A DNA stretch of 64,000 bases from Acidimicrobiaceae bacterium. GTDB lineage: Bacteria > Actinomycetota > Acidimicrobiia > Acidimicrobiales > Poriferisodalaceae. Shown here in pieces: positions 1 through 64,000 of this stretch. The notes under the pieces were generated by a model that worked only from the letters and a program-made list of their open reading frames with translations, was not told the origin of the DNA and made no database searches. Location of the stretch: NCBI GenBank assembly GCA_905182565.1, contig CAJJCB010000026.1, positions 248,001-312,000 on the forward strand, in the 5' to 3' direction. The first letter of the stretch is position 1; every line of letters begins with the position of its first letter. A program made the translations under genes and the position numbers.

Positions 1-2
1 CG

Positions 3-713
3 ACTTTCCTCGATTCTCTGAACCTTGGAGATAAAGACGCTAAGCGAATGCAAAACAAGAACTCTGCCACAGCTGAAAAAATGATTAAAGAGGTGCAGGA
101 CCCTTCAGAAGAGCTTCAACGGCTACTCTCGATCAGAACTCCTGAACTTATTGATTACCAAAACGTCGGTTACGCGCAGACTTATATTGATTTTGTAAGC
201 AAAGTGCGAAAACAAGAAATTTCAATAGGCTCAGACACTCGGATGTCGGAAACTGTTGCCCGATATTTGTTCAAGCTAATGGCATACAAAGATGAATACG
301 AAGTTGCGAGACTCCATCGTTCTGGAGACTTCCATCAAGCGATCAAAGATCAGTTCGGTGACAAGACTAAAGTGACCTACAAACTTCACCCACCATCCAT
401 GAAAAGATTGGGTCTAGATAAAAAAATCGGTTTAGGCAAGTCCGGTGACGTGGCATTCGCAGTGTTAACTAAAATGAAGTTCCTAAGAGGCAAAGGAATT
501 GATCCGTTCGGTAACACTAGACACCGAAAGCTTGAGAGAGCTCTAATCCCTGAATACATGGAAACCATTGATTCCTGTCTTGAGCGTTTGTCATCAGACA
601 ATTACGAGAACGCTGTAGAGATAGCAGCGCTTCCGGACATGATCCGTGGTTACGAAGAAATAAAAGAAGCGAATGTAGAGCGCTATCGAGAAGCAGTGCA
701 GAATCTTCTGTAA
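3..713 (+). CDS. Indolepyruvate:ferredoxin oxidoreductase, C-terminal part (5' end outside window)
   Basis: The frame is open from the window edge through the first ATG at 48, so this is the 3' end of a larger gene. The roughly 236 visible residues resemble the C-terminal DUF6537-type domain of the long fused indolepyruvate ferredoxin oxidoreductase, including the YKLHPPSMKRLGLDKKI segment followed by a basic GNTRHRKLER stretch. The full enzyme oxidatively decarboxylates aryl-pyruvates from aromatic amino acids to aryl-acetyl-CoA with ferredoxin as acceptor. The TPP and Fe-S domains lie outside the window and cannot be checked. The gene is closed by a strong terminator. Confidence 0.82.
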   Translation, partial: TFLDSLNLGDKDAKRMQNKNSATAEKMIKEVQDPSEELQRLLSIRTPELIDYQNVGYAQTYIDFVSKVRKQEISIGSDTRMSETVARYLFKLMAYKDEYEVARLHRSGDFHQAIKDQFGDKTKVTYKLHPPSMKRLGLDKKIGLGKSGDVAFAVLTKMKFLRGKGIDPFGNTRHRKLERALIPEYMETIDSCLERLSSDNYENAVEIAALPDMIRGYEEIKEANVERYREAVQNLL

Positions 714-733
714 AAAAAGATGATCTTAGAACT

Positions 734-784
734 GCTTGGACCTAATTAACTCTGCTTAATTAGGTCCAAGCGGAATTCCTTTTT
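734..784 (+). terminator. Rho-independent terminator
   Basis: A perfect 16-bp stem (GCTTGGACCTAATTAA at 734-749, complement at 756-771) encloses a 6-nt loop, and a T-run follows at 778-784. It lies 20 bases after the indolepyruvate oxidoreductase stop codon and before the cystathionine beta-synthase start. Confidence 0.92.
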
Positions 785-828
785 CGAATAACTGTGTGCT
801 TGAGGTTGGGAAACGCCAAACTGGGATT

Positions 829-2226
829 ATGGATCTAGAAGGTTTAGATATAGCGGGCTCGGTGCTTGATCTAGTGGGTGACACTCCTTTGGTTCGTTTA
901 TCGCGCCTAGATAAGGGTCTTCCCTGTCCTGTAGTAGCGAAAATGGAAACCACCAACCCTGGGGGAAGCTCAAAGGACCGACCAGCTATTGCGATGATCA
1001 ATGCAGCTGAAGAAGCCGGACTCTTGAAACCTGGAGGAACAATTATTGAACCAACATCAGGGAACACGGGTGTAGGTTTAGCAATCGTTGCAGCTCAACG
1101 GGGTTATAAGTGCATATTTGTGGTCACTGATAAATTGAGCCCTGAGAAGATTACTCTCTTGGAGGCCTATGGCGCTGAGGTTGTAGTGTGCCCAGTGGCA
1201 GTTGCTCCTGATGATCCACGTTCATACTATTCAACTGCTGAAAGACTCGTAAAAGAAATACCGAATGCTTACAGGCCTAATCAATACGAAAATTTGTTTA
1301 ACCCAAAGGCTCACTATGAAAGCACTGGCCCAGAAATTTGGAAGCAGACAAAAGGAAAAATTACTCACTTCGTAGCCGGAGCCGGAACAGGTGGAACAAT
1401 TAGTGGTGTCGGCGCTTACCTGAAGGAACAAAACCCGAACATTAAGGTTATTGCTGCGGACCCAAGCAACTCAGTTTATTCAGGTGGAAGCGGTCGCCCT
1501 TACCTTGTCGAAGGAGTCGGAGAAGACTTTTGGCCAGGTACTTATGACCCTAAGGTAGTTGATGAAACCATTCCCGTAACCGATGCAGAGTCATTTGAAA
1601 TGGCTCGCCAAGTTACCCAACAAGAGGGTTTGTTAATCGGTGGGTCTGGAGGCACTGCTGTGTTTGCAGCTATGCAAGTAGCAAAAAATTTATCTTCAGA
1701 TGATCTTATGATTGTTCTAATCCCGGACTCGGGACGTGGTTATCTCTCGAAAATTTTTGACAAAAATTGGATGTCAAAAATGGGTTTCAGCAAAAGTGAT
1801 GGTGTCACGGTCAAACAATTACTTAAGCATAGAAACTCTAAATTGCCTGAACTGATATATGCCAAACCATGGGAAACGGTGGGCTCAGCAATTGAGACTA
1901 TGCAGAAATATGGCCTTTCCTGTTTGCCCGTAGCCAAGGGCGATATGCCGTTAGCGGCAGCTGAGGTAATTGGTTCAGTGTCAGCAGACCAATTGATGAC
2001 GGAAACATTTGAATCATCGGGCGATCGCCATCAGCTGCTTGAAGGCATAATGATCGATCCGTTACCAGTCCTCGGTATTGGGCAGTCAATAGACGAAGCG
2101 GTTTCCGTGCTCAGCGAAACCGAAGCGGCTTTAGTTCATAATGAAGGGCTGCCATTTGCTGTCTTGACGAAAACAGATGTAATGGACTTTATGTCCACTC
2201 AGTTCACTTCGGAGGTTGAAGCATAA
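829..2226 (+). CDS. Cystathionine beta-synthase with C-terminal CBS domain pair
   Basis: PLP-dependent fold-type II enzyme condensing serine and homocysteine to cystathionine, the first step of reverse transsulfuration. The PLP lysine is in the NPGGSSKDR motif near the N-terminus; the PTSGNTG substrate loop and the glycine-rich GAGTGGTISG phosphate-binding loop follow. The last 130 or so residues look like a tandem CBS (Bateman) module, which in many homologues binds adenosyl ligands. A GTG at 796 would add 11 residues, but the ATG at 829 fits the family N-terminus better. The stop overlaps the next start by one base (TAATG), so the two transsulfuration genes are coupled. Confidence 0.93.
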   Translation: MDLEGLDIAGSVLDLVGDTPLVRLSRLDKGLPCPVVAKMETTNPGGSSKDRPAIAMINAAEEAGLLKPGGTIIEPTSGNTGVGLAIVAAQRGYKCIFVVTDKLSPEKITLLEAYGAEVVVCPVAVAPDDPRSYYSTAERLVKEIPNAYRPNQYENLFNPKAHYESTGPEIWKQTKGKITHFVAGAGTGGTISGVGAYLKEQNPNIKVIAADPSNSVYSGGSGRPYLVEGVGEDFWPGTYDPKVVDETIPVTDAESFEMARQVTQQEGLLIGGSGGTAVFAAMQVAKNLSSDDLMIVLIPDSGRGYLSKIFDKNWMSKMGFSKSDGVTVKQLLKHRNSKLPELIYAKPWETVGSAIETMQKYGLSCLPVAKGDMPLAAAEVIGSVSADQLMTETFESSGDRHQLLEGIMIDPLPVLGIGQSIDEAVSVLSETEAALVHNEGLPFAVLTKTDVMDFMSTQFTSEVEA

Positions 2227-3413
2227 TGATGGGAGGCGACCCACTTCTTTCGGGGTTTGAAGATCCAGAAAGCTACGAATTCGAAACCAGGGCGATTAGG
2301 GCTGGTCAGCCCCACGATCCTCGTACAGGAGGAGTTGTAACACCGATAGCATTGGCTACGACTTTTGCACAAGATGCTATAGGTCAACCTAAAAATGGTT
2401 ATGAGTATGCGCGAACAGGAAACCCTACTCGCCACGCCTATCAGGTCTGTGTAGCTTCACTCGAAGGGGCAAATTATGGGCATGCCTTTGCTAGTGGCCT
2501 TGCTGCAGAGGATGCTCTTTTGCGGCAACTATCGCCGGGATCAGAAATTTTACTCGGAGATGACGCCTATGGGGGGACATTTCGACTCATCGATAAGATC
2601 CATGGAAAAATGGGAGTGTCAAATCGGGCAGTAGATCTAACTAGACCTGAATTAATTCGTGATTCTTGGAACGCCAACACACGCTTGCTTTGGCTGGAGA
2701 CTCCTACCAACCCAATGTTAGCGATTTTTGATATCGAGGCAATCTGCGGCATCGTCCATGACCTAGGCGGTCAGGTGGTTGTAGATAACACGTTCGCGAC
2801 GCCTTATCTACAGCAGCCACTATCACTTGGTGCAGATGCTGTGATTCATTCGGCTACTAAGTACATCGGTGGGCATAGCGACGTTGTCGGAGGGTTCGTT
2901 GCTACCAACGATGAAGATATAGCAGAACAGCTAGTCTTTATTCAGAACGCTGTTGGTGCTATAGCTAGCCCTTTCGATTGCTATTTAGCAATGCGAGGAG
3001 TCAAAACACTTGCTGTGAGAATGGATCGTCATTGTGAGAATGCTTCTCAAATTTCCGAGATGTTGATGTCTCATAATGCAATCAGTGATGTTCTGTACCC
3101 AGGATTGTCGCACCACCAGGGACATCAAATTGCGGCACGTCAAATGAGTGGATTTGGCGGAATGGTTTCGTTCCGCCTTAAAGGTGGACGTCCTGCAGCC
3201 GAGACTTTAGTTGCAAACACCAAGCTCTTCACATTAGCTGAATCGTTAGGCGCAGTGGAGTCCCTTATCGAACATCCGGCCGTCATGACACATGCATCAG
3301 TCGCTGGATCGGCTCTAGAGGTGCCAGATGATCTGGTTCGTATATCAGTCGGAATCGAGTCCATTACCGACTTACTCTCAGACCTCGAGCAGGCTTTGAA
3401 CTTCATCAATTGA
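2226..3413 (+). CDS. Cystathionine gamma-lyase / gamma-synthase family PLP enzyme
   Basis: Cys/Met metabolism PLP-dependent enzyme of 395 residues. The N-terminal FETRAIRAGQPHDPRTGGVV segment, the YARTGNPTRHAY motif and the PLP-lysine motif SATKYIGGHSDV are all present. Sequence alone does not separate gamma-lyase (cystathionine to cysteine) from gamma-synthase. The translational coupling to a cystathionine beta-synthase argues for the lyase and a cysteine-from-methionine route. Start ATG at 2226 overlaps the upstream stop; an ATG at 2229 is equally possible. Confidence 0.92.
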   Translation: MMGGDPLLSGFEDPESYEFETRAIRAGQPHDPRTGGVVTPIALATTFAQDAIGQPKNGYEYARTGNPTRHAYQVCVASLEGANYGHAFASGLAAEDALLRQLSPGSEILLGDDAYGGTFRLIDKIHGKMGVSNRAVDLTRPELIRDSWNANTRLLWLETPTNPMLAIFDIEAICGIVHDLGGQVVVDNTFATPYLQQPLSLGADAVIHSATKYIGGHSDVVGGFVATNDEDIAEQLVFIQNAVGAIASPFDCYLAMRGVKTLAVRMDRHCENASQISEMLMSHNAISDVLYPGLSHHQGHQIAARQMSGFGGMVSFRLKGGRPAAETLVANTKLFTLAESLGAVESLIEHPAVMTHASVAGSALEVPDDLVRISVGIESITDLLSDLEQALNFIN

Positions 3414-3489
3414 CTCTTCTACGGTTAACAAACTCGTAACAAAATAGAAACAGCGAAAAAACAAACGTTTTCTATGTTGGTGCACCTGA

Positions 3490-3504
3490 GGGGTATCGGA
3501 CCCC
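3490..3504 (+). promoter_or_regulatory. Small hairpin in the amtB leader
   Basis: GGGGT-ATCGG-ACCCC forms a 5-bp GC-rich stem just upstream of the AGGAAAA-type ribosome-binding site of the ammonium transporter. It could modulate translation, but it is short and I have no family match. Confidence 0.25.
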
Positions 3505-3523
3505 AACGTGGAAGGAAAAGCAG

Positions 3524-4723
3524 ATGGAAGGCAATACAGCTTGGATTTTGACATCAGCCGCCATGGTCTTATTCATGGTTCCTGGCTTGGCCCTTTTTTA
3601 TGGAGGAATGGTCAGAACAAAAAATGCTTTAAACATGTTAAACATGAATATGTGGTGCCTAGGTGCGGTGCCGGTGGTCTGGGTACTAGTCGGATGGAGC
3701 TTAGCCTCTGGCGATAGTGGCCGCTCTTGGCTTGGTGACCTAAGCATTGTGGGTCTAAAAGGTGTGCATGATGTCGAAGGGTTAGCGACTTTTGCTTTCT
3801 TAATGACATTTGCGTGTATCGCTCCAGCACTGATTTCTGGTGCAGTAGCTGACCGAATGAAATTTTCTGCGTGGATGATATTTGTCCCAATTTGGTCGTT
3901 AGCTGTTTATGCACCGGTTGTCTACTGGGTCTACGGACCGAAGGGCTGGATCTTGGACTTACCGGCCTTGGACTTTGCCGGTGGTACTGCGATTCATGTT
4001 AATGCTGGTGCGGCAGCTCTCGCCCTCGCCATTGTATTAGGGAAACGATCCGGGTGGCCCCAGAATCGTCCGGCGCCGCACAATATTCCTTTCGTTATGT
4101 TAGGAGCAGGCATTCTTTGGTTTGGTTGGTTCGGATTTAATGCCGGGTCAGCGCTTGGAGCGAACGGCGCTGCTGCACAAGCATTTGTAAACACATTTGT
4201 AGCTGGAGCCGCAGGTATGGTTTCTTGGCTGATTATTGAGGTCATAAAAACTGGTAAAGCTAGCACTATTGGAATGGCCTCAGGCGTCGTCGCAGCGCTC
4301 GTGGCGATAACTCCCGCCGCTGGGTTTGTAGGGACAATGCACTCGTTCGTTTTTGGTGCCGCAGCTGGCGTCATCTGTTTCTTCGCAATACAAGCCAAAT
4401 TCCGATTCGGTTTCGATGACAGCCTAGATGTTGTGGGTATTCATTTAGTCGGAGGAATAGTCGGCGGAATCTTGTTGGGCTTCTTTGCAGACTCTTCGGC
4501 TGTTCCAGGCGGGAATTTTATTGATGGCGTCTTCTTCGGTGGCGGAATTTTACTCTGGAATCAGGTCTTGTCAATAGGAGTGGTACTTACATACTCATTT
4601 GTTGTTACCTTCGCAATAGCGAAATTCCTGGACTCTGTAATGGGGCTTCGTGTGTCGGAAGAAACTGAGCTTATGGGACTTGACCAAAGTGATCATGGCG
4701 AGGCTGCGTACGTTATTGAATAA
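3524..4723 (+). CDS. amt: Ammonium transporter, Amt family
   Basis: Membrane channel of 399 residues with about 11 transmembrane segments, conducting NH3/NH4+ into the cell. The signature FYGGMVRTKNALNML is in the first helix region. The two pore histidines are present: His158 in GGTAIHVNAG and His307 in VVGIHLVGGIVGG. A GGAAGGAAAAG ribosome-binding site precedes the ATG. No glnK/PII gene follows, although amt and glnK are usually paired; the next gene is an unrelated phosphatase. The 110-bp upstream gap carries the promoter and a small hairpin. Confidence 0.95.
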   Translation: MEGNTAWILTSAAMVLFMVPGLALFYGGMVRTKNALNMLNMNMWCLGAVPVVWVLVGWSLASGDSGRSWLGDLSIVGLKGVHDVEGLATFAFLMTFACIAPALISGAVADRMKFSAWMIFVPIWSLAVYAPVVYWVYGPKGWILDLPALDFAGGTAIHVNAGAAALALAIVLGKRSGWPQNRPAPHNIPFVMLGAGILWFGWFGFNAGSALGANGAAAQAFVNTFVAGAAGMVSWLIIEVIKTGKASTIGMASGVVAALVAITPAAGFVGTMHSFVFGAAAGVICFFAIQAKFRFGFDDSLDVVGIHLVGGIVGGILLGFFADSSAVPGGNFIDGVFFGGGILLWNQVLSIGVVLTYSFVVTFAIAKFLDSVMGLRVSEETELMGLDQSDHGEAAYVIE

Positions 4724-4760
4724 AAAGTGACGCCTTCGTCGAGCTCAAGTTTGCTAGTTT

Positions 4761-5459
4761 GTGGATGTGAGCAATGATGACGGTCCACAACAATTTGCGC
4801 AACAGAGATGGCAGCGAGCAGCTGGATCAACTGAGATCATGCTGCTTAGGCATGGGGCCTCAATGCCCTATGTCCCTGGAAACGCTTTCCCGCTGGTTGA
4901 TGGCCAGGGTGACCCTCCGCTTTCAGAGCTAGGGGCCACTCAGGCTGCTCTGTCTGCTGTGCGATTAGCAACAGAACCATTCAACGCGCTGTACGCAACC
5001 TCAATGCAAAGAACCCAGCAAACCGTTGCACCCTTAGCCGAAGCTCTAGGTATAAGCGTAGAAATTGAACCAGATTTAAGAGAAGTACATTTGGGGGACT
5101 GGGAAGGTGGATTGCTACGCCAAAGAGCCGCAGAAAATCATCCTATTTACGAACAAATGCACCGTGAAGAGCGGTGGGATGCCATCCCAGGTGCTGAAAC
5201 GAATAAAGATTTCACAGATCGCTGCATGCGGGCTCTCGACCGGATAGCTGATAATCATCCCGATCAGCTAGTTCTCTGTGTAGTTCATGGGGGAGTTATA
5301 GGAGCGATATTGGCTTCTATCGCTAACAGTAGAGCTTTCTCATTTGGTGGAGCCGACAACTGTTCGATAAGCCAGATCGTGAAGGATGAAGAAACATGGG
5401 CGATTCGTCGCTTTAACGACAGCGGTCATTTGTTTAACGAACTGCATCATGGGGCTTAA
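4761..5459 (+). CDS. Histidine phosphatase family protein
   Basis: Phosphoglycerate-mutase-like fold of 232 residues. The catalytic LLRHGAS motif is near residue 30, the second histidine is in VVHGGVIGA near residue 176, and the acidic EVHLGDWEGG segment is typical of the broad-specificity phosphatase branch. About 20 polar residues precede the fold. The substrate is not predictable. Start GTG at 4761 lies 37 bp after amt, so co-transcription is possible. Confidence 0.88.
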   Translation: MDVSNDDGPQQFAQQRWQRAAGSTEIMLLRHGASMPYVPGNAFPLVDGQGDPPLSELGATQAALSAVRLATEPFNALYATSMQRTQQTVAPLAEALGISVEIEPDLREVHLGDWEGGLLRQRAAENHPIYEQMHREERWDAIPGAETNKDFTDRCMRALDRIADNHPDQLVLCVVHGGVIGAILASIANSRAFSFGGADNCSISQIVKDEETWAIRRFNDSGHLFNELHHGA

Positions 5460-5539
5460 ATGAATCGGTCTTGTGATATTGAAATTGCTATAGATTGCTA
5501 TCAAATTGCGCCGACCTGAATTTCATCGTAAAAATCTTA

Positions 5540-6805
5540 TCAATATTGATAAAAAGATGTCAGTGAACGAGTAAGAAGGCCCGGGTCTTTGGAACCGCCC
5601 ATTTCTCGAGCTGAGTGCATTGATAGTTGAGCGCTTCCGACATCAACGACACGAATTCCCAATCGAGTTGCAGTGATAGGCCCTATCGTGGAACCACAGG
5701 CTAGATCAGTGCGGTGAGAGTACAGTTGTGTAGGTACGTCTGCCGCCTCGCAGACCATCTGAAAGTGGGCGCTGCCTTCCGCTTGAGTTGCGTAGCGAAC
5801 GTTAGCGTTAATCTTGATAACCGGCCCAGCATTTAATTCAATTTTGTGTGATGGATCATGACGGTCTGCGTAGTTAGGATGTACAGCGTGAGCTCCATCA
5901 GCCGAGATACACCAAGACCGGGCAAGGGCAGCAAAAAAGTCGTCCCGAGACCCATCAAACGAAAGCATCATTCTTTCGAGGCAACTCTCTAATAATGGCC
6001 CAGCAGCTCCAGTATTAGAGTTACTTCCGACTTCCTCGTGGTCAAAAAGCGCAGCAACCGCAACGGTGTTTTCCGGTAGCGAGTCCAGCGAACAAAGTGC
6101 TTCGATAGCAGCATGACATGACGCTAAGTTGTCGATGCGAGAAGCTGAATAAAACTCCTGATTTTTGCCAAGAAGGCTTGAAGGCGTTAAATCGTGAGCC
6201 ATTGCATCCCAAGATAAAATGTCTTTTTGGTCCACCTCAATCAAGTTTGCTAAAAAATTGCGGAATCCGTAATTGTCTGATTCTCCGAGCCCCCAGATAG
6301 GAGTCAAGTGGTTCTGACGATCTAAGGTGAGCCCTTCATTAACGTTTCTATCTAAATGAATTGCTAGCTGTGGGACACGAAGTAGAGGCTGGTCAGACCG
6401 GAACAGATGCCTTTTAACAACCTGCCCTTCTTTCGTGCAGACCTGACCAGAGAGACCAAGATCTCGGTCAAGCCACGAATTAAGAAGAGCACCTCCATAG
6501 ATTTCGACTCCTAATTGTTGATACCCAACACTATTGCGGTCGGGAATCGGTTTTATTCTCAAATTTGGGCTGTCGGTGTGAGCGCCGACAATATTAAATA
6601 CGATACGTTTTGGATCAATCTTGTCGGCAGCTGAAACAGCAACTATGGAGCCGCCAACCTTGAGGAAAGATTTCCGATTCGAATTCCACGAAGCAGAACT
6701 TGGAACTTCATCAAACCCGGCGCTGCTAAGTAACTTTGCAGCGTTTTCGCTGGCATGAAACGGAGAGGGTGATGAATCGATGAAGTTAAATAAGTTGTTA
6801 ATCAT
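5540..6805 (-). CDS. M18 family aminopeptidase (aspartyl aminopeptidase type)
   Basis: Dinuclear zinc aminopeptidase of 421 residues, the usual length for family M18. Metal and catalytic motifs are visible: VGAHTDSPNLR (His76), SRIDN (Asp225), DHEEVGS (Glu257/Glu258) and LSMHSARE near the C-terminus. It removes N-terminal, often acidic, residues from peptides in the cytosol. Only two bases separate its start from the stop of the LLM oxidoreductase upstream on the same strand, so the two probably form an operon. Confidence 0.93.
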   Translation of the reverse strand: MINNLFNFIDSSPSPFHASENAAKLLSSAGFDEVPSSASWNSNRKSFLKVGGSIVAVSAADKIDPKRIVFNIVGAHTDSPNLRIKPIPDRNSVGYQQLGVEIYGGALLNSWLDRDLGLSGQVCTKEGQVVKRHLFRSDQPLLRVPQLAIHLDRNVNEGLTLDRQNHLTPIWGLGESDNYGFRNFLANLIEVDQKDILSWDAMAHDLTPSSLLGKNQEFYSASRIDNLASCHAAIEALCSLDSLPENTVAVAALFDHEEVGSNSNTGAAGPLLESCLERMMLSFDGSRDDFFAALARSWCISADGAHAVHPNYADRHDPSHKIELNAGPVIKINANVRYATQAEGSAHFQMVCEAADVPTQLYSHRTDLACGSTIGPITATRLGIRVVDVGSAQLSMHSAREMGGSKDPGLLTRSLTSFYQY

Positions 6806-6807
6806 TT

Positions 6808-7659
6808 TTATGAACTTCCGAATTGTGCGACGACATTACTGGCGAAGCTATCAAACTGCTCTGGCTCTAACGGTGGGACAATCATCCGAGAAACACCTAT
6901 CGAAGCTAATTGCTCTACGTATTCTGCTGTAGTCGGGCCACCAGCAGTGAACTCTAAGGCATCTGGGTTTCGACCGGCTCGCTCAGCGCATTCCCTAGCG
7001 TAATTGAATAACAAGGCAAGCTCGGAAGGTTTTCCTCGACCGGGAAAAAATCCATCGCCGATTTCTCCAGCCCTTCGTGCTGCTCTCTTGCTATGGCCGC
7101 CAACAATAATGGGAATGTGTCGACTTGAAGGCTGAGGACGGACATAGACGTCATTAAATGAAATGAACTCACCGTTAAATCCGGCCACATCATTTTCCCA
7201 AGCAGTTCTGTAAGTCCGTAGGTACTCATCAGTCCTGTTGCCTCTATCATGAAAAGAGACACCTAGAGCGTTAAACTCTTCCTCTAACCAGCCAGATCCG
7301 ACTCCCAAAATCATCCTGCCTTTAGAGAGGCGGTCTAAAGTAGCAACGGCTTTCGCTGTGACCAAGGGGTTGCGTTGTGGGACGATCATTACCCCAGTCC
7401 CTAACTTTATTGTTGATGTAGCGGACGCTATGTAAGCCAACCAGATAAGAGGGTCAGGAATGTCTATGTCTTCTTTGTCCCCTGGCATTCGTCCATTCTT
7501 GGCGTAGGGGTAGGCTGATTTGTATCCTTTAGGGACAACAACATGTTCAACTGTCCAGATTGACTCGCACCCGGCGGCTTCGGCCGCTTGCGCCAAATTA
7601 ATGGCAGCTTCTGGTTCGACAAATGGCCCAGTGTTAGCAAACATTATTCCGAATTTCAT
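6808..7659 (-). CDS. LLM class F420-dependent oxidoreductase
   Basis: Luciferase-like TIM-barrel protein of 283 residues. It opens with MKFGIMFANTGPF and carries ESIWTVEHVVVP, the LGTGVMIVPQRNPL strand and GVGSGWLEEEFNALG, the usual layout of actinobacterial F420-dependent subfamilies. The cofactor could be F420 or FMN; F420 is inferred from the subfamily look. It is the first of three such proteins in the window (others at 17251 and 29349), and its substrate is unknown. Confidence 0.88.
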   Translation of the reverse strand: MKFGIMFANTGPFVEPEAAINLAQAAEAAGCESIWTVEHVVVPKGYKSAYPYAKNGRMPGDKEDIDIPDPLIWLAYIASATSTIKLGTGVMIVPQRNPLVTAKAVATLDRLSKGRMILGVGSGWLEEEFNALGVSFHDRGNRTDEYLRTYRTAWENDVAGFNGEFISFNDVYVRPQPSSRHIPIIVGGHSKRAARRAGEIGDGFFPGRGKPSELALLFNYARECAERAGRNPDALEFTAGGPTTAEYVEQLASIGVSRMIVPPLEPEQFDSFASNVVAQFGSS

Positions 7660-7696
7660 GTAATGACACTACTACTGGAAAAGCGACTTCGTATCC

Positions 7697-8383
7697 GTGA
7701 GCTTTAAGCGACCACAATTTATACAGCCGATTGGAATCCTGACACTAGTTGCACTGAATTTTTTGGCCTTTTTCTGGACCCACGATCTTCAAAAAATAGG
7801 CCAGTATTCTTTACGTCGAGATGTTCTAATCGATATGTCAGTCTGGGCAGTTCCGATCGCAGAGCTTAATGAGTGGTGGAGGCTCTTAACGGGGGCATTT
7901 CTTCACGCAGACTTGCGACATATTCTTCTTAATGCGTTGATGCTCTTCCTTCTAGGGCGCCGCTTAGAAAAGAATGTTGGGACATCTTGCTTTGCTTTAA
8001 TATGTCTTGTTTCAGCGCTTGGCGGCTCAGCTGGAGCGTTGCTACTAACGCCGATGAATCCGACGGTTGGTGCCTCTGGCATCGTCTACGGTTTAATGGC
8101 AGCCGTGTTCATTATTGAACACAGAAATGGGAAAGACCCGTGGAAAGAAGGCTTAGGAACACTAATAATCGTAAACGTTATTTTGTCTTTCCTTGGCCCT
8201 AATGTCTCAGTTGGTGGCCACCTTGGTGGACTTCTAGCGGGATTCGTATCTGGTTATTGCGTAGGAATTCGTTATCGAAATGGTTCTAGGTTGACTACTT
8301 GGGCATTACTTGTTGGGTCAGCTTTGCTTTTTGGTTTTTTAGGTTGGATAGCAGCGAAAACTTGGCGGAGTCCGCTCTTTTAA
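7697..8383 (+). CDS. Rhomboid family intramembrane serine protease
   Basis: Membrane protein of 228 residues with about six transmembrane helices. The WWRLLTGAFLHADLRHILLN segment matches the rhomboid L1 region. The catalytic serine is in VGASGIVYG near residue 126 and its histidine partner in GGHLGGLLAGF near residue 175. It would cleave single-pass membrane proteins within the bilayer. Start GTG at 7697 lies 37 bp from the divergent LLM gene. The stop directly abuts the stop of the convergent DUF4262 gene with no spacer. Confidence 0.92.
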   Translation: MSFKRPQFIQPIGILTLVALNFLAFFWTHDLQKIGQYSLRRDVLIDMSVWAVPIAELNEWWRLLTGAFLHADLRHILLNALMLFLLGRRLEKNVGTSCFALICLVSALGGSAGALLLTPMNPTVGASGIVYGLMAAVFIIEHRNGKDPWKEGLGTLIIVNVILSFLGPNVSVGGHLGGLLAGFVSGYCVGIRYRNGSRLTTWALLVGSALLFGFLGWIAAKTWRSPLF

Positions 8384-8863
8384 TCAAAACGAATTAAGTA
8401 TTGGCTGCACAAACCTTAACGCTTCTGGCCACGCGTCATCCCACGGTAGTGCACCAGAACGGTCAGGCCATATGAATTGACGAACCTGCCATTCATCATT
8501 TTTGTAGATCAAAGGAAGAGTAGGAAATAACGCAGCATGCTTCGGAAGTTCGACATCGAGGAGAACAGAAACAAGATCGTTATCTAATAATCCATTGAAG
8601 GGTTGTCCAACCGGGAGCTCTCCGCCGGAACGCAAATGAGTAATAATTAGGTCCAGCAAACCACGAGCAGCTGCGGGAGCTAGCCCAAACAGAACTAAGT
8701 CGGGGTAACCAATTAATGACTTTAAACCGAATGTATAAGAGTACCCAGCGCGTGGAGAATCCCCGCTGATTGGTTTTACAGGCTCGACACCCCAGCCGTT
8801 CGTGTCTAACATCCATTGGAGTTTTTCCATGTGCTCCATAGGTTCATATTGGAGTTCGGACAT
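8384..8863 (-). CDS. DUF4262 domain-containing protein
   Basis: Cytosolic protein of 159 residues. The segment WMLDTNGWGVEPVKP followed by GYSYTFGLKSLIGYPDLVLFG is characteristic of DUF4262, a family of unknown function found mainly in actinobacteria and proteobacteria. No catalytic motif is evident. An AGGAGGG-type ribosome-binding site precedes the ATG. It sits just downstream of the DMT transporter on the same strand, 38 bp away. Confidence 0.82.
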   Translation of the reverse strand: MSELQYEPMEHMEKLQWMLDTNGWGVEPVKPISGDSPRAGYSYTFGLKSLIGYPDLVLFGLAPAAARGLLDLIITHLRSGGELPVGQPFNGLLDNDLVSVLLDVELPKHAALFPTLPLIYKNDEWQVRQFIWPDRSGALPWDDAWPEALRFVQPILNSF

Positions 8864-8901
8864 AAAGCCCTCCTAACATTTTGATGGGTACATATCAAAA
8901 T

Positions 8902-9756
8902 TTATTTCAATTGTGAGTGGTCACTACTTCTAATAAGGATTGCAGCTATGACTAAGCTAATTCCTCCCATCTCTGCCCAACTAGTTTCCTGATTTAAAAA
9001 AAGAAAACCTATGACTGAGGCAGTAACCGGCAGAAGGGCTTGGAGAAATGCAAAGCGAGAACGGCTAATACGGCTCAGAACGTTTTGGTCAATGCTGTAA
9101 GGAATGACGTTTGAGAGCACCCCAGTGAGTAGCGCCAAGCCCAAGATATTTGGAGAGCTAAAAGCGGTACTCATTTCGGAGATTCCGAATGGAGCTATGA
9201 CGAACGCTCCAACGAGCATGCCTACGCCAAGACCATCAATAGCTGCGCCGTGTCTGGCTACTTGGTGACCTAGAACTATGTATGCCGCCCACATCAGTCC
9301 GGCTATTAAGGCAAATAATATGCCGAGAGCCGTGCCGGACGGCTGAACTCCTGCCAGGATTATGACGCCTACGGAAGCAATACCTAAAGAGGAAACAGAT
9401 TTAATTGTTCTAGCCCCGATTGCTGCCACAGCGATTGGACCCAGAAATTCTATTGCGACTGCATTCCCCAAAGGAAGGAGTTCAATAGCTAGATAAATCG
9501 ACAGATTCATAGCGGCTAAGACGATGCCGAAAGCGCTAGCCCAAAGTAAATCTTTTTTATTCCATTTCCGTTTCCAGGACCTTCGAAAAAAAATTATTGC
9601 AAGAGCTGCAGCCAGAACCCTTAGTAGAGCAACCCCGCCAGGTCTTATGTTTTCAAACAAACCAACAGCGGTAGCAGCGCCGCTGTATTGTGAGATGCCC
9701 CCGAGGATAAATAAAAATTCCGGAGAAGCATTGTTATTAGAACGGTTGATGCTCAA
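8902..9756 (-). CDS. EamA/DMT family transporter (RhtA-like exporter)
   Basis: Ten-helix drug/metabolite transporter of 284 residues with two EamA repeats; the second begins around residue 145. The RPGGVALLRVLAAALAI and AAYIVLGHQVARHG segments resemble the RhtA (threonine/homoserine exporter) subgroup. Substrate is inferred as amino acids or related metabolites, weakly. Confidence 0.87.
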   Translation of the reverse strand: MSINRSNNNASPEFLFILGGISQYSGAATAVGLFENIRPGGVALLRVLAAALAIIFFRRSWKRKWNKKDLLWASAFGIVLAAMNLSIYLAIELLPLGNAVAIEFLGPIAVAAIGARTIKSVSSLGIASVGVIILAGVQPSGTALGILFALIAGLMWAAYIVLGHQVARHGAAIDGLGVGMLVGAFVIAPFGISEMSTAFSSPNILGLALLTGVLSNVIPYSIDQNVLSRISRSRFAFLQALLPVTASVIGFLFLNQETSWAEMGGISLVIAAILIRSSDHSQLK

Positions 9757-9779
9757 AGCGATTTAGTGGGTTCTAGAAA

Positions 9780-10001
9780 TTGAGACGGCATCACCTAGAG
9801 GTTATCTATGATCTGGCTCGGCTGGAAGCACATCTAGGTCCCTTGCTCGCTTATTCAATCTTTAGGCGAAACATTGAGCGTGGTTATGACCTCAGTGTTC
9901 TATGGCCTAGACTCCTTGGATACTATGACGATACGGTTATAGACAGAATAATGTGGGATGGTACATCCCTCATGATCACGCCTGGAGGGGTGAATCCATG
10001 A
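9780..10001 (+). CDS. Possible small protein upstream of the Liv operon
   Basis: An ORF of 73 codons starts at TTG (no ATG/GTG in frame, and a TAG lies 4 bp before it) and ends with TGA overlapping the ATG of the binding protein (ATGA). The residues are protein-like (LARLEAHLGPLLAYSIFRRN) but match no family I know. The overlap suggests translational coupling, but the weak start and lack of a clear ribosome-binding site leave it uncertain. The stretch could simply be the leader of the transport operon. Confidence 0.35.
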   Translation: MRRHHLEVIYDLARLEAHLGPLLAYSIFRRNIERGYDLSVLWPRLLGYYDDTVIDRIMWDGTSLMITPGGVNP

Positions 10002-11278
10002 AGTCCAAGTTTTTTAGAATGCTCGGCTTGCTGCTGGCATTTACAATGGTTGCCGCTGCATGCGGTAGCGATTCCGACTCAGAGAGTGTAGTCGGAAGCG
10101 GCCTCGGAGATGGTTCCTTAGGGACTGTTACCGTCGAGTCCGGTGACGACATTCAAATTCGTTCGCTTAACGCCATCACTGGCGATGTGGCTTTCTTGGG
10201 ATTACCTAACCAGCGGGGCGTAGAACAAGCCATTGCTGACTTCGGTGATATCAACGGATTCAGCGTAAGCATGGGGACGGGTCTTGATGATCTGTGCTCA
10301 GCTGATGGTGGACAAGCGGCAGCGCAAACTATTGTGGCTGACGAGTCAGTCGTTGGAGTTATCGGAACTTCTTGTTCAGGTGCTGCTACCGCAGCATCGC
10401 CATTGATCAGCGCTGCTGGCATGGTAATGATTTCACCTTCGAACACTTCGCCTTCACTAACCTCTGATTTAGTTGGTACTGCTGGTAAGGACTGGCACGC
10501 CGGTTATTACCGAACAGCTCATAATGATTTGTTCCAAGGTGCTGCCATGGCTAAATTTGTTCATGATGAGCTCGGTATGACTACCGCAGCTGCTATTCAT
10601 GATGGCGATCCTTACACCCAAGGTCTAGCTCAAGCTTTTTCGGATGCTTTTGAAGCACTCGGTGGAACAATGACCGGCTTCACAGGTATTAACAAAGAAG
10701 ACACCGACATGGTTCCTGTGCTTACAGAAGTAGCAGCCGGGTCTCCTGAGGCGTTATTCTTCCCAATCTTCCAACCTGCAGGTGACTTTATCGCTGCGCA
10801 GGCTCCGACGGTAGCAGGTCTTGAAAACGTGACATTGCTCGCTGCAGATGGTCTCCAGGTGTCTAGCTTCATGGGCCTTGACCAAGCAGACGGCATGTAT
10901 ATTTCTGGCCCGGACCTTCGATACGGAGAGAACACGAACCAAAGCACAGGAGTCACCGCAGAGTCTTTCCTTGAGACCTATGAAGCTAATAACGGCTCTT
11001 CGCCAGAAGCTTCTTTCTGGGCTCATTCATATGACGCTGCCACCATACTTCTCGAGGCAATCAAAGCTGCTTCGTTTGTGAATGATGGTGAACTGATTAT
11101 CGATCGAGCAGGCGTTCGCGAGTACTTGAATAGCCTTTCAGGGTATGCAGGTATTATCGGTTCGCTCACATGTGACGAATTCGGCGACTGTGGAGCACAG
11201 CGAATCACAGTAATCGGAAATATGTCAGCTGATTATGATGCATCAAACAATAACGTGGTGTTTGAATACGCACCGTAG
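9998..11278 (+). CDS. Branched-chain amino acid type ABC transporter substrate-binding lipoprotein
   Basis: Type I periplasmic-binding-fold protein (Peripla_BP_6, LivJ-like) of 426 residues. A signal peptide ends in the lipobox VAAACGS (Cys22), so it is probably a membrane-anchored lipoprotein. IRSLNAITGDVAFLGLPNQRG and VVGVIGTSCSGAATAASPLI match LivJ-type ligand-binding regions. The ATG at 9998 follows a GGAGGGG ribosome-binding site; an upstream GTG at 9953 would add 15 unlikely residues. Head of a five-gene Liv operon. Ligand may be branched-chain amino acids, amides or other small polar compounds. Confidence 0.93.
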   Translation: MKSKFFRMLGLLLAFTMVAAACGSDSDSESVVGSGLGDGSLGTVTVESGDDIQIRSLNAITGDVAFLGLPNQRGVEQAIADFGDINGFSVSMGTGLDDLCSADGGQAAAQTIVADESVVGVIGTSCSGAATAASPLISAAGMVMISPSNTSPSLTSDLVGTAGKDWHAGYYRTAHNDLFQGAAMAKFVHDELGMTTAAAIHDGDPYTQGLAQAFSDAFEALGGTMTGFTGINKEDTDMVPVLTEVAAGSPEALFFPIFQPAGDFIAAQAPTVAGLENVTLLAADGLQVSSFMGLDQADGMYISGPDLRYGENTNQSTGVTAESFLETYEANNGSSPEASFWAHSYDAATILLEAIKAASFVNDGELIIDRAGVREYLNSLSGYAGIIGSLTCDEFGDCGAQRITVIGNMSADYDASNNNVVFEYAP

Positions 11279-11333
11279 ATATATGCAGTAGTCGAACTCG
11301 TTCGACCTACAGCAGCTATCAATAAGTAATTTA

Positions 11334-11373
11334 AGCCGGTTCTGACCAGTTCGTAAGAGGGTCAGAACCGGCT
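11334..11373 (+). terminator. Strong hairpin between binding protein and permease
   Basis: A perfect 14-bp stem (AGCCGGTTCTGACC at 11334-11347, complement at 11360-11373) with a 12-nt loop lies 55 bp after the binding-protein stop. There is only a short T-run after it (TTGCATT), so it is probably a partial terminator or an RNA-stabilising 3' hairpin that lets the binding protein outnumber the permease. Confidence 0.7.
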
Positions 11374-11421
11374 TTGCATTACAGCATTACAGTCTGTGTA
11401 TCAAAAGCGGAAAGTAGGCCT

Positions 11422-12549
11422 GTGGCCACTAATAACGTTTACAAACCGACATCGCGAGTGCTGTGGGTAGACCGCTTCCTCGCGCTCATCCGGATAACGT
11501 TTATCGGTGTCGTTTCTGTTGGCGTCATTGCTTTTATAGCGCAACAAATAAACCCACAGAACCCTTTTGCTAGCTGGATTAACCCTGACGCCACCGGACT
11601 AACGGCTGACCAGTTGAAAGGGCTGCTGGTGACTGGTATCGCCCAGGGCGCTATGTACGGTTTGATAGCGCTTGGCTATTCAATGGTGTATGGAGTTCTG
11701 GGATTCATTAACTTTGCTCATGGCGAAGTTTTTATGGCTGGCGCTATGTCTGGAATGATCATTAGCAACAAGCTGGCCGAATCAGGGCTCTGGCAAGACG
11801 CTTTCTTATTTAGTTTGGCCTTTGTCATCGTCACTTCAATAGTCGTGTCAACAGCCACAGCGATAATTATGGAACGAGTAGCTTACCGAAGGCTTCGAGA
11901 CGCACCGAGACTTATTCCTCTTATAACTTCTATAGGTGTTTCATTTTTTATTCAAAATACATCGGTTGTCTTATTCGGACCTGGAGCTAAGGCATATCCT
12001 TCGATACCTGAGTGGCTGACTCGCAAGCGTTCTTTCCTGACCTTTGAGATCGAAGGAACAAAACTTTTAGTGCTAGTCGTAGCTGCAGTATCAATGACTG
12101 GACTCTGGTACTTAGTGGAGCGAACACGTACGGGCAAAGCAATGCGCGCCGTGGCTGAAGACAAAGAGATAGCTGCATTAATGGGAATTAATGTGAACCG
12201 AATTATCGTTACCACTTTTGCTGTTGGTGGAGCTATGGCCGGTGTGGCTGGAATTCTTTGGGGTATTTTATTTAGGAGCGTAACTCACATGACGGGTTTC
12301 TTGCCCGGCATTAAGGCCTTTAGCGCTGCTGTTGTCGGGGGAATAGGAAATCTTGGAGGAGCGATGGCAGGCGGGTTATCCCTCGGTGCTGCTGAAGCAA
12401 CAGCACCATTAGTGGTGCTTGAACCATTGGGAGTTAACGGAGTCTCTCAGCTTCGCGACGCGGTTGCGTTTTCGGTACTGATATTTGTATTGCTAGTTAA
12501 GCCCAATGGCCTATTCGGAGAGCGACTTTCCGAGGAGGATCGCGCATGA
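11422..12549 (+). CDS. Branched-chain amino acid ABC transporter permease, LivH-like
   Basis: Inner-membrane permease of about 375 residues with around eight transmembrane helices. GLIALGYSMVYGVLGFINFAHGEVFM is the LivH signature region, and the coupling-helix region contains RAVAEDKEIAALMGINVNR. The GTG at 11422 is preferred because an AGTAGG sequence lies just upstream; a TTG at 11374 would begin inside the hairpin. The last four bases overlap the next gene (ATGA). Confidence 0.93.
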   Translation: MATNNVYKPTSRVLWVDRFLALIRITFIGVVSVGVIAFIAQQINPQNPFASWINPDATGLTADQLKGLLVTGIAQGAMYGLIALGYSMVYGVLGFINFAHGEVFMAGAMSGMIISNKLAESGLWQDAFLFSLAFVIVTSIVVSTATAIIMERVAYRRLRDAPRLIPLITSIGVSFFIQNTSVVLFGPGAKAYPSIPEWLTRKRSFLTFEIEGTKLLVLVVAAVSMTGLWYLVERTRTGKAMRAVAEDKEIAALMGINVNRIIVTTFAVGGAMAGVAGILWGILFRSVTHMTGFLPGIKAFSAAVVGGIGNLGGAMAGGLSLGAAEATAPLVVLEPLGVNGVSQLRDAVAFSVLIFVLLVKPNGLFGERLSEEDRA

Positions 12550-14363
12550 ACAGCGACGTAGGCCTTAAGGAAAACGCGCCCAATAGATCTAGTTACCCCT
12601 GGCTGCGAGCCGTTAGATTTTCGTTGCTGGGATCATTAGCCAGCATCTTTATTGCTCTTTCTGGAATGCCTGTAGGGCTAGATCGACGAGCAATCATATA
12701 CCCAGTCTTGAGTCTAGGATTTCTGGCTATTTTGTGGGTTCCCCTTGCTATGGCTGCATCTGCCGGTAAAGAAACAGTGCTTGAAGGAATGGAGGCGAGG
12801 AAACGCGGGGTTATCGATGTAGGAGTGGGTTCTCTCGTTGGCCTAGGTAGCACCTCAGGAATCTGTTGCTTGATGGTTCTCATCAAAAACTTTGATCTTC
12901 GAGACCCACTTGTGAACTGGAGTCCACAGCTTTTAGACCTTTTGTCTTACCGACAAAATATTTCCGTAGGGATAGGGATATGGCTGCTTGTCGGCGCTGG
13001 CCTGGGAGCACTTGGCGGGCTCACTAATCTGATTTCACGCTTTTCGCGTCGTTTAATTTTAAATTTTGTGTTTGCCATAGTCGGCGTGTCGGTGCTTGAA
13101 ACTATTGTCACAGACCTGTCCGAAGGATTCGGACTCGCTTGGGTCACAGATTTGATGTACTACAAGCGGGGTGGGTTGGAAATCTACGGTGCTCTATTTG
13201 TGGGCATAGTTGCAGTTGCCGTTCCGTTGCTGCTGAGACAGAGAACGACTACGGCTAGAGAGCGTTTCAGCTCTTTGAGCCCCAACGACCAGTCTCGTGT
13301 AAAACGTATTTCAATAATTGCTGGCTCACTATTGTTAGTTATTCTGCCGTTCTTCCTAGGAAAAATAACTAACGAGTTGCTGGCAAACGTTGGCCTATTC
13401 GTGTTGCTAGCTCTTGGATTGAATATTGTCGTAGGACTGGCAGGTATTCTCGACCTAGGGTATGTAGCGTTTTTCGCCGTAGGGGGATACACCACTGCTG
13501 TGTTAACTTCACCAGATTCTCCTGGGTTTTCGCCCGAGTTACCCTGGCCAGTAGCGCTAATTGTTGTAGTAATTTTTACCGGAATTGTTGGTTTGTTTAT
13601 TGGAGCCCCTGTAATTCGGATGCGCGGAGATTACTTAGCTATAGTGACGCTCGGCTTCGGCGAAATTATTCGTCTGCTCTTCCTTTCAGACTGGTTGTCT
13701 GATTGGTTCGGTGGAGCCCAGGGAATTACAAACATCCCTGGTGTAGAGGTCGGATTTGCCACTGTCAAAGGTACTGATCCTCGTTCTGTATTTTTACTGG
13801 TGCTTTTGTTCTGTGCAGTGGCGATTTATGTCTCTTGGAGACTAGAAAAATCGCGTCTCGGGCGAGCATGGATGGCTATCCGAGAAGATGAAGATGTCGC
13901 TGAAGCCATGGGAATAAACACTACGAACACAAAGCTAATGGCGTTTGTTGTCGGAGCAGTTTTAGCGTCCTTTTCAGGCGCTATTTTTGCCGCAAAAGTT
14001 GGGTCAATCTTTCCGACTAGTTTTATCATGCTCGTGTCAATAATTATTCTTGTAGTCGTGATCGTCGGAGGGATGGGGAACATAAGCGGCGTAATAGTCG
14101 GGACCGTTGTGTTGATTGGGGTGCTCGGTGGGCCGAAACAACCAGGACTCCTTCAAGAGTTCAGCCAGTTTAAATTATTGATATATGGTGCTCTTTTGGT
14201 GTGGATGATGCTGAAACGTCCAGAAGGGTTAATCCCAAATATTCGGAGAACTAGAGAGTTGCACCAAGACGAATTTCTTCAAGATGCGTGGCTTAAAGGG
14301 CAGATCGACTCCGAAGATAACCATGCCGACTCGAACGTCCCAAAAGAAGGAAAAGATCTATGA
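12546..14363 (+). CDS. Branched-chain amino acid ABC transporter permease, LivM-like with extended N-terminus
   Basis: The C-terminal half, from about residue 260, is a standard LivM permease: LLALGLNIVVGLAGILDLG, MRGDYLAIVTLGFGEIIRLL and WMAIREDEDVAEAMGINTT. The N-terminal 250 or so residues are extra and contain several hydrophobic segments, so the 605-residue protein is much longer than the usual 320-420. The protein overlaps both neighbours by four bases. The role of the extension is unknown. Confidence 0.92.
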   Translation: MNSDVGLKENAPNRSSYPWLRAVRFSLLGSLASIFIALSGMPVGLDRRAIIYPVLSLGFLAILWVPLAMAASAGKETVLEGMEARKRGVIDVGVGSLVGLGSTSGICCLMVLIKNFDLRDPLVNWSPQLLDLLSYRQNISVGIGIWLLVGAGLGALGGLTNLISRFSRRLILNFVFAIVGVSVLETIVTDLSEGFGLAWVTDLMYYKRGGLEIYGALFVGIVAVAVPLLLRQRTTTARERFSSLSPNDQSRVKRISIIAGSLLLVILPFFLGKITNELLANVGLFVLLALGLNIVVGLAGILDLGYVAFFAVGGYTTAVLTSPDSPGFSPELPWPVALIVVVIFTGIVGLFIGAPVIRMRGDYLAIVTLGFGEIIRLLFLSDWLSDWFGGAQGITNIPGVEVGFATVKGTDPRSVFLLVLLFCAVAIYVSWRLEKSRLGRAWMAIREDEDVAEAMGINTTNTKLMAFVVGAVLASFSGAIFAAKVGSIFPTSFIMLVSIIILVVVIVGGMGNISGVIVGTVVLIGVLGGPKQPGLLQEFSQFKLLIYGALLVWMMLKRPEGLIPNIRRTRELHQDEFLQDAWLKGQIDSEDNHADSNVPKEGKDL

Positions 14364-15145
14364 GGATGCTCGATATCCAGCGACTAAGCGTGACTTTCGG
14401 GGGCCTTCATGCGTTAAACAATCTTGACTTTCAGGTAAATGAAGGAGAGATTGTTAGCGTAATTGGGCCAAATGGTGCAGGGAAAACGACGTTTTTCAAC
14501 ATGATAAGTGGCATGGTTTCGCCTACCAGTGGTGACATTGTGTTCGAAGGAGAGTCGCTTCTCGGTCTTGATCCAAGTCAAGTGACAGCCAGGGGAATTG
14601 CTAGGACTTTTCAAAATGTCAGGTTGTTTGCCAATATGACGATTCTAGAAAACGTCATGGTGGCACAGCACTGCCGCACTCGGCAGCAAGTATTTGGGGC
14701 GCTCTTTCAAACCAAGGCATTTAGGCAAGAAGAAAAAGAAATCCGTGAGTACGCCGAAGAGGTACTTTCATTCTTCGGCACCAGATTAGTTGGCTATCGG
14801 ATAAATCAGCCAGCTTCTGTGCTTTCGTATGCCAACCGGCGAAGGCTCGAAATAGCAAGAGCTATGGCCACCAGGCCCCGGCTATTACTTTTAGATGAGC
14901 CAGTTGCTGGGATGAACCCGAAAGAAACGGCCGAGCTCGCCGAGCTAATTGGCAGATTGCGTTCAGAGTGGGGATTTACAATCGTGATTATTGAGCATGA
15001 TATGAGCGTAGTAAGAGATGTGTCTGATCGTGTAGTAGTGCTTGATCACGGTGAAACCATTGCCCAAGGATCTTTTGATGATGTTTCTAACGATCCGATG
15101 GTAGTTGAAGCCTACTTGGGCCGTCCTGTGCAGGAGGCTTCATGA
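14360..15145 (+). CDS. Branched-chain amino acid ABC transporter ATP-binding protein, LivG-like
   Basis: ABC ATPase of 261 residues. Walker A is GPNGAGKTT, the signature is the LivG-type variant SYANRRRLEIARAM, Walker B is LLLLDEPVAGMNP and the switch histidine is in IVIIEHDMSVV. It drives the LivH/LivM permease. ATG at 14360 overlaps the LivM stop (ATGA), and its own stop overlaps the LivF start. Confidence 0.95.
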   Translation: MRMLDIQRLSVTFGGLHALNNLDFQVNEGEIVSVIGPNGAGKTTFFNMISGMVSPTSGDIVFEGESLLGLDPSQVTARGIARTFQNVRLFANMTILENVMVAQHCRTRQQVFGALFQTKAFRQEEKEIREYAEEVLSFFGTRLVGYRINQPASVLSYANRRRLEIARAMATRPRLLLLDEPVAGMNPKETAELAELIGRLRSEWGFTIVIIEHDMSVVRDVSDRVVVLDHGETIAQGSFDDVSNDPMVVEAYLGRPVQEAS

Positions 15146-15885
15146 GTGCAGAAGGTCATGAAGTTCCACTATTAGAAATGCGCGGAGTTAACACCCATTA
15201 TGGGGCTGTACATATTTTGAAAGACGTAAACTTAGCCATCTATCCCGGTGAGCTAGTTTGTTTGCTCGGCGGTAATGCAAGTGGGAAAAGCACGACTCTA
15301 AAAACATTGTTAGGAATGGTTACTCCCACCACAGGAGAAGTAGTCCTTGATGGTGAGGTTGTCACTAAAGAGTCCACGAGCTATCGAGTTGAGCGAGGAA
15401 TCACAATGGTTCCTGAGAATAGGCGTCTTTTCAAGCGTTTAAGTGTTCTCGAAAACTTAGAATTAGGTGCGTACCTTCGAAAAGATCGAGAGCAAATTGC
15501 TCTCGATCTTGAGCGCATATTTGATTTATTTCCTCGGGTTAAAGAACGCCTAGGGCAAAAATCTGGAACCCTTTCCGGTGGAGAGCAACAGATGGTTGCG
15601 ATGGGCCGAGCTCTCATGTCAAACCCTCGTGTTTTGCTAATGGATGAACCTTCTATGGGGTTAGCGCCAGCTTTAGTCCAAACGAATTTTGAGTTGATAC
15701 AACAAATCCATGAAGAGGGTGTGGCAATTTTCATGGTGGAGCAGAATGCCAACATGGCATTGTCAATAGCGGACCGAGGTTGGGTACTTCAAACCGGTCG
15801 AGTAGTCCTAGACGATGCAGCAGATGCGTTATTGGCAAATCCGGACCTGAGAGCTTCGTATCTTGGTGAAGTGGGAAGCGCTTAA
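15142..15885 (+). CDS. Branched-chain amino acid ABC transporter ATP-binding protein, LivF-like
   Basis: ABC ATPase of 247 residues. Walker A is GGNASGKST, a slight variant; the signature is LSGGEQQMVAMGRAL, Walker B is VLLMDEPSMGLAP, and the LivF-type HYGAVHILKDVNL opening is present. Last gene of the Liv operon. It is followed after 15 bp by the convergent end of the P450 gene. Confidence 0.95.
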   Translation: MSAEGHEVPLLEMRGVNTHYGAVHILKDVNLAIYPGELVCLLGGNASGKSTTLKTLLGMVTPTTGEVVLDGEVVTKESTSYRVERGITMVPENRRLFKRLSVLENLELGAYLRKDREQIALDLERIFDLFPRVKERLGQKSGTLSGGEQQMVAMGRALMSNPRVLLMDEPSMGLAPALVQTNFELIQQIHEEGVAIFMVEQNANMALSIADRGWVLQTGRVVLDDAADALLANPDLRASYLGEVGSA

Positions 15886-15900
15886 GAGTTGCTTTTAGAG

Positions 15901-17172
15901 CTAGCTGAAGGTAACTGGCAAGGTCTTAGCAGAGTTTAAGAAATTGGAGTGAGCTCTCACGCCAGGACCTGTTACTTCGATGTCGGGCAATCGAGTAAGT
16001 AGCTCCCGAAGCATAATTTCGATTTGAAGTTTGCCGAGCCGGGCCCCAAGACAAAAGTGAGGCCCAACTCCAAACGCAACATGCGTGTTGGGGCTCCGCG
16101 TTAGGTCGAACTCATCAGGATTATCGAAAACTTCTGGGTCCCGATTGGCGGATGGATACCAGAGTAACAATTTGTCTCCCTTCCGAATTTCGGTTCCCTT
16201 TATTTCGGTAGTGCAGGTTGCTGTGCGACGAAAATGCAAAACTGGGTTAGTGAATCGGAGGGTCTCTTCGATAAAGCCTGGCAGGTAGCGATCTAAGTCG
16301 CTGGTTAATAGTTTACGTTGCTCAGGAAACTGCGACAGAACCTCCATAGCTCCGGTAAGCGATGATCTGGTTGTCTCATTTCCAGCTACGAGAAGCAAAA
16401 ACCAAAGCAAAATTAATTTGTTGTTGTCTAGCCGTTCGCCGTTCACTTCTGATTGAACAAAATAGGAGACCATGTCATCTCCAGGTCGTTCTCGTTTTGA
16501 GTTGATGACGTTGAGCCCGTAGCTAAACAACTCATCTTTGGCAGTAAGGAAATCTTTCACAGACCCGCCAAAGTCCGGATCGTGATTACCAATTATTCGA
16601 TTAGACCAGTCATAAAAAAGTTTCGTGTCTTGAGACTTAACTCCCATGATATGAGCTAATACTTGCAACGGCAGCTCTGAAGCTATCGAAGACACAAAGT
16701 CAACTTTTCCTTTTCCGGAAACTTCGTCAATAATTTTAGTACTAAAGTTTTCTATCGCCGCTGACAAGTTGCGCACCCAAGTGGGGGAGAAGGGCTCTCG
16801 GATCGATCGTCGAAGCAGCGTATGGTCCGGCGGATCCATTCCCATCAAGTTAAGTCGCGTCTCCTCTAGAACTGCGCCACTGAGATCTGATCCCGTAAAA
16901 CCACCTAGCCAAGATGAAAAAATTGCCGGTTTCATTGACACTTCTTGGATGTCAGCGTGGCGGGTCACACACCAGAAACCTCGACCAGACTTGCCTCCTG
17001 GCCGGCGCGGATTCTCTGGGTGAAAAGCGATAGGAGCTTTGTCTCGCAACTTTCGAAACGCATCGTAGGGAGGGCCTGCAGCAAAACTTGCAGGATTCCA
17101 AAGATCTACATTGATGTAGTCCGGTGCCCAAGGCTGGCGCTTGGAGGAAGGTTGGTCTGTGTCGATGGCCAT
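15901..17172 (-). CDS. Cytochrome P450
   Basis: Soluble bacterial P450 of 423 residues. The I-helix has LLVAGNETTRSS, the K-helix ETLRF supplies the ExxR motif, and the heme-binding loop FGVGPHFCLGARLG places the thiolate ligand at about Cys374. The sequence is of the CYP125/CYP142-like type that acts on sterols or aliphatic substrates, but the substrate cannot be read. No ferredoxin gene is adjacent. The start ATG follows little obvious ribosome-binding sequence. Confidence 0.95.
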   Translation of the reverse strand: MAIDTDQPSSKRQPWAPDYINVDLWNPASFAAGPPYDAFRKLRDKAPIAFHPENPRRPGGKSGRGFWCVTRHADIQEVSMKPAIFSSWLGGFTGSDLSGAVLEETRLNLMGMDPPDHTLLRRSIREPFSPTWVRNLSAAIENFSTKIIDEVSGKGKVDFVSSIASELPLQVLAHIMGVKSQDTKLFYDWSNRIIGNHDPDFGGSVKDFLTAKDELFSYGLNVINSKRERPGDDMVSYFVQSEVNGERLDNNKLILLWFLLLVAGNETTRSSLTGAMEVLSQFPEQRKLLTSDLDRYLPGFIEETLRFTNPVLHFRRTATCTTEIKGTEIRKGDKLLLWYPSANRDPEVFDNPDEFDLTRSPNTHVAFGVGPHFCLGARLGKLQIEIMLRELLTRLPDIEVTGPGVRAHSNFLNSAKTLPVTFS

Positions 17173-17250
17173 GATGAAGTCTAATTATAAGAAAAGTCGT
17201 ATGTGCATTGAGGGTGTCGCTGACAATTCACGAGAAATCTGTATAAAGCG

Positions 17251-18147
17251 TTAGTTGTGGAGCTTCAGGACCGAATCAGCTACGCCTTCGAGTTCTGCAA
17301 ACCAGTCGTCGGGTTCACCGACCAGAACAGGAACGAATTTAGAAGCTCCAACTTCGATAAATTTTTCAAGTTGAACTCGTAGACCTTCATAGCCAGTAGG
17401 AACTATTTCACTTGGGTCAGTGTCAGGTGCTCTTTTCTTCAGGATAGCTTTGTAAGACTCTGTAAGTCCTCCGTGGGTGTATGGAACGAGTACCCCAAAA
17501 TGTTCAGGGTCAATTTCCCGATCATTTTCGTCTGCAGCTTGGGTGACCACTTTCCAGCCCTGCGCAGCAGTCTGTGGCGTGCAAAATGATGGTAGCCAGC
17601 CATCTGCGAATCGACCGACCCGCCTAAGTTCGACATCTGCCGCTCCTCCCAACCAAATATCCATAGGCTTTTGTGCTGGTTTTGGAAGGAGCTGGACATT
17701 CTCATAATTGTAATAATTACCATTGTGAGTGACGGGCTCATCTTCCCAAAACCGCTTTAACAGCGGAAGGGCTTCATTGAAAATTTTCGCCCGTTCTTTT
17801 CGCTCGACTCCAAAAGCATTTTGTTCATGAGCATCGGCAACACCGAGACCAAAGGCTGGCAAAAGTCGACCGTTAGACAAGCGATCAAGGCTGGCTAACT
17901 CTTTTGCCAATACGGCAAGATTTCGTCCCGGCAAAACCATTACTGAAAATCCGAATTTTATTCTTTTTGTTCTCCCTGCAGCGTATGAAAGACCAACTAT
18001 AGGATCAGGGGACTCTCCGCCGAGTCGTTCACTCAACCAAAGTGAGTCGAAACCTAGATCTTCTAAGGCGTCTACAAAGGGGTCAAAAGTCTTATGGTCA
18101 TTAGTAAAACTTCTTGTTCCTAGTCCAAAACCAATTCGAATCTTCAT
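17251..18147 (-). CDS. LLM class F420-dependent oxidoreductase
   Basis: Luciferase-like monooxygenase fold of about 298 residues: MKIRIGFGLGTRSF start, LGFDSLWLSERLGG, KFGFSVMVLPGRNLAVLAKE and LLPAFGLGVADAHEQNAFG. The frame stays open upstream to an ATG at 18189, but the one at 18147 begins exactly at the first beta-strand and is preferred. The substrate is unknown. It lies alone between the P450 and the SDR gene. Confidence 0.88.
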   Translation of the reverse strand: MKIRIGFGLGTRSFTNDHKTFDPFVDALEDLGFDSLWLSERLGGESPDPIVGLSYAAGRTKRIKFGFSVMVLPGRNLAVLAKELASLDRLSNGRLLPAFGLGVADAHEQNAFGVERKERAKIFNEALPLLKRFWEDEPVTHNGNYYNYENVQLLPKPAQKPMDIWLGGAADVELRRVGRFADGWLPSFCTPQTAAQGWKVVTQAADENDREIDPEHFGVLVPYTHGGLTESYKAILKKRAPDTDPSEIVPTGYEGLRVQLEKFIEVGASKFVPVLVGEPDDWFAELEGVADSVLKLHN

Positions 18148-18244
18148 AACGCGCACATTAGAACATCGGGAGTGGCTTTGTCCTTTCAATTTGCAATGAA
18201 CTTATGTAGGTCATTCTGACCGAACGGGCGTATCGTCTCTGTTC

Positions 18245-19027
18245 ATGGAAGATTTTAAAGAGATTGATGTAGCCGCTTCTTTTAGATTAGATGGCAAGGT
18301 ATGTATTGTTACAGGAGCCTCGAGCGGTCTCGGAGAGCGATTCGCCCGGGTATTCGCTGCTGCGGGAGCCAAAGTTGTAGTGGCGGCCCGCAGAATCGAA
18401 CGTCTGAGCGCGTTGGCGTTAAGCCTCCCGGATGCAATCGCCCTGCAGTGTGATGTGTCGAAAGACGAGCAATGTAAACAATTGATTAGTGATGTGATTA
18501 GTCATTACGGGCAAGTAGATGTCCTCGTCAACAATGCTGGTATCAGCGATGCAGTTAACCCAGCTGCTGAGGCAGATATAGCATTGTTTAGGCAAGTGGT
18601 AGACGTAAACCTTAATGCATGTTTTCTCCTTAGCGCGCTGGCAGCGCGTGACATGCTCGAACGAGGTACAGGAAGCATAATTAACATTGCTTCTGTGCAT
18701 GGCCTAGTGGCTTCGGCTCCAAATCTTCAGCCTGCTTATGCGGCTAGTAAGGCTGGGTTAATTAACCTGACCCGAGATTTAGCTGTTCAATGGGCGACAC
18801 AGGGAGTTCGAGTGAATGCAATATGTCCCGGGTACTTCGATACAGAGTTAACTAATGTGATGTTTGAGGACTCACGTATGCTGACGTGGATCGAACGGAA
18901 CACTGCAATGAAACGTGGCGGAAAAATTGAAGAGCTTGACGGAGCTTTACTGTTTCTTGCAAGCGAAGCCAGTAGCTACGTGACTGGTATCCCGATTCCT
19001 GTAGATGGCGGATGGACAGCCAGGTAG
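18245..19027 (+). CDS. SDR family NAD(P)-dependent oxidoreductase
   Basis: Classical short-chain dehydrogenase of 260 residues. The cofactor loop TGASSGLGE is at about residues 23-31, NNAG near 97, the catalytic serine in IINIASVHG, and Tyr/Lys in AYAASKAG near residues 165-169. The VRVNAICPGYFDTE segment and the C-terminal ITGIPIPVDGG-like end (here VTGIPIPVDGG) complete the fold. The arginine pair after the second strand (AARR) suggests NADP(H). Substrate unknown. Confidence 0.93.
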   Translation: MEDFKEIDVAASFRLDGKVCIVTGASSGLGERFARVFAAAGAKVVVAARRIERLSALALSLPDAIALQCDVSKDEQCKQLISDVISHYGQVDVLVNNAGISDAVNPAAEADIALFRQVVDVNLNACFLLSALAARDMLERGTGSIINIASVHGLVASAPNLQPAYAASKAGLINLTRDLAVQWATQGVRVNAICPGYFDTELTNVMFEDSRMLTWIERNTAMKRGGKIEELDGALLFLASEASSYVTGIPIPVDGGWTAR

Positions 19028-19097
19028 TCCGTAAAGCAACTTCGCGATTGGTCTCTCCCTCAACGTGTTGAGCCTCTACTGTTGGAACTAACACACT

Positions 19098-19781
19098 ATG
19101 ACTGCTCGCCGTTTCTTATTTTTCTATTCAATTCCAATATCTGTTTTTTCGATGATTGGGGCAACCTGGTTCTTATTTGAGTCGAGCCTTGTATTCGAGC
19201 CGGCAGCAGTTCTGGTAATCGGAACTCTTTTAGTATCAGCGGTTTCGCTTAGCTGTGCTGCATTAGGAATGTTATTGTCCGGCGGCCGTCACGAAGCCGA
19301 GTTGGCTCAGCAAGCATTTTATGATCCGGTGACCGGTATGGGAAATCGGGTGCATGCCTCAGCTAAATTAGAAGAAGCTCTGGCAGTTTCACGACGGAGT
19401 GGAAAGTATGTTGGGCTTATATTTTGTGACTTGAATAATTTCAAAATGGTAAATGATATTTATGGGCATTCAGTTGGAGATGAGTTGCTGCGATTAATCG
19501 CAGGCAGATTTGCTCACATAGTTCGCCCGAGCGATACCGTCGCCCGTTTCGGGGGCGATGAATTTATAGTTGTATGCCCGGAGTTGCGCAACAACACCGA
19601 TATTGAAGCGGTTCGTGTTCGGTTAGCAGCTATTTTTGAGCCGCCTTTTTCTATCGGAGGCTATTCAATCTCAGTTAGCGCTTCATTAGGTTTAACGGTG
19701 GGTCATGGGGTGCGAGATTCCGGATCAGAGTTACTGCAACGAGCAGACGCTGAAATGTACCGAGCAAAATCAGAAAATTGA
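19098..19781 (+). CDS. Membrane-anchored diguanylate cyclase (GGDEF)
   Basis: Protein of 227 residues with two N-terminal transmembrane helices and one GGDEF domain. The active site FGGDEFIVV begins at residue 152. An RxxD inhibitory site (Arg143-Asp146, RPSD) sits five residues before it, so product inhibition by c-di-GMP is expected. FYDPVTGMGNR marks the domain start. No EAL or PilZ protein is adjacent. Confidence 0.93.
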   Translation: MTARRFLFFYSIPISVFSMIGATWFLFESSLVFEPAAVLVIGTLLVSAVSLSCAALGMLLSGGRHEAELAQQAFYDPVTGMGNRVHASAKLEEALAVSRRSGKYVGLIFCDLNNFKMVNDIYGHSVGDELLRLIAGRFAHIVRPSDTVARFGGDEFIVVCPELRNNTDIEAVRVRLAAIFEPPFSIGGYSISVSASLGLTVGHGVRDSGSELLQRADAEMYRAKSEN

Positions 19782-19816
19782 GAGATACTCATCCGGATGA
19801 TGTCGGCGAGAAGCAG

Positions 19817-20335
19817 TTAGCCCATCGCAGGAGTGCCTTCAAAGGCTCCTGGATCAGACGCATCTGGAATTAGAGGCTTCGACCTCCAAGCCATGGCATC
19901 TTCGACGCCGCTAATAACATCGTGCCATTCTCTCGGGTTCCAGTTTTCGGCTGATCCAAGAATGGAACAGTCTTGACCCAGGTGTACCAATGCAGGGAGA
20001 GATTGCAAACCTAAAGAAGCTACGAGTTCTCTCTTCTCGTCAGTTAGTACAAGCCATTCGGATGCGAATTTCCCCAAGAAATCTTTTGCGCCCTCGCTGC
20101 TACCGGTGACGATGAAAGCACAACGGATATTAGCTTCGCTATAGTGTGAAAAAATACGATCTGCAGTGGGGATGATCCAACCGCTTTGATGGGTGTAGGG
20201 GTCGATAACTACGCAAAGTAGATTGAACGTCGTCAGCCATTGCTCGAGCGACTGATCGTCACCATTAATAGTTGACAGGATTATTGTTGGAGATGGATTA
20301 TTGGGCACATAAGAAAAATAGCGCATCTCGAGCAA
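19817..20335 (-). CDS. Thioredoxin-fold-like protein without CxxC
   Basis: Protein of 172 residues. The order of predicted strands and the cis-proline-like segment LQSLPALVHLGQDCSILGSAENWNP resemble a thioredoxin fold, but no CxxC is present, so it would not be a conventional oxidoreductase. Divergent from the IF-2B-like gene, 41 bp away. Function unknown. Confidence 0.65.
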   Translation of the reverse strand: MLEMRYFSYVPNNPSPTIILSTINGDDQSLEQWLTTFNLLCVVIDPYTHQSGWIIPTADRIFSHYSEANIRCAFIVTGSSEGAKDFLGKFASEWLVLTDEKRELVASLGLQSLPALVHLGQDCSILGSAENWNPREWHDVISGVEDAMAWRSKPLIPDASDPGAFEGTPAMG

Positions 20336-20376
20336 TCGTCCTAGCTGAGAGCGTTTAGTGTGGCATTCGTTTTCTG

Positions 20377-21083
20377 ATGCACCCTATTGAACGTCTCCGA
20401 TACGTAGCTCGTGCCGGTGGCGTTGACCAAACTTTATTAGCTCGCGAAGCAACTGATGCGCTCAGTTCGTTATGGGGAGAACCAGCAGAATTCGTGAATG
20501 CTTGTCGTCGAATTGTGCACCACCACCCTTATGTAGGAGCGGTCTGGACTTTGGTAACGCGCGTTCTTATTTTTCAGATCCACTCGAAACAGCACGGCGT
20601 TTTGCCGATCTGCTAGCTGCAGACCTGACCTCTAAGAAAGTAGCTTGCTCGCTACCCGAGAACGCAATATTGAGTCTGATCGGATGGCCAGATATAGAGG
20701 GCAGTAAACTGTATGAGCGGCCTGATATCTCTGTTCGAGTGTTAGATGCGTGCGGCGAAGGTAACGGGTATGCGAGAAATTTGATGTCACAAGGCGTGCA
20801 AGCTACTGAATTGCCGTTAACGGCTATTGGTCAATCTTGCGCAACGTCAGACGTTGTTCTTATTGAAGCAGCAGCAGCTCGCCCCGACGGAATAGTTACT
20901 GGCTCGTCAGCATTAGCAGCAGCCTCCACAGCTAAATTTTTTGGTGTTGATGTCTGGGTCGTGGTGGGCGAAGGCCGAGCTCTGCCTGGCGCGATTATCG
21001 GACCTAACGGCCTCGTTCAGTCTGGGCTTCCTATGCGAGCTGACTGCCCGGTAGCTAGCGAATTGCTTCGTCCTGCATTCTGA
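20377..21083 (+). pseudogene. eIF-2B/MtnA-like protein, frame broken
   Basis: Two overlapping reading frames make one protein. Frame 1 runs from ATG 20377 (LRYVARAGGVDQTLLAREA) to about 20553, and the next frame carries NARSYFSDPLETARRFADLL onward to the TGA at 21083. The crossing point is near TTTGGTAAC; one extra G would restore a continuous product of about 235 residues. The C-terminal DVVLIEAAAARPDGIVTGSS and FFGVDVWVVVGEGRALP resemble the IF-2B alpha/methylthioribose-phosphate isomerase fold. Either a real frameshift mutation or an indel error in the assembly. Confidence 0.65.
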
Positions 21084-21088
21084 ATGCG

Positions 21089-22669
21089 TTACGATGCGTT
21101 AGCAAGCAGACGCTTAGCGATCATCTTTAAGCAAAGTGTCTCATCGGCACCCTCGAAGATAGAAAGCACGCGTGCATCTACGAAAAGCCTGCTGATTGTG
21201 TATTCCTCAGCGAACCCAAACCCACCGTGAATTTGCAGCGCCTCACGAGTTACCCACTCGGCAGCTTTGCAAACGTAGGCTTTTATCATCGAGGCTTCGA
21301 GCGTGCCTTCTCCTTTGGCCATCATCTGGGCAACGCTATAACTGTATTGTCTGGACCCTTGTATAATCGCTGCCATTCGCCCTAGTTTTGTTTTCGTGAG
21401 CTGATATTCGGATAGCGCGGAGCCGAAAACTGTACGGTTTTCTGCATAGTTGAGCGCTTCTTCATAAGCGGCTTGCATAAGGCCGACAGCCCTAGCTGCT
21501 GTTTGAAGCCGACCATTTTCGAACCCGGCCATTTGCATATAAAAGCCTTTACCGAGACCCTCATCGCCCCCAATCTGATTTTCGGCTGGAACAAACCAAT
21601 TGCTAAAGGCTATTTCGAAGCTGTGCATGCCCCGATATCCGAGGGTAGGAATTGCCCGACCCTCCATTGAACCACCAGTCTCCTGGTCAAATTCAAAGCT
21701 ATGTCCTGTGGCCTGGGGCTTTGGAACAATGAATAAACTCAACCCCTTATGTGTCTTGCTTCGATCAGGGTCCGTTCGAGCCAAAAGCATCAAAACATTT
21801 GCTCGCCCGGCGAAAGTGCACCATGTCTTCACTCCGTTTATATGCCAACCGCCATCTACTCTGGTAGCGGTGACCTTCAAGTTCGCTACATCACTTCCGT
21901 AGTCCGGCTCGGTGACAGCGACCGCAACCATAGTTTCTCCGGTAGCGATCTTTGGAAACCACTCTTTCTTTTGCTCCTCGGTTCCGCCTCTTTCAAGTGC
22001 TCGCGTTAGTATCTCCGGGCGAGTGATAAGTGAACCACCGGCGCCCAGAGAGGCCCTTGAGAGTTCTTCGGTCGCAATGACCATGCCTAGATAATCTGAT
22101 TCGCTGCCAGTTGCGAATCCTCCGTACTCCTCTGGGACAGAGAGGCCGAAACACCCGAGTTCTGCTAACCCTTGAATAATATCTTCGGGTATGTCAGCGT
22201 CTTCGCGGTGAATATGTTCAGCTTGAGGAGCTATTTTATCTTCTCCGAACCGTCGAAAAGTATCAGCGACCATTTCGAATTCTTGGTCAAGGTGGTTCGG
22301 TGCCTGAAGAGTGGCAAGCTCAGCCACAAACTCAGGAGAGCGATAAGTAGAAATAAACGTGTGAGCGTTTTGTAATGAATTATTATCAACTCCCCAGGAA
22401 GACTCTCGACCGAAAAGTTTTGTATTGAGATCAGCAAGGGCATCAGCGATGAAGGCACAGGCTAGGCGCCCTTCGTCGACTCCTTTGGACCCGTAGTCCA
22501 GTAAAGACCTACTGATATCCACTGCTGAGGCTGCATGAGCTAAGTCATACAAAAGACTTTGGTGGTCATCTATATCGGGTAACGAAGCGGCCCTAGTAAC
22601 CGCTTTGTTGATTACGTCGATGCCTAAAGCTAAGGCGTCGGAAGCTGCTTGCATGTCAGGTGCGGTCAT
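21089..22669 (-). CDS. Acyl-CoA dehydrogenase family protein, long form
   Basis: FAD-dependent acyl-CoA dehydrogenase of 526 residues. The usual fold of about 380 residues is preceded by about 140 extra N-terminal residues of helical character. Recognisable segments are CFGLSVPEEYGGF, VAVAVTEPDYGSDVANL, the NRTVFGSALSEYQ helix and QIHGGFGFAEEY near the C-terminus. The substrate class is not clear. The gene converges with the IF-2B-like gene after five bases. Confidence 0.93.
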   Translation of the reverse strand: MTAPDMQAASDALALGIDVINKAVTRAASLPDIDDHQSLLYDLAHAASAVDISRSLLDYGSKGVDEGRLACAFIADALADLNTKLFGRESSWGVDNNSLQNAHTFISTYRSPEFVAELATLQAPNHLDQEFEMVADTFRRFGEDKIAPQAEHIHREDADIPEDIIQGLAELGCFGLSVPEEYGGFATGSESDYLGMVIATEELSRASLGAGGSLITRPEILTRALERGGTEEQKKEWFPKIATGETMVAVAVTEPDYGSDVANLKVTATRVDGGWHINGVKTWCTFAGRANVLMLLARTDPDRSKTHKGLSLFIVPKPQATGHSFEFDQETGGSMEGRAIPTLGYRGMHSFEIAFSNWFVPAENQIGGDEGLGKGFYMQMAGFENGRLQTAARAVGLMQAAYEEALNYAENRTVFGSALSEYQLTKTKLGRMAAIIQGSRQYSYSVAQMMAKGEGTLEASMIKAYVCKAAEWVTREALQIHGGFGFAEEYTISRLFVDARVLSIFEGADETLCLKMIAKRLLANAS

Positions 22670-22823
22670 CGGGAGTCCTTCACCGAGTATTGAGATGGGA
22701 TAAATGAAAGGCTATGTGAGAAGTTCACTAGCAACCACTTTTGATTTCATAAGTAAGACTAGTTTATTAGTGACTAATCTGATTTATTGCAGATCAATAT
22801 CGGTAGTTAGGGAGCTTAGCTCG

Positions 22824-23702
22824 GTGGAAATTTCTGACAATAGGGAAGAAGCTCTCACCCGATGGTCATCAAGAGAGCGACGAGTGCTGCCTTGGAGGGC
22901 GACTCGGGATCCATGGAAAATATTACTGTCAGAAGTGATGTTGCAACAGACCCAAGTTGAACGTGTTGTGCCCAAATACGATTATTTTGTTGCTTCTTGG
23001 CCCGATATCGGCGATTTTGCTCAGGCACCCTTAGAGAAGATTCTTAATGCATGGAGTGGTCTCGGTTTCCCGAGGCGAGCAGTCAATCTCCACAGGACTG
23101 CGCGGTTAGTTGTGACCGAATATGGCTCGGTAATCCCCAAAGACCTCAAAACACTGTTGACTCTGCCCGGAGTTGGACCGTATACAGCTAGGGCTGTCCT
23201 TTGTTTCGCATACGAAATTGACATTGGCGTGGTTGATACAAACGTTGGAAGAATTCTTGCACGCTGGTTTGGTTCGCGATTTACAAATAAAACTGCTCAA
23301 TCGACAGCAGACAGCTTGGTCCCCTTGGGGCAAACCTGGGAATGGAATCAAGGTCTTTTTGATTTAGGGGCCCTTATTTGCAAAAAACATGACCCTAAAT
23401 GCTCCCAATGCCCAGTTTTCGAATGGTGTTCATGGCAGGGACTTGGACTAGATCCATCTATCGGAAGCGCTGGAGTGAGTTCGTCGCAGAAACCGTTTAG
23501 TGGGAGCGACCGGCAAGCACGAGGCAAGCTATTAAGAGCGTTGTCTGATGGTCCAGTATCTTGCGCAAAGGCGAAATGTGTAATGGGAATAGCTCCAGAA
23601 ACTATTAGGGCTGACAAGCTAGTGGCAGCCCTAATAGCGGATGGACTAATCTACTTGGCGCTTAACGGCCAAGAATTACGGTTGGGTAATAGCTTCGATT
23701 AA
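22824..23702 (+). CDS. mutY: A/G-specific adenine glycosylase, MutY-like
   Basis: Base-excision repair glycosylase removing adenine opposite 8-oxoguanine. LPWRATRDPWKILLSEVMLQQTQ is the MutY N-terminal signature, LPGVGPYTARAV the helix-hairpin-helix, and GVVDTNVGRIL carries the catalytic aspartate. The 4Fe-4S loop is C-x6-C-x2-C-x5-C (CKKHDPKCSQCPVFEWC). The C-terminal NUDIX-like domain of long MutY is missing, as is usual in short actinobacterial forms. GTG at 22824 is preferred; the frame extends to ATG 22704 with unrelated residues. The 3' end overlaps the convergent selenoprotein gene by 27 bp. Confidence 0.92.
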   Translation: MEISDNREEALTRWSSRERRVLPWRATRDPWKILLSEVMLQQTQVERVVPKYDYFVASWPDIGDFAQAPLEKILNAWSGLGFPRRAVNLHRTARLVVTEYGSVIPKDLKTLLTLPGVGPYTARAVLCFAYEIDIGVVDTNVGRILARWFGSRFTNKTAQSTADSLVPLGQTWEWNQGLFDLGALICKKHDPKCSQCPVFEWCSWQGLGLDPSIGSAGVSSSQKPFSGSDRQARGKLLRALSDGPVSCAKAKCVMGIAPETIRADKLVAALIADGLIYLALNGQELRLGNSFD

Positions 23703-24191
23703 CTCATCAATGGCTTTGTCAGCGATGATGATCATTTCATCGTCAGTCCGATCTTGGATTGGATGTTCTACCCAAACAGCAGCTGGATCAAAACCAAGTG
23801 CCCTACCTTGGACTTCAGCGCCATCAATGAATTGGGTAGTCGCTACGAAAACTCCTGGGATGCCTCGTCGCTCTAGATCGGTGATGTCATGCACACTGCA
23901 TGACGTGCAACTGCCTCAATCAGCTAATGCTTCGATTACAACGTCACATTTTGTTGATATTTCGTGACGTAGATCTACCGGCGCTGGTTTAGTGAAAGTC
24001 GGTTTTTTAAAACGCTTAACTTTTATGCCTTGTTCGATAAGCCGTTCCTCAATGCGATCTAAAAATCGATTGCCGCGAGGTTTACTGATGTCGAGCAGAC
24101 CGACTGTTAATCCCTTCAAAGAAGCTGGTCGAGCAACGCGCGGAATTTCAGTTGGTTTAGTTTCGTTCGTTGGATCGAGAACTTTTGTCAT
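23676..24191 (-). CDS. UGSC family selenoprotein (in-frame UGA = selenocysteine)
   Basis: A single 171-residue gene that conventional calling splits in two. The first 91 codons (VLDPTNETKPTEIPRVARPA, then GLTVGLLDISKPRGNRFLD) end at a TGA (23918-23916), and the frame continues as GSCTSCSVHDITDLERRGIP. Reading TGA as selenocysteine gives U92-G-S-C, the defining motif of the UGSC family, related to the selenoprotein B subunit of glycine/sarcosine reductases. A perfect hairpin 11 nt after the TGA fits a bacterial SECIS. An AGGAG ribosome-binding site precedes the ATG. It follows the thioredoxin-like gene by 14 bp. UGA is an ordinary stop elsewhere in the window. Exact reaction unknown. Confidence 0.9.
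23886..23918 (-). promoter_or_regulatory. Candidate bacterial SECIS element with recoded UGA
   Basis: The recoded TGA occupies 23918-23916. After 11 nt comes a perfect 8-bp inverted repeat, GTCATGCA (23904-23897) and TGCATGAC (23893-23886), around the loop GTG. The loop therefore starts 19 nt after the UGA and its first base is G, matching the bacterial SECIS rule (loop G, UGA-to-loop distance roughly 16-37 nt). Part of the sequence is also constrained by the conserved protein motif it encodes. Confidence 0.78.
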
Positions 24192-24205
24192 TTATTTCTC
24201 CTAAG

Positions 24206-25654
24206 TTATGGAGTGATTTCTACACATACAGGCGTTGAGCCCATGTCTCCGTTTACCCACCCTCCAATTATTGCTGAAAACAAGCCTGCTCCGCCACCAC
24301 AATGCACTATATGGAGACCACCTTGGCGGAACTTTGGTAAATCGAGCTCCTGAAGATCTGCTGAGATACCTTCCGCAATTCCATTTGCTCCTCGAACTAG
24401 ATCCTTTCCCGGTCGGATAGATAATTCGATAATTCGATCTGTGAGACGCTCGCGCGACCAACCTGCCTCTGCGAAAATTCTAGAATGATCAGGTGTTACT
24501 GCCAAAATCGCGTCGAACATCAGAACCAATTTTGGATGTTGTATGCCTAATAGATTGATGGCGAAAGTACGAGCTAAGGATTCTGGATCTCTCGAAATTT
24601 GGTCAGTTATGTTGTGGGGTGCTTCTCCGGGGAAAGCTAAGACGGTGTTAGTTCCTTTGGGGAAGCCATACATGGTTGATATGGGTTCCCAAGGAGAATC
24701 TGCCTCTCGCTCGGCGAAACAAAAACCAACTTTGGCTGGCGAACCGAGGGCTGCTCTGTCAACTCCGCCAGGTCGACCGCCGCCTACGTTCCTGACAACT
24801 AGTTGAACTGCTCTGCCGATTGTGCTGTTCGCTCTATTCCCTTGCCCGAATGCGTTACCGCTAGAGTTCATTCCGATTTGTTCTGCGATAGGGCCGTTAA
24901 CGACTAGTACAGGCGCGTGAGGCATCGTGGTAGCTAAAAGTCCGTGCATGTTGAAAGTTTCGTTGCATACTGCCTCTACCGCAGCTAGTACAATCGGTAA
25001 ATATTCTGGCTTACACCCGGCCATTACAGCGTTAATTGCTATTTTTTCAACCGTGCATGGGGTGAGATCTGGAGGGACCGAGGCGATAATTTCGCTGGGA
25101 AGTCTGCTAGTCCCAGCGAGCATGGATAATACTCTTTGCTCAGTCGGAGCAACTACCGGTAAACCATCGGTCCAACCACGATCGAACATTGCTTCGTGAG
25201 AATCTTCTAATGCCGCAAATTCGATTCGACGCCCGATTAGTGATGAGCCGCTGAACTTTGCTTCTAAATAGCTAGCAAGATTAGGATCTACCGAAAGAGA
25301 ACCGCATCCTGGTCTAAAAGGAGCGATGTCAGGTCCTAAATTTTTAAGCCCTGTGAACTCTTCCCAGATAGCCCGGTCCCATCCAACAATGCGGCTTGTC
25401 TCACCATCGGAAGCAACTTTTAGCAGTGTCGGAACGGTTTCAATTTCGTGATGCCAAGAAAAAAAGAGATCCTTGTCATCCACTAAATTGTGTAGACCAG
25501 ATGGAAAGTTGGGATCGTCCTGGCTGTATACCGTAATGTTCGCGCTTTTAGCAATGTCTGCAAGTACGCCTTCGACGAGCTCGCAAGTAGGGCAGTCGCG
25601 CTTCACAAAAGCGACGAGTCCTTCGGGCAGCGGAGGAGCTTCAAGTCGAGTCAT
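24206..25654 (-). CDS. Thioredoxin-like domain fused to a UGSC-partner domain
   Basis: Protein of 482 residues. The N-terminal 90 or so residues form a thioredoxin-like domain with the CxxC active site Cys21-Pro-Thr-Cys24 (FVKRDCPTCELV) and a VPTLLKV cis-proline segment. The larger C-terminal part (RGWTDGLPVVAPTEQRV, NAVMAGCKPEYLPIVLAAVE, a TMPHAPVLVVNGP strand and several glycine-rich loops) is a conserved domain I know only as a neighbour of UGSC proteins. It is the upstream gene of the selenoprotein operon and may reduce or deliver substrate to its partner (inference). Signal peptide absent, so cytosolic. Confidence 0.8.
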   Translation of the reverse strand: MTRLEAPPLPEGLVAFVKRDCPTCELVEGVLADIAKSANITVYSQDDPNFPSGLHNLVDDKDLFFSWHHEIETVPTLLKVASDGETSRIVGWDRAIWEEFTGLKNLGPDIAPFRPGCGSLSVDPNLASYLEAKFSGSSLIGRRIEFAALEDSHEAMFDRGWTDGLPVVAPTEQRVLSMLAGTSRLPSEIIASVPPDLTPCTVEKIAINAVMAGCKPEYLPIVLAAVEAVCNETFNMHGLLATTMPHAPVLVVNGPIAEQIGMNSSGNAFGQGNRANSTIGRAVQLVVRNVGGGRPGGVDRAALGSPAKVGFCFAEREADSPWEPISTMYGFPKGTNTVLAFPGEAPHNITDQISRDPESLARTFAINLLGIQHPKLVLMFDAILAVTPDHSRIFAEAGWSRERLTDRIIELSIRPGKDLVRGANGIAEGISADLQELDLPKFRQGGLHIVHCGGGAGLFSAIIGGWVNGDMGSTPVCVEITP

Positions 25655-25750
25655 GATGCAACGTTAGTCGATGCTTAATAAGACAATGATAGGAGAATGC
25701 AAAGATTTGAAGTGATGTTAGGGGTGTAAAGCTGTTAATAATAAGAATCT

Positions 25751-26227
25751 ATGACTGAGTTTGATTCACGTGCTTTCAGAAACGTTTTGGGACAATTCGC
25801 CACAGGCGTTACTGCAGTAACCGCAGTTAATGAAGGAACGCCTGTTGGAATGGCAATAGGTTCTTTTACATCAGTTTCCTTAGATCCGCCGCTTGTAGCT
25901 TTTCTTCCGGGTAAAGATTCTAGTTCTTGGCTAGCGATCAAAGAGGCCGGTGTTTTTTGTGTAAACGTCATGGCTTTAGACCAGCTCGAGGTCTGTGGAG
26001 TAATGGCGAGTCGTTCTGAGAACAAATTCGAAGGAGTTAACTGGCGCCCAGGACCGACCGGTTCCCCAATAATTGAGGGTTCAGTTGCTTACATAGACTG
26101 CAAAATCGAGACTATTCATGATGGTGGCGACCATGACATCGTTATAGGGCGAGTCATCGAGATAGCAGCTGGCGAAGATAAAGAGCCGCTCTTATTTTTT
26201 AAAGGCGGATACGGCACGTTTAAGTAA
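25751..26227 (+). CDS. Flavin reductase family protein
   Basis: FMN-binding split-barrel flavin reductase of 158 residues: FRNVLGQFATGVTAVTA opening, MAIGSFTSVSLDPPLVAFLPG and VAYIDCKIETIHDGGDHDIVIG. Such proteins supply reduced flavin to two-component monooxygenases or act as standalone FMN/NAD(P)H reductases. The divergent neighbour is the selenoprotein operon, about 96 bp away. Confidence 0.92.
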   Translation: MTEFDSRAFRNVLGQFATGVTAVTAVNEGTPVGMAIGSFTSVSLDPPLVAFLPGKDSSSWLAIKEAGVFCVNVMALDQLEVCGVMASRSENKFEGVNWRPGPTGSPIIEGSVAYIDCKIETIHDGGDHDIVIGRVIEIAAGEDKEPLLFFKGGYGTFK

Positions 26228-26236
26228 TTACTAGAA

Positions 26237-26632
26237 GTGCTTGAGTCAGCGATGTCTGTGGGTCTTATTAGCCGAGTTGCGTTTGGATTAATATTTCTAA
26301 GCTCGGGTACCCTAAAATTGCGAGATAAAAAATGGCCAATGGCGGCTGGATTGTTGCGAGTGCCGCGATTAGCAATTCCTGTCGTTGCGCCCCTTGAAAT
26401 AACAGTGGGGGCTCTTCTGGTAGTTGGATTTCAATCCACTCTGTTCATATGGGTAGGGCTAGGGTCTCTGATTGTTTTCTCCGCTGTGCTGACCAACGCA
26501 CTGCGTTTTCCCAAGGATGAAAGACCTGTATGCGCTTGTTTTGGAGTTCTGGCAGCTCAACCTGTTAGCGCCTGGTCTCTGCTGCGGAACGGAGCCTTCA
26601 TGCTTTTGGCAATCGTTGCCTTAACTTTTTGA
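26237..26632 (+). CDS. MauE/DoxX-like membrane protein
   Basis: Small membrane protein of about 126-131 residues with four transmembrane helices. The SSGTLKLRDKKWPMAAGLL start and the RPVCACFGVL cysteine motif are typical of MauE/DoxX relatives, which often serve disulfide or quinone redox chemistry. Start may be GTG 26237 or ATG 26252. It sits 9 bp after the flavin reductase gene, so the two are probably co-transcribed. Its stop overlaps the convergent peptidase gene by 12 bp. Confidence 0.75.
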   Translation: MLESAMSVGLISRVAFGLIFLSSGTLKLRDKKWPMAAGLLRVPRLAIPVVAPLEITVGALLVVGFQSTLFIWVGLGSLIVFSAVLTNALRFPKDERPVCACFGVLAAQPVSAWSLLRNGAFMLLAIVALTF

Positions 26633-28684
26633 AGGCTCCGATCCATTAAGACAATCGAGAATGAATGCGAATACAAAGGCCTCATCTCGCCAAGCGTTAT
26701 AACGCCCTGATGGTCCGCCGTGACCAGCACCCATCTCTGTCTTAAGCAATAAAATATTGGCAGATGTGTTTGCGGTTCGAAGTTTTGCAACCCATTTCGC
26801 TGGTTCCCAATATTGAACTCTCGGATCGTTTAATCCTGCTGTGATTAGCATGGGCGGGTAGTTCTGAGAAATTACGTTTTCGTATGGCGAGTAGGCACAC
26901 ATCCACTTAAATGCATCAAAATTATTGGGATCTCCCCATTCGTCGTATTCGGTTACGGTAAGTGGAATACTTGGGTCCAGCATTGTGTTGACGTTGTCCA
27001 CGAAAGGAACTTCAGCCACTATTCCAGCGAAAAGATCAGGTTCTTGGTTTGCGATCACTCCCATGAGAAGACCGCCAGCGCTTCCGCCTCGTGCGACAAT
27101 CTGGTCTGCTTTGGAAAAACTGCTATCTACAAGATGTCTGACGCAAACAGCGAAATCAGTAAATGTATTTTGTTTATTCGCAAGACGCCCGTCGTCATAC
27201 CAATCCCTGCCTAACTCACCGCCGCCGCGCACATGAGTCATAGCGAAAATTATTCCCCGGTCGAGTAGCGACAGTCTCGCCGATGAAAATGAGGCTGGCA
27301 TAACAGCTTCGTAAGAGCCATACCCATAGATGACCGTAGGTGCAGGTCCATTTACGCGGTCTGGGCGCCATACAAGACTAATGGGTATTCGCTTTCCATC
27401 CGCCGCATTAGCCCAAGTGCGTTCCGTTTGATAATTAGCCAGATGCACATCACCAGTGATGGGTTGTTGCTTTAGTAGCTCTCGTTGAAGAGTGTCTAGA
27501 TCAAGTTGATATGTGGAATTAGGAGTCACCATGGACGTGTAGCCATATCTAAATTGACGTGTCCGATATTCTGCGTTAGCGCCAGCAGCAGAGTCGTAGA
27601 CTGCTTCATCCATTTCTATTTCAAAACTGCGATCGCGTAAGTGATCGATTACCAGCAATACCGGAACTGCGTCTCGTCGTTGAGATACAACCGTAAAAGT
27701 TTCAAAAGTATCAATATCTTCGAGGCGAGTGCCCGGGTGATGCGAAATTATCTCAGTCCAGTTGTTTCGCCCAGGAGCGTCTACAGGGGCCTGCACTAGA
27801 CGAAAATCTGAAGCACCGTCGTTAGTAACTATCAAAAGGTAATCTTCTTGGTGATTAATACGGTATTCATGGCCATCTGATCTTGGCTCAACTATTCGAG
27901 GCATCGAATCTGGGTGATCGGCATCAATGAGCCAGTACTCAGAAGTATTTTTAGACTCAGACCCCACGACCACATATTTTTCGCTTCTAGTATTACCTAT
28001 ACCAACCCAGAATCTTTCATCATGTTCTTCGAAAACAATGGTGTCCTCATCTGGGGTAGAACCAACTTTGTGACGAATGACGGTGCTAGGGCGACTGGCT
28101 TCGTCGCTGCGCACAAGAAATAAAGTGTGTGCATCATTTGCCCAAACTAAACCATACGAAAGAGCTTTAAGACCTGCATCGACTATCTGCTTTGATTCCA
28201 GATCGATAACGACGAGCTCATACTCCTCATTGCCTAAAGTGTCAAAGGTATAAGCCAGCATTCGGTGATCATGACTAATTGCAAGATCTCCGAGAGCAAA
28301 ATAATCATTCCCATCAGCTAAAGCGTTTTCATCGAGCAGCACCTGTTCTTCTGTTGGTTTGCCCCTAGGCCATCGGACGTGAACAGGATAAGCATGGTCT
28401 TCTTTGGTACGAACCTGGTACTCCCAATCTCCCTTAGGAACGGGAACGGACTGGTCGGTCTCCAGTACCCGTGATTTTATCTCATCAAACAAAATGGTCC
28501 GCAGGTCTTCAAGCGGCGCAGTTATTTCTTCAGCGTATTTGTTTTCAGCTTCGAGATAGATCAGTGTGTCGGGGTCATCGCGATTCCTTAGCCAATACCA
28601 TGGATCTTCCTGGCTGATACCATGCACTGTTCTTACGTGTGGTTTGAGTGGAGCTATTGGTGCTGGGTTTTCCGGCGCTATCAC
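26621..28684 (-). CDS. Oligopeptidase B-type prolyl oligopeptidase (S9)
   Basis: Serine peptidase of about 687 residues with an N-terminal seven-bladed propeller and a C-terminal alpha/beta-hydrolase domain. The nucleophile is in ARGGSAGGLLMG, the aspartate in ITAGLNDPRVQYWEPAKW and the histidine in GAGHGGPSGRY. RTVHGISQEDPWYWLRNR is the S9A/oligopeptidase B N-terminus. GTG at 28684 is preferred over the TTG at 28741 because it fits the family start; neither has a strong ribosome-binding site. It cleaves short peptides, typically after basic residues in oligopeptidase B. Confidence 0.92.
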   Translation of the reverse strand: MIAPENPAPIAPLKPHVRTVHGISQEDPWYWLRNRDDPDTLIYLEAENKYAEEITAPLEDLRTILFDEIKSRVLETDQSVPVPKGDWEYQVRTKEDHAYPVHVRWPRGKPTEEQVLLDENALADGNDYFALGDLAISHDHRMLAYTFDTLGNEEYELVVIDLESKQIVDAGLKALSYGLVWANDAHTLFLVRSDEASRPSTVIRHKVGSTPDEDTIVFEEHDERFWVGIGNTRSEKYVVVGSESKNTSEYWLIDADHPDSMPRIVEPRSDGHEYRINHQEDYLLIVTNDGASDFRLVQAPVDAPGRNNWTEIISHHPGTRLEDIDTFETFTVVSQRRDAVPVLLVIDHLRDRSFEIEMDEAVYDSAAGANAEYRTRQFRYGYTSMVTPNSTYQLDLDTLQRELLKQQPITGDVHLANYQTERTWANAADGKRIPISLVWRPDRVNGPAPTVIYGYGSYEAVMPASFSSARLSLLDRGIIFAMTHVRGGGELGRDWYDDGRLANKQNTFTDFAVCVRHLVDSSFSKADQIVARGGSAGGLLMGVIANQEPDLFAGIVAEVPFVDNVNTMLDPSIPLTVTEYDEWGDPNNFDAFKWMCAYSPYENVISQNYPPMLITAGLNDPRVQYWEPAKWVAKLRTANTSANILLLKTEMGAGHGGPSGRYNAWRDEAFVFAFILDCLNGSEPSKS

Positions 28685-28767
28685 TCTGTAAACGCTACCT
28701 GTTGAGGCGCGAAGCCAGGCTAAGTTACAATAGTTGTCCAATATCGTTTATTGTTTAAGGTGTTCAA

Positions 28768-29286
28768 ATGCCCATTTATGCTCTTGGTGATCAAGAACCA
28801 GTGATACATCCTTCAGCCTTCGTTATGCCAGAAGCTGTGATTATTGGGAGAGTAACAATCGGCGCTGGTGCGACGATTTGGTCAGGGGCTGTGCTGAGAG
28901 CCGATGACAATGACATTGTCATCGGAGACGAAACGTCAGTGCAAGATAATGCTGTAATCCACGTAACGGCGCAGTTCCCGACGATAGTTGGAAAACGATG
29001 CACGATAGGACACCTAGCTCATCTCGAGGGTTGTCGTGTCGAAGATGAAGCTCTGATTGGAACTGGCTCTATTGTGCTTCATGACGCAGTTGTCGAAAGC
29101 CGAGCCCTTGTCGGAGCAGGAGCAGTTGTCCCTGGAAAAATGAGAGTTCCCGCAGGAACTATGGCGCTTGGTATGCCAGCAAAGATTCGTGAAGGGGTTG
29201 ATACCGCTCCGTTGATTCTTCATGGTATTTCTCATTACGTTGAACGAGGCGAGATCTTCCGGAAGCAATTACGCCGCGTCGGCTGA
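28768..29286 (+). CDS. Gamma-class carbonic anhydrase family protein
   Basis: Left-handed beta-helix protein of 172 residues built of hexapeptide repeats (IGRVTIGAGATIWSGAVLRA). The three candidate zinc histidines are present in NAVIHV and in GHLAHLEG, the latter giving two. This matches the YrdA/PaaY gamma-carbonic-anhydrase-like family; some members are active carbonic anhydrases and others acyl-CoA thioesterase accessories. Divergent from oligopeptidase B. Confidence 0.92.
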   Translation: MPIYALGDQEPVIHPSAFVMPEAVIIGRVTIGAGATIWSGAVLRADDNDIVIGDETSVQDNAVIHVTAQFPTIVGKRCTIGHLAHLEGCRVEDEALIGTGSIVLHDAVVESRALVGAGAVVPGKMRVPAGTMALGMPAKIREGVDTAPLILHGISHYVERGEIFRKQLRRVG

Positions 29287-29348
29287 AAATATTTAAAACA
29301 GTTAGCGCTCGGTGAGCAAGCACAGAGACAAAGGCCTAAGTTTGCGAC

Positions 29349-30239
29349 ATGGCATTGAAGCGAATTGATCTTGGAAAAATTGGAATCTGGACGAATATTT
29401 TAGATCAGGTTTCATCGGCAACTGCGATTGAGTACTGCCAGGAAGCGCAAGCTCTCGGCTATGGAACTGTGTGGATTCCCGAGGCAGTAGGTCGAGACCC
29501 GTTCGTTACGGCCTGTCGAATGTTGGGTGGCACTGAGTCGCTTGTCCTGGCTACGGGGATAGCAAATATCTATGCCCGAGACGCAATGACAATGGCGAGC
29601 ACCCTCCGCTCAATCGAAGAAGCGTTTCCTGGGCGTTTCCTTTTGGGGCTCGGAGTGAGTCACCATCATCTAGTGGAATGGGTGCGAAAGCATGATTACT
29701 CGAAGCCTTTAAGTTTTATGTCCTCCTATTTGGAGATGATGGGTAAAGCGAAATTTTTAGCGGTTGGTCCTGAAGAATTACCAGAAGTAGTCTTGGCGGC
29801 ACTAGGTCCAAAAATGTTACAACTAGCGGCCACTGAAACTGGTGGGGCCCACCCTTATTTCGTTCCACCGGAACATACTGCTATGGCCCGTCAAACCATG
29901 GGACCCGATGCTGCACTGTATCCCGAGCAAATGGTAGTCCTTGAAGAAGATCCGCAAGTTGCTCGTGCTATAGCCCGAAAGCATATGGAACGATATTGTG
30001 GGCTGCCGAACTACGCGAACAATCTTGTTCGTTTGGGTTTTGAAAGAGAAGAGATCGAAAACATGTCCGATAAAATTGTGGATGCAATAGTGGCGTGGGG
30101 CTCTCCGGAAACAATCAAGATGAGAGTTGATGAACACTTCAGCGCTGGAGCAGATCACGTGTGCATCCAAGTTCTAGCGGACACGCCTGACCAGGTGGTT
30201 GAAGGCTGGCAGACACTAGTACCCTATTTAGCCTCTTAG
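29349..30239 (+). CDS. LLM class F420-dependent oxidoreductase (TIGR03620-like)
   Basis: Third luciferase-like protein of the window, 296 residues. It has LGYGTVWIPEAVGRDPFVTA, LATGIANIYARDAMTMA, FLLGLGVSHHHLVEWVRKHD and ETGGAHPYFVPPEHTA, features of an actinobacterial F420-dependent subfamily. Substrate unknown. Five bases separate its stop from the next start, so it is probably in an operon with the following hypothetical gene. Confidence 0.9.
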   Translation: MALKRIDLGKIGIWTNILDQVSSATAIEYCQEAQALGYGTVWIPEAVGRDPFVTACRMLGGTESLVLATGIANIYARDAMTMASTLRSIEEAFPGRFLLGLGVSHHHLVEWVRKHDYSKPLSFMSSYLEMMGKAKFLAVGPEELPEVVLAALGPKMLQLAATETGGAHPYFVPPEHTAMARQTMGPDAALYPEQMVVLEEDPQVARAIARKHMERYCGLPNYANNLVRLGFEREEIENMSDKIVDAIVAWGSPETIKMRVDEHFSAGADHVCIQVLADTPDQVVEGWQTLVPYLAS

Positions 30240-30244
30240 TTTTT

Positions 30245-31264
30245 ATGGCATCTCGGCGGACAGAAGTAACTGAACTCGCAACCGCTGTTGGGATGTTGGG
30301 ATTTCTCTCTCCGATGCAAGCTCTGGAGAGAAAACCTAAAGCGTTAACAGAAGTAGAGGCATCGACCTGGGAGCGGTTTGTTGAGAGCGCTGATCAACCA
30401 CAATTCCGAATCGATTTTGCCGGTGCATATCGTAACGGCCAGGTTTTCATGGCCGCAGAAGATGGGCTACGGGGCCGCCCTCCGTTAATCATCGAATGGA
30501 AAGGTAGTCATCGAAGTCCCGGGCAAGACCAACTTCCAGTGGATCTTAGAGTTGATCACGTATACCTAGTATCTTGTAAATACGCATCGAAAATTCTATT
30601 GAATGCTTCTGCTTCAAGTCTTTTTGGTGCAAACACGGAAATTCGCGACTGGTATGACCACGTTGCGCCCAAAGAACACCAGGCGCTCTATGGCGTTGTG
30701 CGCAACGAACTCGGGTTAACGAGATTTTTGCCGCCATTTGTGGGAGATCTCGCTCGACACCACAGAGATGAATTAAAGAAGGGTCTTGCGAATCGTGACT
30801 GGAGCCAAGCATGCTCGGACGCTTATAGCCAACTGGTAGACGCAGTAGGGAGAGCCACAGCTGAAATTTGGAGACAATCGTTGCGGTCGAAGAGACAAAA
30901 AGAAGCCATGTTGTGGCGAATGTTGCGGATAGGGTCTGCGCCATATTTCGTTTTAGGGTCATCGCGCGATCGCTCTATCCGATTACGAGTAACTACTCCT
31001 TGGGATTGGCGCCGACGTTTCGAATTCAGAGATATAGAAATATGGGGTGGAGCGGCCGGACAACCAACGGTTCATTGGCGAGCAACGGTGAAAGATCATT
31101 TGTCATCTGCTGATTTAACAGTAGATGGTCACATAGAAATTCGTTGGAGCCACGGGAGGTTTGCTCAACCCCCGGAAGCCAAAGTTTACTTAGATACGCC
31201 TCATGGAGACGTACCCGGATATTTACATCTAAGCGGCACAACTTCAAAACAACTAACCTTGTAA
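30245..31264 (+). CDS. Hypothetical protein with possible PD-(D/E)xK nuclease-like core
   Basis: Protein of 339 residues with no family I can name firmly. Residues 73-86 read D-x10-E-x-K (AEDGLRGRPPLIIEWKG), followed by VDHVYLVSCKYASKILLNAS, the spacing of a PD-(D/E)xK metal-dependent nuclease core. The C-terminal half is rich in Trp and Arg. No methylase or partner gene is present, so restriction is not implied; it could also be a non-nuclease enzyme. It follows the LLM gene by five bases and precedes the SUF cluster by about 70 bp. Confidence 0.6.
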   Translation: MASRRTEVTELATAVGMLGFLSPMQALERKPKALTEVEASTWERFVESADQPQFRIDFAGAYRNGQVFMAAEDGLRGRPPLIIEWKGSHRSPGQDQLPVDLRVDHVYLVSCKYASKILLNASASSLFGANTEIRDWYDHVAPKEHQALYGVVRNELGLTRFLPPFVGDLARHHRDELKKGLANRDWSQACSDAYSQLVDAVGRATAEIWRQSLRSKRQKEAMLWRMLRIGSAPYFVLGSSRDRSIRLRVTTPWDWRRRFEFRDIEIWGGAAGQPTVHWRATVKDHLSSADLTVDGHIEIRWSHGRFAQPPEAKVYLDTPHGDVPGYLHLSGTTSKQLTL

Positions 31265-31338
31265 AGGTATAGAAGTCGTTCTGAGTGCTCAGTCCGACTA
31301 TTCTTCAGGTGAAGCCTACATCTAGCCAGGGAGTGTTT

Positions 31339-32748
31339 ATGAGTGACACTGACGCCAAAGTGGCCGTTGACCTCGGCAAATACAAGTTGGGCTGGAGCGA
31401 TGAAGAAGATTACGTCTACAAACCTCAGCGTGGGCTTAACGAGGACATCATTCGAGAAATGTCGGTGATGAAAAAAGAACCAGACTGGATGCTTAATTTC
31501 AGGCTTCGTTCTTACGACATATACAAGAAAAAGCCAATGCCTAATTGGGGCGGCGATACTTCAGAGATCTTTTTTGATGATATTTATTACTACATAAAGC
31601 CTACTGATCACCAAGTAGATGTCTGGGATGAACTTCCAGACTCGATTAAGGACACATACGAAAAACTTGGGATTCCGGAAGCTGAACGAAAGTACCTGGC
31701 AGGTGTTACTGCTCAATACGAGTCAGAAGTGGTTTACCACCGTAATCGTGAAGATCTTGAGGCTCAAGGCGTAATATTCACTGACATAGACACGGCTGTA
31801 AAAGAGCATCCAGAAGTCGTGCAAAAGTATTTCGCTTCAATTATTCCGCCCGGAGATAATAAATTTGCAGCTTTAAACTCGGCTGTGTGGTCTGGTGGTT
31901 CATTCATCTATGTGCCGCCTGGCGTTGAAGTAGAAATGCCTCTGCAGGCTTATTTCAGAATCAATACTGAAAACATGGGCCAGTTCGAACGTACCTTGAT
32001 TATCGCTGATGAAGGCTCATCAGTGCATTACATCGAAGGTTGTTCTGCCCCTGTATACAGCTCAGACTCTCTTCATTCTGCTGTAGTTGAACTTTGTGCT
32101 TTGCCTGGAGCTCGAATCACTTATACGACTATTCAGAATTGGTCCTCTAATGTGTTCAATCTAGTAACTAAGCGAGCTGCTGCTTACGAAGAAGCGCACG
32201 TTGAGTGGATCGACGGAAATATCGGTTCTCGTTTGACCATGAAATATCCTGCCGTCTACCTAATGGGCCCCAAAGCTTCTGGTGAAGTGTTATCAGTTGC
32301 CTATGCCGGAAGCGGCCAACACCAAGATGCTGGCGCTAAAATGGTGCACGCCGCTCCTGAAACTACCTCTAAAATTGTATCTAAATCCATATCAAAAGAT
32401 GGTGGGAGAACAACCTACAGAGGTTTAGTTCGCGTTGAAGAAGGAATGGAAAATTGCAAAAGTCATGTCCAATGTGACGCTTTGCTTTTGGATCAAGAAA
32501 GTCGTTCCGACACGTACCCGTATCAAGAAATCGGTTCAAGAAGCGCAGAGATAGGGCACGAGGCCACTGTGTCTCGAGTAGCTGATGACCAGTTATTCTA
32601 TCTAATGAGTAGAGGGCTGTCAGAAGAGCAAGCCATGGGGATGGTAGTTAACGGTTTTATAGAACCGGTAACGCGAACTCTGCCGATGGAATACGCCGTA
32701 GAGTGGAGTCGTCTTATCGAGCTTCAGATGGAAGGATCAGTCGGCTGA
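31339..32748 (+). CDS. sufB: Fe-S cluster assembly protein SufB
   Basis: Scaffold subunit of the SufBC2D complex, 469 residues. Conserved stretches include [43 protein letters not shown] and the C-terminal [20 protein letters not shown]. The ATG at 31339 follows an AGGGAG ribosome-binding site by five bases; the frame is open to 31285 but the extra residues do not fit. It opens the plus-strand SUF operon, but two aldolase-type genes and a small gene separate it from sufD. Confidence 0.96.
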
Positions 32749-32851
32749 TCTTTGTTGCTAAAGCTCTTTGGATAAAATCTATCTATCTGAGTTGGCGCAA
32801 ACGGGCTTCGGTCGCTACGGTCTTCTCGGTAAATGATTCCGGAGGTCCACA

Positions 32852-33901
32852 ATGCGCAGCCCTAAAGACTTTTTCGCCCCGCTAGCTTTAGGGGCACCTA
32901 ATCCTATTAGGGAAGTGCCGATCCGGCCCTCCAGGATGATTCATTTTTTTGATCCATCCAATGAGAAAATGAGAAGCAAGATCCCTGCCATCGCGCCGAG
33001 CGTCGATATATTGCTCGGAAATCTCGAAGATGCCGTAGCTGCCGACAATAAAGAAGCGGCTAGAAATGGATTGGTCGAGGTTGGGCGAGGCTGGGTAAAT
33101 GGTGAGACTCAATTGTGGACCAGAGTCAACAGCCTAGACTCTCCGTGGTTTATTGATGACGTGTTCACCTTGGTCAGCGAAATCGGGGAAAAATTAGATG
33201 TCATTATGGTACCGAAAGTAGAGGGCGCTGAAGATATTCACTACGTGGACCAGTTATTGGCGCAGCTTGAAGCGAAAGCTTCGTTAAGTCGGCCAATTCT
33301 TATTCATGCGATTCTTGAGACGGCGCGAGGAGTCGCAAACGTAGAAGAAATTTGCGGAGCTAGCCCCAGGATGCAAGGCCTTTCTCTGGGTCCTGCTGAT
33401 TTGGCGGCAGACAGAAGAATGAAAACAACACGCGTTGGCGGTGGGCACCCTGGTTACTTGGTTCGTCAAGACCCAGCGGAAGGTGTGGAAGATCGAGACC
33501 GCTTCACTTTTCAGCAAGACTTATGGCACTACACGATTTCGCGAATGGTGGATGCATGTGGTTCTTTCGGAATTCTGCCTTTCTACGGGCCTTTCGGTGA
33601 TATCGCAGATGTTTTGGCCTGCGAGGACCAGTTCAGGAATGCGTATTTGTTAGGTTGCGTCGGGGCTTGGAGTCTGCACCCAGTGCAAATAGATATAGCA
33701 AAGAAAGTTTTCAGTCCCGAGCCCAGCGAAGTGGAATGGGCGATGCATGTAATTTCTGAAATGGGCGACGGAACTGGGGCAGTGATGATTGATGGGAAAA
33801 TGCAAGATGACGCAACTGTAAAACAATGTCATGTGATCGTGAACCTTGCTCGTGAGCTTTCGGCGAAGGATCCTGAATTAGCTTCCAGTTACGGGTTTTA
33901 G
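32852..33901 (+). CDS. HpcH/HpaI aldolase/citrate lyase family protein (malyl-CoA lyase-like)
   Basis: TIM-barrel C-C lyase of 349 residues. [36 protein letters not shown] (the metal/CoA loop) and [14 protein letters not shown] match the L-malyl-CoA/beta-methylmalyl-CoA lyase branch, including the N-terminal extension. The reaction would be cleavage of malyl-CoA or an analogue to acetyl-CoA and glyoxylate or glyoxylate-like products. A GGAGG ribosome-binding site precedes the ATG. It is followed after 12 bp by a shorter paralogue. Confidence 0.88.
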
Positions 33902-33913
33902 AAAGGTTTTTCG

Positions 33914-34780
33914 ATGGATTCTTCTTATAGGCCTCGACGTTCAGTTCTTTACATGCCGGCGGCGAATGCTCGTGCTTTAGAAAAAGCTAGAGGTATTAAA
34001 GCAGATGCTCTTATCTTTGATCTCGAAGATGCGGTTTCTCCCGATGCTAAAGACTTGGCACGTGACCAAGCGTGTGAAGCAGTCCGTTCAAAAAGTTATG
34101 GTAACCGTGAGGTCACTATCAGGTGTAACGGGCTGGATACCCCATGGGGTGAAGGTGATGTTCTAGCTGCTGCCGCAGCAGCACCTGATGCTGTCGTGAT
34201 ACCAAAGGTAAGAGACGCAAAGTATCTGGACGCTATCTCAAGTTTGCTAGACCAAGGTGGCGCTCCAAAAAGCACTCAGATTTGGGCGATGATAGAGACA
34301 CCAGCAGGTCTGTTAAACGTTAACGAAATAGCCCATCACGGACGGATGGCCGTGATGGTTATGGGAACTAATGACATGGCCAAAGAGCTAAGAGCCACAA
34401 TCTCGATTGATCGAGCTGCACTAGTACCGTATTTAGCGATGTGCTTACTTTCGGCTCGCGACGCTGGAATAGCTATCTTAGATGGCGTATATAACGACAT
34501 AAAAGATGAAGTCGGATTTGAATCAGTTAGCAAGCAAGGCGCCCAGATGGGTTTCGATGGCAAAACCCTGATACATCCGAGTCAAGTGGAGCGAGCTAAC
34601 CAGATTTTTGCACCGAGTGTCGATGAACTTGAATACCATACACGTGTCATTAAGGAGTTTGAAATGGCTCAGTCGGATGGGCGAGGGGTGTTGACAGTGG
34701 ATGGTAAAATGATTGAAAATTTGCATGTTGACGAAGCGAGGCGAGCGATCGCTATGGCCGAAGCCATTAACTCAATCTAA
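33914..34780 (+). CDS. HpcH/HpaI aldolase/citrate lyase family protein (CitE-like)
   Basis: Lyase of 288 residues from the CitE-like branch: RRSVLYMPAANARALEKARG, DALIFDLEDAVSPDAKDLAR, EVTIRCNGLDTPWGEGDV and FDGKTLIHPSQVERANQIF. It is a distinct paralogue of the preceding gene and shares the same operon. No CitD/CitF subunits are present, so it probably acts on free CoA thioesters. The role inside the SUF locus is unexplained. Confidence 0.88.
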   Translation: MDSSYRPRRSVLYMPAANARALEKARGIKADALIFDLEDAVSPDAKDLARDQACEAVRSKSYGNREVTIRCNGLDTPWGEGDVLAAAAAAPDAVVIPKVRDAKYLDAISSLLDQGGAPKSTQIWAMIETPAGLLNVNEIAHHGRMAVMVMGTNDMAKELRATISIDRAALVPYLAMCLLSARDAGIAILDGVYNDIKDEVGFESVSKQGAQMGFDGKTLIHPSQVERANQIFAPSVDELEYHTRVIKEFEMAQSDGRGVLTVDGKMIENLHVDEARRAIAMAEAINSI

Positions 34781-34830
34781 AGAGAGCCAGTCAGCGTATT
34801 TTTTGAGCTTATTGATGCCAGAATAGTTGT

Positions 34831-35211
34831 ATGCCGATGAGAACCAACTGCCGCCACTACGAAAGCCGGTCGTACTCCAATGGTGACACCGTAAGAAAAT
34901 GTGATTTGGATTTAGCTCCTGAAGCACCATGGCGTTGCCCTGATGATTGTCCGAAGTACACACCACGTCGTTTAGACGCAGGCTGGCAGCACGGTTCTTT
35001 GGGCGTTCAGAACTTTGCGAGCGAACCAGACAGCATTGGAACTGATGAATCGATTGGTGAATTGCTTGATGCCGCTGAAGAAATAGTAAACGCCATTGCT
35101 TCTGATGTTCTTGCTGAGGTTGAAGCAGAAAAGCATAAGAAGACCGGGCGATTGCCCAGGTTAAGCAAAAAAGCTCGGGCTAAAAACCGTAAGAAAAAAA
35201 AGAAGCGTTAG
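34831..35211 (+). CDS. Small cysteine-containing protein with basic tail
   Basis: Protein of 126 residues with no named family. The N-terminal 42 residues carry four cysteines in CRHYESRSY, VRKCDLDLAP and WRCPDDCPKY, which could bind zinc or an Fe-S cluster. The C-terminus ends in a run of lysine and arginine (KKARAKNRKKKKKR), suggestive of nucleic acid or membrane phosphate binding. It lies between the lyase genes and sufD, with clear coding character. Confidence 0.6.
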   Translation: MPMRTNCRHYESRSYSNGDTVRKCDLDLAPEAPWRCPDDCPKYTPRRLDAGWQHGSLGVQNFASEPDSIGTDESIGELLDAAEEIVNAIASDVLAEVEAEKHKKTGRLPRLSKKARAKNRKKKKKR

Positions 35212-35273
35212 TCGAGCGTTGCCTTAACCGCTTATAGGGTTTCCTGATTTGGGCTTAGGTAGAATCAAAGATT

Positions 35274-36542
35274 GTGACTAACACCGAGCTGACTCCGTTC
35301 AATCTAGTGGAGATTAATGTGGCGGATGAGTCAAATGCTTTTCACAAACTTCAATATGACGCGCTACAGCGAGCTAGAGCTCTTGAACTTCCTTCGTTTG
35401 AAGAGGAAGTTTGGAGGTATACCCAAATCAATGACTTAGATCTGAGAAAGTACAGTATCGGGGCTCCTGGCGGCGAGATACAAGGACGAGGACTGACAGC
35501 GGACGTAGTAGATGTAGCGGCTGTGTTAGAAGTAGTAAACGGCAAGATAGTTAGCTCTCAAGTTAATGACCCAAACGTCTCGATATGTACGGCGCTAGAC
35601 GATGAGAACGTTGCGACCGGTGTCGGTTCGGTAATGACCGAGGCGGTAGATATCTTTGCTGAATACAATCACGCGTTAAGCACCAGCCCACTGGTTATAC
35701 GTATAGCGCGGAACTCTGTAGTTGCAAAGCCAATCGTAATTCGTCATGCAACTAGCGAAAATGATTTTGCGTGGTTTCCCCGAGTCGTTGTGATCGCTGA
35801 GGAAAATTCAGAAGCAACGATTTTAGAACACCAAGTCAGCACCAATGTAGAGGCTCTAATATGTCCTGTTACAGAAATAACTGCAGGCCAATCAGCGAGA
35901 CTTAAATATTTGACAGTTCAGGAGCTCGGACCTCGCGTTTGGCAACTCGCAAGCCAGGTCTCAGATATAGGGCGCGATGCCCATGTTTCAGTTAGTCACG
36001 TCGCTTTCGGGGGTGGCTATGCCCGTGCCAGGATTGATACCCGAATGGTTGGTTCTGGGGCAACTGGAGATATAGGTGCAGTATATTTTGGGCGTAAAGA
36101 CACAACGCTCGACTTTCGAACATTTCAAAAACATGACGCACCGCATACAAACTCAAATCTTCTTTTCAAAGGGGCAGTTGATGACCGTAGTCGGGCGATA
36201 TATACGGGAATGATCCGGATAGAGCCTGATGCGAGTGACGTTGTGGCTTATCAGACTAATCGAAATTTAAAGCTATCTGACGAGGCTTGGGTTGAGTCGG
36301 TGCCGAACCTTGAGATAGAGAATAACGATGTGAAATGCAGCCATGCGTCGGCAGTGGGACCGGTAGATGCGGACCAGCGTTTCTACCTTGAAAGTCGCGG
36401 AGTGCCCTCGGAGGTCGCAGAGGCACTTGTCGTTCGCGGCTTCTTTGCTGAGGTTCTCGAAGACCTTCCGATACCATCTGTCGGAACAAAGACTTTAGAA
36501 CGAATTTCTGAGCTTCTTTCCCTCGAAGGTGTTTCCCTTTGA
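35274..36542 (+). CDS. sufD: Fe-S cluster assembly protein SufD
   Basis: Partner of SufB in the SufBC2D scaffold, 422 residues. WRYTQINDLDLRKY near the N-terminus, the beta-helical core and HTNSNLLFKGAVDDRSRAIY with RFYLESRGVPSEVAEALVVRGF mark the family. Start GTG at 35274. The stop codon overlaps the start of the Rieske gene (TTGA), indicating coupling. Confidence 0.95.
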   Translation: MTNTELTPFNLVEINVADESNAFHKLQYDALQRARALELPSFEEEVWRYTQINDLDLRKYSIGAPGGEIQGRGLTADVVDVAAVLEVVNGKIVSSQVNDPNVSICTALDDENVATGVGSVMTEAVDIFAEYNHALSTSPLVIRIARNSVVAKPIVIRHATSENDFAWFPRVVVIAEENSEATILEHQVSTNVEALICPVTEITAGQSARLKYLTVQELGPRVWQLASQVSDIGRDAHVSVSHVAFGGGYARARIDTRMVGSGATGDIGAVYFGRKDTTLDFRTFQKHDAPHTNSNLLFKGAVDDRSRAIYTGMIRIEPDASDVVAYQTNRNLKLSDEAWVESVPNLEIENNDVKCSHASAVGPVDADQRFYLESRGVPSEVAEALVVRGFFAEVLEDLPIPSVGTKTLERISELLSLEGVSL

Positions 36543-36850
36543 CTTCTCATATTCTGTGCGCCAGTGAAGAGTTGGGCGATGGGGAAGCCCGACGATTTGA
36601 TGTTGATGGCCATCGCATAGCCGTGGTACGAATCGGAGATTCATACCACGCTGTTGGCGACCGATGCAGTCATGCGAATTACAGTTTGGCTGAGGGCCAA
36701 GTATGGTCCGAGGATTGCGCTTTGGAATGTCCGAAACATTATTCGAAATTTAATTTACTAACGGGGGCGCCAGACACGTTCCCTGCTACTCAGCCTGTCC
36801 CGGTTTACGAAACTAAAATCGAAAGTGGTCAGCTAAAGGTCGTTATCTGA
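36539..36850 (+). CDS. Rieske [2Fe-2S] ferredoxin of the SUF operon
   Basis: Small Rieske protein of 103 residues. The cluster ligands are Cys43-x-His45 (DRCSHANY) and Cys64-x2-His67 (ECPKHYS), with 18 residues between, which is the bacterial non-heme oxygenase ferredoxin layout. A Rieske gene between sufD and sufC is usual in actinobacterial SUF operons. Start is TTG at 36539 overlapping the sufD stop; its own stop overlaps the sufC start by one base. Confidence 0.93.
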   Translation: MTSHILCASEELGDGEARRFDVDGHRIAVVRIGDSYHAVGDRCSHANYSLAEGQVWSEDCALECPKHYSKFNLLTGAPDTFPATQPVPVYETKIESGQLKVVI

Positions 36851-37677
36851 TGGTGAAGTTGGTTATAGAGGGTCTTGAAGCGTCTGTTGGCGGCAAGCAG
36901 ATACTGCGTGGAATTAACCTTGAAGTGTCATCGGGGCAGGTGCACGCTGTGATGGGCCCCAATGGCGCCGGTAAAAGTACACTTTCGAATGTGATTATGG
37001 GCCGGCCTGGTTATGTCGCCACGGCGGGATCTGTCTCACTCGATGGAACCGATATTTTGTCTCTTGCGACGTGGGAGAGAGCTCAGCTCGGACTTTTTTT
37101 AGCTATGCAATACCCAACGGAAGTTCCAGGCGTTTCAATTCGTGACACCTTGTCTTTGGCTCTTGCCAGCAGAGGAATAAGTTCGCAAACTGTCGTGGAC
37201 AGGCTTTCCGATGAGGCACTAGCGATTGGTCTGAACCCTGAACTTTTAGATAGATCATTAAATGTTGATTTATCAGGTGGCGAAAAGAAAAGAAATGAGA
37301 CTGCCCAGTTGGCGGTTCTCCAACCTTCTATAGCAATTCTGGATGAGCTAGATAGCGGTCTTGACATCGATGCCTTAAAGGCCTGTGCCGAACGTATCGA
37401 AGCGCTTACCAAAAATGAGCTCGGGGTTTTGTGTATTACCCATTATCACCGTTTACTTGATTATCTTCCGGCTGACAGAGTCCACATTCTTGTGGATGGG
37501 AAAATAGTTGAGTCTGCGGGCCCGGAACTAGCTGTAGAACTTGAGGCAGAAGGCTATTCTCGTTTCCTTCCCGATAAGCAGGATGCAAGCGATGGGGTAT
37601 CAGTTGCGATCGGTGGCTTAAGTCTACTTAAACCTTCATTGGCAAATGAAGATCCATTTGCTGACCTGATGGCGTAA
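36850..37677 (+). CDS. sufC: Fe-S cluster assembly ATPase SufC, copy 1
   Basis: ABC-type ATPase of 275 residues driving SufBD. Walker A GPNGAGKST, signature LSGGEKKRNETAQLAVL, Walker B AILDELDSGLDIDALK and the switch histidine in CITHYHRLL are all intact. It is about 25 residues longer than copy 2 at 40222, mainly at the C-terminus. Copies of this kind end the plus-strand SUF operon here; a second sufC converges from the other strand. Confidence 0.93.
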   Translation: MVKLVIEGLEASVGGKQILRGINLEVSSGQVHAVMGPNGAGKSTLSNVIMGRPGYVATAGSVSLDGTDILSLATWERAQLGLFLAMQYPTEVPGVSIRDTLSLALASRGISSQTVVDRLSDEALAIGLNPELLDRSLNVDLSGGEKKRNETAQLAVLQPSIAILDELDSGLDIDALKACAERIEALTKNELGVLCITHYHRLLDYLPADRVHILVDGKIVESAGPELAVELEAEGYSRFLPDKQDASDGVSVAIGGLSLLKPSLANEDPFADLMA

Positions 37678-37746
37678 ATATTGCGTTTTGAGAGTTATGG
37701 TTACGTAAAGATAAATGTTAAGTCCAGCTACGGCTAGGAGCTATGT

Positions 37747-38043
37747 ATGCAACGTGGCCTACTCGATAGTGTGCAGATCGAGGAACTGAAAGCAGTGCTG
37801 CCTTCCTGGCAGGTGTCTAAAAGTGAATTGTCGCGAACGTTTCAGTTCAGCACCTTTGTAGAAGCATTCGGTTTTATGACTAAGTGTGCTTTGATAGCGG
37901 AACGAATGGATCATCATCCTGATTGGACCAATGTCTATGGTGAGGTCAAAGTTTGTTTGACAACACATGACAAAGGTGGAGTAACAGAATTAGATCAGGA
38001 AATGGCTCAAAAACTGGATGTGTTGGCTGATGGAAGCCATTAA
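37747..38043 (+). CDS. 4a-hydroxytetrahydrobiopterin dehydratase (PCD/DCoH)
   Basis: Pterin dehydratase of 98 residues. The catalytic region AERMDHHPDWTNVYGEVKVCLTTHDKGGVTELD matches the family. It recycles pterin-4a-carbinolamine in aromatic hydroxylation, or helps molybdopterin metabolism in some bacteria. A TAGGAG ribosome-binding site lies five bases before ATG 37747. The stop overlaps the NUDIX gene start. Confidence 0.93.
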   Translation: MQRGLLDSVQIEELKAVLPSWQVSKSELSRTFQFSTFVEAFGFMTKCALIAERMDHHPDWTNVYGEVKVCLTTHDKGGVTELDQEMAQKLDVLADGSH

Positions 38044-38494
38044 GCAAAAAATCTATCGTGTGTATCGACTATGGAATAAATTTCGCAGAGCGCGTCTCAC
38101 TTTAGGTGTTCGGGCACTGGTTCTCGACGAGGAAAAACGTGTTTGCTTGGTTCGTCATAGTTACAGAGAAGGCTGGTTTTTGCCTGGCGGTAGCGTAAAA
38201 ACGGGAGAGTCACTCGTCGAAGCTGTCCAGAGGGAACTTAAGGAAGAAACTGGAATAGCCTTGCCTGAAACGCCCCAAAAAGTGCACGGAGTATTTTCTT
38301 CATTTCACGAACACAAAAGTGACCATGTCGTTGTTTTCGTCATCTCTGATTGGACGATCGAGCAGACTATTTCTCCCGAGATAGCAGAAGTGGGATTTTT
38401 TGCGCCGGGAGACCTTCCTGAGGGAGTCTCATCTGCTACTACGCGACGGATTAAAGAATTCGTCACTGGTGTTCCACCGGGACACAGGTGGTAG
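38030..38494 (+). CDS. NUDIX hydrolase
   Basis: Protein of 154-158 residues with an intact NUDIX box, GGSVKTGESLVEAVQRELKEETG. It hydrolyses a nucleoside diphosphate linked to another moiety; the substrate is not predictable. It overlaps the pterin dehydratase gene by 14 bases if translation starts at ATG 38030 (ATG 38018 also possible). A short basic segment (IYRVYRLWNKFRRARL) precedes the fold. Confidence 0.9.
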   Translation: MEAIKQKIYRVYRLWNKFRRARLTLGVRALVLDEEKRVCLVRHSYREGWFLPGGSVKTGESLVEAVQRELKEETGIALPETPQKVHGVFSSFHEHKSDHVVVFVISDWTIEQTISPEIAEVGFFAPGDLPEGVSSATTRRIKEFVTGVPPGHRW

Positions 38495-38510
38495 GCGATT
38501 AAGCGGTCTT

Positions 38511-38981
38511 TTAGTTAGCTTCGTCTAAACCGCTGAGCAATGCGTTCCATGGAAGAGTTGCGCACTTGATACGAACAGGAAACTTAACGACTCCACGCAG
38601 TGCTTCTAGATCACCTAATGGAAGTTCGACCTGGGGAAGTGTGGCGTTATCATCAGACTCTGCAGCCATTTCACCTTCATGTATAGACATCATGGCTTTG
38701 AAAGTCTTTGTTATCTCTCGAATCTCTGCGGTGCTTTTGCCGAGCACTGCTGCTGACATCATCGAAGCTGAAGCTTGACTAATAGAACAACCTTGCCCAC
38801 CAATTTTGAGATCGGTGATAGTCGTTCCATCGGTAGTAAAGGTTAAGACTACTTCATCCCCGCAAAGAGGATTAAATCCCTCACTTCGGTGAGCTGGAGG
38901 AGACTCTAACTCACCTCGATTGCGCGGATTTCTATAGTGGTCAAGGATTATTTCTCTATATAGGTCTTCTAGGCCCGGCAT
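38511..38981 (-). CDS. sufU: SUF system sulfur-transfer/scaffold protein SufU
   Basis: Zinc-dependent sulfurtransferase of 156 residues that accepts sulfur from SufS. Ligands Cys40, Asp42 (PLCGDEV), Cys65 (GGQGCSISQA) and Cys140 (RIKCATLPWNAL) are all present. The N-terminal LYREIILDHYRNPRN is diagnostic. It is last in the minus-strand operon sufC-sufS-sufU, 14 bp after sufS. Confidence 0.95.
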   Translation of the reverse strand: MPGLEDLYREIILDHYRNPRNRGELESPPAHRSEGFNPLCGDEVVLTFTTDGTTITDLKIGGQGCSISQASASMMSAAVLGKSTAEIREITKTFKAMMSIHEGEMAAESDDNATLPQVELPLGDLEALRGVVKFPVRIKCATLPWNALLSGLDEAN

Positions 38982-38995
38982 GTTGATCTCTCGAG

Positions 38996-40225
38996 TTAGA
39001 AGGCGAAAAGTTCGCCCGCCTCGCCGAGGGCTTCGGCGAGAATATCGATATCGGATTCAGTATTGTATAAGTAAAGCGAGGCTCGAGCAGTAGCGCCTAC
39101 TCCAAGTTCTCTCATTAATGGTTTAGCGCAGTGGTGGCCTGCACGCACGCAAATTCCGTGTTGATCGAGAACTTGCGATAGATCGTGAGGATGCACATCT
39201 TTATAAGCTATAGATAATACGCCACCTCTTTTCTCGATATCAGATGGGCCATGGATCTGAATGTCATCTCCGTGGCATTCCTTAAGCTTCATGAATGCAT
39301 ACTTCGTCAAGGAGATTTCGTGTTCTCGAATATTTTTCATCCCGAGAGAATCTAAAAATCTAACAGCTGCTCCAAGCCCGATAATTTCTGCTATTGGAGG
39401 AGTTCCCGCTTCGAACTTGTGAGGAATCTCGTTTGCAACAAACCCACTTTTTTTGACATCGAGGATCATTTCTCCACCGCCAAGAAATGGAGGCATAGCA
39501 TCGAGTATCTCGGCTCGAGCCCATAGAACACCGATGCCGGTAGGACCGCACATCTTGTGGCCTGTAAAGCACATAAAGTCGACGTCTAAATCAGCGACAT
39601 CGGTAGGGAGATGCGGGACATACTGACTTCCGTCCATGAGCATCAATGCGCCGGCAGCATGCGCAGCATCAGATATCTTACGTATAGGGTTTAAAGTTCC
39701 AAGGACGTTACTCATTGCCGTAACACTGCAAAGTTTGACGCCCTCCAACAGTTTGTCAAGATTCGTAAGATCCAGAGTCCCATCGTTTCCTAATGGAATC
39801 CAACGAATCTCAAAGCCCCGATCCTCCGCAAGAATTTGCCATGGAACAATATTGGCATGATGTTCCATGTCCGTGATAAGAATCGCATCATCAGGTCCGA
39901 GATTGCGGACCCCCCAGGACCGAGCAACTAAATTAAAGGCTTCGGTGGCATTTTTGGTAAAAATAATTTCGTTAGCTGAGTAAGCGTTAATGAATTTAGC
40001 GATATCGGAGCGAGCGGTTTCCATCTGCTCAGTAGCTTCTGCGGCAATTGTATATGCCCCACGATGCACGTTGGCGTTTACTTGCCTGTAGTAGGTGTCC
40101 ATAGCCGATAGAACAGCTTCGGGTTTTTGTGACGATGCGGCAGAATCTAAATAGACAATAGGTTTGTCATTCACCGTTCGGCTCAGCAGCGGGAATTGCT
40201 CTTTGATATTCCACGGTATGGTCAT
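38996..40225 (-). CDS. sufS: Cysteine desulfurase SufS
   Basis: PLP-dependent class V desulfurase of 409 residues. The PLP lysine is in FTGHKMCGPTG near residue 225, and the catalytic persulfide cysteine is in RAGHHCAKPLM near residue 366. TDMEHHANIVPWQ is the SufS-type substrate region. It mobilises sulfur from cysteine for SufU. The start overlaps the sufC stop by four bases. Confidence 0.96.
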   Translation of the reverse strand: MTIPWNIKEQFPLLSRTVNDKPIVYLDSAASSQKPEAVLSAMDTYYRQVNANVHRGAYTIAAEATEQMETARSDIAKFINAYSANEIIFTKNATEAFNLVARSWGVRNLGPDDAILITDMEHHANIVPWQILAEDRGFEIRWIPLGNDGTLDLTNLDKLLEGVKLCSVTAMSNVLGTLNPIRKISDAAHAAGALMLMDGSQYVPHLPTDVADLDVDFMCFTGHKMCGPTGIGVLWARAEILDAMPPFLGGGEMILDVKKSGFVANEIPHKFEAGTPPIAEIIGLGAAVRFLDSLGMKNIREHEISLTKYAFMKLKECHGDDIQIHGPSDIEKRGGVLSIAYKDVHPHDLSQVLDQHGICVRAGHHCAKPLMRELGVGATARASLYLYNTESDIDILAEALGEAGELFAF

Positions 40226-40974
40226 GCTGCCAACCGTTCGTAACCCTCTTTTTCAAGTTGTAAGGCAAGCTCTGGGCCCCCTGATTTAACTATCTGACCG
40301 TTAACGAGGATGTGTATGCGATCAGGTTTAAGTTCAGTGAGGAGACGCTGGTAATGGGTAATGATTACGACACCCATATCTGAATGCTCTGCTTTGACTT
40401 CTCGTACGCCTTTAGCAACAACCTTCAGCGCATCAATATCAAGCCCAGAGTCTGTTTCATCTAGAATTGCTAGTGCAGGTTCCAACATCGCAAGCTGAAG
40501 AATTTCATTTCGTTTTTTTTCTCCGCCAGAAAAACCTTCGTTTAAGTACCTATCCATAAAGGATGGGTCCATCTCTAGACGTTCCATCCATTGCTGCATC
40601 GCTACGTACACTTCAATGGTTGAGATCTCGACGCCCTTTCGAGCAGAAATAGCTTGGCGCAAAAAGTTGCGGACTGATACTCCTGAAATTTCTTGAGGGT
40701 ATTGAAAAGCTAGAAACATTCCGGCTTTAGCGCGTATGTCAGGGCCCCATAGCGTTATATCATCTCCTCTAAAAAGTATCTTTCCTGAGGAAATCTCGTA
40801 TTCAGGTGAACCAAGGATTGTTGTTGCAAGCGTAGACTTGCCTGATCCATTGGGGCCCATGATTGCGTGAATTTCGCCAGCATTAACGGTGAGGTTGACT
40901 CCGCCCAGGATTTCTGGCCCTTCGGTTGCATTGACCTTCAGGTCCTGAATCTCGAACAGCGGGGAAGGTGCCAT
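40222..40974 (-). CDS. sufC: Fe-S cluster assembly ATPase SufC, copy 2
   Basis: ABC-type ATPase of 250 residues, the standard SufC length. Walker A GPNGSGKST, signature FSGGEKKRNEILQLAML, Walker B AILDETDSGLDIDALK and the switch IITHYQRLL. The residues diverge widely from copy 1, so it is a paralogue and not a recent duplicate. It heads the sufC-sufS-sufU operon on the minus strand. Confidence 0.94.
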   Translation of the reverse strand: MAPSPLFEIQDLKVNATEGPEILGGVNLTVNAGEIHAIMGPNGSGKSTLATTILGSPEYEISSGKILFRGDDITLWGPDIRAKAGMFLAFQYPQEISGVSVRNFLRQAISARKGVEISTIEVYVAMQQWMERLEMDPSFMDRYLNEGFSGGEKKRNEILQLAMLEPALAILDETDSGLDIDALKVVAKGVREVKAEHSDMGVVIITHYQRLLTELKPDRIHILVNGQIVKSGGPELALQLEKEGYERLAA

Positions 40975-41048
40975 ATTATTGAGTTTATTGCCGCGGAAGC
41001 CTAATTAGTACCTGAGACATTGTGGTAATTCTCGAAATGTGAGTTCTT

Positions 41049-42401
41049 TTAGCCTAGGAAGTCCTTTACGACATCAACCCAAAGTTGCGTGGAGAGAGCT
41101 AGAGACTCTGTGTCAATTCGTTCATTGTGGCCATGGAACCGAGCACTGAAATCACCGGTCTTTAGGTTTGGGCTAAAAAGGCCAGCACCATATGCGGTCG
41201 CACCCATGTTTCGAAAGACTCGTGCATCTGTAAACCCAACAATTAATTGAGGGGTAATTCGCGCATTTGGAAATGGCTGATTAACGGATTTTTGTAATGT
41301 ATCCCAAAGGGGTGTCTGCACACGGCTGATGCTCGCTGGATCATCCATAATGATTTCGACTTCGACTTGGTCCGCCAGTTCTCCAAGAGCGATATTCAAA
41401 TGAGCTTGAACGTCCTCGGTTCGCTCGCCAGGTAACGTCCTGATATCGACTTTTATGTCGATGTGGTCCGGAATTACGTTTGTTTTCATATGAGAATCGG
41501 ATGTTAAAACATTTGGAGAAAAAGTTGTATGTACGCAACTGTAAAAATGTCGCGCCAGTGGTACCACCGGATGAGCATCTAAGTAGTCATCTATGAGGTC
41601 TGGGTCCAACATAATTGCCTTGGTTTCTGCATCAACATCGAGAACATCTACCTGTTCTCGCCAAAGCTCATGGAACTTAGGTGGAGGACGGTAATCTGCG
41701 AGCCGCTGCACAATAGCCGCGGCTTTTACCAAAGCATTGTCTGTTTTGAACGGAGCAGATCCATGTCCAGGTGTTCCTGAGACCCTTAAACGCCGCCAAG
41801 CGACGCCTTTCTCTCCTACATTCATGCCAATGAAAGGGGCTTCTTCAGAGCCAGTGTGGAGCCCACCGTTTTCGGTTAATACGTAGTCAGATCGGATTGC
41901 GTCCGGATGGTTGTCAGCGATCCATTGAGCCCCATGAGCTGAGCCAGATTCTTCATCAGCGACGGCAAAATAAATTAGATTGCCGCGTGGTTTAAAGTTT
42001 GTCTCGGCGAGGTGCTTAAAAGCTACAGCCATCGAAGAAGTCAAATTCAACATATCAACAGCGCCACGTCCCCAAATTTCGCCGTTTACTAAATCACCTC
42101 CGAATGGGTCATGAGTCCATCCATCCGAATTGGCGGGGACAACGTCAGTATGACCCATTAAGCAAAGAGTAGGTGCAGAAGGGTCGTAGCCCTCCATGCG
42201 TGCGACGAGCGATTTTCGCCCGGGAGTCGGTTCGAAAGTTTCAATTTCGACACCTGGCCCTTCTACAAAAGTTTCAATCACATCACAGTTACGGACTTCT
42301 TGTCCTGATTCAGCGCGCCCATCATTGACACATTCGTTACGAATCAGAGTTTGTAGAAGCTCGATAGTTTGATTGGTTCGGGTGTCGACATTTGAAGCCA
42401 T
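41049..42401 (-). CDS. M20 family metallopeptidase
   Basis: Dinuclear zinc peptidase/deacylase of 450 residues. Metal motifs include CLMGHTDVVPANSDGW, the GRGAVDMLN aspartate and AVADEESGSAHG; the dimerisation domain follows from about residue 200. The exact substrate (dipeptide, acylamino acid or succinyl-diaminopimelate-like) is not readable. It lies 74 bp upstream of sufC copy 2 on the same strand. Confidence 0.92.
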   Translation of the reverse strand: MASNVDTRTNQTIELLQTLIRNECVNDGRAESGQEVRNCDVIETFVEGPGVEIETFEPTPGRKSLVARMEGYDPSAPTLCLMGHTDVVPANSDGWTHDPFGGDLVNGEIWGRGAVDMLNLTSSMAVAFKHLAETNFKPRGNLIYFAVADEESGSAHGAQWIADNHPDAIRSDYVLTENGGLHTGSEEAPFIGMNVGEKGVAWRRLRVSGTPGHGSAPFKTDNALVKAAAIVQRLADYRPPPKFHELWREQVDVLDVDAETKAIMLDPDLIDDYLDAHPVVPLARHFYSCVHTTFSPNVLTSDSHMKTNVIPDHIDIKVDIRTLPGERTEDVQAHLNIALGELADQVEVEIIMDDPASISRVQTPLWDTLQKSVNQPFPNARITPQLIVGFTDARVFRNMGATAYGAGLFSPNLKTGDFSARFHGHNERIDTESLALSTQLWVDVVKDFLG

Positions 42402-42479
42402 GATGATAAGAGTAGATCGAACATGTACCTAGAAGGGCGAGTATTGTCATAAGGACGTGCGAAAGCGAGTCCGGTATTG

Positions 42480-43775
42480 ATGCCACAAGCACCATGGTTG
42501 GCACAAAAAATTCACTCTCGGTCGGAACTCCACTATGGCTGGTGGATAGTTGTCGCGATCATGGCTCTTATGTTTGTCAGCGTAGGAGTTGGATATTACG
42601 GACTTGCTATCTTCATGAAGCAATTCGAAGATAGTTTCGAATGGTCATCGACTTTGGTGGGTTTGGCTACTGGTTCTTACTTCAGTATCGCAGGGCTAAC
42701 CGGCTTACTTATAGGTCCGCAAATAGATCGACGTGGTCCCAGATGGTTCATGACAGGCGGTGTAGCTATGTTGGGGCTAGGCATCATGAGCCTTGGAGCT
42801 ATTAGCAGACCATGGCATTTGTTTATGGTTTACTCGATTATGGCGGTTGGGTTTGGTGCAACGGCGGCGGTGAGTGTTAATAACATTTTAAGCAGGTGGT
42901 TTCTTACTCGTCGTGGTCGAGCTATGAGTATCACTGCGACCGGTGTGTCATTAGGCGGGGTGATCCTTTCGCCGCTGACGACTTGGTTGATTAGCTCTCA
43001 TAGCTTAGCGTTAGCGGGTTTACTCCTAGGATTAGCAGTTCTCATCATAGGATTGCCCATAGCTAATGGAGTTCTTGTCTGGCGACCAGAAGATCTAGGG
43101 ACTTCGCGCGATTTTGGTCAACCATTAAAAATTGATAACAAAAACTTGTCAGACTTAGTCCAATATCGCGTTTGGACTAGAGGCCAAGCTATGAGACAGC
43201 CGTCATTTTGGTTTATTCTGATTGCTTTTTTATTCATTCTTACGGCACAGACCGGATATATGATTCATCAGTTCAGTTTTCTAGCGGATCGATTTGGCGA
43301 TCTCAGGTCTGCATCATTGACAATGTCGTTGGCCGCCGCCGGGAGTATTGTGGCTCGTCTAATCGTTGGAAGGTTTGCTGATTACATAGACAAAAGGTTA
43401 TTTACGGCTTTGCTTTTTGCAGTTCAGGCCACAGCTGTGTTGGGCATTACCTTCACGGAAAATACTTTTTTGACGTGGGTATTAGTTTTAGCGATTGGTC
43501 TAACTATTGGGAATGTCTACATGATGCAGACGCTATTGATAGCTGAAATTTTTGGGGTGGTTTCTCTAGCAACGGTTCAAGGAGCTATCACTGTAGCAGT
43601 TCAGATGGCGGCTGGGTTTGGGCCGTTTTTGGTTGGGTGGGCGAAGGAATCCACTGGTCAATACACGGTTCCTTTTTTGGTGACCGGCTTAATGAGTTAT
43701 GTTGCGGCCGTTGTGGTGTACTTTGCTCGGCCGATTGTGGTGAACTGTGCTGATGGCAGACGAGACTCTTTGTGA
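42480..43775 (+). CDS. MFS transporter (monocarboxylate/oxalate-formate type)
   Basis: Twelve-helix major facilitator protein of about 431 residues. The HYGWWIVVAIMALMFVSVGVG opening and the loop GPQIDRRGPRWFMTGG resemble the MCT/OFA-like branch, so an organic acid is a reasonable guess for the substrate. ATG at 42480 is preferred over the TTG at 42477. The 3' end overlaps the amidase gene. Confidence 0.88.
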   Translation: MPQAPWLAQKIHSRSELHYGWWIVVAIMALMFVSVGVGYYGLAIFMKQFEDSFEWSSTLVGLATGSYFSIAGLTGLLIGPQIDRRGPRWFMTGGVAMLGLGIMSLGAISRPWHLFMVYSIMAVGFGATAAVSVNNILSRWFLTRRGRAMSITATGVSLGGVILSPLTTWLISSHSLALAGLLLGLAVLIIGLPIANGVLVWRPEDLGTSRDFGQPLKIDNKNLSDLVQYRVWTRGQAMRQPSFWFILIAFLFILTAQTGYMIHQFSFLADRFGDLRSASLTMSLAAAGSIVARLIVGRFADYIDKRLFTALLFAVQATAVLGITFTENTFLTWVLVLAIGLTIGNVYMMQTLLIAEIFGVVSLATVQGAITVAVQMAAGFGPFLVGWAKESTGQYTVPFLVTGLMSYVAAVVVYFARPIVVNCADGRRDSL

Positions 43776-45165
43776 TCTAACAGCAGTTGAACTTAGACGG
43801 CTGCTAGGCGCTGCTGACGTCAGCGCGCGCGAGGTACTTGATTCTCATCTTTCGCGGATAGATCGGGTTAACCCTCTAGTCAATGCATTGGTAACCATCG
43901 TTCCTGAAATTGCTGCGCAGCGGGCATTAGAAGCAGACGAAAAATTGGCGAGAGGAGAACCGCTTGGTTTATTGCATGGGCTACCGGTCGCTCACAAGGA
44001 TCTTTTTAACACATCAGGTATCCGAACAACCCTTGGCTCACCTATCTATAGCGACAACGTACCCGATAAAAATGACTTGATTGTCGAGCGGCAAATCAGC
44101 GAGGGGGCTGTGACGGTCGGGAAAACCAACACACCTGAATTTGGGGCAGGTTCTCAAACTTTTAACGAAGTTTTTGGTGTGACGAAGAATCCGTATGATC
44201 TATCTAAAACATGTGGGGGAAGTAGCGGCGGCGCTGCCGTAGCATTAAGCGCTCGAATGTTGCCGCTGTGCGATGGCTCAGATCTCGGTGGATCATTGCG
44301 TAACCCAGCAGCCTTCTGCAATGTGGTTGGCTTCCGCCCGTCCGTCGGGCGAGTGCCTACAATCTCGTCAGATAATCTTTGGATGCCAATGGCGACGAGT
44401 GGTCCGATGGCGAGAACAGTGTCTGACGTGGCCTTATTCTTATCTGCGATATCGGGGCCACACCCACTTGTCCCTAGTTCGATTATGGAGAGTCCGGATT
44501 CCTTTCTTGGACCTCTTGATAGAGATTTTTCTGGAACGCGCGTTGCTTGGTCACCTGACTCAGGCGGTTTACCGATGGATGGAGCAATTAAAAAGGCTTT
44601 AAATATAGTGCCGAATATTTTGAGTGATTTAGGTTGTGACGTTGTTGAGATATGGCCAGATTTATCTGAGGCGCGGGAGATCTTTCAAACGATGCGTGCT
44701 TGGGTTTTCGAACTTGGATATGAACCTCTGCTTAAGAGTCACCGAGATCAGTTAAAAGAGACCGTGATCTGGAATATAGAACTAGGACGGAAGCTTTCGC
44801 TCAAAGACCACGTTGATGCTTCACGAAAACAAGCACGGATGTTTATGAGACTCCAAAACTTTATGGAAGATTTTGAGTATTTGGTATCTCCAGTAACGCA
44901 GGTTTTGCCTTTCGACCACAGCACGGAATTCATCACTGAAATAGATGGAGTCGAATTAGAGACCTATATCGATTGGATGAGATCTTGCACTGATGTATCT
45001 ACTACGATGCATCCGGCCATTTCGGTTCCTGCTGCATTTTCGGATAACAACTTGCCTGTCGGGGTGCAAATAGTGGGTCGTAATAGAGCCGATTTATCGG
45101 TTTTACAATTAGCTTTCAGTTTTGAACAAGCCACACTCGTCGGCGAGCGGGCGCCCTTGTTCTAG
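43753..45165 (+). CDS. Amidase (amidase signature family)
   Basis: Ser-cisSer-Lys hydrolase of about 470 residues. The lysine is in GLPVAHKDLFNTSG, the signature serines in CGGSSGGAAVAL and GSDLGGSLRNPA. The family hydrolyses amides, including aryl- and short-chain acyl amides. It overlaps the MFS gene by 23 bp, so a carrier-plus-hydrolase pair for an imported amide is plausible (inference). Confidence 0.93.
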   Translation: MADETLCDLTAVELRRLLGAADVSAREVLDSHLSRIDRVNPLVNALVTIVPEIAAQRALEADEKLARGEPLGLLHGLPVAHKDLFNTSGIRTTLGSPIYSDNVPDKNDLIVERQISEGAVTVGKTNTPEFGAGSQTFNEVFGVTKNPYDLSKTCGGSSGGAAVALSARMLPLCDGSDLGGSLRNPAAFCNVVGFRPSVGRVPTISSDNLWMPMATSGPMARTVSDVALFLSAISGPHPLVPSSIMESPDSFLGPLDRDFSGTRVAWSPDSGGLPMDGAIKKALNIVPNILSDLGCDVVEIWPDLSEAREIFQTMRAWVFELGYEPLLKSHRDQLKETVIWNIELGRKLSLKDHVDASRKQARMFMRLQNFMEDFEYLVSPVTQVLPFDHSTEFITEIDGVELETYIDWMRSCTDVSTTMHPAISVPAAFSDNNLPVGVQIVGRNRADLSVLQLAFSFEQATLVGERAPLF

Positions 45166-45175
45166 ATTAAGCCCT

Positions 45176-45619
45176 CTAGTTCGTGTTAGGCAGATCGGGT
45201 ATCGGATTGTCTCGGAGTGATTCCTTCCAAGATCTAAAACGCGTATGTCTGAGTAGGTCAGGACCCAGTCCCGAGTCATTTTTGTTTCCGTCTATGTCGA
45301 AAATGTAAAAATGTTCATGGACACTTGGGTCAAGGGCTAGATATCGACAAGGGCCAAGAGTAGGTCCTGCCCGCCACAGAAGCCATCCGTGGATTCGTCT
45401 TTTGAATGCCGCTTCCGGTTTCCCATCTAAGTCTTCTCCGAGCATCTTTAAAACGTTCGGGGCTTGGTCCCATGCGGTCGCCGCAATATTGCGGTCTCTA
45501 GTGGGAGTTTGAGGAAGGTCAGCTAGAGAGACAGGTGTGTAGTCGAAAGGCCTTTCATCGGATTTCAGAACCTTTGTGTGTTCTGACTTTATTTCTGGTT
45601 GCGTAAATTTACCATCCAC
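45176..45619 (-). CDS. Hypothetical protein
   Basis: About 147 residues from GTG 45619; the frame is open further upstream but overlaps the metallo-hydrolase gene. RRIHGWLLWRAGPTLGPCRY and HEHFYIFDIDGNKNDSGLG are distinctive but I know no family. The 11-bp overlap with the upstream gene suggests co-translation. Function unknown. Confidence 0.6.
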   Translation of the reverse strand: MDGKFTQPEIKSEHTKVLKSDERPFDYTPVSLADLPQTPTRDRNIAATAWDQAPNVLKMLGEDLDGKPEAAFKRRIHGWLLWRAGPTLGPCRYLALDPSVHEHFYIFDIDGNKNDSGLGPDLLRHTRFRSWKESLRDNPIPDLPNTN

Positions 45620-46217
45620 GATCGACCCACTCCTGGAGGCGTGGCGACTCGTTGCCGATGGTTGTGTCGCCACCGTGTCCGGGCAAAACAATTGTTTCTG
45701 ACGAAAACTTTGAAAACATTCGGTCTTCGATGCTTCGAATTATCGTCTTGAAGTCACCGCCTTCGAATCCGGTAGCTCCTGGGCCGCCGGGGAATAGCGT
45801 GTCTCCTGAGAACAAGAGGGGTGTATTCTCAACGTGGAAACTCATGGATCCTGGCGTATGGCCAGGGTTCAGAATCGTGCGAATTCTGAGACGACCAACT
45901 TCAATAATTGAATCATCTTCGAGTAAGTAGTCGTAGCTCGGTAGCATGCCGGCATCTTCGAGAGTTACTCCGACTTCGTAGCCAGCGTCTCTGATAGCTG
46001 GAATAGCTTGGATATGATCAAAATGGCCGTGTGTCTCGACGACTGTTCGAACGCCGAGGTTCTGACAAATCTCTAACAGCTGCTCGTGCTCATTGGCTGC
46101 ATCAATCAGGATTGCTTCTCCTGTTTCGGTGCAGCGGATAGTGAAAACATTATTTTCGTAAGGACCGACTACGACTTTATGTACTTCGATACCGGTTGCG
46201 TGCCAATGTAGAGTCAT
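45609..46217 (-). CDS. Metallo-beta-lactamase fold hydrolase (glyoxalase II-like)
   Basis: MBL-fold protein of 202 residues. The zinc motif is His63-x-His65-x-Asp67-His68 (THGHFDHI), followed by NPGHTPGSMSF, LLFSGDTLFPGG and the C-terminal VLPGHGG. This is the glyoxalase II/thioesterase-like group. The ATG at 46217 fits the N-terminus, though the frame extends to 46238. It probably shares a transcript with the hypothetical gene after it. Confidence 0.92.
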   Translation of the reverse strand: MTLHWHATGIEVHKVVVGPYENNVFTIRCTETGEAILIDAANEHEQLLEICQNLGVRTVVETHGHFDHIQAIPAIRDAGYEVGVTLEDAGMLPSYDYLLEDDSIIEVGRLRIRTILNPGHTPGSMSFHVENTPLLFSGDTLFPGGPGATGFEGGDFKTIIRSIEDRMFSKFSSETIVLPGHGGDTTIGNESPRLQEWVDRGW

Positions 46218-46252
46218 AAGCTCAAGCTTACGCACCAAAAAGTAGATGCCTG

Positions 46253-47629
46253 CTAGTCCTCAACCACATGTTTGGCAAAAGAGCCAAGAGCTTTGTCCCA
46301 TTTCGATGAGTCCAATTCGCCATCTGATGATACTGAGTTCACTAAATGCTCACCCATTCTCATAACGTGATGGAGATTGTCAGGAACTCCTAAGCCATGG
46401 CGCCCGAAAGAAACAACCCGGTTAATAGCCTGAGAGGCAAATTGAGTAGTTGTCCTGGCTTGAGATGTTGAATGCTCAAATACTGGGTAGACGGATGGTA
46501 AAAATTTAAGTTCAACATGAATATATTGTGGGTCAGGGAGCCCCATTGTTTGTAGATCTCCAGATACGAGTTCGCCCAACTCGTCTGGTGACGCATTCCA
46601 AATCATGTCTCCTTTCCAGCAGGGTAGTTCAGCGCAGAGAACAGTTTGATTAGACGGATCGGGACCATCTCGATAGTTCTTAGGTTCTGATAGTCGAGAA
46701 ATAATTGTTTCTGTCGTAGGAATGTAGTGAGCATCGAATGGTGTGTATTGAGGCCGGGGAATAACTAGGTAAACCAAAACCATCGCCCTATTGCGTAATG
46801 ATCTAGCGGCTTCAATTGTTTCTAAGGGCGGTGAAGGCTCCGTTATAGCGAGAAGGTTTGGTGACGGTATTGTCGACCAAACTTGGTCGAATTCGAGGAT
46901 GTTTCCGGCGCTGGTTATAGCGACGGAATCTTTCTTAGCTTGTAATTTAGTGATGGGACTGTTGAAGCATAGTTCTGTTCCTGCATCGTGTACCGCGTCT
47001 GCGAGACGTTCAGAGATAGACCCGTATCCGTCGCGTGGATACAAAAATACCCGTCCAGAACTTCGAGTGGCCTTTGCTATCTTTCGGATTACGTCAAACC
47101 CGGAAGTAGCTGCGATTCGACGTTGTGCTATTTCGACAGTTAACTGATGTGGTTCAACGCCGTACAATTTCTCGGCGAATGGGCCATAGAATTCTTCAGC
47201 GACTGTTGGCCCTAAGCGATGTTGAACGCTCTCGTAAAAATTTGTTTCAACTGAATTTCGAAATCGCTTAGTCAAGGTTTCCCCACCGATGCGAAGCGCT
47301 ACATTTGTAGGTAACTTCCTTATTAAGTCAGTTGCTCTAAGTGGGAACTTAACCCAACGGTCCCTCAAATTGATCCTGCCGTTGCGCTCTCGTATCTGAA
47401 GGTCATCGCCCATGATTTGTTTAATAAGTTCGAGTAGATGTGGCTCGGTTGCGGGGTGTAGGCGATGAGACCCTAGGTCCACTCGCTGGCCTGCCACCAC
47501 GAAACTGGCTGCCATGCCTCCGGGGTTGGCGGCACTTTCGAAGACCGTACAGTTATGTCCTTTTCGGGAGGCTAAAAGCGCGGCTGCTAGTCCGGCAGGA
47601 CCTGCACCGATTATTCCGATCTGAGCCAA
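46253..47629 (-). CDS. FAD-dependent oxidoreductase (protoporphyrinogen oxidase / amine oxidase-like)
   Basis: Flavoprotein of 458 residues beginning with the dinucleotide-binding motif GIIGAGPAGLAAALLASRKG and VFESAANPGGMAAS. VDLGSHRLHPATEPHLLEL and the YGPFAEKLYGVEP segment recall the family that includes UDP-galactopyranose mutase-like and protoporphyrinogen-oxidase-like proteins often found next to sugar genes. Divergent from a nucleotide-sugar epimerase; a role in polysaccharide or lipid synthesis is possible. Confidence 0.82.
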   Translation of the reverse strand: MAQIGIIGAGPAGLAAALLASRKGHNCTVFESAANPGGMAASFVVAGQRVDLGSHRLHPATEPHLLELIKQIMGDDLQIRERNGRINLRDRWVKFPLRATDLIRKLPTNVALRIGGETLTKRFRNSVETNFYESVQHRLGPTVAEEFYGPFAEKLYGVEPHQLTVEIAQRRIAATSGFDVIRKIAKATRSSGRVFLYPRDGYGSISERLADAVHDAGTELCFNSPITKLQAKKDSVAITSAGNILEFDQVWSTIPSPNLLAITEPSPPLETIEAARSLRNRAMVLVYLVIPRPQYTPFDAHYIPTTETIISRLSEPKNYRDGPDPSNQTVLCAELPCWKGDMIWNASPDELGELVSGDLQTMGLPDPQYIHVELKFLPSVYPVFEHSTSQARTTTQFASQAINRVVSFGRHGLGVPDNLHHVMRMGEHLVNSVSSDGELDSSKWDKALGSFAKHVVED

Positions 47630-47692
47630 CTAGTTTTCCTCCTCGTACTAGATAAAGTAACCTTAACTATGAATGTTGGGTAGGCCTCTCGT

Positions 47693-48655
47693 ATGGGAAC
47701 TAAATTATTGCGTTCTGTGATAACTGGAGCAGCAGGGTTTATCGGCTCACATCTGGTTGAAGAGCAGCTGAACCGTGGGGTAACCGTTACAGGCATTGAT
47801 TGTTTTGATCCCTGGTATTCACCAGAGGCCAAGAGAGCTAATTTGTCAAAGGTCCTGAACCATCCAAACTTTGACCTAATTGAAGCTGACCTAAATGAAC
47901 TTAATTTAGTTGAGTTGCTAGACCCCGATTGTGTTGTATTTCATTTGGCTGCGCGCGCAGGAGTCCAGGATTCTTGGGGTGAAGGTTTCGAATCAGCTAT
48001 TAACAATAATTTGTTGGCTACTCAAAAGCTCATGGAAGCATCATTGAAAAATAAGGTGAATCGTTTTCTGTATGCCTCAAGTTCATCTGTATATGGGAAT
48101 GGTGATACTGCTGAACAGCAACGAATTGAGTCCCCAATAAGTCCATATGGTGTGACAAAACTAGCTGTGGATCAATTGGGACGTATCTATGGTGCGCAAG
48201 GGTTGCAAACTGTGGGTATGCGCTATTTCACCGTTTACGGACCGAGGCAACGTCCTGATATGGTCATGAATCGGCTATTCCAAGCAGCGCTGCCCGGAGA
48301 TTTTTGCTTTTCGCTACGTGGCGACGGAACTCAGAAGCGAGAATTTACGTATGTGTCCGATGTAGTTGATGCAACGTTGGCACTATCGCAGTGTTTCGTT
48401 CCGGCTGGTTCAACATTTGATATTGGAGGTGGAAATACCCGTTCAGTGTTAGGTGTCATTAGCGATATCGAAAGGCTAGTAGGCTCTCGTTGTCGAATCA
48501 CAGAAGTAGGTTCTGCCCCGGGAGACCCAAAATCAACCGAAGCGATGCTAGGACCGATATCCGAAGCAACCGGTTGGAAACCCAAGGTCAGTCTAGAAGA
48601 TGGTCTTTCAGCACAGTATCTGTGGCATGAGCATCAGCTTTCTTTGTTGAGGTAA
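47693..48655 (+). CDS. NAD-dependent nucleotide-sugar epimerase/dehydratase
   Basis: Extended SDR protein of 320 residues. TGAAGFIGSHLVE is the NAD-binding start, SSSVYGNGD the active-site serine region and YGVTKLAVDQ the Tyr-x3-Lys. FTVYGPRQRPDMVMNRLF and DGTQKREFTYVSDVVDATL are typical of UDP-glucose/UDP-glucuronate 4-epimerase-like enzymes. The 3' end overlaps the convergent glycosyltransferase gene by 68 bp. Confidence 0.92.
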   Translation: MGTKLLRSVITGAAGFIGSHLVEEQLNRGVTVTGIDCFDPWYSPEAKRANLSKVLNHPNFDLIEADLNELNLVELLDPDCVVFHLAARAGVQDSWGEGFESAINNNLLATQKLMEASLKNKVNRFLYASSSSVYGNGDTAEQQRIESPISPYGVTKLAVDQLGRIYGAQGLQTVGMRYFTVYGPRQRPDMVMNRLFQAALPGDFCFSLRGDGTQKREFTYVSDVVDATLALSQCFVPAGSTFDIGGGNTRSVLGVISDIERLVGSRCRITEVGSAPGDPKSTEAMLGPISEATGWKPKVSLEDGLSAQYLWHEHQLSLLR

Positions 48656-50015
48656 TCCAAGCTCGACACTCAAGCCAAGCGGTGAAAATAATAGCTACTA
48701 GCCAAATTGTTGTGATCGTAATGTCCAGAGAATTCATTCTCTGATGGTCTGGCAAGAGTAAACGCCATATTCTGAAAGCTGGATTCGAAGTTTGTTCAAA
48801 GTCGAAGATTAAAGTTCGGCGGCCGGTAGAAGCTTCTAACACAAGCCAGAACCAAGAAAAAATGCTGAATAAGCTTGCTAGCAAGATCGGCTTCATCAAC
48901 TGTTTATGTCGTTCTGCTAGCGAGGCGATCAGAGCGACGACGAGAGGTAGTACAACCACCACTTGTCTCCCAGGCCACCACCATCCATGCATAGTGAGAG
49001 CTACCCACGTAGCGTTTGCCCAACCGACAGAAATTAAACCAAGGACAAGAAAAGAGTCCTTATCCTTTCTTGCATATGCGAGAACAAGAGCCGCTGGTGC
49101 AAATAGAAAAGCTGGAGCCCAGGCTGCGAGCCCAAATCCTCGATCGATTAAAAGTCCAATAACTCGCCTGGTTCTGCCGAGAGGGTTCCAAGACTCGCCG
49201 ACTACTTCGAACTCTTTTCCATTAACGAAATGGTCGCCGGAAGCATAAACAGTCCAACCGCCGTAAATCCTCTGATGAACAATAAGAAATATTATTCCGC
49301 TGATAGCCAAAAAAAGAGCGGTAGCTACAGCTCTTCTTCTAGCGGAATGCCACGTTTGCCAAAGTATGAAGAGGGCGAGGATTGCGGCAACCGGAACGTA
49401 TTTGACGCTCAGCCAAGGGAGCGAAATTATAGAAATTGAAGCGACAGCAAGGTTCTTGTTGGTTGTTGAGCCTGTGATAGCGAAAGTTGCGATTAAGACA
49501 GCTAGCGCTGCCGGCATTTCTGGGTACACCTGGGTCCCGTAGGCAACTAGCGGAGGCGAGCAAAAAAAAGCGGCTATGACTAATGCGGCAGGCAAGGAGC
49601 TGAGTCGCCAACGTTTCGTGACTAGAGCTAGCGTCATAGCCGCTGTAGCGCTTGACATCATTGCCAGAAATATTTTTGCTGACGTCCACCCTCCGATGGC
49701 CATGGCTGGTGCCAAAAGAACCGGCAAAAGAGGATCGTGCGGACTAATTCTTTGGTTGGTTTCGTTGAGCGCTATCGTTTGTTGGTTTAAGTTAATCTCG
49801 TGCCAGGGTGTGAAGCGTCGATCAGCAATCTCGTCGCTAATATCTAAATCGAAATCCTCGGCAATGCTCAGAGCGGTGAGAAGGTACTGAGGCTCATCGG
49901 CGGTTGTTTTGGCTCCATAGGTAGCTCTCGCTCCGATTGCCGGTAAGGCCGCAAGAAATGTGATGATTATTAGAAATACAAATATGCTCTTGGTTGATTT
50001 CAATTTATTTTTCAT
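48588..50015 (-). CDS. GT-C-type membrane glycosyltransferase-like protein
   Basis: Membrane protein of 475 residues with about eleven hydrophobic segments. The first periplasmic loop contains TADEPQYLLTALSI, the acidic DE motif of GT-C enzymes such as the ArnT/PMT group, which use polyprenyl-linked sugars. The ATG overlaps the stop of the iron permease gene (ATGA), so it is read in the same operon as the Fbp genes. Donor and acceptor unknown. Confidence 0.75.
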   Translation of the reverse strand: MKNKLKSTKSIFVFLIIITFLAALPAIGARATYGAKTTADEPQYLLTALSIAEDFDLDISDEIADRRFTPWHEINLNQQTIALNETNQRISPHDPLLPVLLAPAMAIGGWTSAKIFLAMMSSATAAMTLALVTKRWRLSSLPAALVIAAFFCSPPLVAYGTQVYPEMPAALAVLIATFAITGSTTNKNLAVASISIISLPWLSVKYVPVAAILALFILWQTWHSARRRAVATALFLAISGIIFLIVHQRIYGGWTVYASGDHFVNGKEFEVVGESWNPLGRTRRVIGLLIDRGFGLAAWAPAFLFAPAALVLAYARKDKDSFLVLGLISVGWANATWVALTMHGWWWPGRQVVVVLPLVVALIASLAERHKQLMKPILLASLFSIFSWFWLVLEASTGRRTLIFDFEQTSNPAFRIWRLLLPDHQRMNSLDITITTIWLVAIIFTAWLECRAWITSTKKADAHATDTVLKDHLLD

Positions 50016-51610
50016 CGATGTTCAGCATTACTGAGGACAAGAAACCAAGTAAGGGCGAATGAGATGGATACAAGAACAACTGCCATAATTCCTGCTTCTG
50101 CCACAAAAGCATCTTCGAATGACATAAAGATGCGAGAAGTTAGGTTAGTGAAACCTAGAGGTGAGACTAAGAGGCTGATCGGAAGTTCTTTTAGGACCGA
50201 TAGCAATACCAGGCCAGCGCCTGCCAAAAGGCTAGGAGCCATTATCGGTAAGTCTATTTTCCTAAACCTCCGTCGTGGAGATGCTCCTAGAGTAATAGCT
50301 GCCTCATGCAACTGTTTAGGCACGGCTATAACAGCTACGAGACAAACCCCTAAAGCCAATGCACCAAAGCGTACAACGTAGGCAAATATTAAAAGGGCGC
50401 TGCTGTCACCGAACCACTCATAAGCCAGCTCTGACCTTAGAGTCCAGAAGCGAACTGAGAGAGCTATTAGGAGCCCTGGCATAGCAAAAGTGCTTAAAAT
50501 AATTATTTGTCCAACTGTTCCTGTTTTTGAACGGTGCCTTCCGGCTAGGAAAGCAATTGGTAAGACAACTGCGACGCTTATAAAAGCAGCTATAACCGAT
50601 GTCCAGATCGAACCCCAAGATGCAGATAAAATTTTCTCAAAATCGATGGTCAAGGAACTTGTGGGTTTGGTTGCTCGAATAATCCCACCGAGTGCCCATT
50701 GTGATAGAGCTGCTAGGGGTGCTACTACTGCAAGTAAACCGATTACCCATACAAAGCAGTGAGCGAGAAATCGGAAACGCCCAAGATGGTACTGAACGGC
50801 GCGCGGCGAATGTTTTGTTTCTGTAGCGTTTGTTTTGGTTCTTAGCATTCGCTCACCACTAACTACTAGGGCGGCGAGAACCAGCAAGATTAAGCTGATA
50901 GCTAGTGCTACAGCTGGCTGAGCGAGGTGGTTGGTGGCTATTGCCCTCGCTAGCGTGTCGTAGCGCATAAGTTGAACAACACCGAAGTCGCTGATCGTGT
51001 AGAGCGTTACTAAAAGCGTGCCGGAGATTATGCTCGGCAGCAGTTGAGGCAGACAGATATTTCGAAAAGTTGCTAGTGGGCGATTGCCTAGAACTCTGGC
51101 GCTCTCTTCTAGAGATACGGGGAGGTGTCGAAGCTTGGCTGCTACTGGAAGGTAAACGTACGGGTACGTAAATAAAGTAAGAACAAACCATGCTCCCCAA
51201 AACCCTCTAAATTGAATCCCAGATTGAACTCCAAAGTTCTCAAGAAAATCTGCTACAGATCCACCTTTGCTCAAGGTTCGGTTGAAAGCAGCTGCTCCAA
51301 TAAAACTGGGGAAAACGAGCGGTATTGCGAGTGCCACTTGCCAAAATCTTCGAAAAGATAGATTGGTTCGAGTCACAAGCCAAGCAAGACTGCTCCCAAT
51401 TAGCATTGCGCAAACAGAAACAGCGATGGCAAGTAGAAGTGTACGTTTTAGCGGTTCTAAGGTACGCGAGCTAAAAATGAGCTCCCCTGGGCGGGCGCCT
51501 TCGGTGAAGTTTCGAACTATTAGATAGATTGTCGGAAAGAAAAAGAGGCTACAAATTGCGGTCGCAGAGGTCTTCAAGAGAAAAGATCTCGGTGGCCGCT
51601 CTTTTCTCAT
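50012..51610 (-). CDS. Ferric iron ABC transporter permease, fused two-domain (FbpB-like)
   Basis: Permease of 532 residues with two BinduPI-type halves in one chain, about twelve helices, as in FbpB/SfuB. Each half carries an EAA-like loop: ESARVLGNRPLATFRNICLP in the first and EAAITLGASPRRRFRKIDLP in the second. It moves Fe3+ released by the binding protein. Starts with ATGA overlap on the substrate-binding gene and is coupled downstream to the GT-C gene. Confidence 0.92.
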   Translation of the reverse strand: MRKERPPRSFLLKTSATAICSLFFFPTIYLIVRNFTEGARPGELIFSSRTLEPLKRTLLLAIAVSVCAMLIGSSLAWLVTRTNLSFRRFWQVALAIPLVFPSFIGAAAFNRTLSKGGSVADFLENFGVQSGIQFRGFWGAWFVLTLFTYPYVYLPVAAKLRHLPVSLEESARVLGNRPLATFRNICLPQLLPSIISGTLLVTLYTISDFGVVQLMRYDTLARAIATNHLAQPAVALAISLILLVLAALVVSGERMLRTKTNATETKHSPRAVQYHLGRFRFLAHCFVWVIGLLAVVAPLAALSQWALGGIIRATKPTSSLTIDFEKILSASWGSIWTSVIAAFISVAVVLPIAFLAGRHRSKTGTVGQIIILSTFAMPGLLIALSVRFWTLRSELAYEWFGDSSALLIFAYVVRFGALALGVCLVAVIAVPKQLHEAAITLGASPRRRFRKIDLPIMAPSLLAGAGLVLLSVLKELPISLLVSPLGFTNLTSRIFMSFEDAFVAEAGIMAVVLVSISFALTWFLVLSNAEHR

Positions 51611-52725
51611 TGATTCAAGATACCTGTGGCCTCGATCATCCGAGTTGTTTCTTCAAAACCTCCGCCAAGCTTATCAAAATCTACCGAACCAATTTCTAGT
51701 GCGGTAAGAGGTGGAAGAGCTTCTGCTGGATCAACTCCGAAAGCCAAAGGATACTCAAAAGTACGATTGGTGAAGTATTTCTGTACCGGAGTGCTTAAGA
51801 GGTAGCTGACGAGAGATTCACTTTCTGCGGCCTTATCAGTAGATGATAGAACCGTGGCGGCAGTAATGATTAGTAGAGATCCGATATCTTGATCTCCTAA
51901 GTCATGATTCTTTGCTCGATGTTTGTTCCCTGAAGCCGCTATTTCCTGATAGTTGTAATAATGATTGACGAGACCCATATCGATTTCACCGCGGCCTGCT
52001 GCTTCTACAATTGCTCTGTTGTTGTAATAGTAGCGAGCATCGTTGTCTACCATTTGCTCCAGCCAATTCTGAGCTGCTTCATTTCCGTGGACATCTCTAA
52101 ATACGGTGAACCAATCTACAAAAGAGCCATTCGTCGCCGGTATAGCAACCCGACCTTCATAACGTTTGTCGGTTAAATCAAAAACTGAATTTGGTAGATC
52201 TTCGATGGGGACATCATCGATGTTGTGGACGAGCACTCTCTTGCGACCTGAGAATCCTATCCAGGTTCCAGAATCTGATCGATTTTGCTCTTCGACGAGT
52301 TCTAGAACGTCGCTGGAAAGTGGCCTGAGCAGCTTTTTGCTTTCTAGATAGCCAACTGGGCCGGGTGATCTGCTCAAAAATACATCCGCTGGACTCTTGC
52401 TACCTTCTTCGTTGAGGAGGAGTGCTAGATCTGTTGAAGCGCCCCACCTGACCATGACAGGTATTCCGGTTTCGCAGGCGAAAGCATCTAAGACTGGTTC
52501 GATAAGATTTTCTGTACGCCCCGAGTAGATAGTTACTGTGTCCCCAGTTTTTTGGACACATTCGCCACTGTAAATTTCAGCGGCTGTTCCGTCAAGAAAG
52601 CGTTGCGTGTCGCTTGCGCAGGAGCTAACAGCAAGAGCAGCTATGACAAGAATGGCTGAGAATGAACGTAAATGAGAACGGTATAAGAGCGGCGACATAG
52701 ACATTGAGACTAGGGTACTTGCCAT
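51607..52725 (-). CDS. Ferric iron ABC transporter substrate-binding lipoprotein (FbpA-like)
   Basis: Binding protein of up to 372 residues with a lipobox VSSCAS (Cys36 from the first ATG). GDTVTIYSGRTENLIEPVLD, VRWGASTDLALLLNEEG and the tyrosine pair in VNHYYNYQEIA are features of the FbpA/AfuA family, in which adjacent tyrosines bind Fe3+. Start ATG 52725 lacks a good ribosome-binding site; ATGs at 52704 and 52698 are alternatives. A DtxR-like box lies immediately upstream. Confidence 0.92.
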   Translation of the reverse strand: MASTLVSMSMSPLLYRSHLRSFSAILVIAALAVSSCASDTQRFLDGTAAEIYSGECVQKTGDTVTIYSGRTENLIEPVLDAFACETGIPVMVRWGASTDLALLLNEEGSKSPADVFLSRSPGPVGYLESKKLLRPLSSDVLELVEEQNRSDSGTWIGFSGRKRVLVHNIDDVPIEDLPNSVFDLTDKRYEGRVAIPATNGSFVDWFTVFRDVHGNEAAQNWLEQMVDNDARYYYNNRAIVEAAGRGEIDMGLVNHYYNYQEIAASGNKHRAKNHDLGDQDIGSLLIITAATVLSSTDKAAESESLVSYLLSTPVQKYFTNRTFEYPLAFGVDPAEALPPLTALEIGSVDFDKLGGGFEETTRMIEATGILNQ

Positions 52726-52726
52726 A

Positions 52727-52745
52727 ACTTGTAAAGCTCACCTAA
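52727..52745 (-). promoter_or_regulatory. Candidate DtxR/IdeR-type operator upstream of fbpA-like gene
   Basis: Reading the minus strand, TTAGGTGAGCTTTACAAGT matches the DtxR consensus TTAGGTTAGCCTAACCTAA at 12 of 19 positions, including the whole left core TTAGGT. It lies directly before the first possible start of the binding-protein gene, in the 41-bp divergent promoter region shared with the flippase-glycosyltransferase gene. Confidence 0.5.
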
Positions 52746-52766
52746 TACCTCGTAGGATTGTGATTT

Positions 52767-54416
52767 ATGGGACTTAGCGAAGGTATCGGCGGATTGAAGA
52801 CTAAGCGTTTAGCGAAAACTGTCCCCACTTGGCTTTTGCTATCGGTATCTCTGGTATTTGGTTTATTGGCTCTGGTCGTCGTTCTTAAAGCAGTAGATGT
52901 AAAAGCTCTGAGAATGTCTTTTGGTGAAGCATTTTCACATCCGCTAGAGCTATCGCTAGCCTTTTGCGCATTTGGGTTGGCTTTCATATTCCGAGCTGTT
53001 GCTTGGAAGAGAGTCATTCCGTCTCTGCCGTTTAAGCAGTCGTTGGCAGGGATACATATGGCCTTGGGTGCAAATCATGTTTTGCCATTTCGTATAGGTG
53101 AAGCTGCTCGTATTACTTCTGTGAGAAGAAGAACAGACTTGCCGCTGGAGATTATCTCAGCCTCTACTTTGGCGCTTCGAACAGGCGATTTCTTAGCTTT
53201 GGCAGCTCTAGGGCTGCTGGTAGCACCGGGGGCTTTTGCCTCACTGATTGGACCGATCGGGTGGCTCGTTTTTGGCGTTGTGATCCTAGTCGCAGCAGTT
53301 AGCTGGCGATGGCTGTTTAAGCTCGTCGGATTAGATGAACGGATTCGTCTCCCGGATCCGTTAGCCATAGTGCTCTCTGTTTCTGCATGGGTCTGCGAGG
53401 CGGTGCTCGTTATCTTCGCTGCTCGATGGGCAGGGATAGAAATAACATTTTTTGAAGCGATATTTGTGACGGTAGCGTCCGTCGGAGCTCAGATTGTTGC
53501 TGTGGCTCCTGGCGGATTCGGAACTTATGAAGGGGCGGCTGTTGCCGCATACCTAATAGTGGGTGTCGATGCTCGACTTGCCTTGATAGCTGCTCTAACT
53601 ACCCATGCGCTGAAAACTAGTTACTCCTTGATCTTCGGTGCGGTAGCGTTAATTCGCCCCAAGCCCTCGTTACTCCCGAGATTTCGACTTCATAAAGAAA
53701 AAGATTTTATCACTACGTTCGAACCGGAGAGTTCTGCTCCCGTGGTTCTATTTATGCCGGCCTTTAATGAACAGGCATCCGTAGGGGAGTGTGTTCGAAG
53801 AGTTCCGAAAGAAGTTGCAGGTCGCCCTGTAAAAATATTTGTCGTGAACGATGGGTCATCTGACAGAACTTCAGAGGAAGCAGTTTCTGCCGGGGCTGAA
53901 GTAATTGAAATGGGTGAAAATCAGGGACTTGGAGCTGCGGTGAGACGTGGGTTTGAAGAATCCACCCGCTTGGGAGCAGCAGCGATCGCGTTTTGTGATG
54001 CTGATTGTGAATATGCGCCTGAAGAGCTTGAAGCTATGGTCCGTCCTATCTTGGATGGTGATGCGGATTACGTTATCGGTAGCAGATTTGCAGGAAATAT
54101 CAAACATATGAGACCGCATAGGCGGTTCGGAAATAAAGTCCTGACTTTAATTCTATGTATTGTTGCTCGCCAACGCATTACCGATGGTCAGTCGGGATAT
54201 AGAGCATTGTCTCCAGAAGCTGCAGCATCTGCAGAAATAATTCATGATTTCAATTATGCTCAAGTCCTGACCCTGGACCTTCTGGCTAAAGGCTTTCGGT
54301 ACCAAGAAGTTCCTATCAGCTATCACTTCAGAACTAGCGGTGAAAGTTTTGTGAAACTAGGTAAATATTTGCGAAAAGTGTGTCCAGCAGTTTTACGTGA
54401 GCTTAATACCGTTTGA
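52767..54416 (+). CDS. Fused membrane flippase-like (LPG synthase TM) and family 2 glycosyltransferase
   Basis: Protein of 549 residues in two parts. Residues 1-310 form a multi-helix domain of the UPF0104/lysylphosphatidylglycerol-synthase TM family (NHVLPFRIGEAARITSVRRR, VAVAPGGFGTYEGAAVAAYL). From about residue 324 comes a GT2 domain: VVLFMPAFNEQASVGECVRR, VVNDGSSDRT and the acidic FCDADCEYAPEEL near residue 410, like dolichol-phosphate-mannose-type synthases. Likely makes and handles a lipid-linked sugar. Its 3' end overlaps fbpC-like gene by 24 bp. Confidence 0.9.
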   Translation: MGLSEGIGGLKTKRLAKTVPTWLLLSVSLVFGLLALVVVLKAVDVKALRMSFGEAFSHPLELSLAFCAFGLAFIFRAVAWKRVIPSLPFKQSLAGIHMALGANHVLPFRIGEAARITSVRRRTDLPLEIISASTLALRTGDFLALAALGLLVAPGAFASLIGPIGWLVFGVVILVAAVSWRWLFKLVGLDERIRLPDPLAIVLSVSAWVCEAVLVIFAARWAGIEITFFEAIFVTVASVGAQIVAVAPGGFGTYEGAAVAAYLIVGVDARLALIAALTTHALKTSYSLIFGAVALIRPKPSLLPRFRLHKEKDFITTFEPESSAPVVLFMPAFNEQASVGECVRRVPKEVAGRPVKIFVVNDGSSDRTSEEAVSAGAEVIEMGENQGLGAAVRRGFEESTRLGAAAIAFCDADCEYAPEELEAMVRPILDGDADYVIGSRFAGNIKHMRPHRRFGNKVLTLILCIVARQRITDGQSGYRALSPEAAASAEIIHDFNYAQVLTLDLLAKGFRYQEVPISYHFRTSGESFVKLGKYLRKVCPAVLRELNTV

Positions 54417-55463
54417 AGTAGTTTCGGGATAGGCAACTGCCGGGTGTCCCGTAAATGAGACATTCACGTAGTCTCCTCTTTGAAGCGAGAATGGCTCTTT
54501 GACACTTACCTCGAGAACGGTGGCATCAAGTCGCAGAAAAATTCGGTAGTCAGAGCCTCGGTACTCAACTCGTTCAACGTAGGTTCCTTCAGAGCTTTCC
54601 TGTTGCTGGATTACTAATTGTTCAGGTCTAAGTAAAATTTTTACCAGACCCTGTTGTTCAGTAAATAATGGTATTCGTCCGATAGCAGTCTCAGCGGTCT
54701 GTCCGTGGGCCACACCTTCGATAAAAGAAGCTTCTCCGCCAATGTTTGCCACCCATGGGTTTGCAGGTCGCATGTAAATTTCTTCTGGTTTGCCTATCTG
54801 CTCCAGAGTTCCGTCGTTCATGACCCCAACGTGGTCACCTAGGGCAAAGGCTTCTTCTTGATCATGAGTAACGAAGACCGAAGTGATTTTGAGTTCGGAG
54901 AGAACTTCAGCGACCTCAGATCGAACTTTATTCCTCAATCCACTATCCAGATTAGAAAAAGGCTCATCGAGCAGAAGAACTTTAGGTCTGGGTGCTAGCG
55001 CACGTGCAAGAGCTACTCGTTGTTGCTGCCCGCCTGAGAGAGTCGATGGCAGACGGTTCTCATAACCTATGAGGCCCACCAGATCCAACATATCGTGGAC
55101 CTGCTTTTTGTGCGAAGCGCTTCGAGGTAGACCAAACGCAACGTTCTTTGCGACTGACAGGTGAGGAAAGAGAGCCCAATCTTGAAAAACCAATCCGACA
55201 TTGCGATCTTCCGGAGCTACCCATTTGTCATTGGACGCCACAACATTTTCGCCGAGGCTAATTGTTCCCAAGTATGGTCTTGCTAAGCCAGCAATCAAAC
55301 GAAGCAAGGTGGTCTTACCGCAACCACTTGGACCGAGTAACGCAAGGGAATGTCCCTGTGGAACAGTGACACTGAAGTTAGATACAACTGGGTTTTCGTC
55401 ATACCGATGGCAAACATCAAGTAAATTGATTCCGCTTGTGGTCGCTGGCATTTGGTTAATCAA
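54393..55463 (-). CDS. Ferric iron ABC transporter ATP-binding protein (FbpC-like)
   Basis: ATPase of 356 residues. Walker A GPSGCGKTT, signature LSGGQQQRVALARAL, Walker B VLLLDEPFSNLD, D-loop and switch FVTHDQEEAF are intact. The C-terminal TOBE-like domain (about residues 240-356) is typical of FbpC/PotA-type subunits. It begins at TTG 55463, overlapping the DtxR stop (TTGA), or at ATG 55451. The partner permease and binding protein are 2.8 kb away. Confidence 0.93.
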   Translation of the reverse strand: MINQMPATTSGINLLDVCHRYDENPVVSNFSVTVPQGHSLALLGPSGCGKTTLLRLIAGLARPYLGTISLGENVVASNDKWVAPEDRNVGLVFQDWALFPHLSVAKNVAFGLPRSASHKKQVHDMLDLVGLIGYENRLPSTLSGGQQQRVALARALAPRPKVLLLDEPFSNLDSGLRNKVRSEVAEVLSELKITSVFVTHDQEEAFALGDHVGVMNDGTLEQIGKPEEIYMRPANPWVANIGGEASFIEGVAHGQTAETAIGRIPLFTEQQGLVKILLRPEQLVIQQQESSEGTYVERVEYRGSDYRIFLRLDATVLEVSVKEPFSLQRGDYVNVSFTGHPAVAYPETTSNGIKLT

Positions 55464-56152
55464 TGAGAAGAGTTGAGAGCTTCTGGCGTAGCAAGAATGC
55501 GATTCGCAGCGAAAGCGCTAAGCCCAAATATTTTCCCGTTAACTGTTAACGTCAAGGTTCCGTCCGGGGATGCGGTTTCAACTCGCCCTATTCTTCCCGG
55601 CATTAATCCGAATTCTTCCAAGAACTCGAGCTGGCCAGGTTCAAATTCCAACTCCTCGGGAATTCTGCTGACTTTGAAAGATGATCCAACCGGTGTTTCT
55701 GCGAGAGTCTGGTTCCCTTTAGGTGCTTGGTAGGCCGAACCAGGTATTGGGTTTCCATGCGGGCATGTCTCAGGGTTTTCGAGAAGTCCTATTAGAGCGG
55801 TCTCTACGGTTTGAGAAATAACGTGCTCCCACTTGCCTGCTTCGTGGTGCGCTTCCGCCCAGCTAAGGAGAAGTACATCTGTCAAGAATCTCTCGGCAAG
55901 ACGATGTCGCCGCACGATCGCAGTCGCTAGCCGCAGTCCTGATTTTGTTAGTTGGATGTGTGACTTTGTGTCGATCTTGATAAGACCTTCTGCCTCCATC
56001 CTCTTAATCATTTCGGAGACAGCGGGTCGAGAGACTTCAAGCCGTTCAGCTATCCGTGCCTGGATGACAGGAAGCCCATCTTCTTTTAACTCGAAAATAG
56101 TCTCTGAGTATTCCTCGAATGCCGGATGATGTTCGGGAGTTTCATAGTCCAC
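55460..56152 (-). CDS. DtxR/MntR-family metal-dependent transcriptional regulator
   Basis: Repressor of 230 residues: N-terminal winged helix (VIQARIAERLEVSRPAVSEM), dimerisation and metal-binding domain with LVRR-type AIVRRHRLAERFLTDVL, AEAHHEAGKWEHVIS and NPETCPHGNPIPG, and a C-terminal FeoA/SH3-like domain. With Fe2+ or Mn2+ bound it would repress iron uptake. It is the first gene of an operon with the iron ATPase, and a candidate operator lies at 56200-56223. Confidence 0.94.
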   Translation of the reverse strand: MDYETPEHHPAFEEYSETIFELKEDGLPVIQARIAERLEVSRPAVSEMIKRMEAEGLIKIDTKSHIQLTKSGLRLATAIVRRHRLAERFLTDVLLLSWAEAHHEAGKWEHVISQTVETALIGLLENPETCPHGNPIPGSAYQAPKGNQTLAETPVGSSFKVSRIPEELEFEPGQLEFLEEFGLMPGRIGRVETASPDGTLTLTVNGKIFGLSAFAANRILATPEALNSSH

Positions 56153-56182
56153 AGGTTTTATTATAGTTCTTCATGCCATTGG

Positions 56183-56223
56183 TTGCATACCCTATCTCGT
56201 AATGTTAGGTTCACTTAACATTA
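56183..56223 (+). promoter_or_regulatory. Divergent promoter with DtxR/IdeR-like box
   Basis: TTAGGTTCACTTAACATTA (56205-56223) matches the IdeR/DtxR consensus at 13 of 19 positions with both half-sites. It lies inside a perfect 8-bp inverted repeat TAATGTTA (56200-56207)/TAACATTA (56216-56223). TTGCAT at 56183-56188 and TAGGTT at 56206-56211 form a -35/-10 pair spaced 17 bp for the rightward operon, with the box covering the -10. Confidence 0.6.
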
Positions 56224-56285
56224 TGGCAGAAGCTAAAGATGAAAAAGACAGCAAAGCATTTGGTCTTGAACTTGGGGGGTTCTAA
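56223..56285 (+). CDS. Possible 20-residue leaderless small ORF
   Basis: ATG 56223 to TAA 56285 encodes MAEAKDEKDSKAFGLELGGF, and the TAA overlaps the ATG of the next gene (TAATG). No ribosome-binding site precedes it. The predicted transcription start near 56218 would make it almost leaderless. It may be a regulatory leader peptide, a coupled small protein or chance. Confidence 0.35.
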   Translation: MAEAKDEKDSKAFGLELGGF

Positions 56286-56824
56286 TGCGTATATCAACGG
56301 CGCCTAGTGTTGATCAAATCCGTTCAGCGGCAGCATTGGCTCATTCAACTGCGAGCTTAAGTTTGAAGATCATTTGTGTGGATGGAACAGAAGTGATCGT
56401 GGGTCATGGTAAAGAAGCACGAGTAAATCCGTGCCACTTTCGCAAGCTGGTAGGCGATGAAGATTTTACTGAACGGGGAGTTGAGTTAATCAGCTCGGTA
56501 TTGGTCGTAGGGGCCTCGCGAGTTCTTGGACCAGGTCTGATGTGTATAGAAAACCAAGACCTTGAGCATTATCGGTTTGTGACAATGCTTGATCTTGATG
56601 TCGTTATGACAACTCTCGAAAACTGTGTTGAAGATAATGAACAAGGAGTCTTCGAGGTGTCTCTTTTGGTGGATGAAGTTCTTGATGCTGTGCTTATTTC
56701 TGCTACGGGCACCGGGTGTAGGAGCTTCATCGAAGAAAGAGCACTGAATTTGTTTGAGGTGTGTGCAATAGCTGAAATTGATCGGGATTTAACAAAGATT
56801 AGTGATCTGAAAAGTTCGTTATAA
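56285..56824 (+). CDS. Unknown protein in the iron-regulated operon
   Basis: Cytosolic-looking protein of 179 residues, acidic, without signal peptide or transmembrane helix. Residues such as VNPCHFRKLVGDEDFTERG and GTGCRSFIEERALNLFEVC show several cysteines and histidines, but no known motif. A GGGGGG ribosome-binding site precedes the ATG. It lies between the metal-responsive box and the FEA1-like lipoprotein gene, so iron-linked function is inferred from location only. Confidence 0.65.
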   Translation: MRISTAPSVDQIRSAAALAHSTASLSLKIICVDGTEVIVGHGKEARVNPCHFRKLVGDEDFTERGVELISSVLVVGASRVLGPGLMCIENQDLEHYRFVTMLDLDVVMTTLENCVEDNEQGVFEVSLLVDEVLDAVLISATGTGCRSFIEERALNLFEVCAIAEIDRDLTKISDLKSSL

Positions 56825-56969
56825 CAGTTTGCTTAAGGGCAAGTTGTTTCGTTGGAAAGGTATAGCTAATGCAAATATAGGAAAATTGAAACAAATAATA
56901 TTAAGTATGCCTACTATTGGCTGTTCGTTACTTGGTTTGTGCAATGTTTTTGAAGATAAGGAAACAACT

Positions 56970-58130
56970 ATGAAAAAATTTAATTTTGTTAGAGCGATAG
57001 GAGCTCTTTTCGCTTTCAGCTTTCTAGTTGCTGCTTGCGGTGATGATGATGGCGCTGCGGTTAGAGAGATCGGGTCCAATGGATCTGAGTCCGTAAGCGC
57101 AAGTGCAAGTTCGAGCGGAAGCTCAAGTTCAAGCGCTCCATCTGAGGCGCCAGAGTCTGGCGTAGTCGGCGATTTTGGCAGTGACAACGGATACGAGTAT
57201 GCGTCCGATGTTTCTAGTCATCGTTTAGTTGTCGACGATATTTGTGAGATCAATGAATTGCTTGGCGCTGACACAATTGACTTCGGTGCCGTCAAAGCTA
57301 TTTACGTGGATGGTAAGAACTCAGTTAAGTCGGATGGGTCAGTGCGAACTATAGGTGGATTCGCAGCTGCAGACGGCAAAAAGCATCAAAACGATGACTA
57401 TTACGGCGCTGCTGGCAGCTTGAATAGTTTCGTATCATCAGCACTTGATGGAACTGGAATGTTCGAAGGCGAAACAGACTCAGTTCGAAAGCAGGGTGTT
57501 CAAAAGGGCATTCAAAACCAGACCATGATCGCGTGGACAGTCCATGAGCTAAATTCAGCCTTAGGCAAAGCGACTGATGGCAATCTTGAAGGAGCCGTTC
57601 ATAACTGGGATGAAGGATGGGCCTTCTATCACGGTGCTAGCGGAAGCTGCGGACCTTACGGAACTGGTAACAAGCGAGGCGGCAATTATGGGACTCTCGG
57701 GGAAGACGGCGAAACAGCTCTAGCCAACGAGTTAATTCTAAATGCAATGATCGCTGGGCGTGATGCAATAATCGCTGGAGATATAGCCGGAGCTACCGAA
57801 GCAGCGAACTCCGTTCTTCGAGCAGTAACGATTGTCTACAGTCAAGCAACGATGCGCTATGCAACCAAAGTCGAAGGCGATATTGCGAAAGGTGATCTAG
57901 CTAAAGCTCGCGTTCACCAAGCAGAAGGCTTGTCATTCTGGCGAGTACTTGAACCATCAATTGGGGCAGTTGGACCAGCCGGTGCAGGCACTATTGCAAC
58001 CATAAATTCTGCATACGACCTATCCAACGAACCTGGGTCCGGAGCGACGTCTGACGAAGTCAGAACAGCGCTGTATCCAATATGGGGCATGTTGGAAATC
58101 AGTAAAGAAGATATTGGCGAACTCCAGTAG
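56970..58130 (+). CDS. Lipoprotein resembling low-iron-inducible FEA1 family
   Basis: Exported protein of 386 residues with lipobox LVAACGD (Cys23), then a serine-rich low-complexity linker (about residues 35-55). The mature part is helical with DGSVRTIGGFAAADGKKHQN, NWDEGWAFYHGASGSCGPYG and KRGGNYGTLGEDGETAL, a pattern I associate with the FEA1/H43 low-iron-inducible periplasmic family of algae (recalled, not searched). The frame is open to 56829 but ATG 56970, behind AAGGAAA, starts the signal peptide. Context next to DtxR and Fbp genes supports an iron role. Ligand unproven. Confidence 0.65.
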   Translation: MKKFNFVRAIGALFAFSFLVAACGDDDGAAVREIGSNGSESVSASASSSGSSSSSAPSEAPESGVVGDFGSDNGYEYASDVSSHRLVVDDICEINELLGADTIDFGAVKAIYVDGKNSVKSDGSVRTIGGFAAADGKKHQNDDYYGAAGSLNSFVSSALDGTGMFEGETDSVRKQGVQKGIQNQTMIAWTVHELNSALGKATDGNLEGAVHNWDEGWAFYHGASGSCGPYGTGNKRGGNYGTLGEDGETALANELILNAMIAGRDAIIAGDIAGATEAANSVLRAVTIVYSQATMRYATKVEGDIAKGDLAKARVHQAEGLSFWRVLEPSIGAVGPAGAGTIATINSAYDLSNEPGSGATSDEVRTALYPIWGMLEISKEDIGELQ

Positions 58131-58171
58131 TCGTTATTAAAAAGAACTGGAATCCTTAGAGATTCTGGTGG

Positions 58172-58211
58172 CTCATTTGCTCCTAGATAGTCTCACTGAG
58201 GGGCAAATGAG
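58172..58211 (+). terminator. Hairpin after the FEA1-like gene (first of two)
   Basis: A 12-bp stem (CTCATTTGCTCC at 58172-58183, right arm GGGGCAAATGAG at 58200-58211, one G-U wobble) encloses a 16-nt loop. No long T-run follows, so it may be a stabilising 3' hairpin or a weak terminator. Confidence 0.5.
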
Positions 58212-58221
58212 GGAATGCGAT

Positions 58222-58260
58222 GGTCGGTCTTGTTGGAAGTCGTGCCTGACAAGACCGACC
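58222..58260 (+). terminator. Hairpin after the FEA1-like gene (second of two)
   Basis: A perfect 12-bp stem (GGTCGGTCTTGT at 58222-58233 and ACAAGACCGACC at 58249-58260) with a 15-nt loop starts ten bases after the first hairpin. GCGTTTCC follows, so classical intrinsic termination is only partly supported. Confidence 0.55.
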
Positions 58261-58340
58261 GCGTTTCCTGCGAGGGCGCTAGTTAGCTTTCGTAAGGCAA
58301 AGGATCGCAACGATCTTAGAGACTGTCAGACCTAGCGAAC

Positions 58341-58673
58341 TTGAAGGAAACAGAATTGAACTACCTGGTTGCCGATGTCATCACTGTGAGTCGTGAAAAG
58401 ACCTTAGTAATTGGAAAACTTGGTGAGAAAACAACGCGTGTCGTGCTGCCAGCTGTCTTGGACAAGTCACTAGAGCGCAGATGGAGTAGCACCATAAGAA
58501 GCGTCAGATCAGTTCATATCTCAGTTGCTGGCGAAACGTATGGATGCGAAGCTCGGGGAATTGCGTTACTTTTCGAGCGAACCAGCAGACTTCCTGGTTC
58601 TGTCGCTCTGAGTCTGATTAAGAGAGGCGTGTCAGGCTTTCTTGATATGGATAATGAGAGTTTGCCTGAGTAG
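58341..58673 (+). CDS. Small hypothetical protein
   Basis: Protein of about 105-110 residues. TTG at 58341 or TTG at 58356; the latter is behind AAGGAAA and is likelier. VITVSREKTLVIGKLGEKTTRVVLP and RGIALLFERTSRLPGSVAL are protein-like, but I know no family. Function unknown. Confidence 0.5.
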   Translation: MKETELNYLVADVITVSREKTLVIGKLGEKTTRVVLPAVLDKSLERRWSSTIRSVRSVHISVAGETYGCEARGIALLFERTSRLPGSVALSLIKRGVSGFLDMDNESLPE

Positions 58674-58781
58674 GCTCTCCCTTTTTGATTTAACTGTATG
58701 TATTTAAGTTGTGGCGATAGTTGTCAAAACAAGCTTTTCCGTTTGAAGAGCTAGCGGTGAGTCGGAGAAATAAGCGTCGCT

Positions 58782-59195
58782 TTAAATAGTCATTTGAGAA
58801 ATCACCTCGAAGCCCAAGCTAAGAGCAGCTGGAATCTGATGACTATCAAATGTTAAATACTTTAGTGGCTTCGGTAAGCGATCTGCCGCAGCGAGATGCA
58901 AGGCATCGACGGTGCGTAAATCGAACCTGGCACCGATTTCTATAGAACGAGCTAGACATCTATTGTCTAGAGGCACTGCTGCCACTTTGTCCCAATCACT
59001 TCGGAATGAAGCCCAGAGAGACTCTTGCATCTGCTGATTACTTGCCATCCGGTGAAGCGCTAGTTGTACTTCAGTTCGTGTAAAAGCAGATGAGCACCAG
59101 GCTGAGTCGTTGGCGAGAGCAGAGTTGACTAGATCGCGTCCATTTTCTGCTACGTATCGTTTTAGGAACGCTGAAGTATCAATCGCTATAGTCAT
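58782..59195 (-). CDS. vapC: PIN-domain ribonuclease toxin, VapC-like
   Basis: PIN-domain protein of 137 residues. Acidic residues of the Mg-binding site are in IAIDTSAFLKRY (Asp6), RTEVQLALHR (Glu) and FDLRTVDALHLAAA (Asp), the VapC pattern. It would cleave RNA when not held by its antitoxin. The ATG overlaps the antitoxin stop (ATGA), the normal arrangement for this module. Confidence 0.92.
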   Translation of the reverse strand: MTIAIDTSAFLKRYVAENGRDLVNSALANDSAWCSSAFTRTEVQLALHRMASNQQMQESLWASFRSDWDKVAAVPLDNRCLARSIEIGARFDLRTVDALHLAAADRLPKPLKYLTFDSHQIPAALSLGFEVISQMTI

Positions 59196-59488
59196 CTCCC
59201 TCTCAACTCCTTGAGTATTTGCTGGCTGTTTACGCCAGTAGGGAGTTGAAAGTTGGCTGGCTGAGTCGCTTGTGTGGCTTGTGCTGGTGCTTCAAGTAAA
59301 CCAGTGGCTATTAGAGCCTCGAGAGAGTTGCTAAGCAAGCTGCCATTGATGGGCCCCAATTCGGCCATGTTTTTGCCATCGCTCGTAATGATTATTCGAT
59401 GGCCTAGGGAAGCGTCTCTAAGGTATGACGCAAGATTTGAACGGAACTCTCTCACTCCTATGCTTTCTGCAGCCTTTTTCGATCCCAT
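59192..59488 (-). CDS. vapB: Antitoxin, Phd/YefM (VapB) type
   Basis: Protein of about 98 residues. IGVREFRSNLASYLRDA and HRIIITSDGKNMAELGP form the Phd/YefM DNA-binding domain; the C-terminal LIATGLLEAPA and LKELRGR part would wrap the toxin. The ATG at 59488 is preferred over the one at 59500. A repeat-containing candidate operator lies directly upstream. Confidence 0.9.
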   Translation of the reverse strand: MGSKKAAESIGVREFRSNLASYLRDASLGHRIIITSDGKNMAELGPINGSLLSNSLEALIATGLLEAPAQATQATQPANFQLPTGVNSQQILKELRGR

Positions 59489-59502
59489 AGAGCAGTCCAA
59501 TT

Positions 59503-59533
59503 CTTGCGCAATGTGTACTTGTGTGTACGCAAG
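59503..59533 (-). promoter_or_regulatory. Candidate vapBC operator
   Basis: An inverted repeat CTTGCG (59503-59508)/CGCAAG (59528-59533) brackets a direct repeat TGTGTAC (59512-59518 and 59522-59528) with a 10-bp period, one helical turn. It sits just upstream of the antitoxin gene, where VapB/VapBC autoregulatory operators lie. Confidence 0.45.
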
Positions 59534-59600
59534 CGTATTGGAAATGCTGACGAAAAGCTGTTAGAAAGAGATCATAATAAATCGCTCAATGGAGTAACTA

Positions 59601-60713
59601 ATGAATTTTGCTTTTACTGAAGAACAAGAAGAGCTACGAAACATTGTCAGATCCTTCATGGAGGACAAATCAGCTGAGCTCGCAGTAAGAGAGTTGATGG
59701 AAACTGATGATGGGTTTGATAAGGCAGTGTGGAGCCAAATGGCTGAGCAGCTCGGACTTCAGAGCCTCATTATCCCTGAAGAGTATGGTGGCCAGGGGTT
59801 TGGATATGTAGAGCTTGGAATCGTGCTCGAAGAAATGGGAAGAAGTTTGTTATGTGCGCCGTTCTTCAGCACAGTGGTATTAGCAGGAAACGCTATTATC
59901 CACTCAGGCAACGAAACTGCCAAGTCCGATTTATTGCCAGGTATCGCGTCAGGTGAGACAATCGCCACTCTTGCTCTTGCCGAAGCATCTGGGCGATGGG
60001 ATGCCGACGGTATTGCGGTGCAGGCATCGGGACTAGGCGAGGGTGCTACTATCTCTGGTGAAAAAATGTTTGTGACCGACGGAGGAACTGCAAATTTGTT
60101 TGTCGTAGCAGCCCGAGTAGATGATGGAATTCATCTCTTCACAGTCGATGGCGAAGCTTCTGGGCTGACTAGGGAAAATCTATCCACAATGGATCAAACC
60201 CGGAAACAGGCACGAATTACGTTTGATAGCACCCCAGCGACTCACCTGTGTGACACAAACAACTTCGAGTATGTTTCCCAAATATTAGACCTTGCCGCGG
60301 TGGCCCTTGCTAATGAACAGGTTGGTGGCGCTCAGTTTGCTATGGAAATGGCAGTTCAGTATGCAAAAGATCGGGTTCAGTTTGGCCGCCCAATTGGTTC
60401 ATTTCAGGCGATCAAGCACAAGTGTGCTGACATGCTTCTAGAAGTTGAATCTGCAAAATCAGCTGCTTACTATGCTGCATGGTGTGCATCTGAAATGAAT
60501 GATGAGCTCCCATCGGTAGCTTCTCTTTCCAAGGCCTACTGTTCAGAGGCATATTTTCATTGTGCTGCAGAAAATATTCAAATCCATGGTGGTATCGGAT
60601 TCACTTGGGAGCATCCGGCTCACCTGTATTTCAAAAGAGCTAAAAGTTCTGAACTAATGTTCGGAGATCCGGCATATCATCGTGAATTGCTGGCTCAGCG
60701 AATCGGGCTCTAG
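59601..60713 (+). CDS. Acyl-CoA dehydrogenase family protein
   Basis: Acyl-CoA dehydrogenase of 370 residues, normal length. FTEEQEELRNIVRSFMEDKS opens the fold, LIIPEEYGGQGFGYVELGIV follows, and VQYAKDRVQFGRPIGSFQAIKH and QIHGGIGFTWEHPAHLYFKR mark the C-terminal helical domain. The EHP-AHLYFKRAKSSE type end resembles CoA dehydrogenases that act in sterol side-chain or long branched acyl degradation in actinobacteria (inference). It differs in type from the gene at 21089. Confidence 0.93.
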   Translation: MNFAFTEEQEELRNIVRSFMEDKSAELAVRELMETDDGFDKAVWSQMAEQLGLQSLIIPEEYGGQGFGYVELGIVLEEMGRSLLCAPFFSTVVLAGNAIIHSGNETAKSDLLPGIASGETIATLALAEASGRWDADGIAVQASGLGEGATISGEKMFVTDGGTANLFVVAARVDDGIHLFTVDGEASGLTRENLSTMDQTRKQARITFDSTPATHLCDTNNFEYVSQILDLAAVALANEQVGGAQFAMEMAVQYAKDRVQFGRPIGSFQAIKHKCADMLLEVESAKSAAYYAAWCASEMNDELPSVASLSKAYCSEAYFHCAAENIQIHGGIGFTWEHPAHLYFKRAKSSELMFGDPAYHRELLAQRIGL

Positions 60714-60758
60714 AACCTAGGCCTTAATTGAGTAGAAAGATTAAGCAGTGATGAGACT

Positions 60759-61172
60759 ATGCTCCTTCTAACCATAGTCTCATCACTTCTCACTGGCTTT
60801 TTAGTTGCCGTCGGGGTAGTCGGACGTGAAACTAGTCGGCTTGGTAGGCAGCGTCGTGAACCGGTTTGGAGGCTTGAAGAGGCAGCCATGTTTGTTGCAG
60901 AAAATCTTCCGTACAGCGCTGCTTCTGAACTCGATCCGCTAGAACTCAGAGAACTTCTGCGCTGGCATTTAAACCAACTGCAATTTTTTGAGCCTGAAGC
61001 AGGCTTCAGTGGTGCCAGCGTCGCTGACCAGAAAGGTTCCTCGCAAGATCTCTATCGAGAAGCTCGCTCAAAGGGCTACGAGATAACTAAACCAGTAGTT
61101 CAAGAAGTTGTTGATAGCCATTTAAGGTACCTGACAATAATCGGTGCTCTTGGCATAGCTCAGAAAGATTAG
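60759..61172 (+). CDS. Small membrane-anchored hypothetical protein
   Basis: Protein of 137 residues with one N-terminal transmembrane helix (LTIVSSLLTGFLVAVGVVG) followed by a soluble, mainly helical domain with ELDPLELRELLRWHLNQLQFF. No recognised family. The stop overlaps the next gene's GTG start. Confidence 0.65.
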   Translation: MLLLTIVSSLLTGFLVAVGVVGRETSRLGRQRREPVWRLEEAAMFVAENLPYSAASELDPLELRELLRWHLNQLQFFEPEAGFSGASVADQKGSSQDLYREARSKGYEITKPVVQEVVDSHLRYLTIIGALGIAQKD

Positions 61173-61393
61173 TGAGGCAGACTTACAAAATGGACCACCC
61201 AAAAGAACTTGAAGGATTCCGGTATGTCGGAGATAAACGGAACCAGGTGGTTCATGAAATTAAATCTTGCTTAACTCCGGCGAAAATCGAAGACATCATA
61301 GCAAACCAAGCCTATGCAACCTTTGGGCCCGATGAACTAAGCGAGGCTCGAAACCGGGGCTACCGGCTTAGTTCTTGCTGCTCAGCTAATTAA
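61172..61393 (+). CDS. Small protein with conserved EARNRGY motif
   Basis: Protein of 67-73 residues; GTG 61172 is coupled to the preceding stop, while ATG 61190 fits the conserved start. KRNQVVHEIKSCL, then FGPDELSEARNRGYRLSSCCSAN with C-terminal cysteines recall small actinobacterial proteins with a zinc-ribbon-like Cys pair. Function unknown. Confidence 0.6.
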   Translation: MRQTYKMDHPKELEGFRYVGDKRNQVVHEIKSCLTPAKIEDIIANQAYATFGPDELSEARNRGYRLSSCCSAN

Positions 61394-61410
61394 AGCTAGA
61401 TAAAATTTCG

Positions 61411-62169
61411 ATGATGGTTTCTGTAACTGAGACTGAGCTCGGGGGTGTTCCTCGACTTGATGCTTTGCTGGTTGAGCCGGACAAGGTAAATGCGGAACGT
61501 CGGGGAGTGGTCCTATGTCATGGGTTTCCATCAGCTCAGCGACCGGGAACCCCGAACCGCTCATACGAAAAATTTGCAGAACGAATTGCGGCTGAACAAG
61601 GATGGGTGGTTCTTGCGGTCAGCTTGCGTGGCTGTGGAGCATCGGAAGGGCAATTTTCGATGTCAGGCTGGCTTGAAGATATTGCTCGAGCCATTCGTCA
61701 CCTTCGAGATAAAGGAATCTCTAAAGTTTGGCTTATCGGCTCAACTACTGGAGGCTCTCTTGCTCTTATGGCGGCAGCTCGCGATCCCGAGATACGCGGT
61801 GTTGCGGTTATGGCGCCCAGAGCAGATTTTGATGACTGGGCGGCAGATCCGCGTCGCTTCGTTCAACACTGCCGAAGCGTAGGAGTGATTAAAGATGAGA
61901 GTTTCCCTCCTTCTCTAAGCGCCTGGGCAAGAGAACTTAAGGAGAATCGAGCTATCGATGCAGTTGAGAAAATAAAGGACATGCCTTTACTGATAGTGCA
62001 TGGAACAAATGATCGTCAGGTTCCCTATGAAGATGCTAGACAATTAGCGCAGATCCATCCATCTCCGCAGTTGCGATTAATAAAAGGTGCGGATCACCGA
62101 ATCCGACATGACCCTAGAGCTGTATCAATTCTTATGGGATGGTTAGAACGTGAAGCGGTAGAAACCTGA
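61411..62169 (+). CDS. Alpha/beta hydrolase with Thr at the nucleophile position
   Basis: Alpha/beta-hydrolase fold of 252 residues: VVLCHGFPSAQRPG oxyanion loop, WLIGSTTGGSLALM elbow, LIVHGTNDRQVPYEDAR aspartate and GADHRIRHDP histidine. In the GxSxG elbow the third position is Thr112 (G110-S-T112-T-G114), so the usual serine is replaced. The catalytic state is therefore uncertain. Substrate unknown. Confidence 0.88.
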   Translation: MMVSVTETELGGVPRLDALLVEPDKVNAERRGVVLCHGFPSAQRPGTPNRSYEKFAERIAAEQGWVVLAVSLRGCGASEGQFSMSGWLEDIARAIRHLRDKGISKVWLIGSTTGGSLALMAAARDPEIRGVAVMAPRADFDDWAADPRRFVQHCRSVGVIKDESFPPSLSAWARELKENRAIDAVEKIKDMPLLIVHGTNDRQVPYEDARQLAQIHPSPQLRLIKGADHRIRHDPRAVSILMGWLEREAVET

Positions 62170-62171
62170 TC

Positions 62172-62630
62172 TCAGGTTCTCAACGCGATCATCATCAATG
62201 GCACCGTGCGCATTACAACTACATCATGTTGATTGACTAGGTCATTGCGGCAAGTCAAAAACCCCCGGTCAGGTTTTGATTTACTCAAACGTTTACTGAG
62301 GATTTCTATATGCAAAGTAAGAGTATCCCCAGGCCTAACAGGAGCGAACCAACTTAACTCTTCAAGGCCAGGTGAGCCCATACTCGACTCGCCTAGAAAA
62401 TCTTCGGTGAGGAGGCGCATCATTAATGAACCGGTATGCCAACCAGAAGCTATGAGCCCACCATATAGACTTTTTGTAGCTGCTTCTTTATCGACATGGA
62501 AAAGCTGTGGATCGTACTTGTTCGCAAATTGCAAAATCTCTTTTTCATCGATTTCAACAGATCCAAGAATAAATTTTTCTCCGGTTTCGTAGTCACCGTA
62601 CCATCGCATCGGACAGGGAATATTTGTCAC
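62172..62630 (-). CDS. MaoC family dehydratase
   Basis: Hotdog-fold (R)-hydratase-type protein of 145-152 residues. FANKYDPQLFHVDKEAA gives the catalytic Asp-x4-His dyad and GLIASGWHTGSLMMRLL the family GWHT motif. It hydrates enoyl-CoAs. GTG at 62630 or ATG at 62609 could start; MRWYGDYETGEKF is the typical family N-terminus. Its stop almost abuts the alpha/beta-hydrolase stop, two genes converging. Confidence 0.9.
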   Translation of the reverse strand: MTNIPCPMRWYGDYETGEKFILGSVEIDEKEILQFANKYDPQLFHVDKEAATKSLYGGLIASGWHTGSLMMRLLTEDFLGESSMGSPGLEELSWFAPVRPGDTLTLHIEILSKRLSKSKPDRGFLTCRNDLVNQHDVVVMRTVPLMMIALRT

Positions 62631-62882
62631 AAAAACACTCTACTTGAGATCTGAATTTTGACTCATCTGCAACTGATTAATAGTGTCCGCAGAGCCGAGG
62701 TCAGCCATAGAACGAAAACCACGAGATGAGTAGGTACCTGCTGATTAGACCCAGTCCGGTTCAGCTACTCCCAAAAATTTGCTGATCCAGTTACAGACCG
62801 AATAAGCGGTCTTATGGCTCTGGGTCGAGAAGTCGGTTCGATTACTAGCTCAGAGTCATAGCTAGAAGACTGATACCAACTA
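62631..62882. other. Gene-free region between MaoC and AceE
   Basis: No reading frame of interest is seen in these 252 bases. A perfect 6-bp hairpin AGACCG-AATAAG-CGGTCT (62795-62812) lies about 70 bases after the aceE stop (minus strand) and could mark its 3' end, without a T-run. Confidence 0.5.
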
Positions 62883-64000
62883 TCAATAGAAAATAGCTGA
62901 CCATGGGTCAGGCAAATTCGCTGGTAAATGAAATTGTTTAATAGCTTTGTCATGCTCTGACTGATCGAGGTCGCCAGCGATAGCTAATCTGCTGAGCACG
63001 GTCATGGCAAGATGTTCAGCGGTTACTTCAAAATGTTGTCGTAGCTTTTCCCTGGTGTCACTTCTGCCAAAACCATCGGTGCCTAAACAGGTGTAGTCTC
63101 TCGGCACCCATCGAGCTATTTGATCTGGGACCAGCGTTATGTAGTCAGTTATGGCAACAATAGGCCCTTCGCTTTGCCCGAGTTGGCTTGCTACGAACGA
63201 AATGCCGGCGGTATCGTCTGGGTTAAGAAAGCTATTACGCTCAGTTGAAAGAGCATCTTCTCGCAGGGCTTTGTAGGAAGTTGCGCTCCAGAGGTCAACG
63301 CCGACGTCGTATTGGTCAGCTAGTAGTTCTGCTGCTTTAGCGGCAGCACCGTAAGCAGTGCCAGAAAAAAGAATAGTGGCTCGACGTTTATGATGATCAG
63401 AAGCGCTTTTGAATTTGTAGAGGCCTTTAATAAGATCTTCTTTTGAGTAGCTAGGCTCAAGAGCTGGTTGAAGGTAATTCTCGTTGTAAATCGTTAGATA
63501 ATAGAAAACGTCTTCGTTCTGCTGATACATCTTTTGTAGGCCATCTTCAATAATTATTCCGAGTTCGAACGCAAAACTAGGATCATAAGCTCGACATGAT
63601 GGAACAGTGCTAGCCATTAGTAGCGAGTGCCCGTCTTGGTGTTGTAACCCTTCACCCATCAATGTTGTTCTGCCTGCTGTAGCACCTAACAAAAAACCTC
63701 TTCCTCTCATATCAGCGAGAGCCCAAATAGCGTCGCCTACCCGCTGAAAGCCAAACATCGAATAAAATGTATAGAAAGGAACCATTGGAACGCCGCGCGT
63801 GGCATATGAGGTTGCAGCAGCCGTAAAACTCGCTAATGCTCCTGCCTCCGTGATGCCTTCTTCAAGGATCTGCCCATCTTGTGCCTCCATGTATGAAAGC
63901 AAGAGATCATGGTCTACTGGCTCATATTTTTGGCCTTGACTTGCGTAAATCCCGATAGTCCGGAAAAGAGAGTCCATACCGAAGGTTCTTGCTTCGTCAG
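62883..64000 (-). CDS. aceE: Pyruvate dehydrogenase E1 (homodimeric AceE type), C-terminal part
   Basis: The frame is open to the window edge (upstream residues DEARTFG precede MDSLFRTIGIYASQGQKYEP). The roughly 370 visible residues include ITEAGALASFTAAATSYATRG, TAGRTTLMGEGLQHQDGHSL and YYLTIYNENYLQPAL, all diagnostic of the homodimeric E1. It decarboxylates pyruvate with TPP and acetylates the E2 lipoyl group. The N-terminal TPP-binding half is outside the window. Confidence 0.93.
   Translation of the reverse strand, partial: DEARTFGMDSLFRTIGIYASQGQKYEPVDHDLLLSYMEAQDGQILEEGITEAGALASFTAAATSYATRGVPMVPFYTFYSMFGFQRVGDAIWALADMRGRGFLLGATAGRTTLMGEGLQHQDGHSLLMASTVPSCRAYDPSFAFELGIIIEDGLQKMYQQNEDVFYYLTIYNENYLQPALEPSYSKEDLIKGLYKFKSASDHHKRRATILFSGTAYGAAAKAAELLADQYDVGVDLWSATSYKALREDALSTERNSFLNPDDTAGISFVASQLGQSEGPIVAITDYITLVPDQIARWVPRDYTCLGTDGFGRSDTREKLRQHFEVTAEHLAMTVLSRLAIAGDLDQSEHDKAIKQFHLPANLPDPWSAIFY

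Follow-up and report, generated by a model that had tools for sequence, protein, structure and literature searches.

The UGSC selenoprotein family, its motif and its use of selenocysteine (Sec) had been described by 2008 in the GOS work, where Sec forms outnumbered Cys forms 255 to 21 and UGSC ranked among the commonest selenoproteins of surface waters (PMC2398784). In a 2026 review, UGSC is counted among the selenoproteins with largely uncharacterised functions (PMC13188914). Our literature search, with most subscription journals outside its reach, found no paper on UGSC in Acidimicrobiia or on the upstream partner gene considered below. Here we analyze a UGSC gene of a marine actinobacterium within a window of 64,000 nucleotides (the whole stretch of DNA that was analysed). 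As an overall explanation, we regard it as highly probable that this gene encodes a UGSC selenoprotein, with UGA decoded as Sec and with an inferred two-part reductase mechanism; the components of this explanation differ in strength and are graded separately in the following sections.

The UGSC gene and its homologs

The gene is located on the minus strand, at positions 23676 to 24191, and is predicted to encode a protein of 171 aa with one UGA read through. The frame starts with an ATG at 24191 and consists of 91 codons, the TGA (positions 23916 to 23918, minus strand), another 79 codons and a TAA at 23676-23678. In a mechanical ORF list, the halves on either side of the TGA appear as two separate ORFs, and standard gene calling would split the gene. 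An earlier note on this DNA had joined the two minus-strand ORFs in frame via the TGA, with the resulting residue denoted U92, and both the frame and the active-site motif (U92-G-S-C, in full UGSCTSCSVHD) are exactly as claimed there. The good ribosome-binding site that it described is confirmed by direct sequence reading as AGGAG (positions 24198 to 24202, minus strand), 6 nt ahead of the ATG, and the proper C-terminus is borne out by a frame that runs to the TAA, with the Pfam match continuing through residue 169. The family label is upheld as well: the read-through product matches both the Pfam family UGSC (PF24696; residues 3-169, 144.9 bits against a cut-off of 25, 3.5e-42) and the NCBIfam family UGSC_fam (NF041046; 151.7 bits against a cut-off of 125, 1.4e-44). 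The last 27 bases of the gene (23676-23702) overlap, tail to tail, with a plus-strand gene for a HhH-GPD (MutY-like) glycosylase (22704-23702).

For comparison, we used the 80 closest homologs, mostly from named Acidimicrobiia MAGs and originating from many separate assemblies. All 80 contain TGA at the Sec site and continue past it in frame, none stopping there, whereas more distant UGSC members, namely, those of genomes G055, G048, G209 and G161 and of Natrinema, Halorientalis and Roseovarius, contain Cys in place of Sec. In the homolog alignment, D91, G93, S94, C95, C98-D102, E107, R109, G110 and P112, all around Sec92, are invariant. Because conservation extends to both sides of the UGA, TGA is present in every close homolog and the Pfam match is end-to-end, the read-through frame at 23676-24191 is, as far as sequence can tell, far beyond chance, and the gene is accordingly classed, on its sequence features, as a genuine UGSC-family selenoprotein, a further case of an already published family.

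UGSC matches were detected in 48 of the 61 genomes of relatives, nearly all of them with exactly one TGA. One genome of the same order (G048) yielded ten matches, far above its relatives. In the source genome, there are three UGSC paralogs, and every one of them contains a single in-frame TGA; in the third of these, L003 (G000:C26:138465-138899), the motif is UGSCTSGTVRD.

Predicted fold, upstream partner and possible function

In the AlphaFold2 model of UGSC (pLDDT 88.3), strands and helices alternate, with five strands in all; Sec92 is predicted to lie where a helix begins, right behind strand three. The structural matches of this model are Rossmann/flavodoxin-like, with Z scores up to 11.8, but they are so numerous and generic that the fold is uninformative with regard to function. 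The predicted fold thus looks Rossmann-like, unlike the thioredoxin-like fold assumed by the GOS authors (PMC2398784). No meaningful relative came up when the UGSC profile was searched against PDB sequences.

A resemblance of a different kind was detected to GrdB, the selenoprotein B of glycine/sarcosine/betaine reductase. The GrdB profile TIGR01917 weakly matches all 39 UGSC members (best 1.4e-6), and by eye as well as in a partial profile match, the Sec residues are in register (UGTGTRCGSTLAKELERAGIP in the GrdB-type proteins versus UGSCTSCSVHDITDLERRGIP in UGSC). The GrdB-type genes of this phylum themselves contain one TGA. The scores fall short of the family cut-offs (20.7 versus 602.2 bits for TIGR01917 and 13.6 versus 65.45 bits for TIGR01918), and by this measure UGSC is not a member of the GrdB family. 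Comparison of UGSC with GrdB using hhalign recovered the same register with a probability of 2.4% and an E value of 0.02, from a crude alignment of few sequences with spurious frames included; because this match is weak, the case for a relationship depends on the short conserved segment.

Directly upstream of UGSC, on the same strand and separated from it by a gap of 14 nt, is a gene for a 482 aa protein (positions 24206 to 25654, minus strand), hereinafter the partner, which contains an N-terminal thioredoxin domain (about residues 1-104, with the motif C21-P-T-C24) and a further C-terminal domain. Of the 78 homologous loci that extend far enough upstream, almost all have the partner, recognised by its DG-x-P motif, ahead of UGSC; a handful of matches fell in the wrong frame or at a greater distance. 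In a profile search of a phylum-wide sample, 28 of 30 loci had the partner next to UGSC, and the other two were shortened loci; among 296 genomes, UGSC was detected in 21 and the partner in 23, with both present in all 21 genomes that have UGSC. The association extends to more distant members: a single ORF of G048 (L132:1403-3532, minus strand) comprises both a Cys-type UGSC and the partner, and in Natrinema, Halorientalis and Roseovarius, partner genes annotated as hypothetical flank UGSC, the gene order in Roseovarius being partner, UGSC, trxB. One culturable carrier of the Cys pair is Roseovarius sp. THAF8. This near-constant neighborhood points to a two-part redox enzyme, as judged from gene order.

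Several partner genes and neighbors fall outside this pattern. Genomes G195 and G241 encode partners without a UGSC match at 1e-8, with several partner genes on one contig in G241. The source genome encodes a fourth full-length partner with a thioredoxin domain (L185:3915-5396, G000:C24), flanked by tpiA-like and secG-like genes and lacking an adjoining UGSC. The fused ORF of G048 is followed by a hydantoinase A-like gene.

The N-terminal domain of the partner matches the thioredoxin structure with a Z score of 9.3 over 99 residues (2.5 A); it is missing from the partners of the other two UGSC paralogs. Conserved residues of the partner include C214 and C230. Against Pfam and NCBIfam, the partner gave no match above the cut-off, and the weightier sub-threshold hits were to TraF/thioredoxin, in the N-terminal part. 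Likewise, the thioredoxin domain was the sole region of the partner matched using Foldseek and VIA; the C-terminal domain was not folded alone. Two candidate assignments of the partner were rejected: a relationship with fumarase or selenophosphate synthetase, which appeared in weak rows with a TM of about 0.2 that were not trusted, and a relationship with GrdE, given that the partner profile did not match two GrdE-like neighbors of GrdB-type genes.

We tentatively propose that UGSC and the upstream protein could constitute a thioredoxin-fed, two-part Sec reductase with a GrdB-like active-site segment, acting on a small organic substrate. Under this scheme, UGSC would be the single-domain, Rossmann-like Sec subunit, with an active-site segment resembling the Sec domain of GrdB-type reductases, and would work together with the directly upstream protein, probably as a two-part reductase. 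The selenolate, positioned at the N-terminus of a helix, would attack a substrate presented by the partner to give a selenoether or, with Cys95, a selenosulfide, and would then be reset by thioredoxin-type disulfide exchange. In the present locus, this exchange would be provided by the thioredoxin domain at the N-terminus of the partner itself; in other loci, by thioredoxin together with thioredoxin reductase. The plasmid-borne Cys members have as neighbors genes for CoA transferase, HMG-CoA lyase or CoA ester lyase, amidohydrolase, and TRAP or tricarboxylate transporters, which suggests catabolism of small acids. Weighing against the overall explanation are the low hhalign probability, the failure to detect GrdE likeness in the partner, the two paralog partners that lack a thioredoxin domain, the fourth partner with no neighboring UGSC, and paralog L003, which has no clear hairpin. 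A broader proposal, which we put forward as speculative, is that UGSC and the upstream protein represent a widespread, undescribed, aerobic two-component reductase of Actinobacteria, Alphaproteobacteria and haloarchaea, fed by thioredoxin, whose minimal GrdB-like domain, with Sec or Cys, would break a bond of a substrate that is either a small organic acid or CoA-linked.

Among the alternatives, the one that fares best, although we find it rather doubtful, is that UGSC is a general thiol-redox or peroxide-handling Sec protein, akin to the Prx/Trx-like selenoproteins, as opposed to a substrate-cleaving reductase. The UxxC motif, the thioredoxin-like fold supposed in the GOS paper and the trxB gene adjoining UGSC in Roseovarius are all compatible with such a role, whereas the Rossmann/flavodoxin-like predicted fold, the GrdB-like active-site segment, the location of several relatives among catabolic genes (CoA transferase, lyases and solute transporters) and the nearly constant presence of the large partner domain favor the substrate-cleaving reductase.

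Decoding of the UGA codon

The source genome (2.65 Mb, 95.6% complete) encodes the complete set of Sec components for which the earlier note had proposed a search, all of them above curated cut-offs: tRNA-Sec (65.5 bits; also called by ARAGORN as tRNA-SeC with the anticodon tca), SelB (270.9 bits), SelA (392.5 bits) and SelD (348.5 bits). The tRNA-Sec, selA and selB genes are located on one contig. The selD gene (L021, G000:C12:21547-22488) itself contains one in-frame TGA, and because of this codon, SelD of the source genome is likely a selenoprotein, too.

A SECIS-like hairpin, GUCAUGCA-GUG-UGCAUGAC, begins 14 nt downstream of the U of the UGA and occupies positions 23886 to 23904 (minus strand). 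The identical stem folds in most of the Sec homologs and in paralog L002, where the copy of the hairpin is even longer. Across 81 sequences, codons +4, +6, +7 and +10 never change in their third position, and codons +8 and +11 hardly ever do, whereas third codon positions elsewhere in the gene are free to vary. The sole variable third-position pair within the stem, that of codons +5 and +9, changes synonymously and covaries (G-C in 54 sequences, A-T in 25 and G-U in 2), such that A-T or G-C pairing is maintained in 79 of the 81. By mutual information, with kinship not modelled, this pair ranks first among the 10,731 third-position pairs in the region; base composition varies among the compared genomes, but this bias applies equally to the other pairs, all of which score lower. 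In 14 sequences, an A-A mismatch replaces one of the stem pairs, so that the lower stem is not absolute. At the corresponding place in four Cys members checked over part of the compared loci, the hairpin was not found. The usual location holds no clear hairpin in paralog L003, whose recoding signal may be different. An Rfam search of positions 23000-25000 at a relaxed threshold gave no match. Taken as comparative evidence, the folding, frozen third positions, covariation and absence from Cys homologs show selection on what appears to be a SECIS-like element.

In combination with the Sec machinery, these observations make it nearly certain, on comparative and genomic grounds, that the UGA at codon 92 is decoded as Sec by SelB and tRNA-Sec, directed by the short hairpin within the coding sequence. 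The two findings that the earlier note named as refuting, a genome devoid of Sec machinery and close relatives ending at this stop codon, were both looked for, and neither was obtained. Reading of the UGA as Cys, Trp or another residue, via a variant code or a suppressor, would equally keep the frame open but is very improbable. As the earlier note held in arguing for local recoding, UGA is an ordinary stop in the vicinity: of the window's 41 long open frames, which are mechanical frames and not curated genes, 15 end in TGA. Moreover, the terminal stops of the 80 homologs are TAG in 31 cases, TGA in 28 and TAA in 21; with TGA also at the Sec site of every one of these genes, UGA therefore has two meanings within the same gene. 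The Cys residues at this site in distant homologs and the tRNA-Sec with the anticodon tca also run against a variant code. Least credible of all, to the point of being negligible, is a pseudogene or sequencing error, with the UGA a true stop followed either by the remains of a decaying gene or by a small protein of its own, initiated at the GTG at 23894: a downstream 72-aa frame with a GTG start does exist, but the TGA is shared by 80 homologs from many separate assemblies and by three paralogs, residues on either side are strongly conserved, the Sec machinery is complete and the hairpin covaries.

Comparison with described systems

With this gene, the published UGSC family gains one more clear case; the partner is the more useful result. 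The near-obligate neighbor, the natural fusion, the thioredoxin domain or nearby trxB, and the GrdB-like active site jointly provide a concrete, testable lead on the function of UGSC. The protein in the window shares with the published family (PF24696, NF041046) the full-length match, the UGSC motif, the Sec site, the occurrence in aquatic bacteria and the predominance of Sec over Cys forms. There is no essential difference from the account in the GOS paper, apart from the Rossmann-like model in place of the supposed thioredoxin-like fold; that paper reports fusion to an 'Unknown_1' domain, whereas in the loci examined here we find a near-universal partner gene (PMC2398784).

The likeness to GrdB consists of the U-G-[ST]-x-T-x-C segment followed by L-E-R-x-G-I-P, with Sec in register. 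It covers only about 45 residues, UGSC being 171 aa long compared to about 435 aa in GrdB, and the neighbor of UGSC is not a detectable GrdE pyruvoyl proprotein. With thioredoxin, the N-terminal domain of the partner, and only that domain, has in common the fold and the CxxC motif at C21/C24; unlike thioredoxin, it is fused to a further domain of more than 300 residues, which carries most of the conservation.
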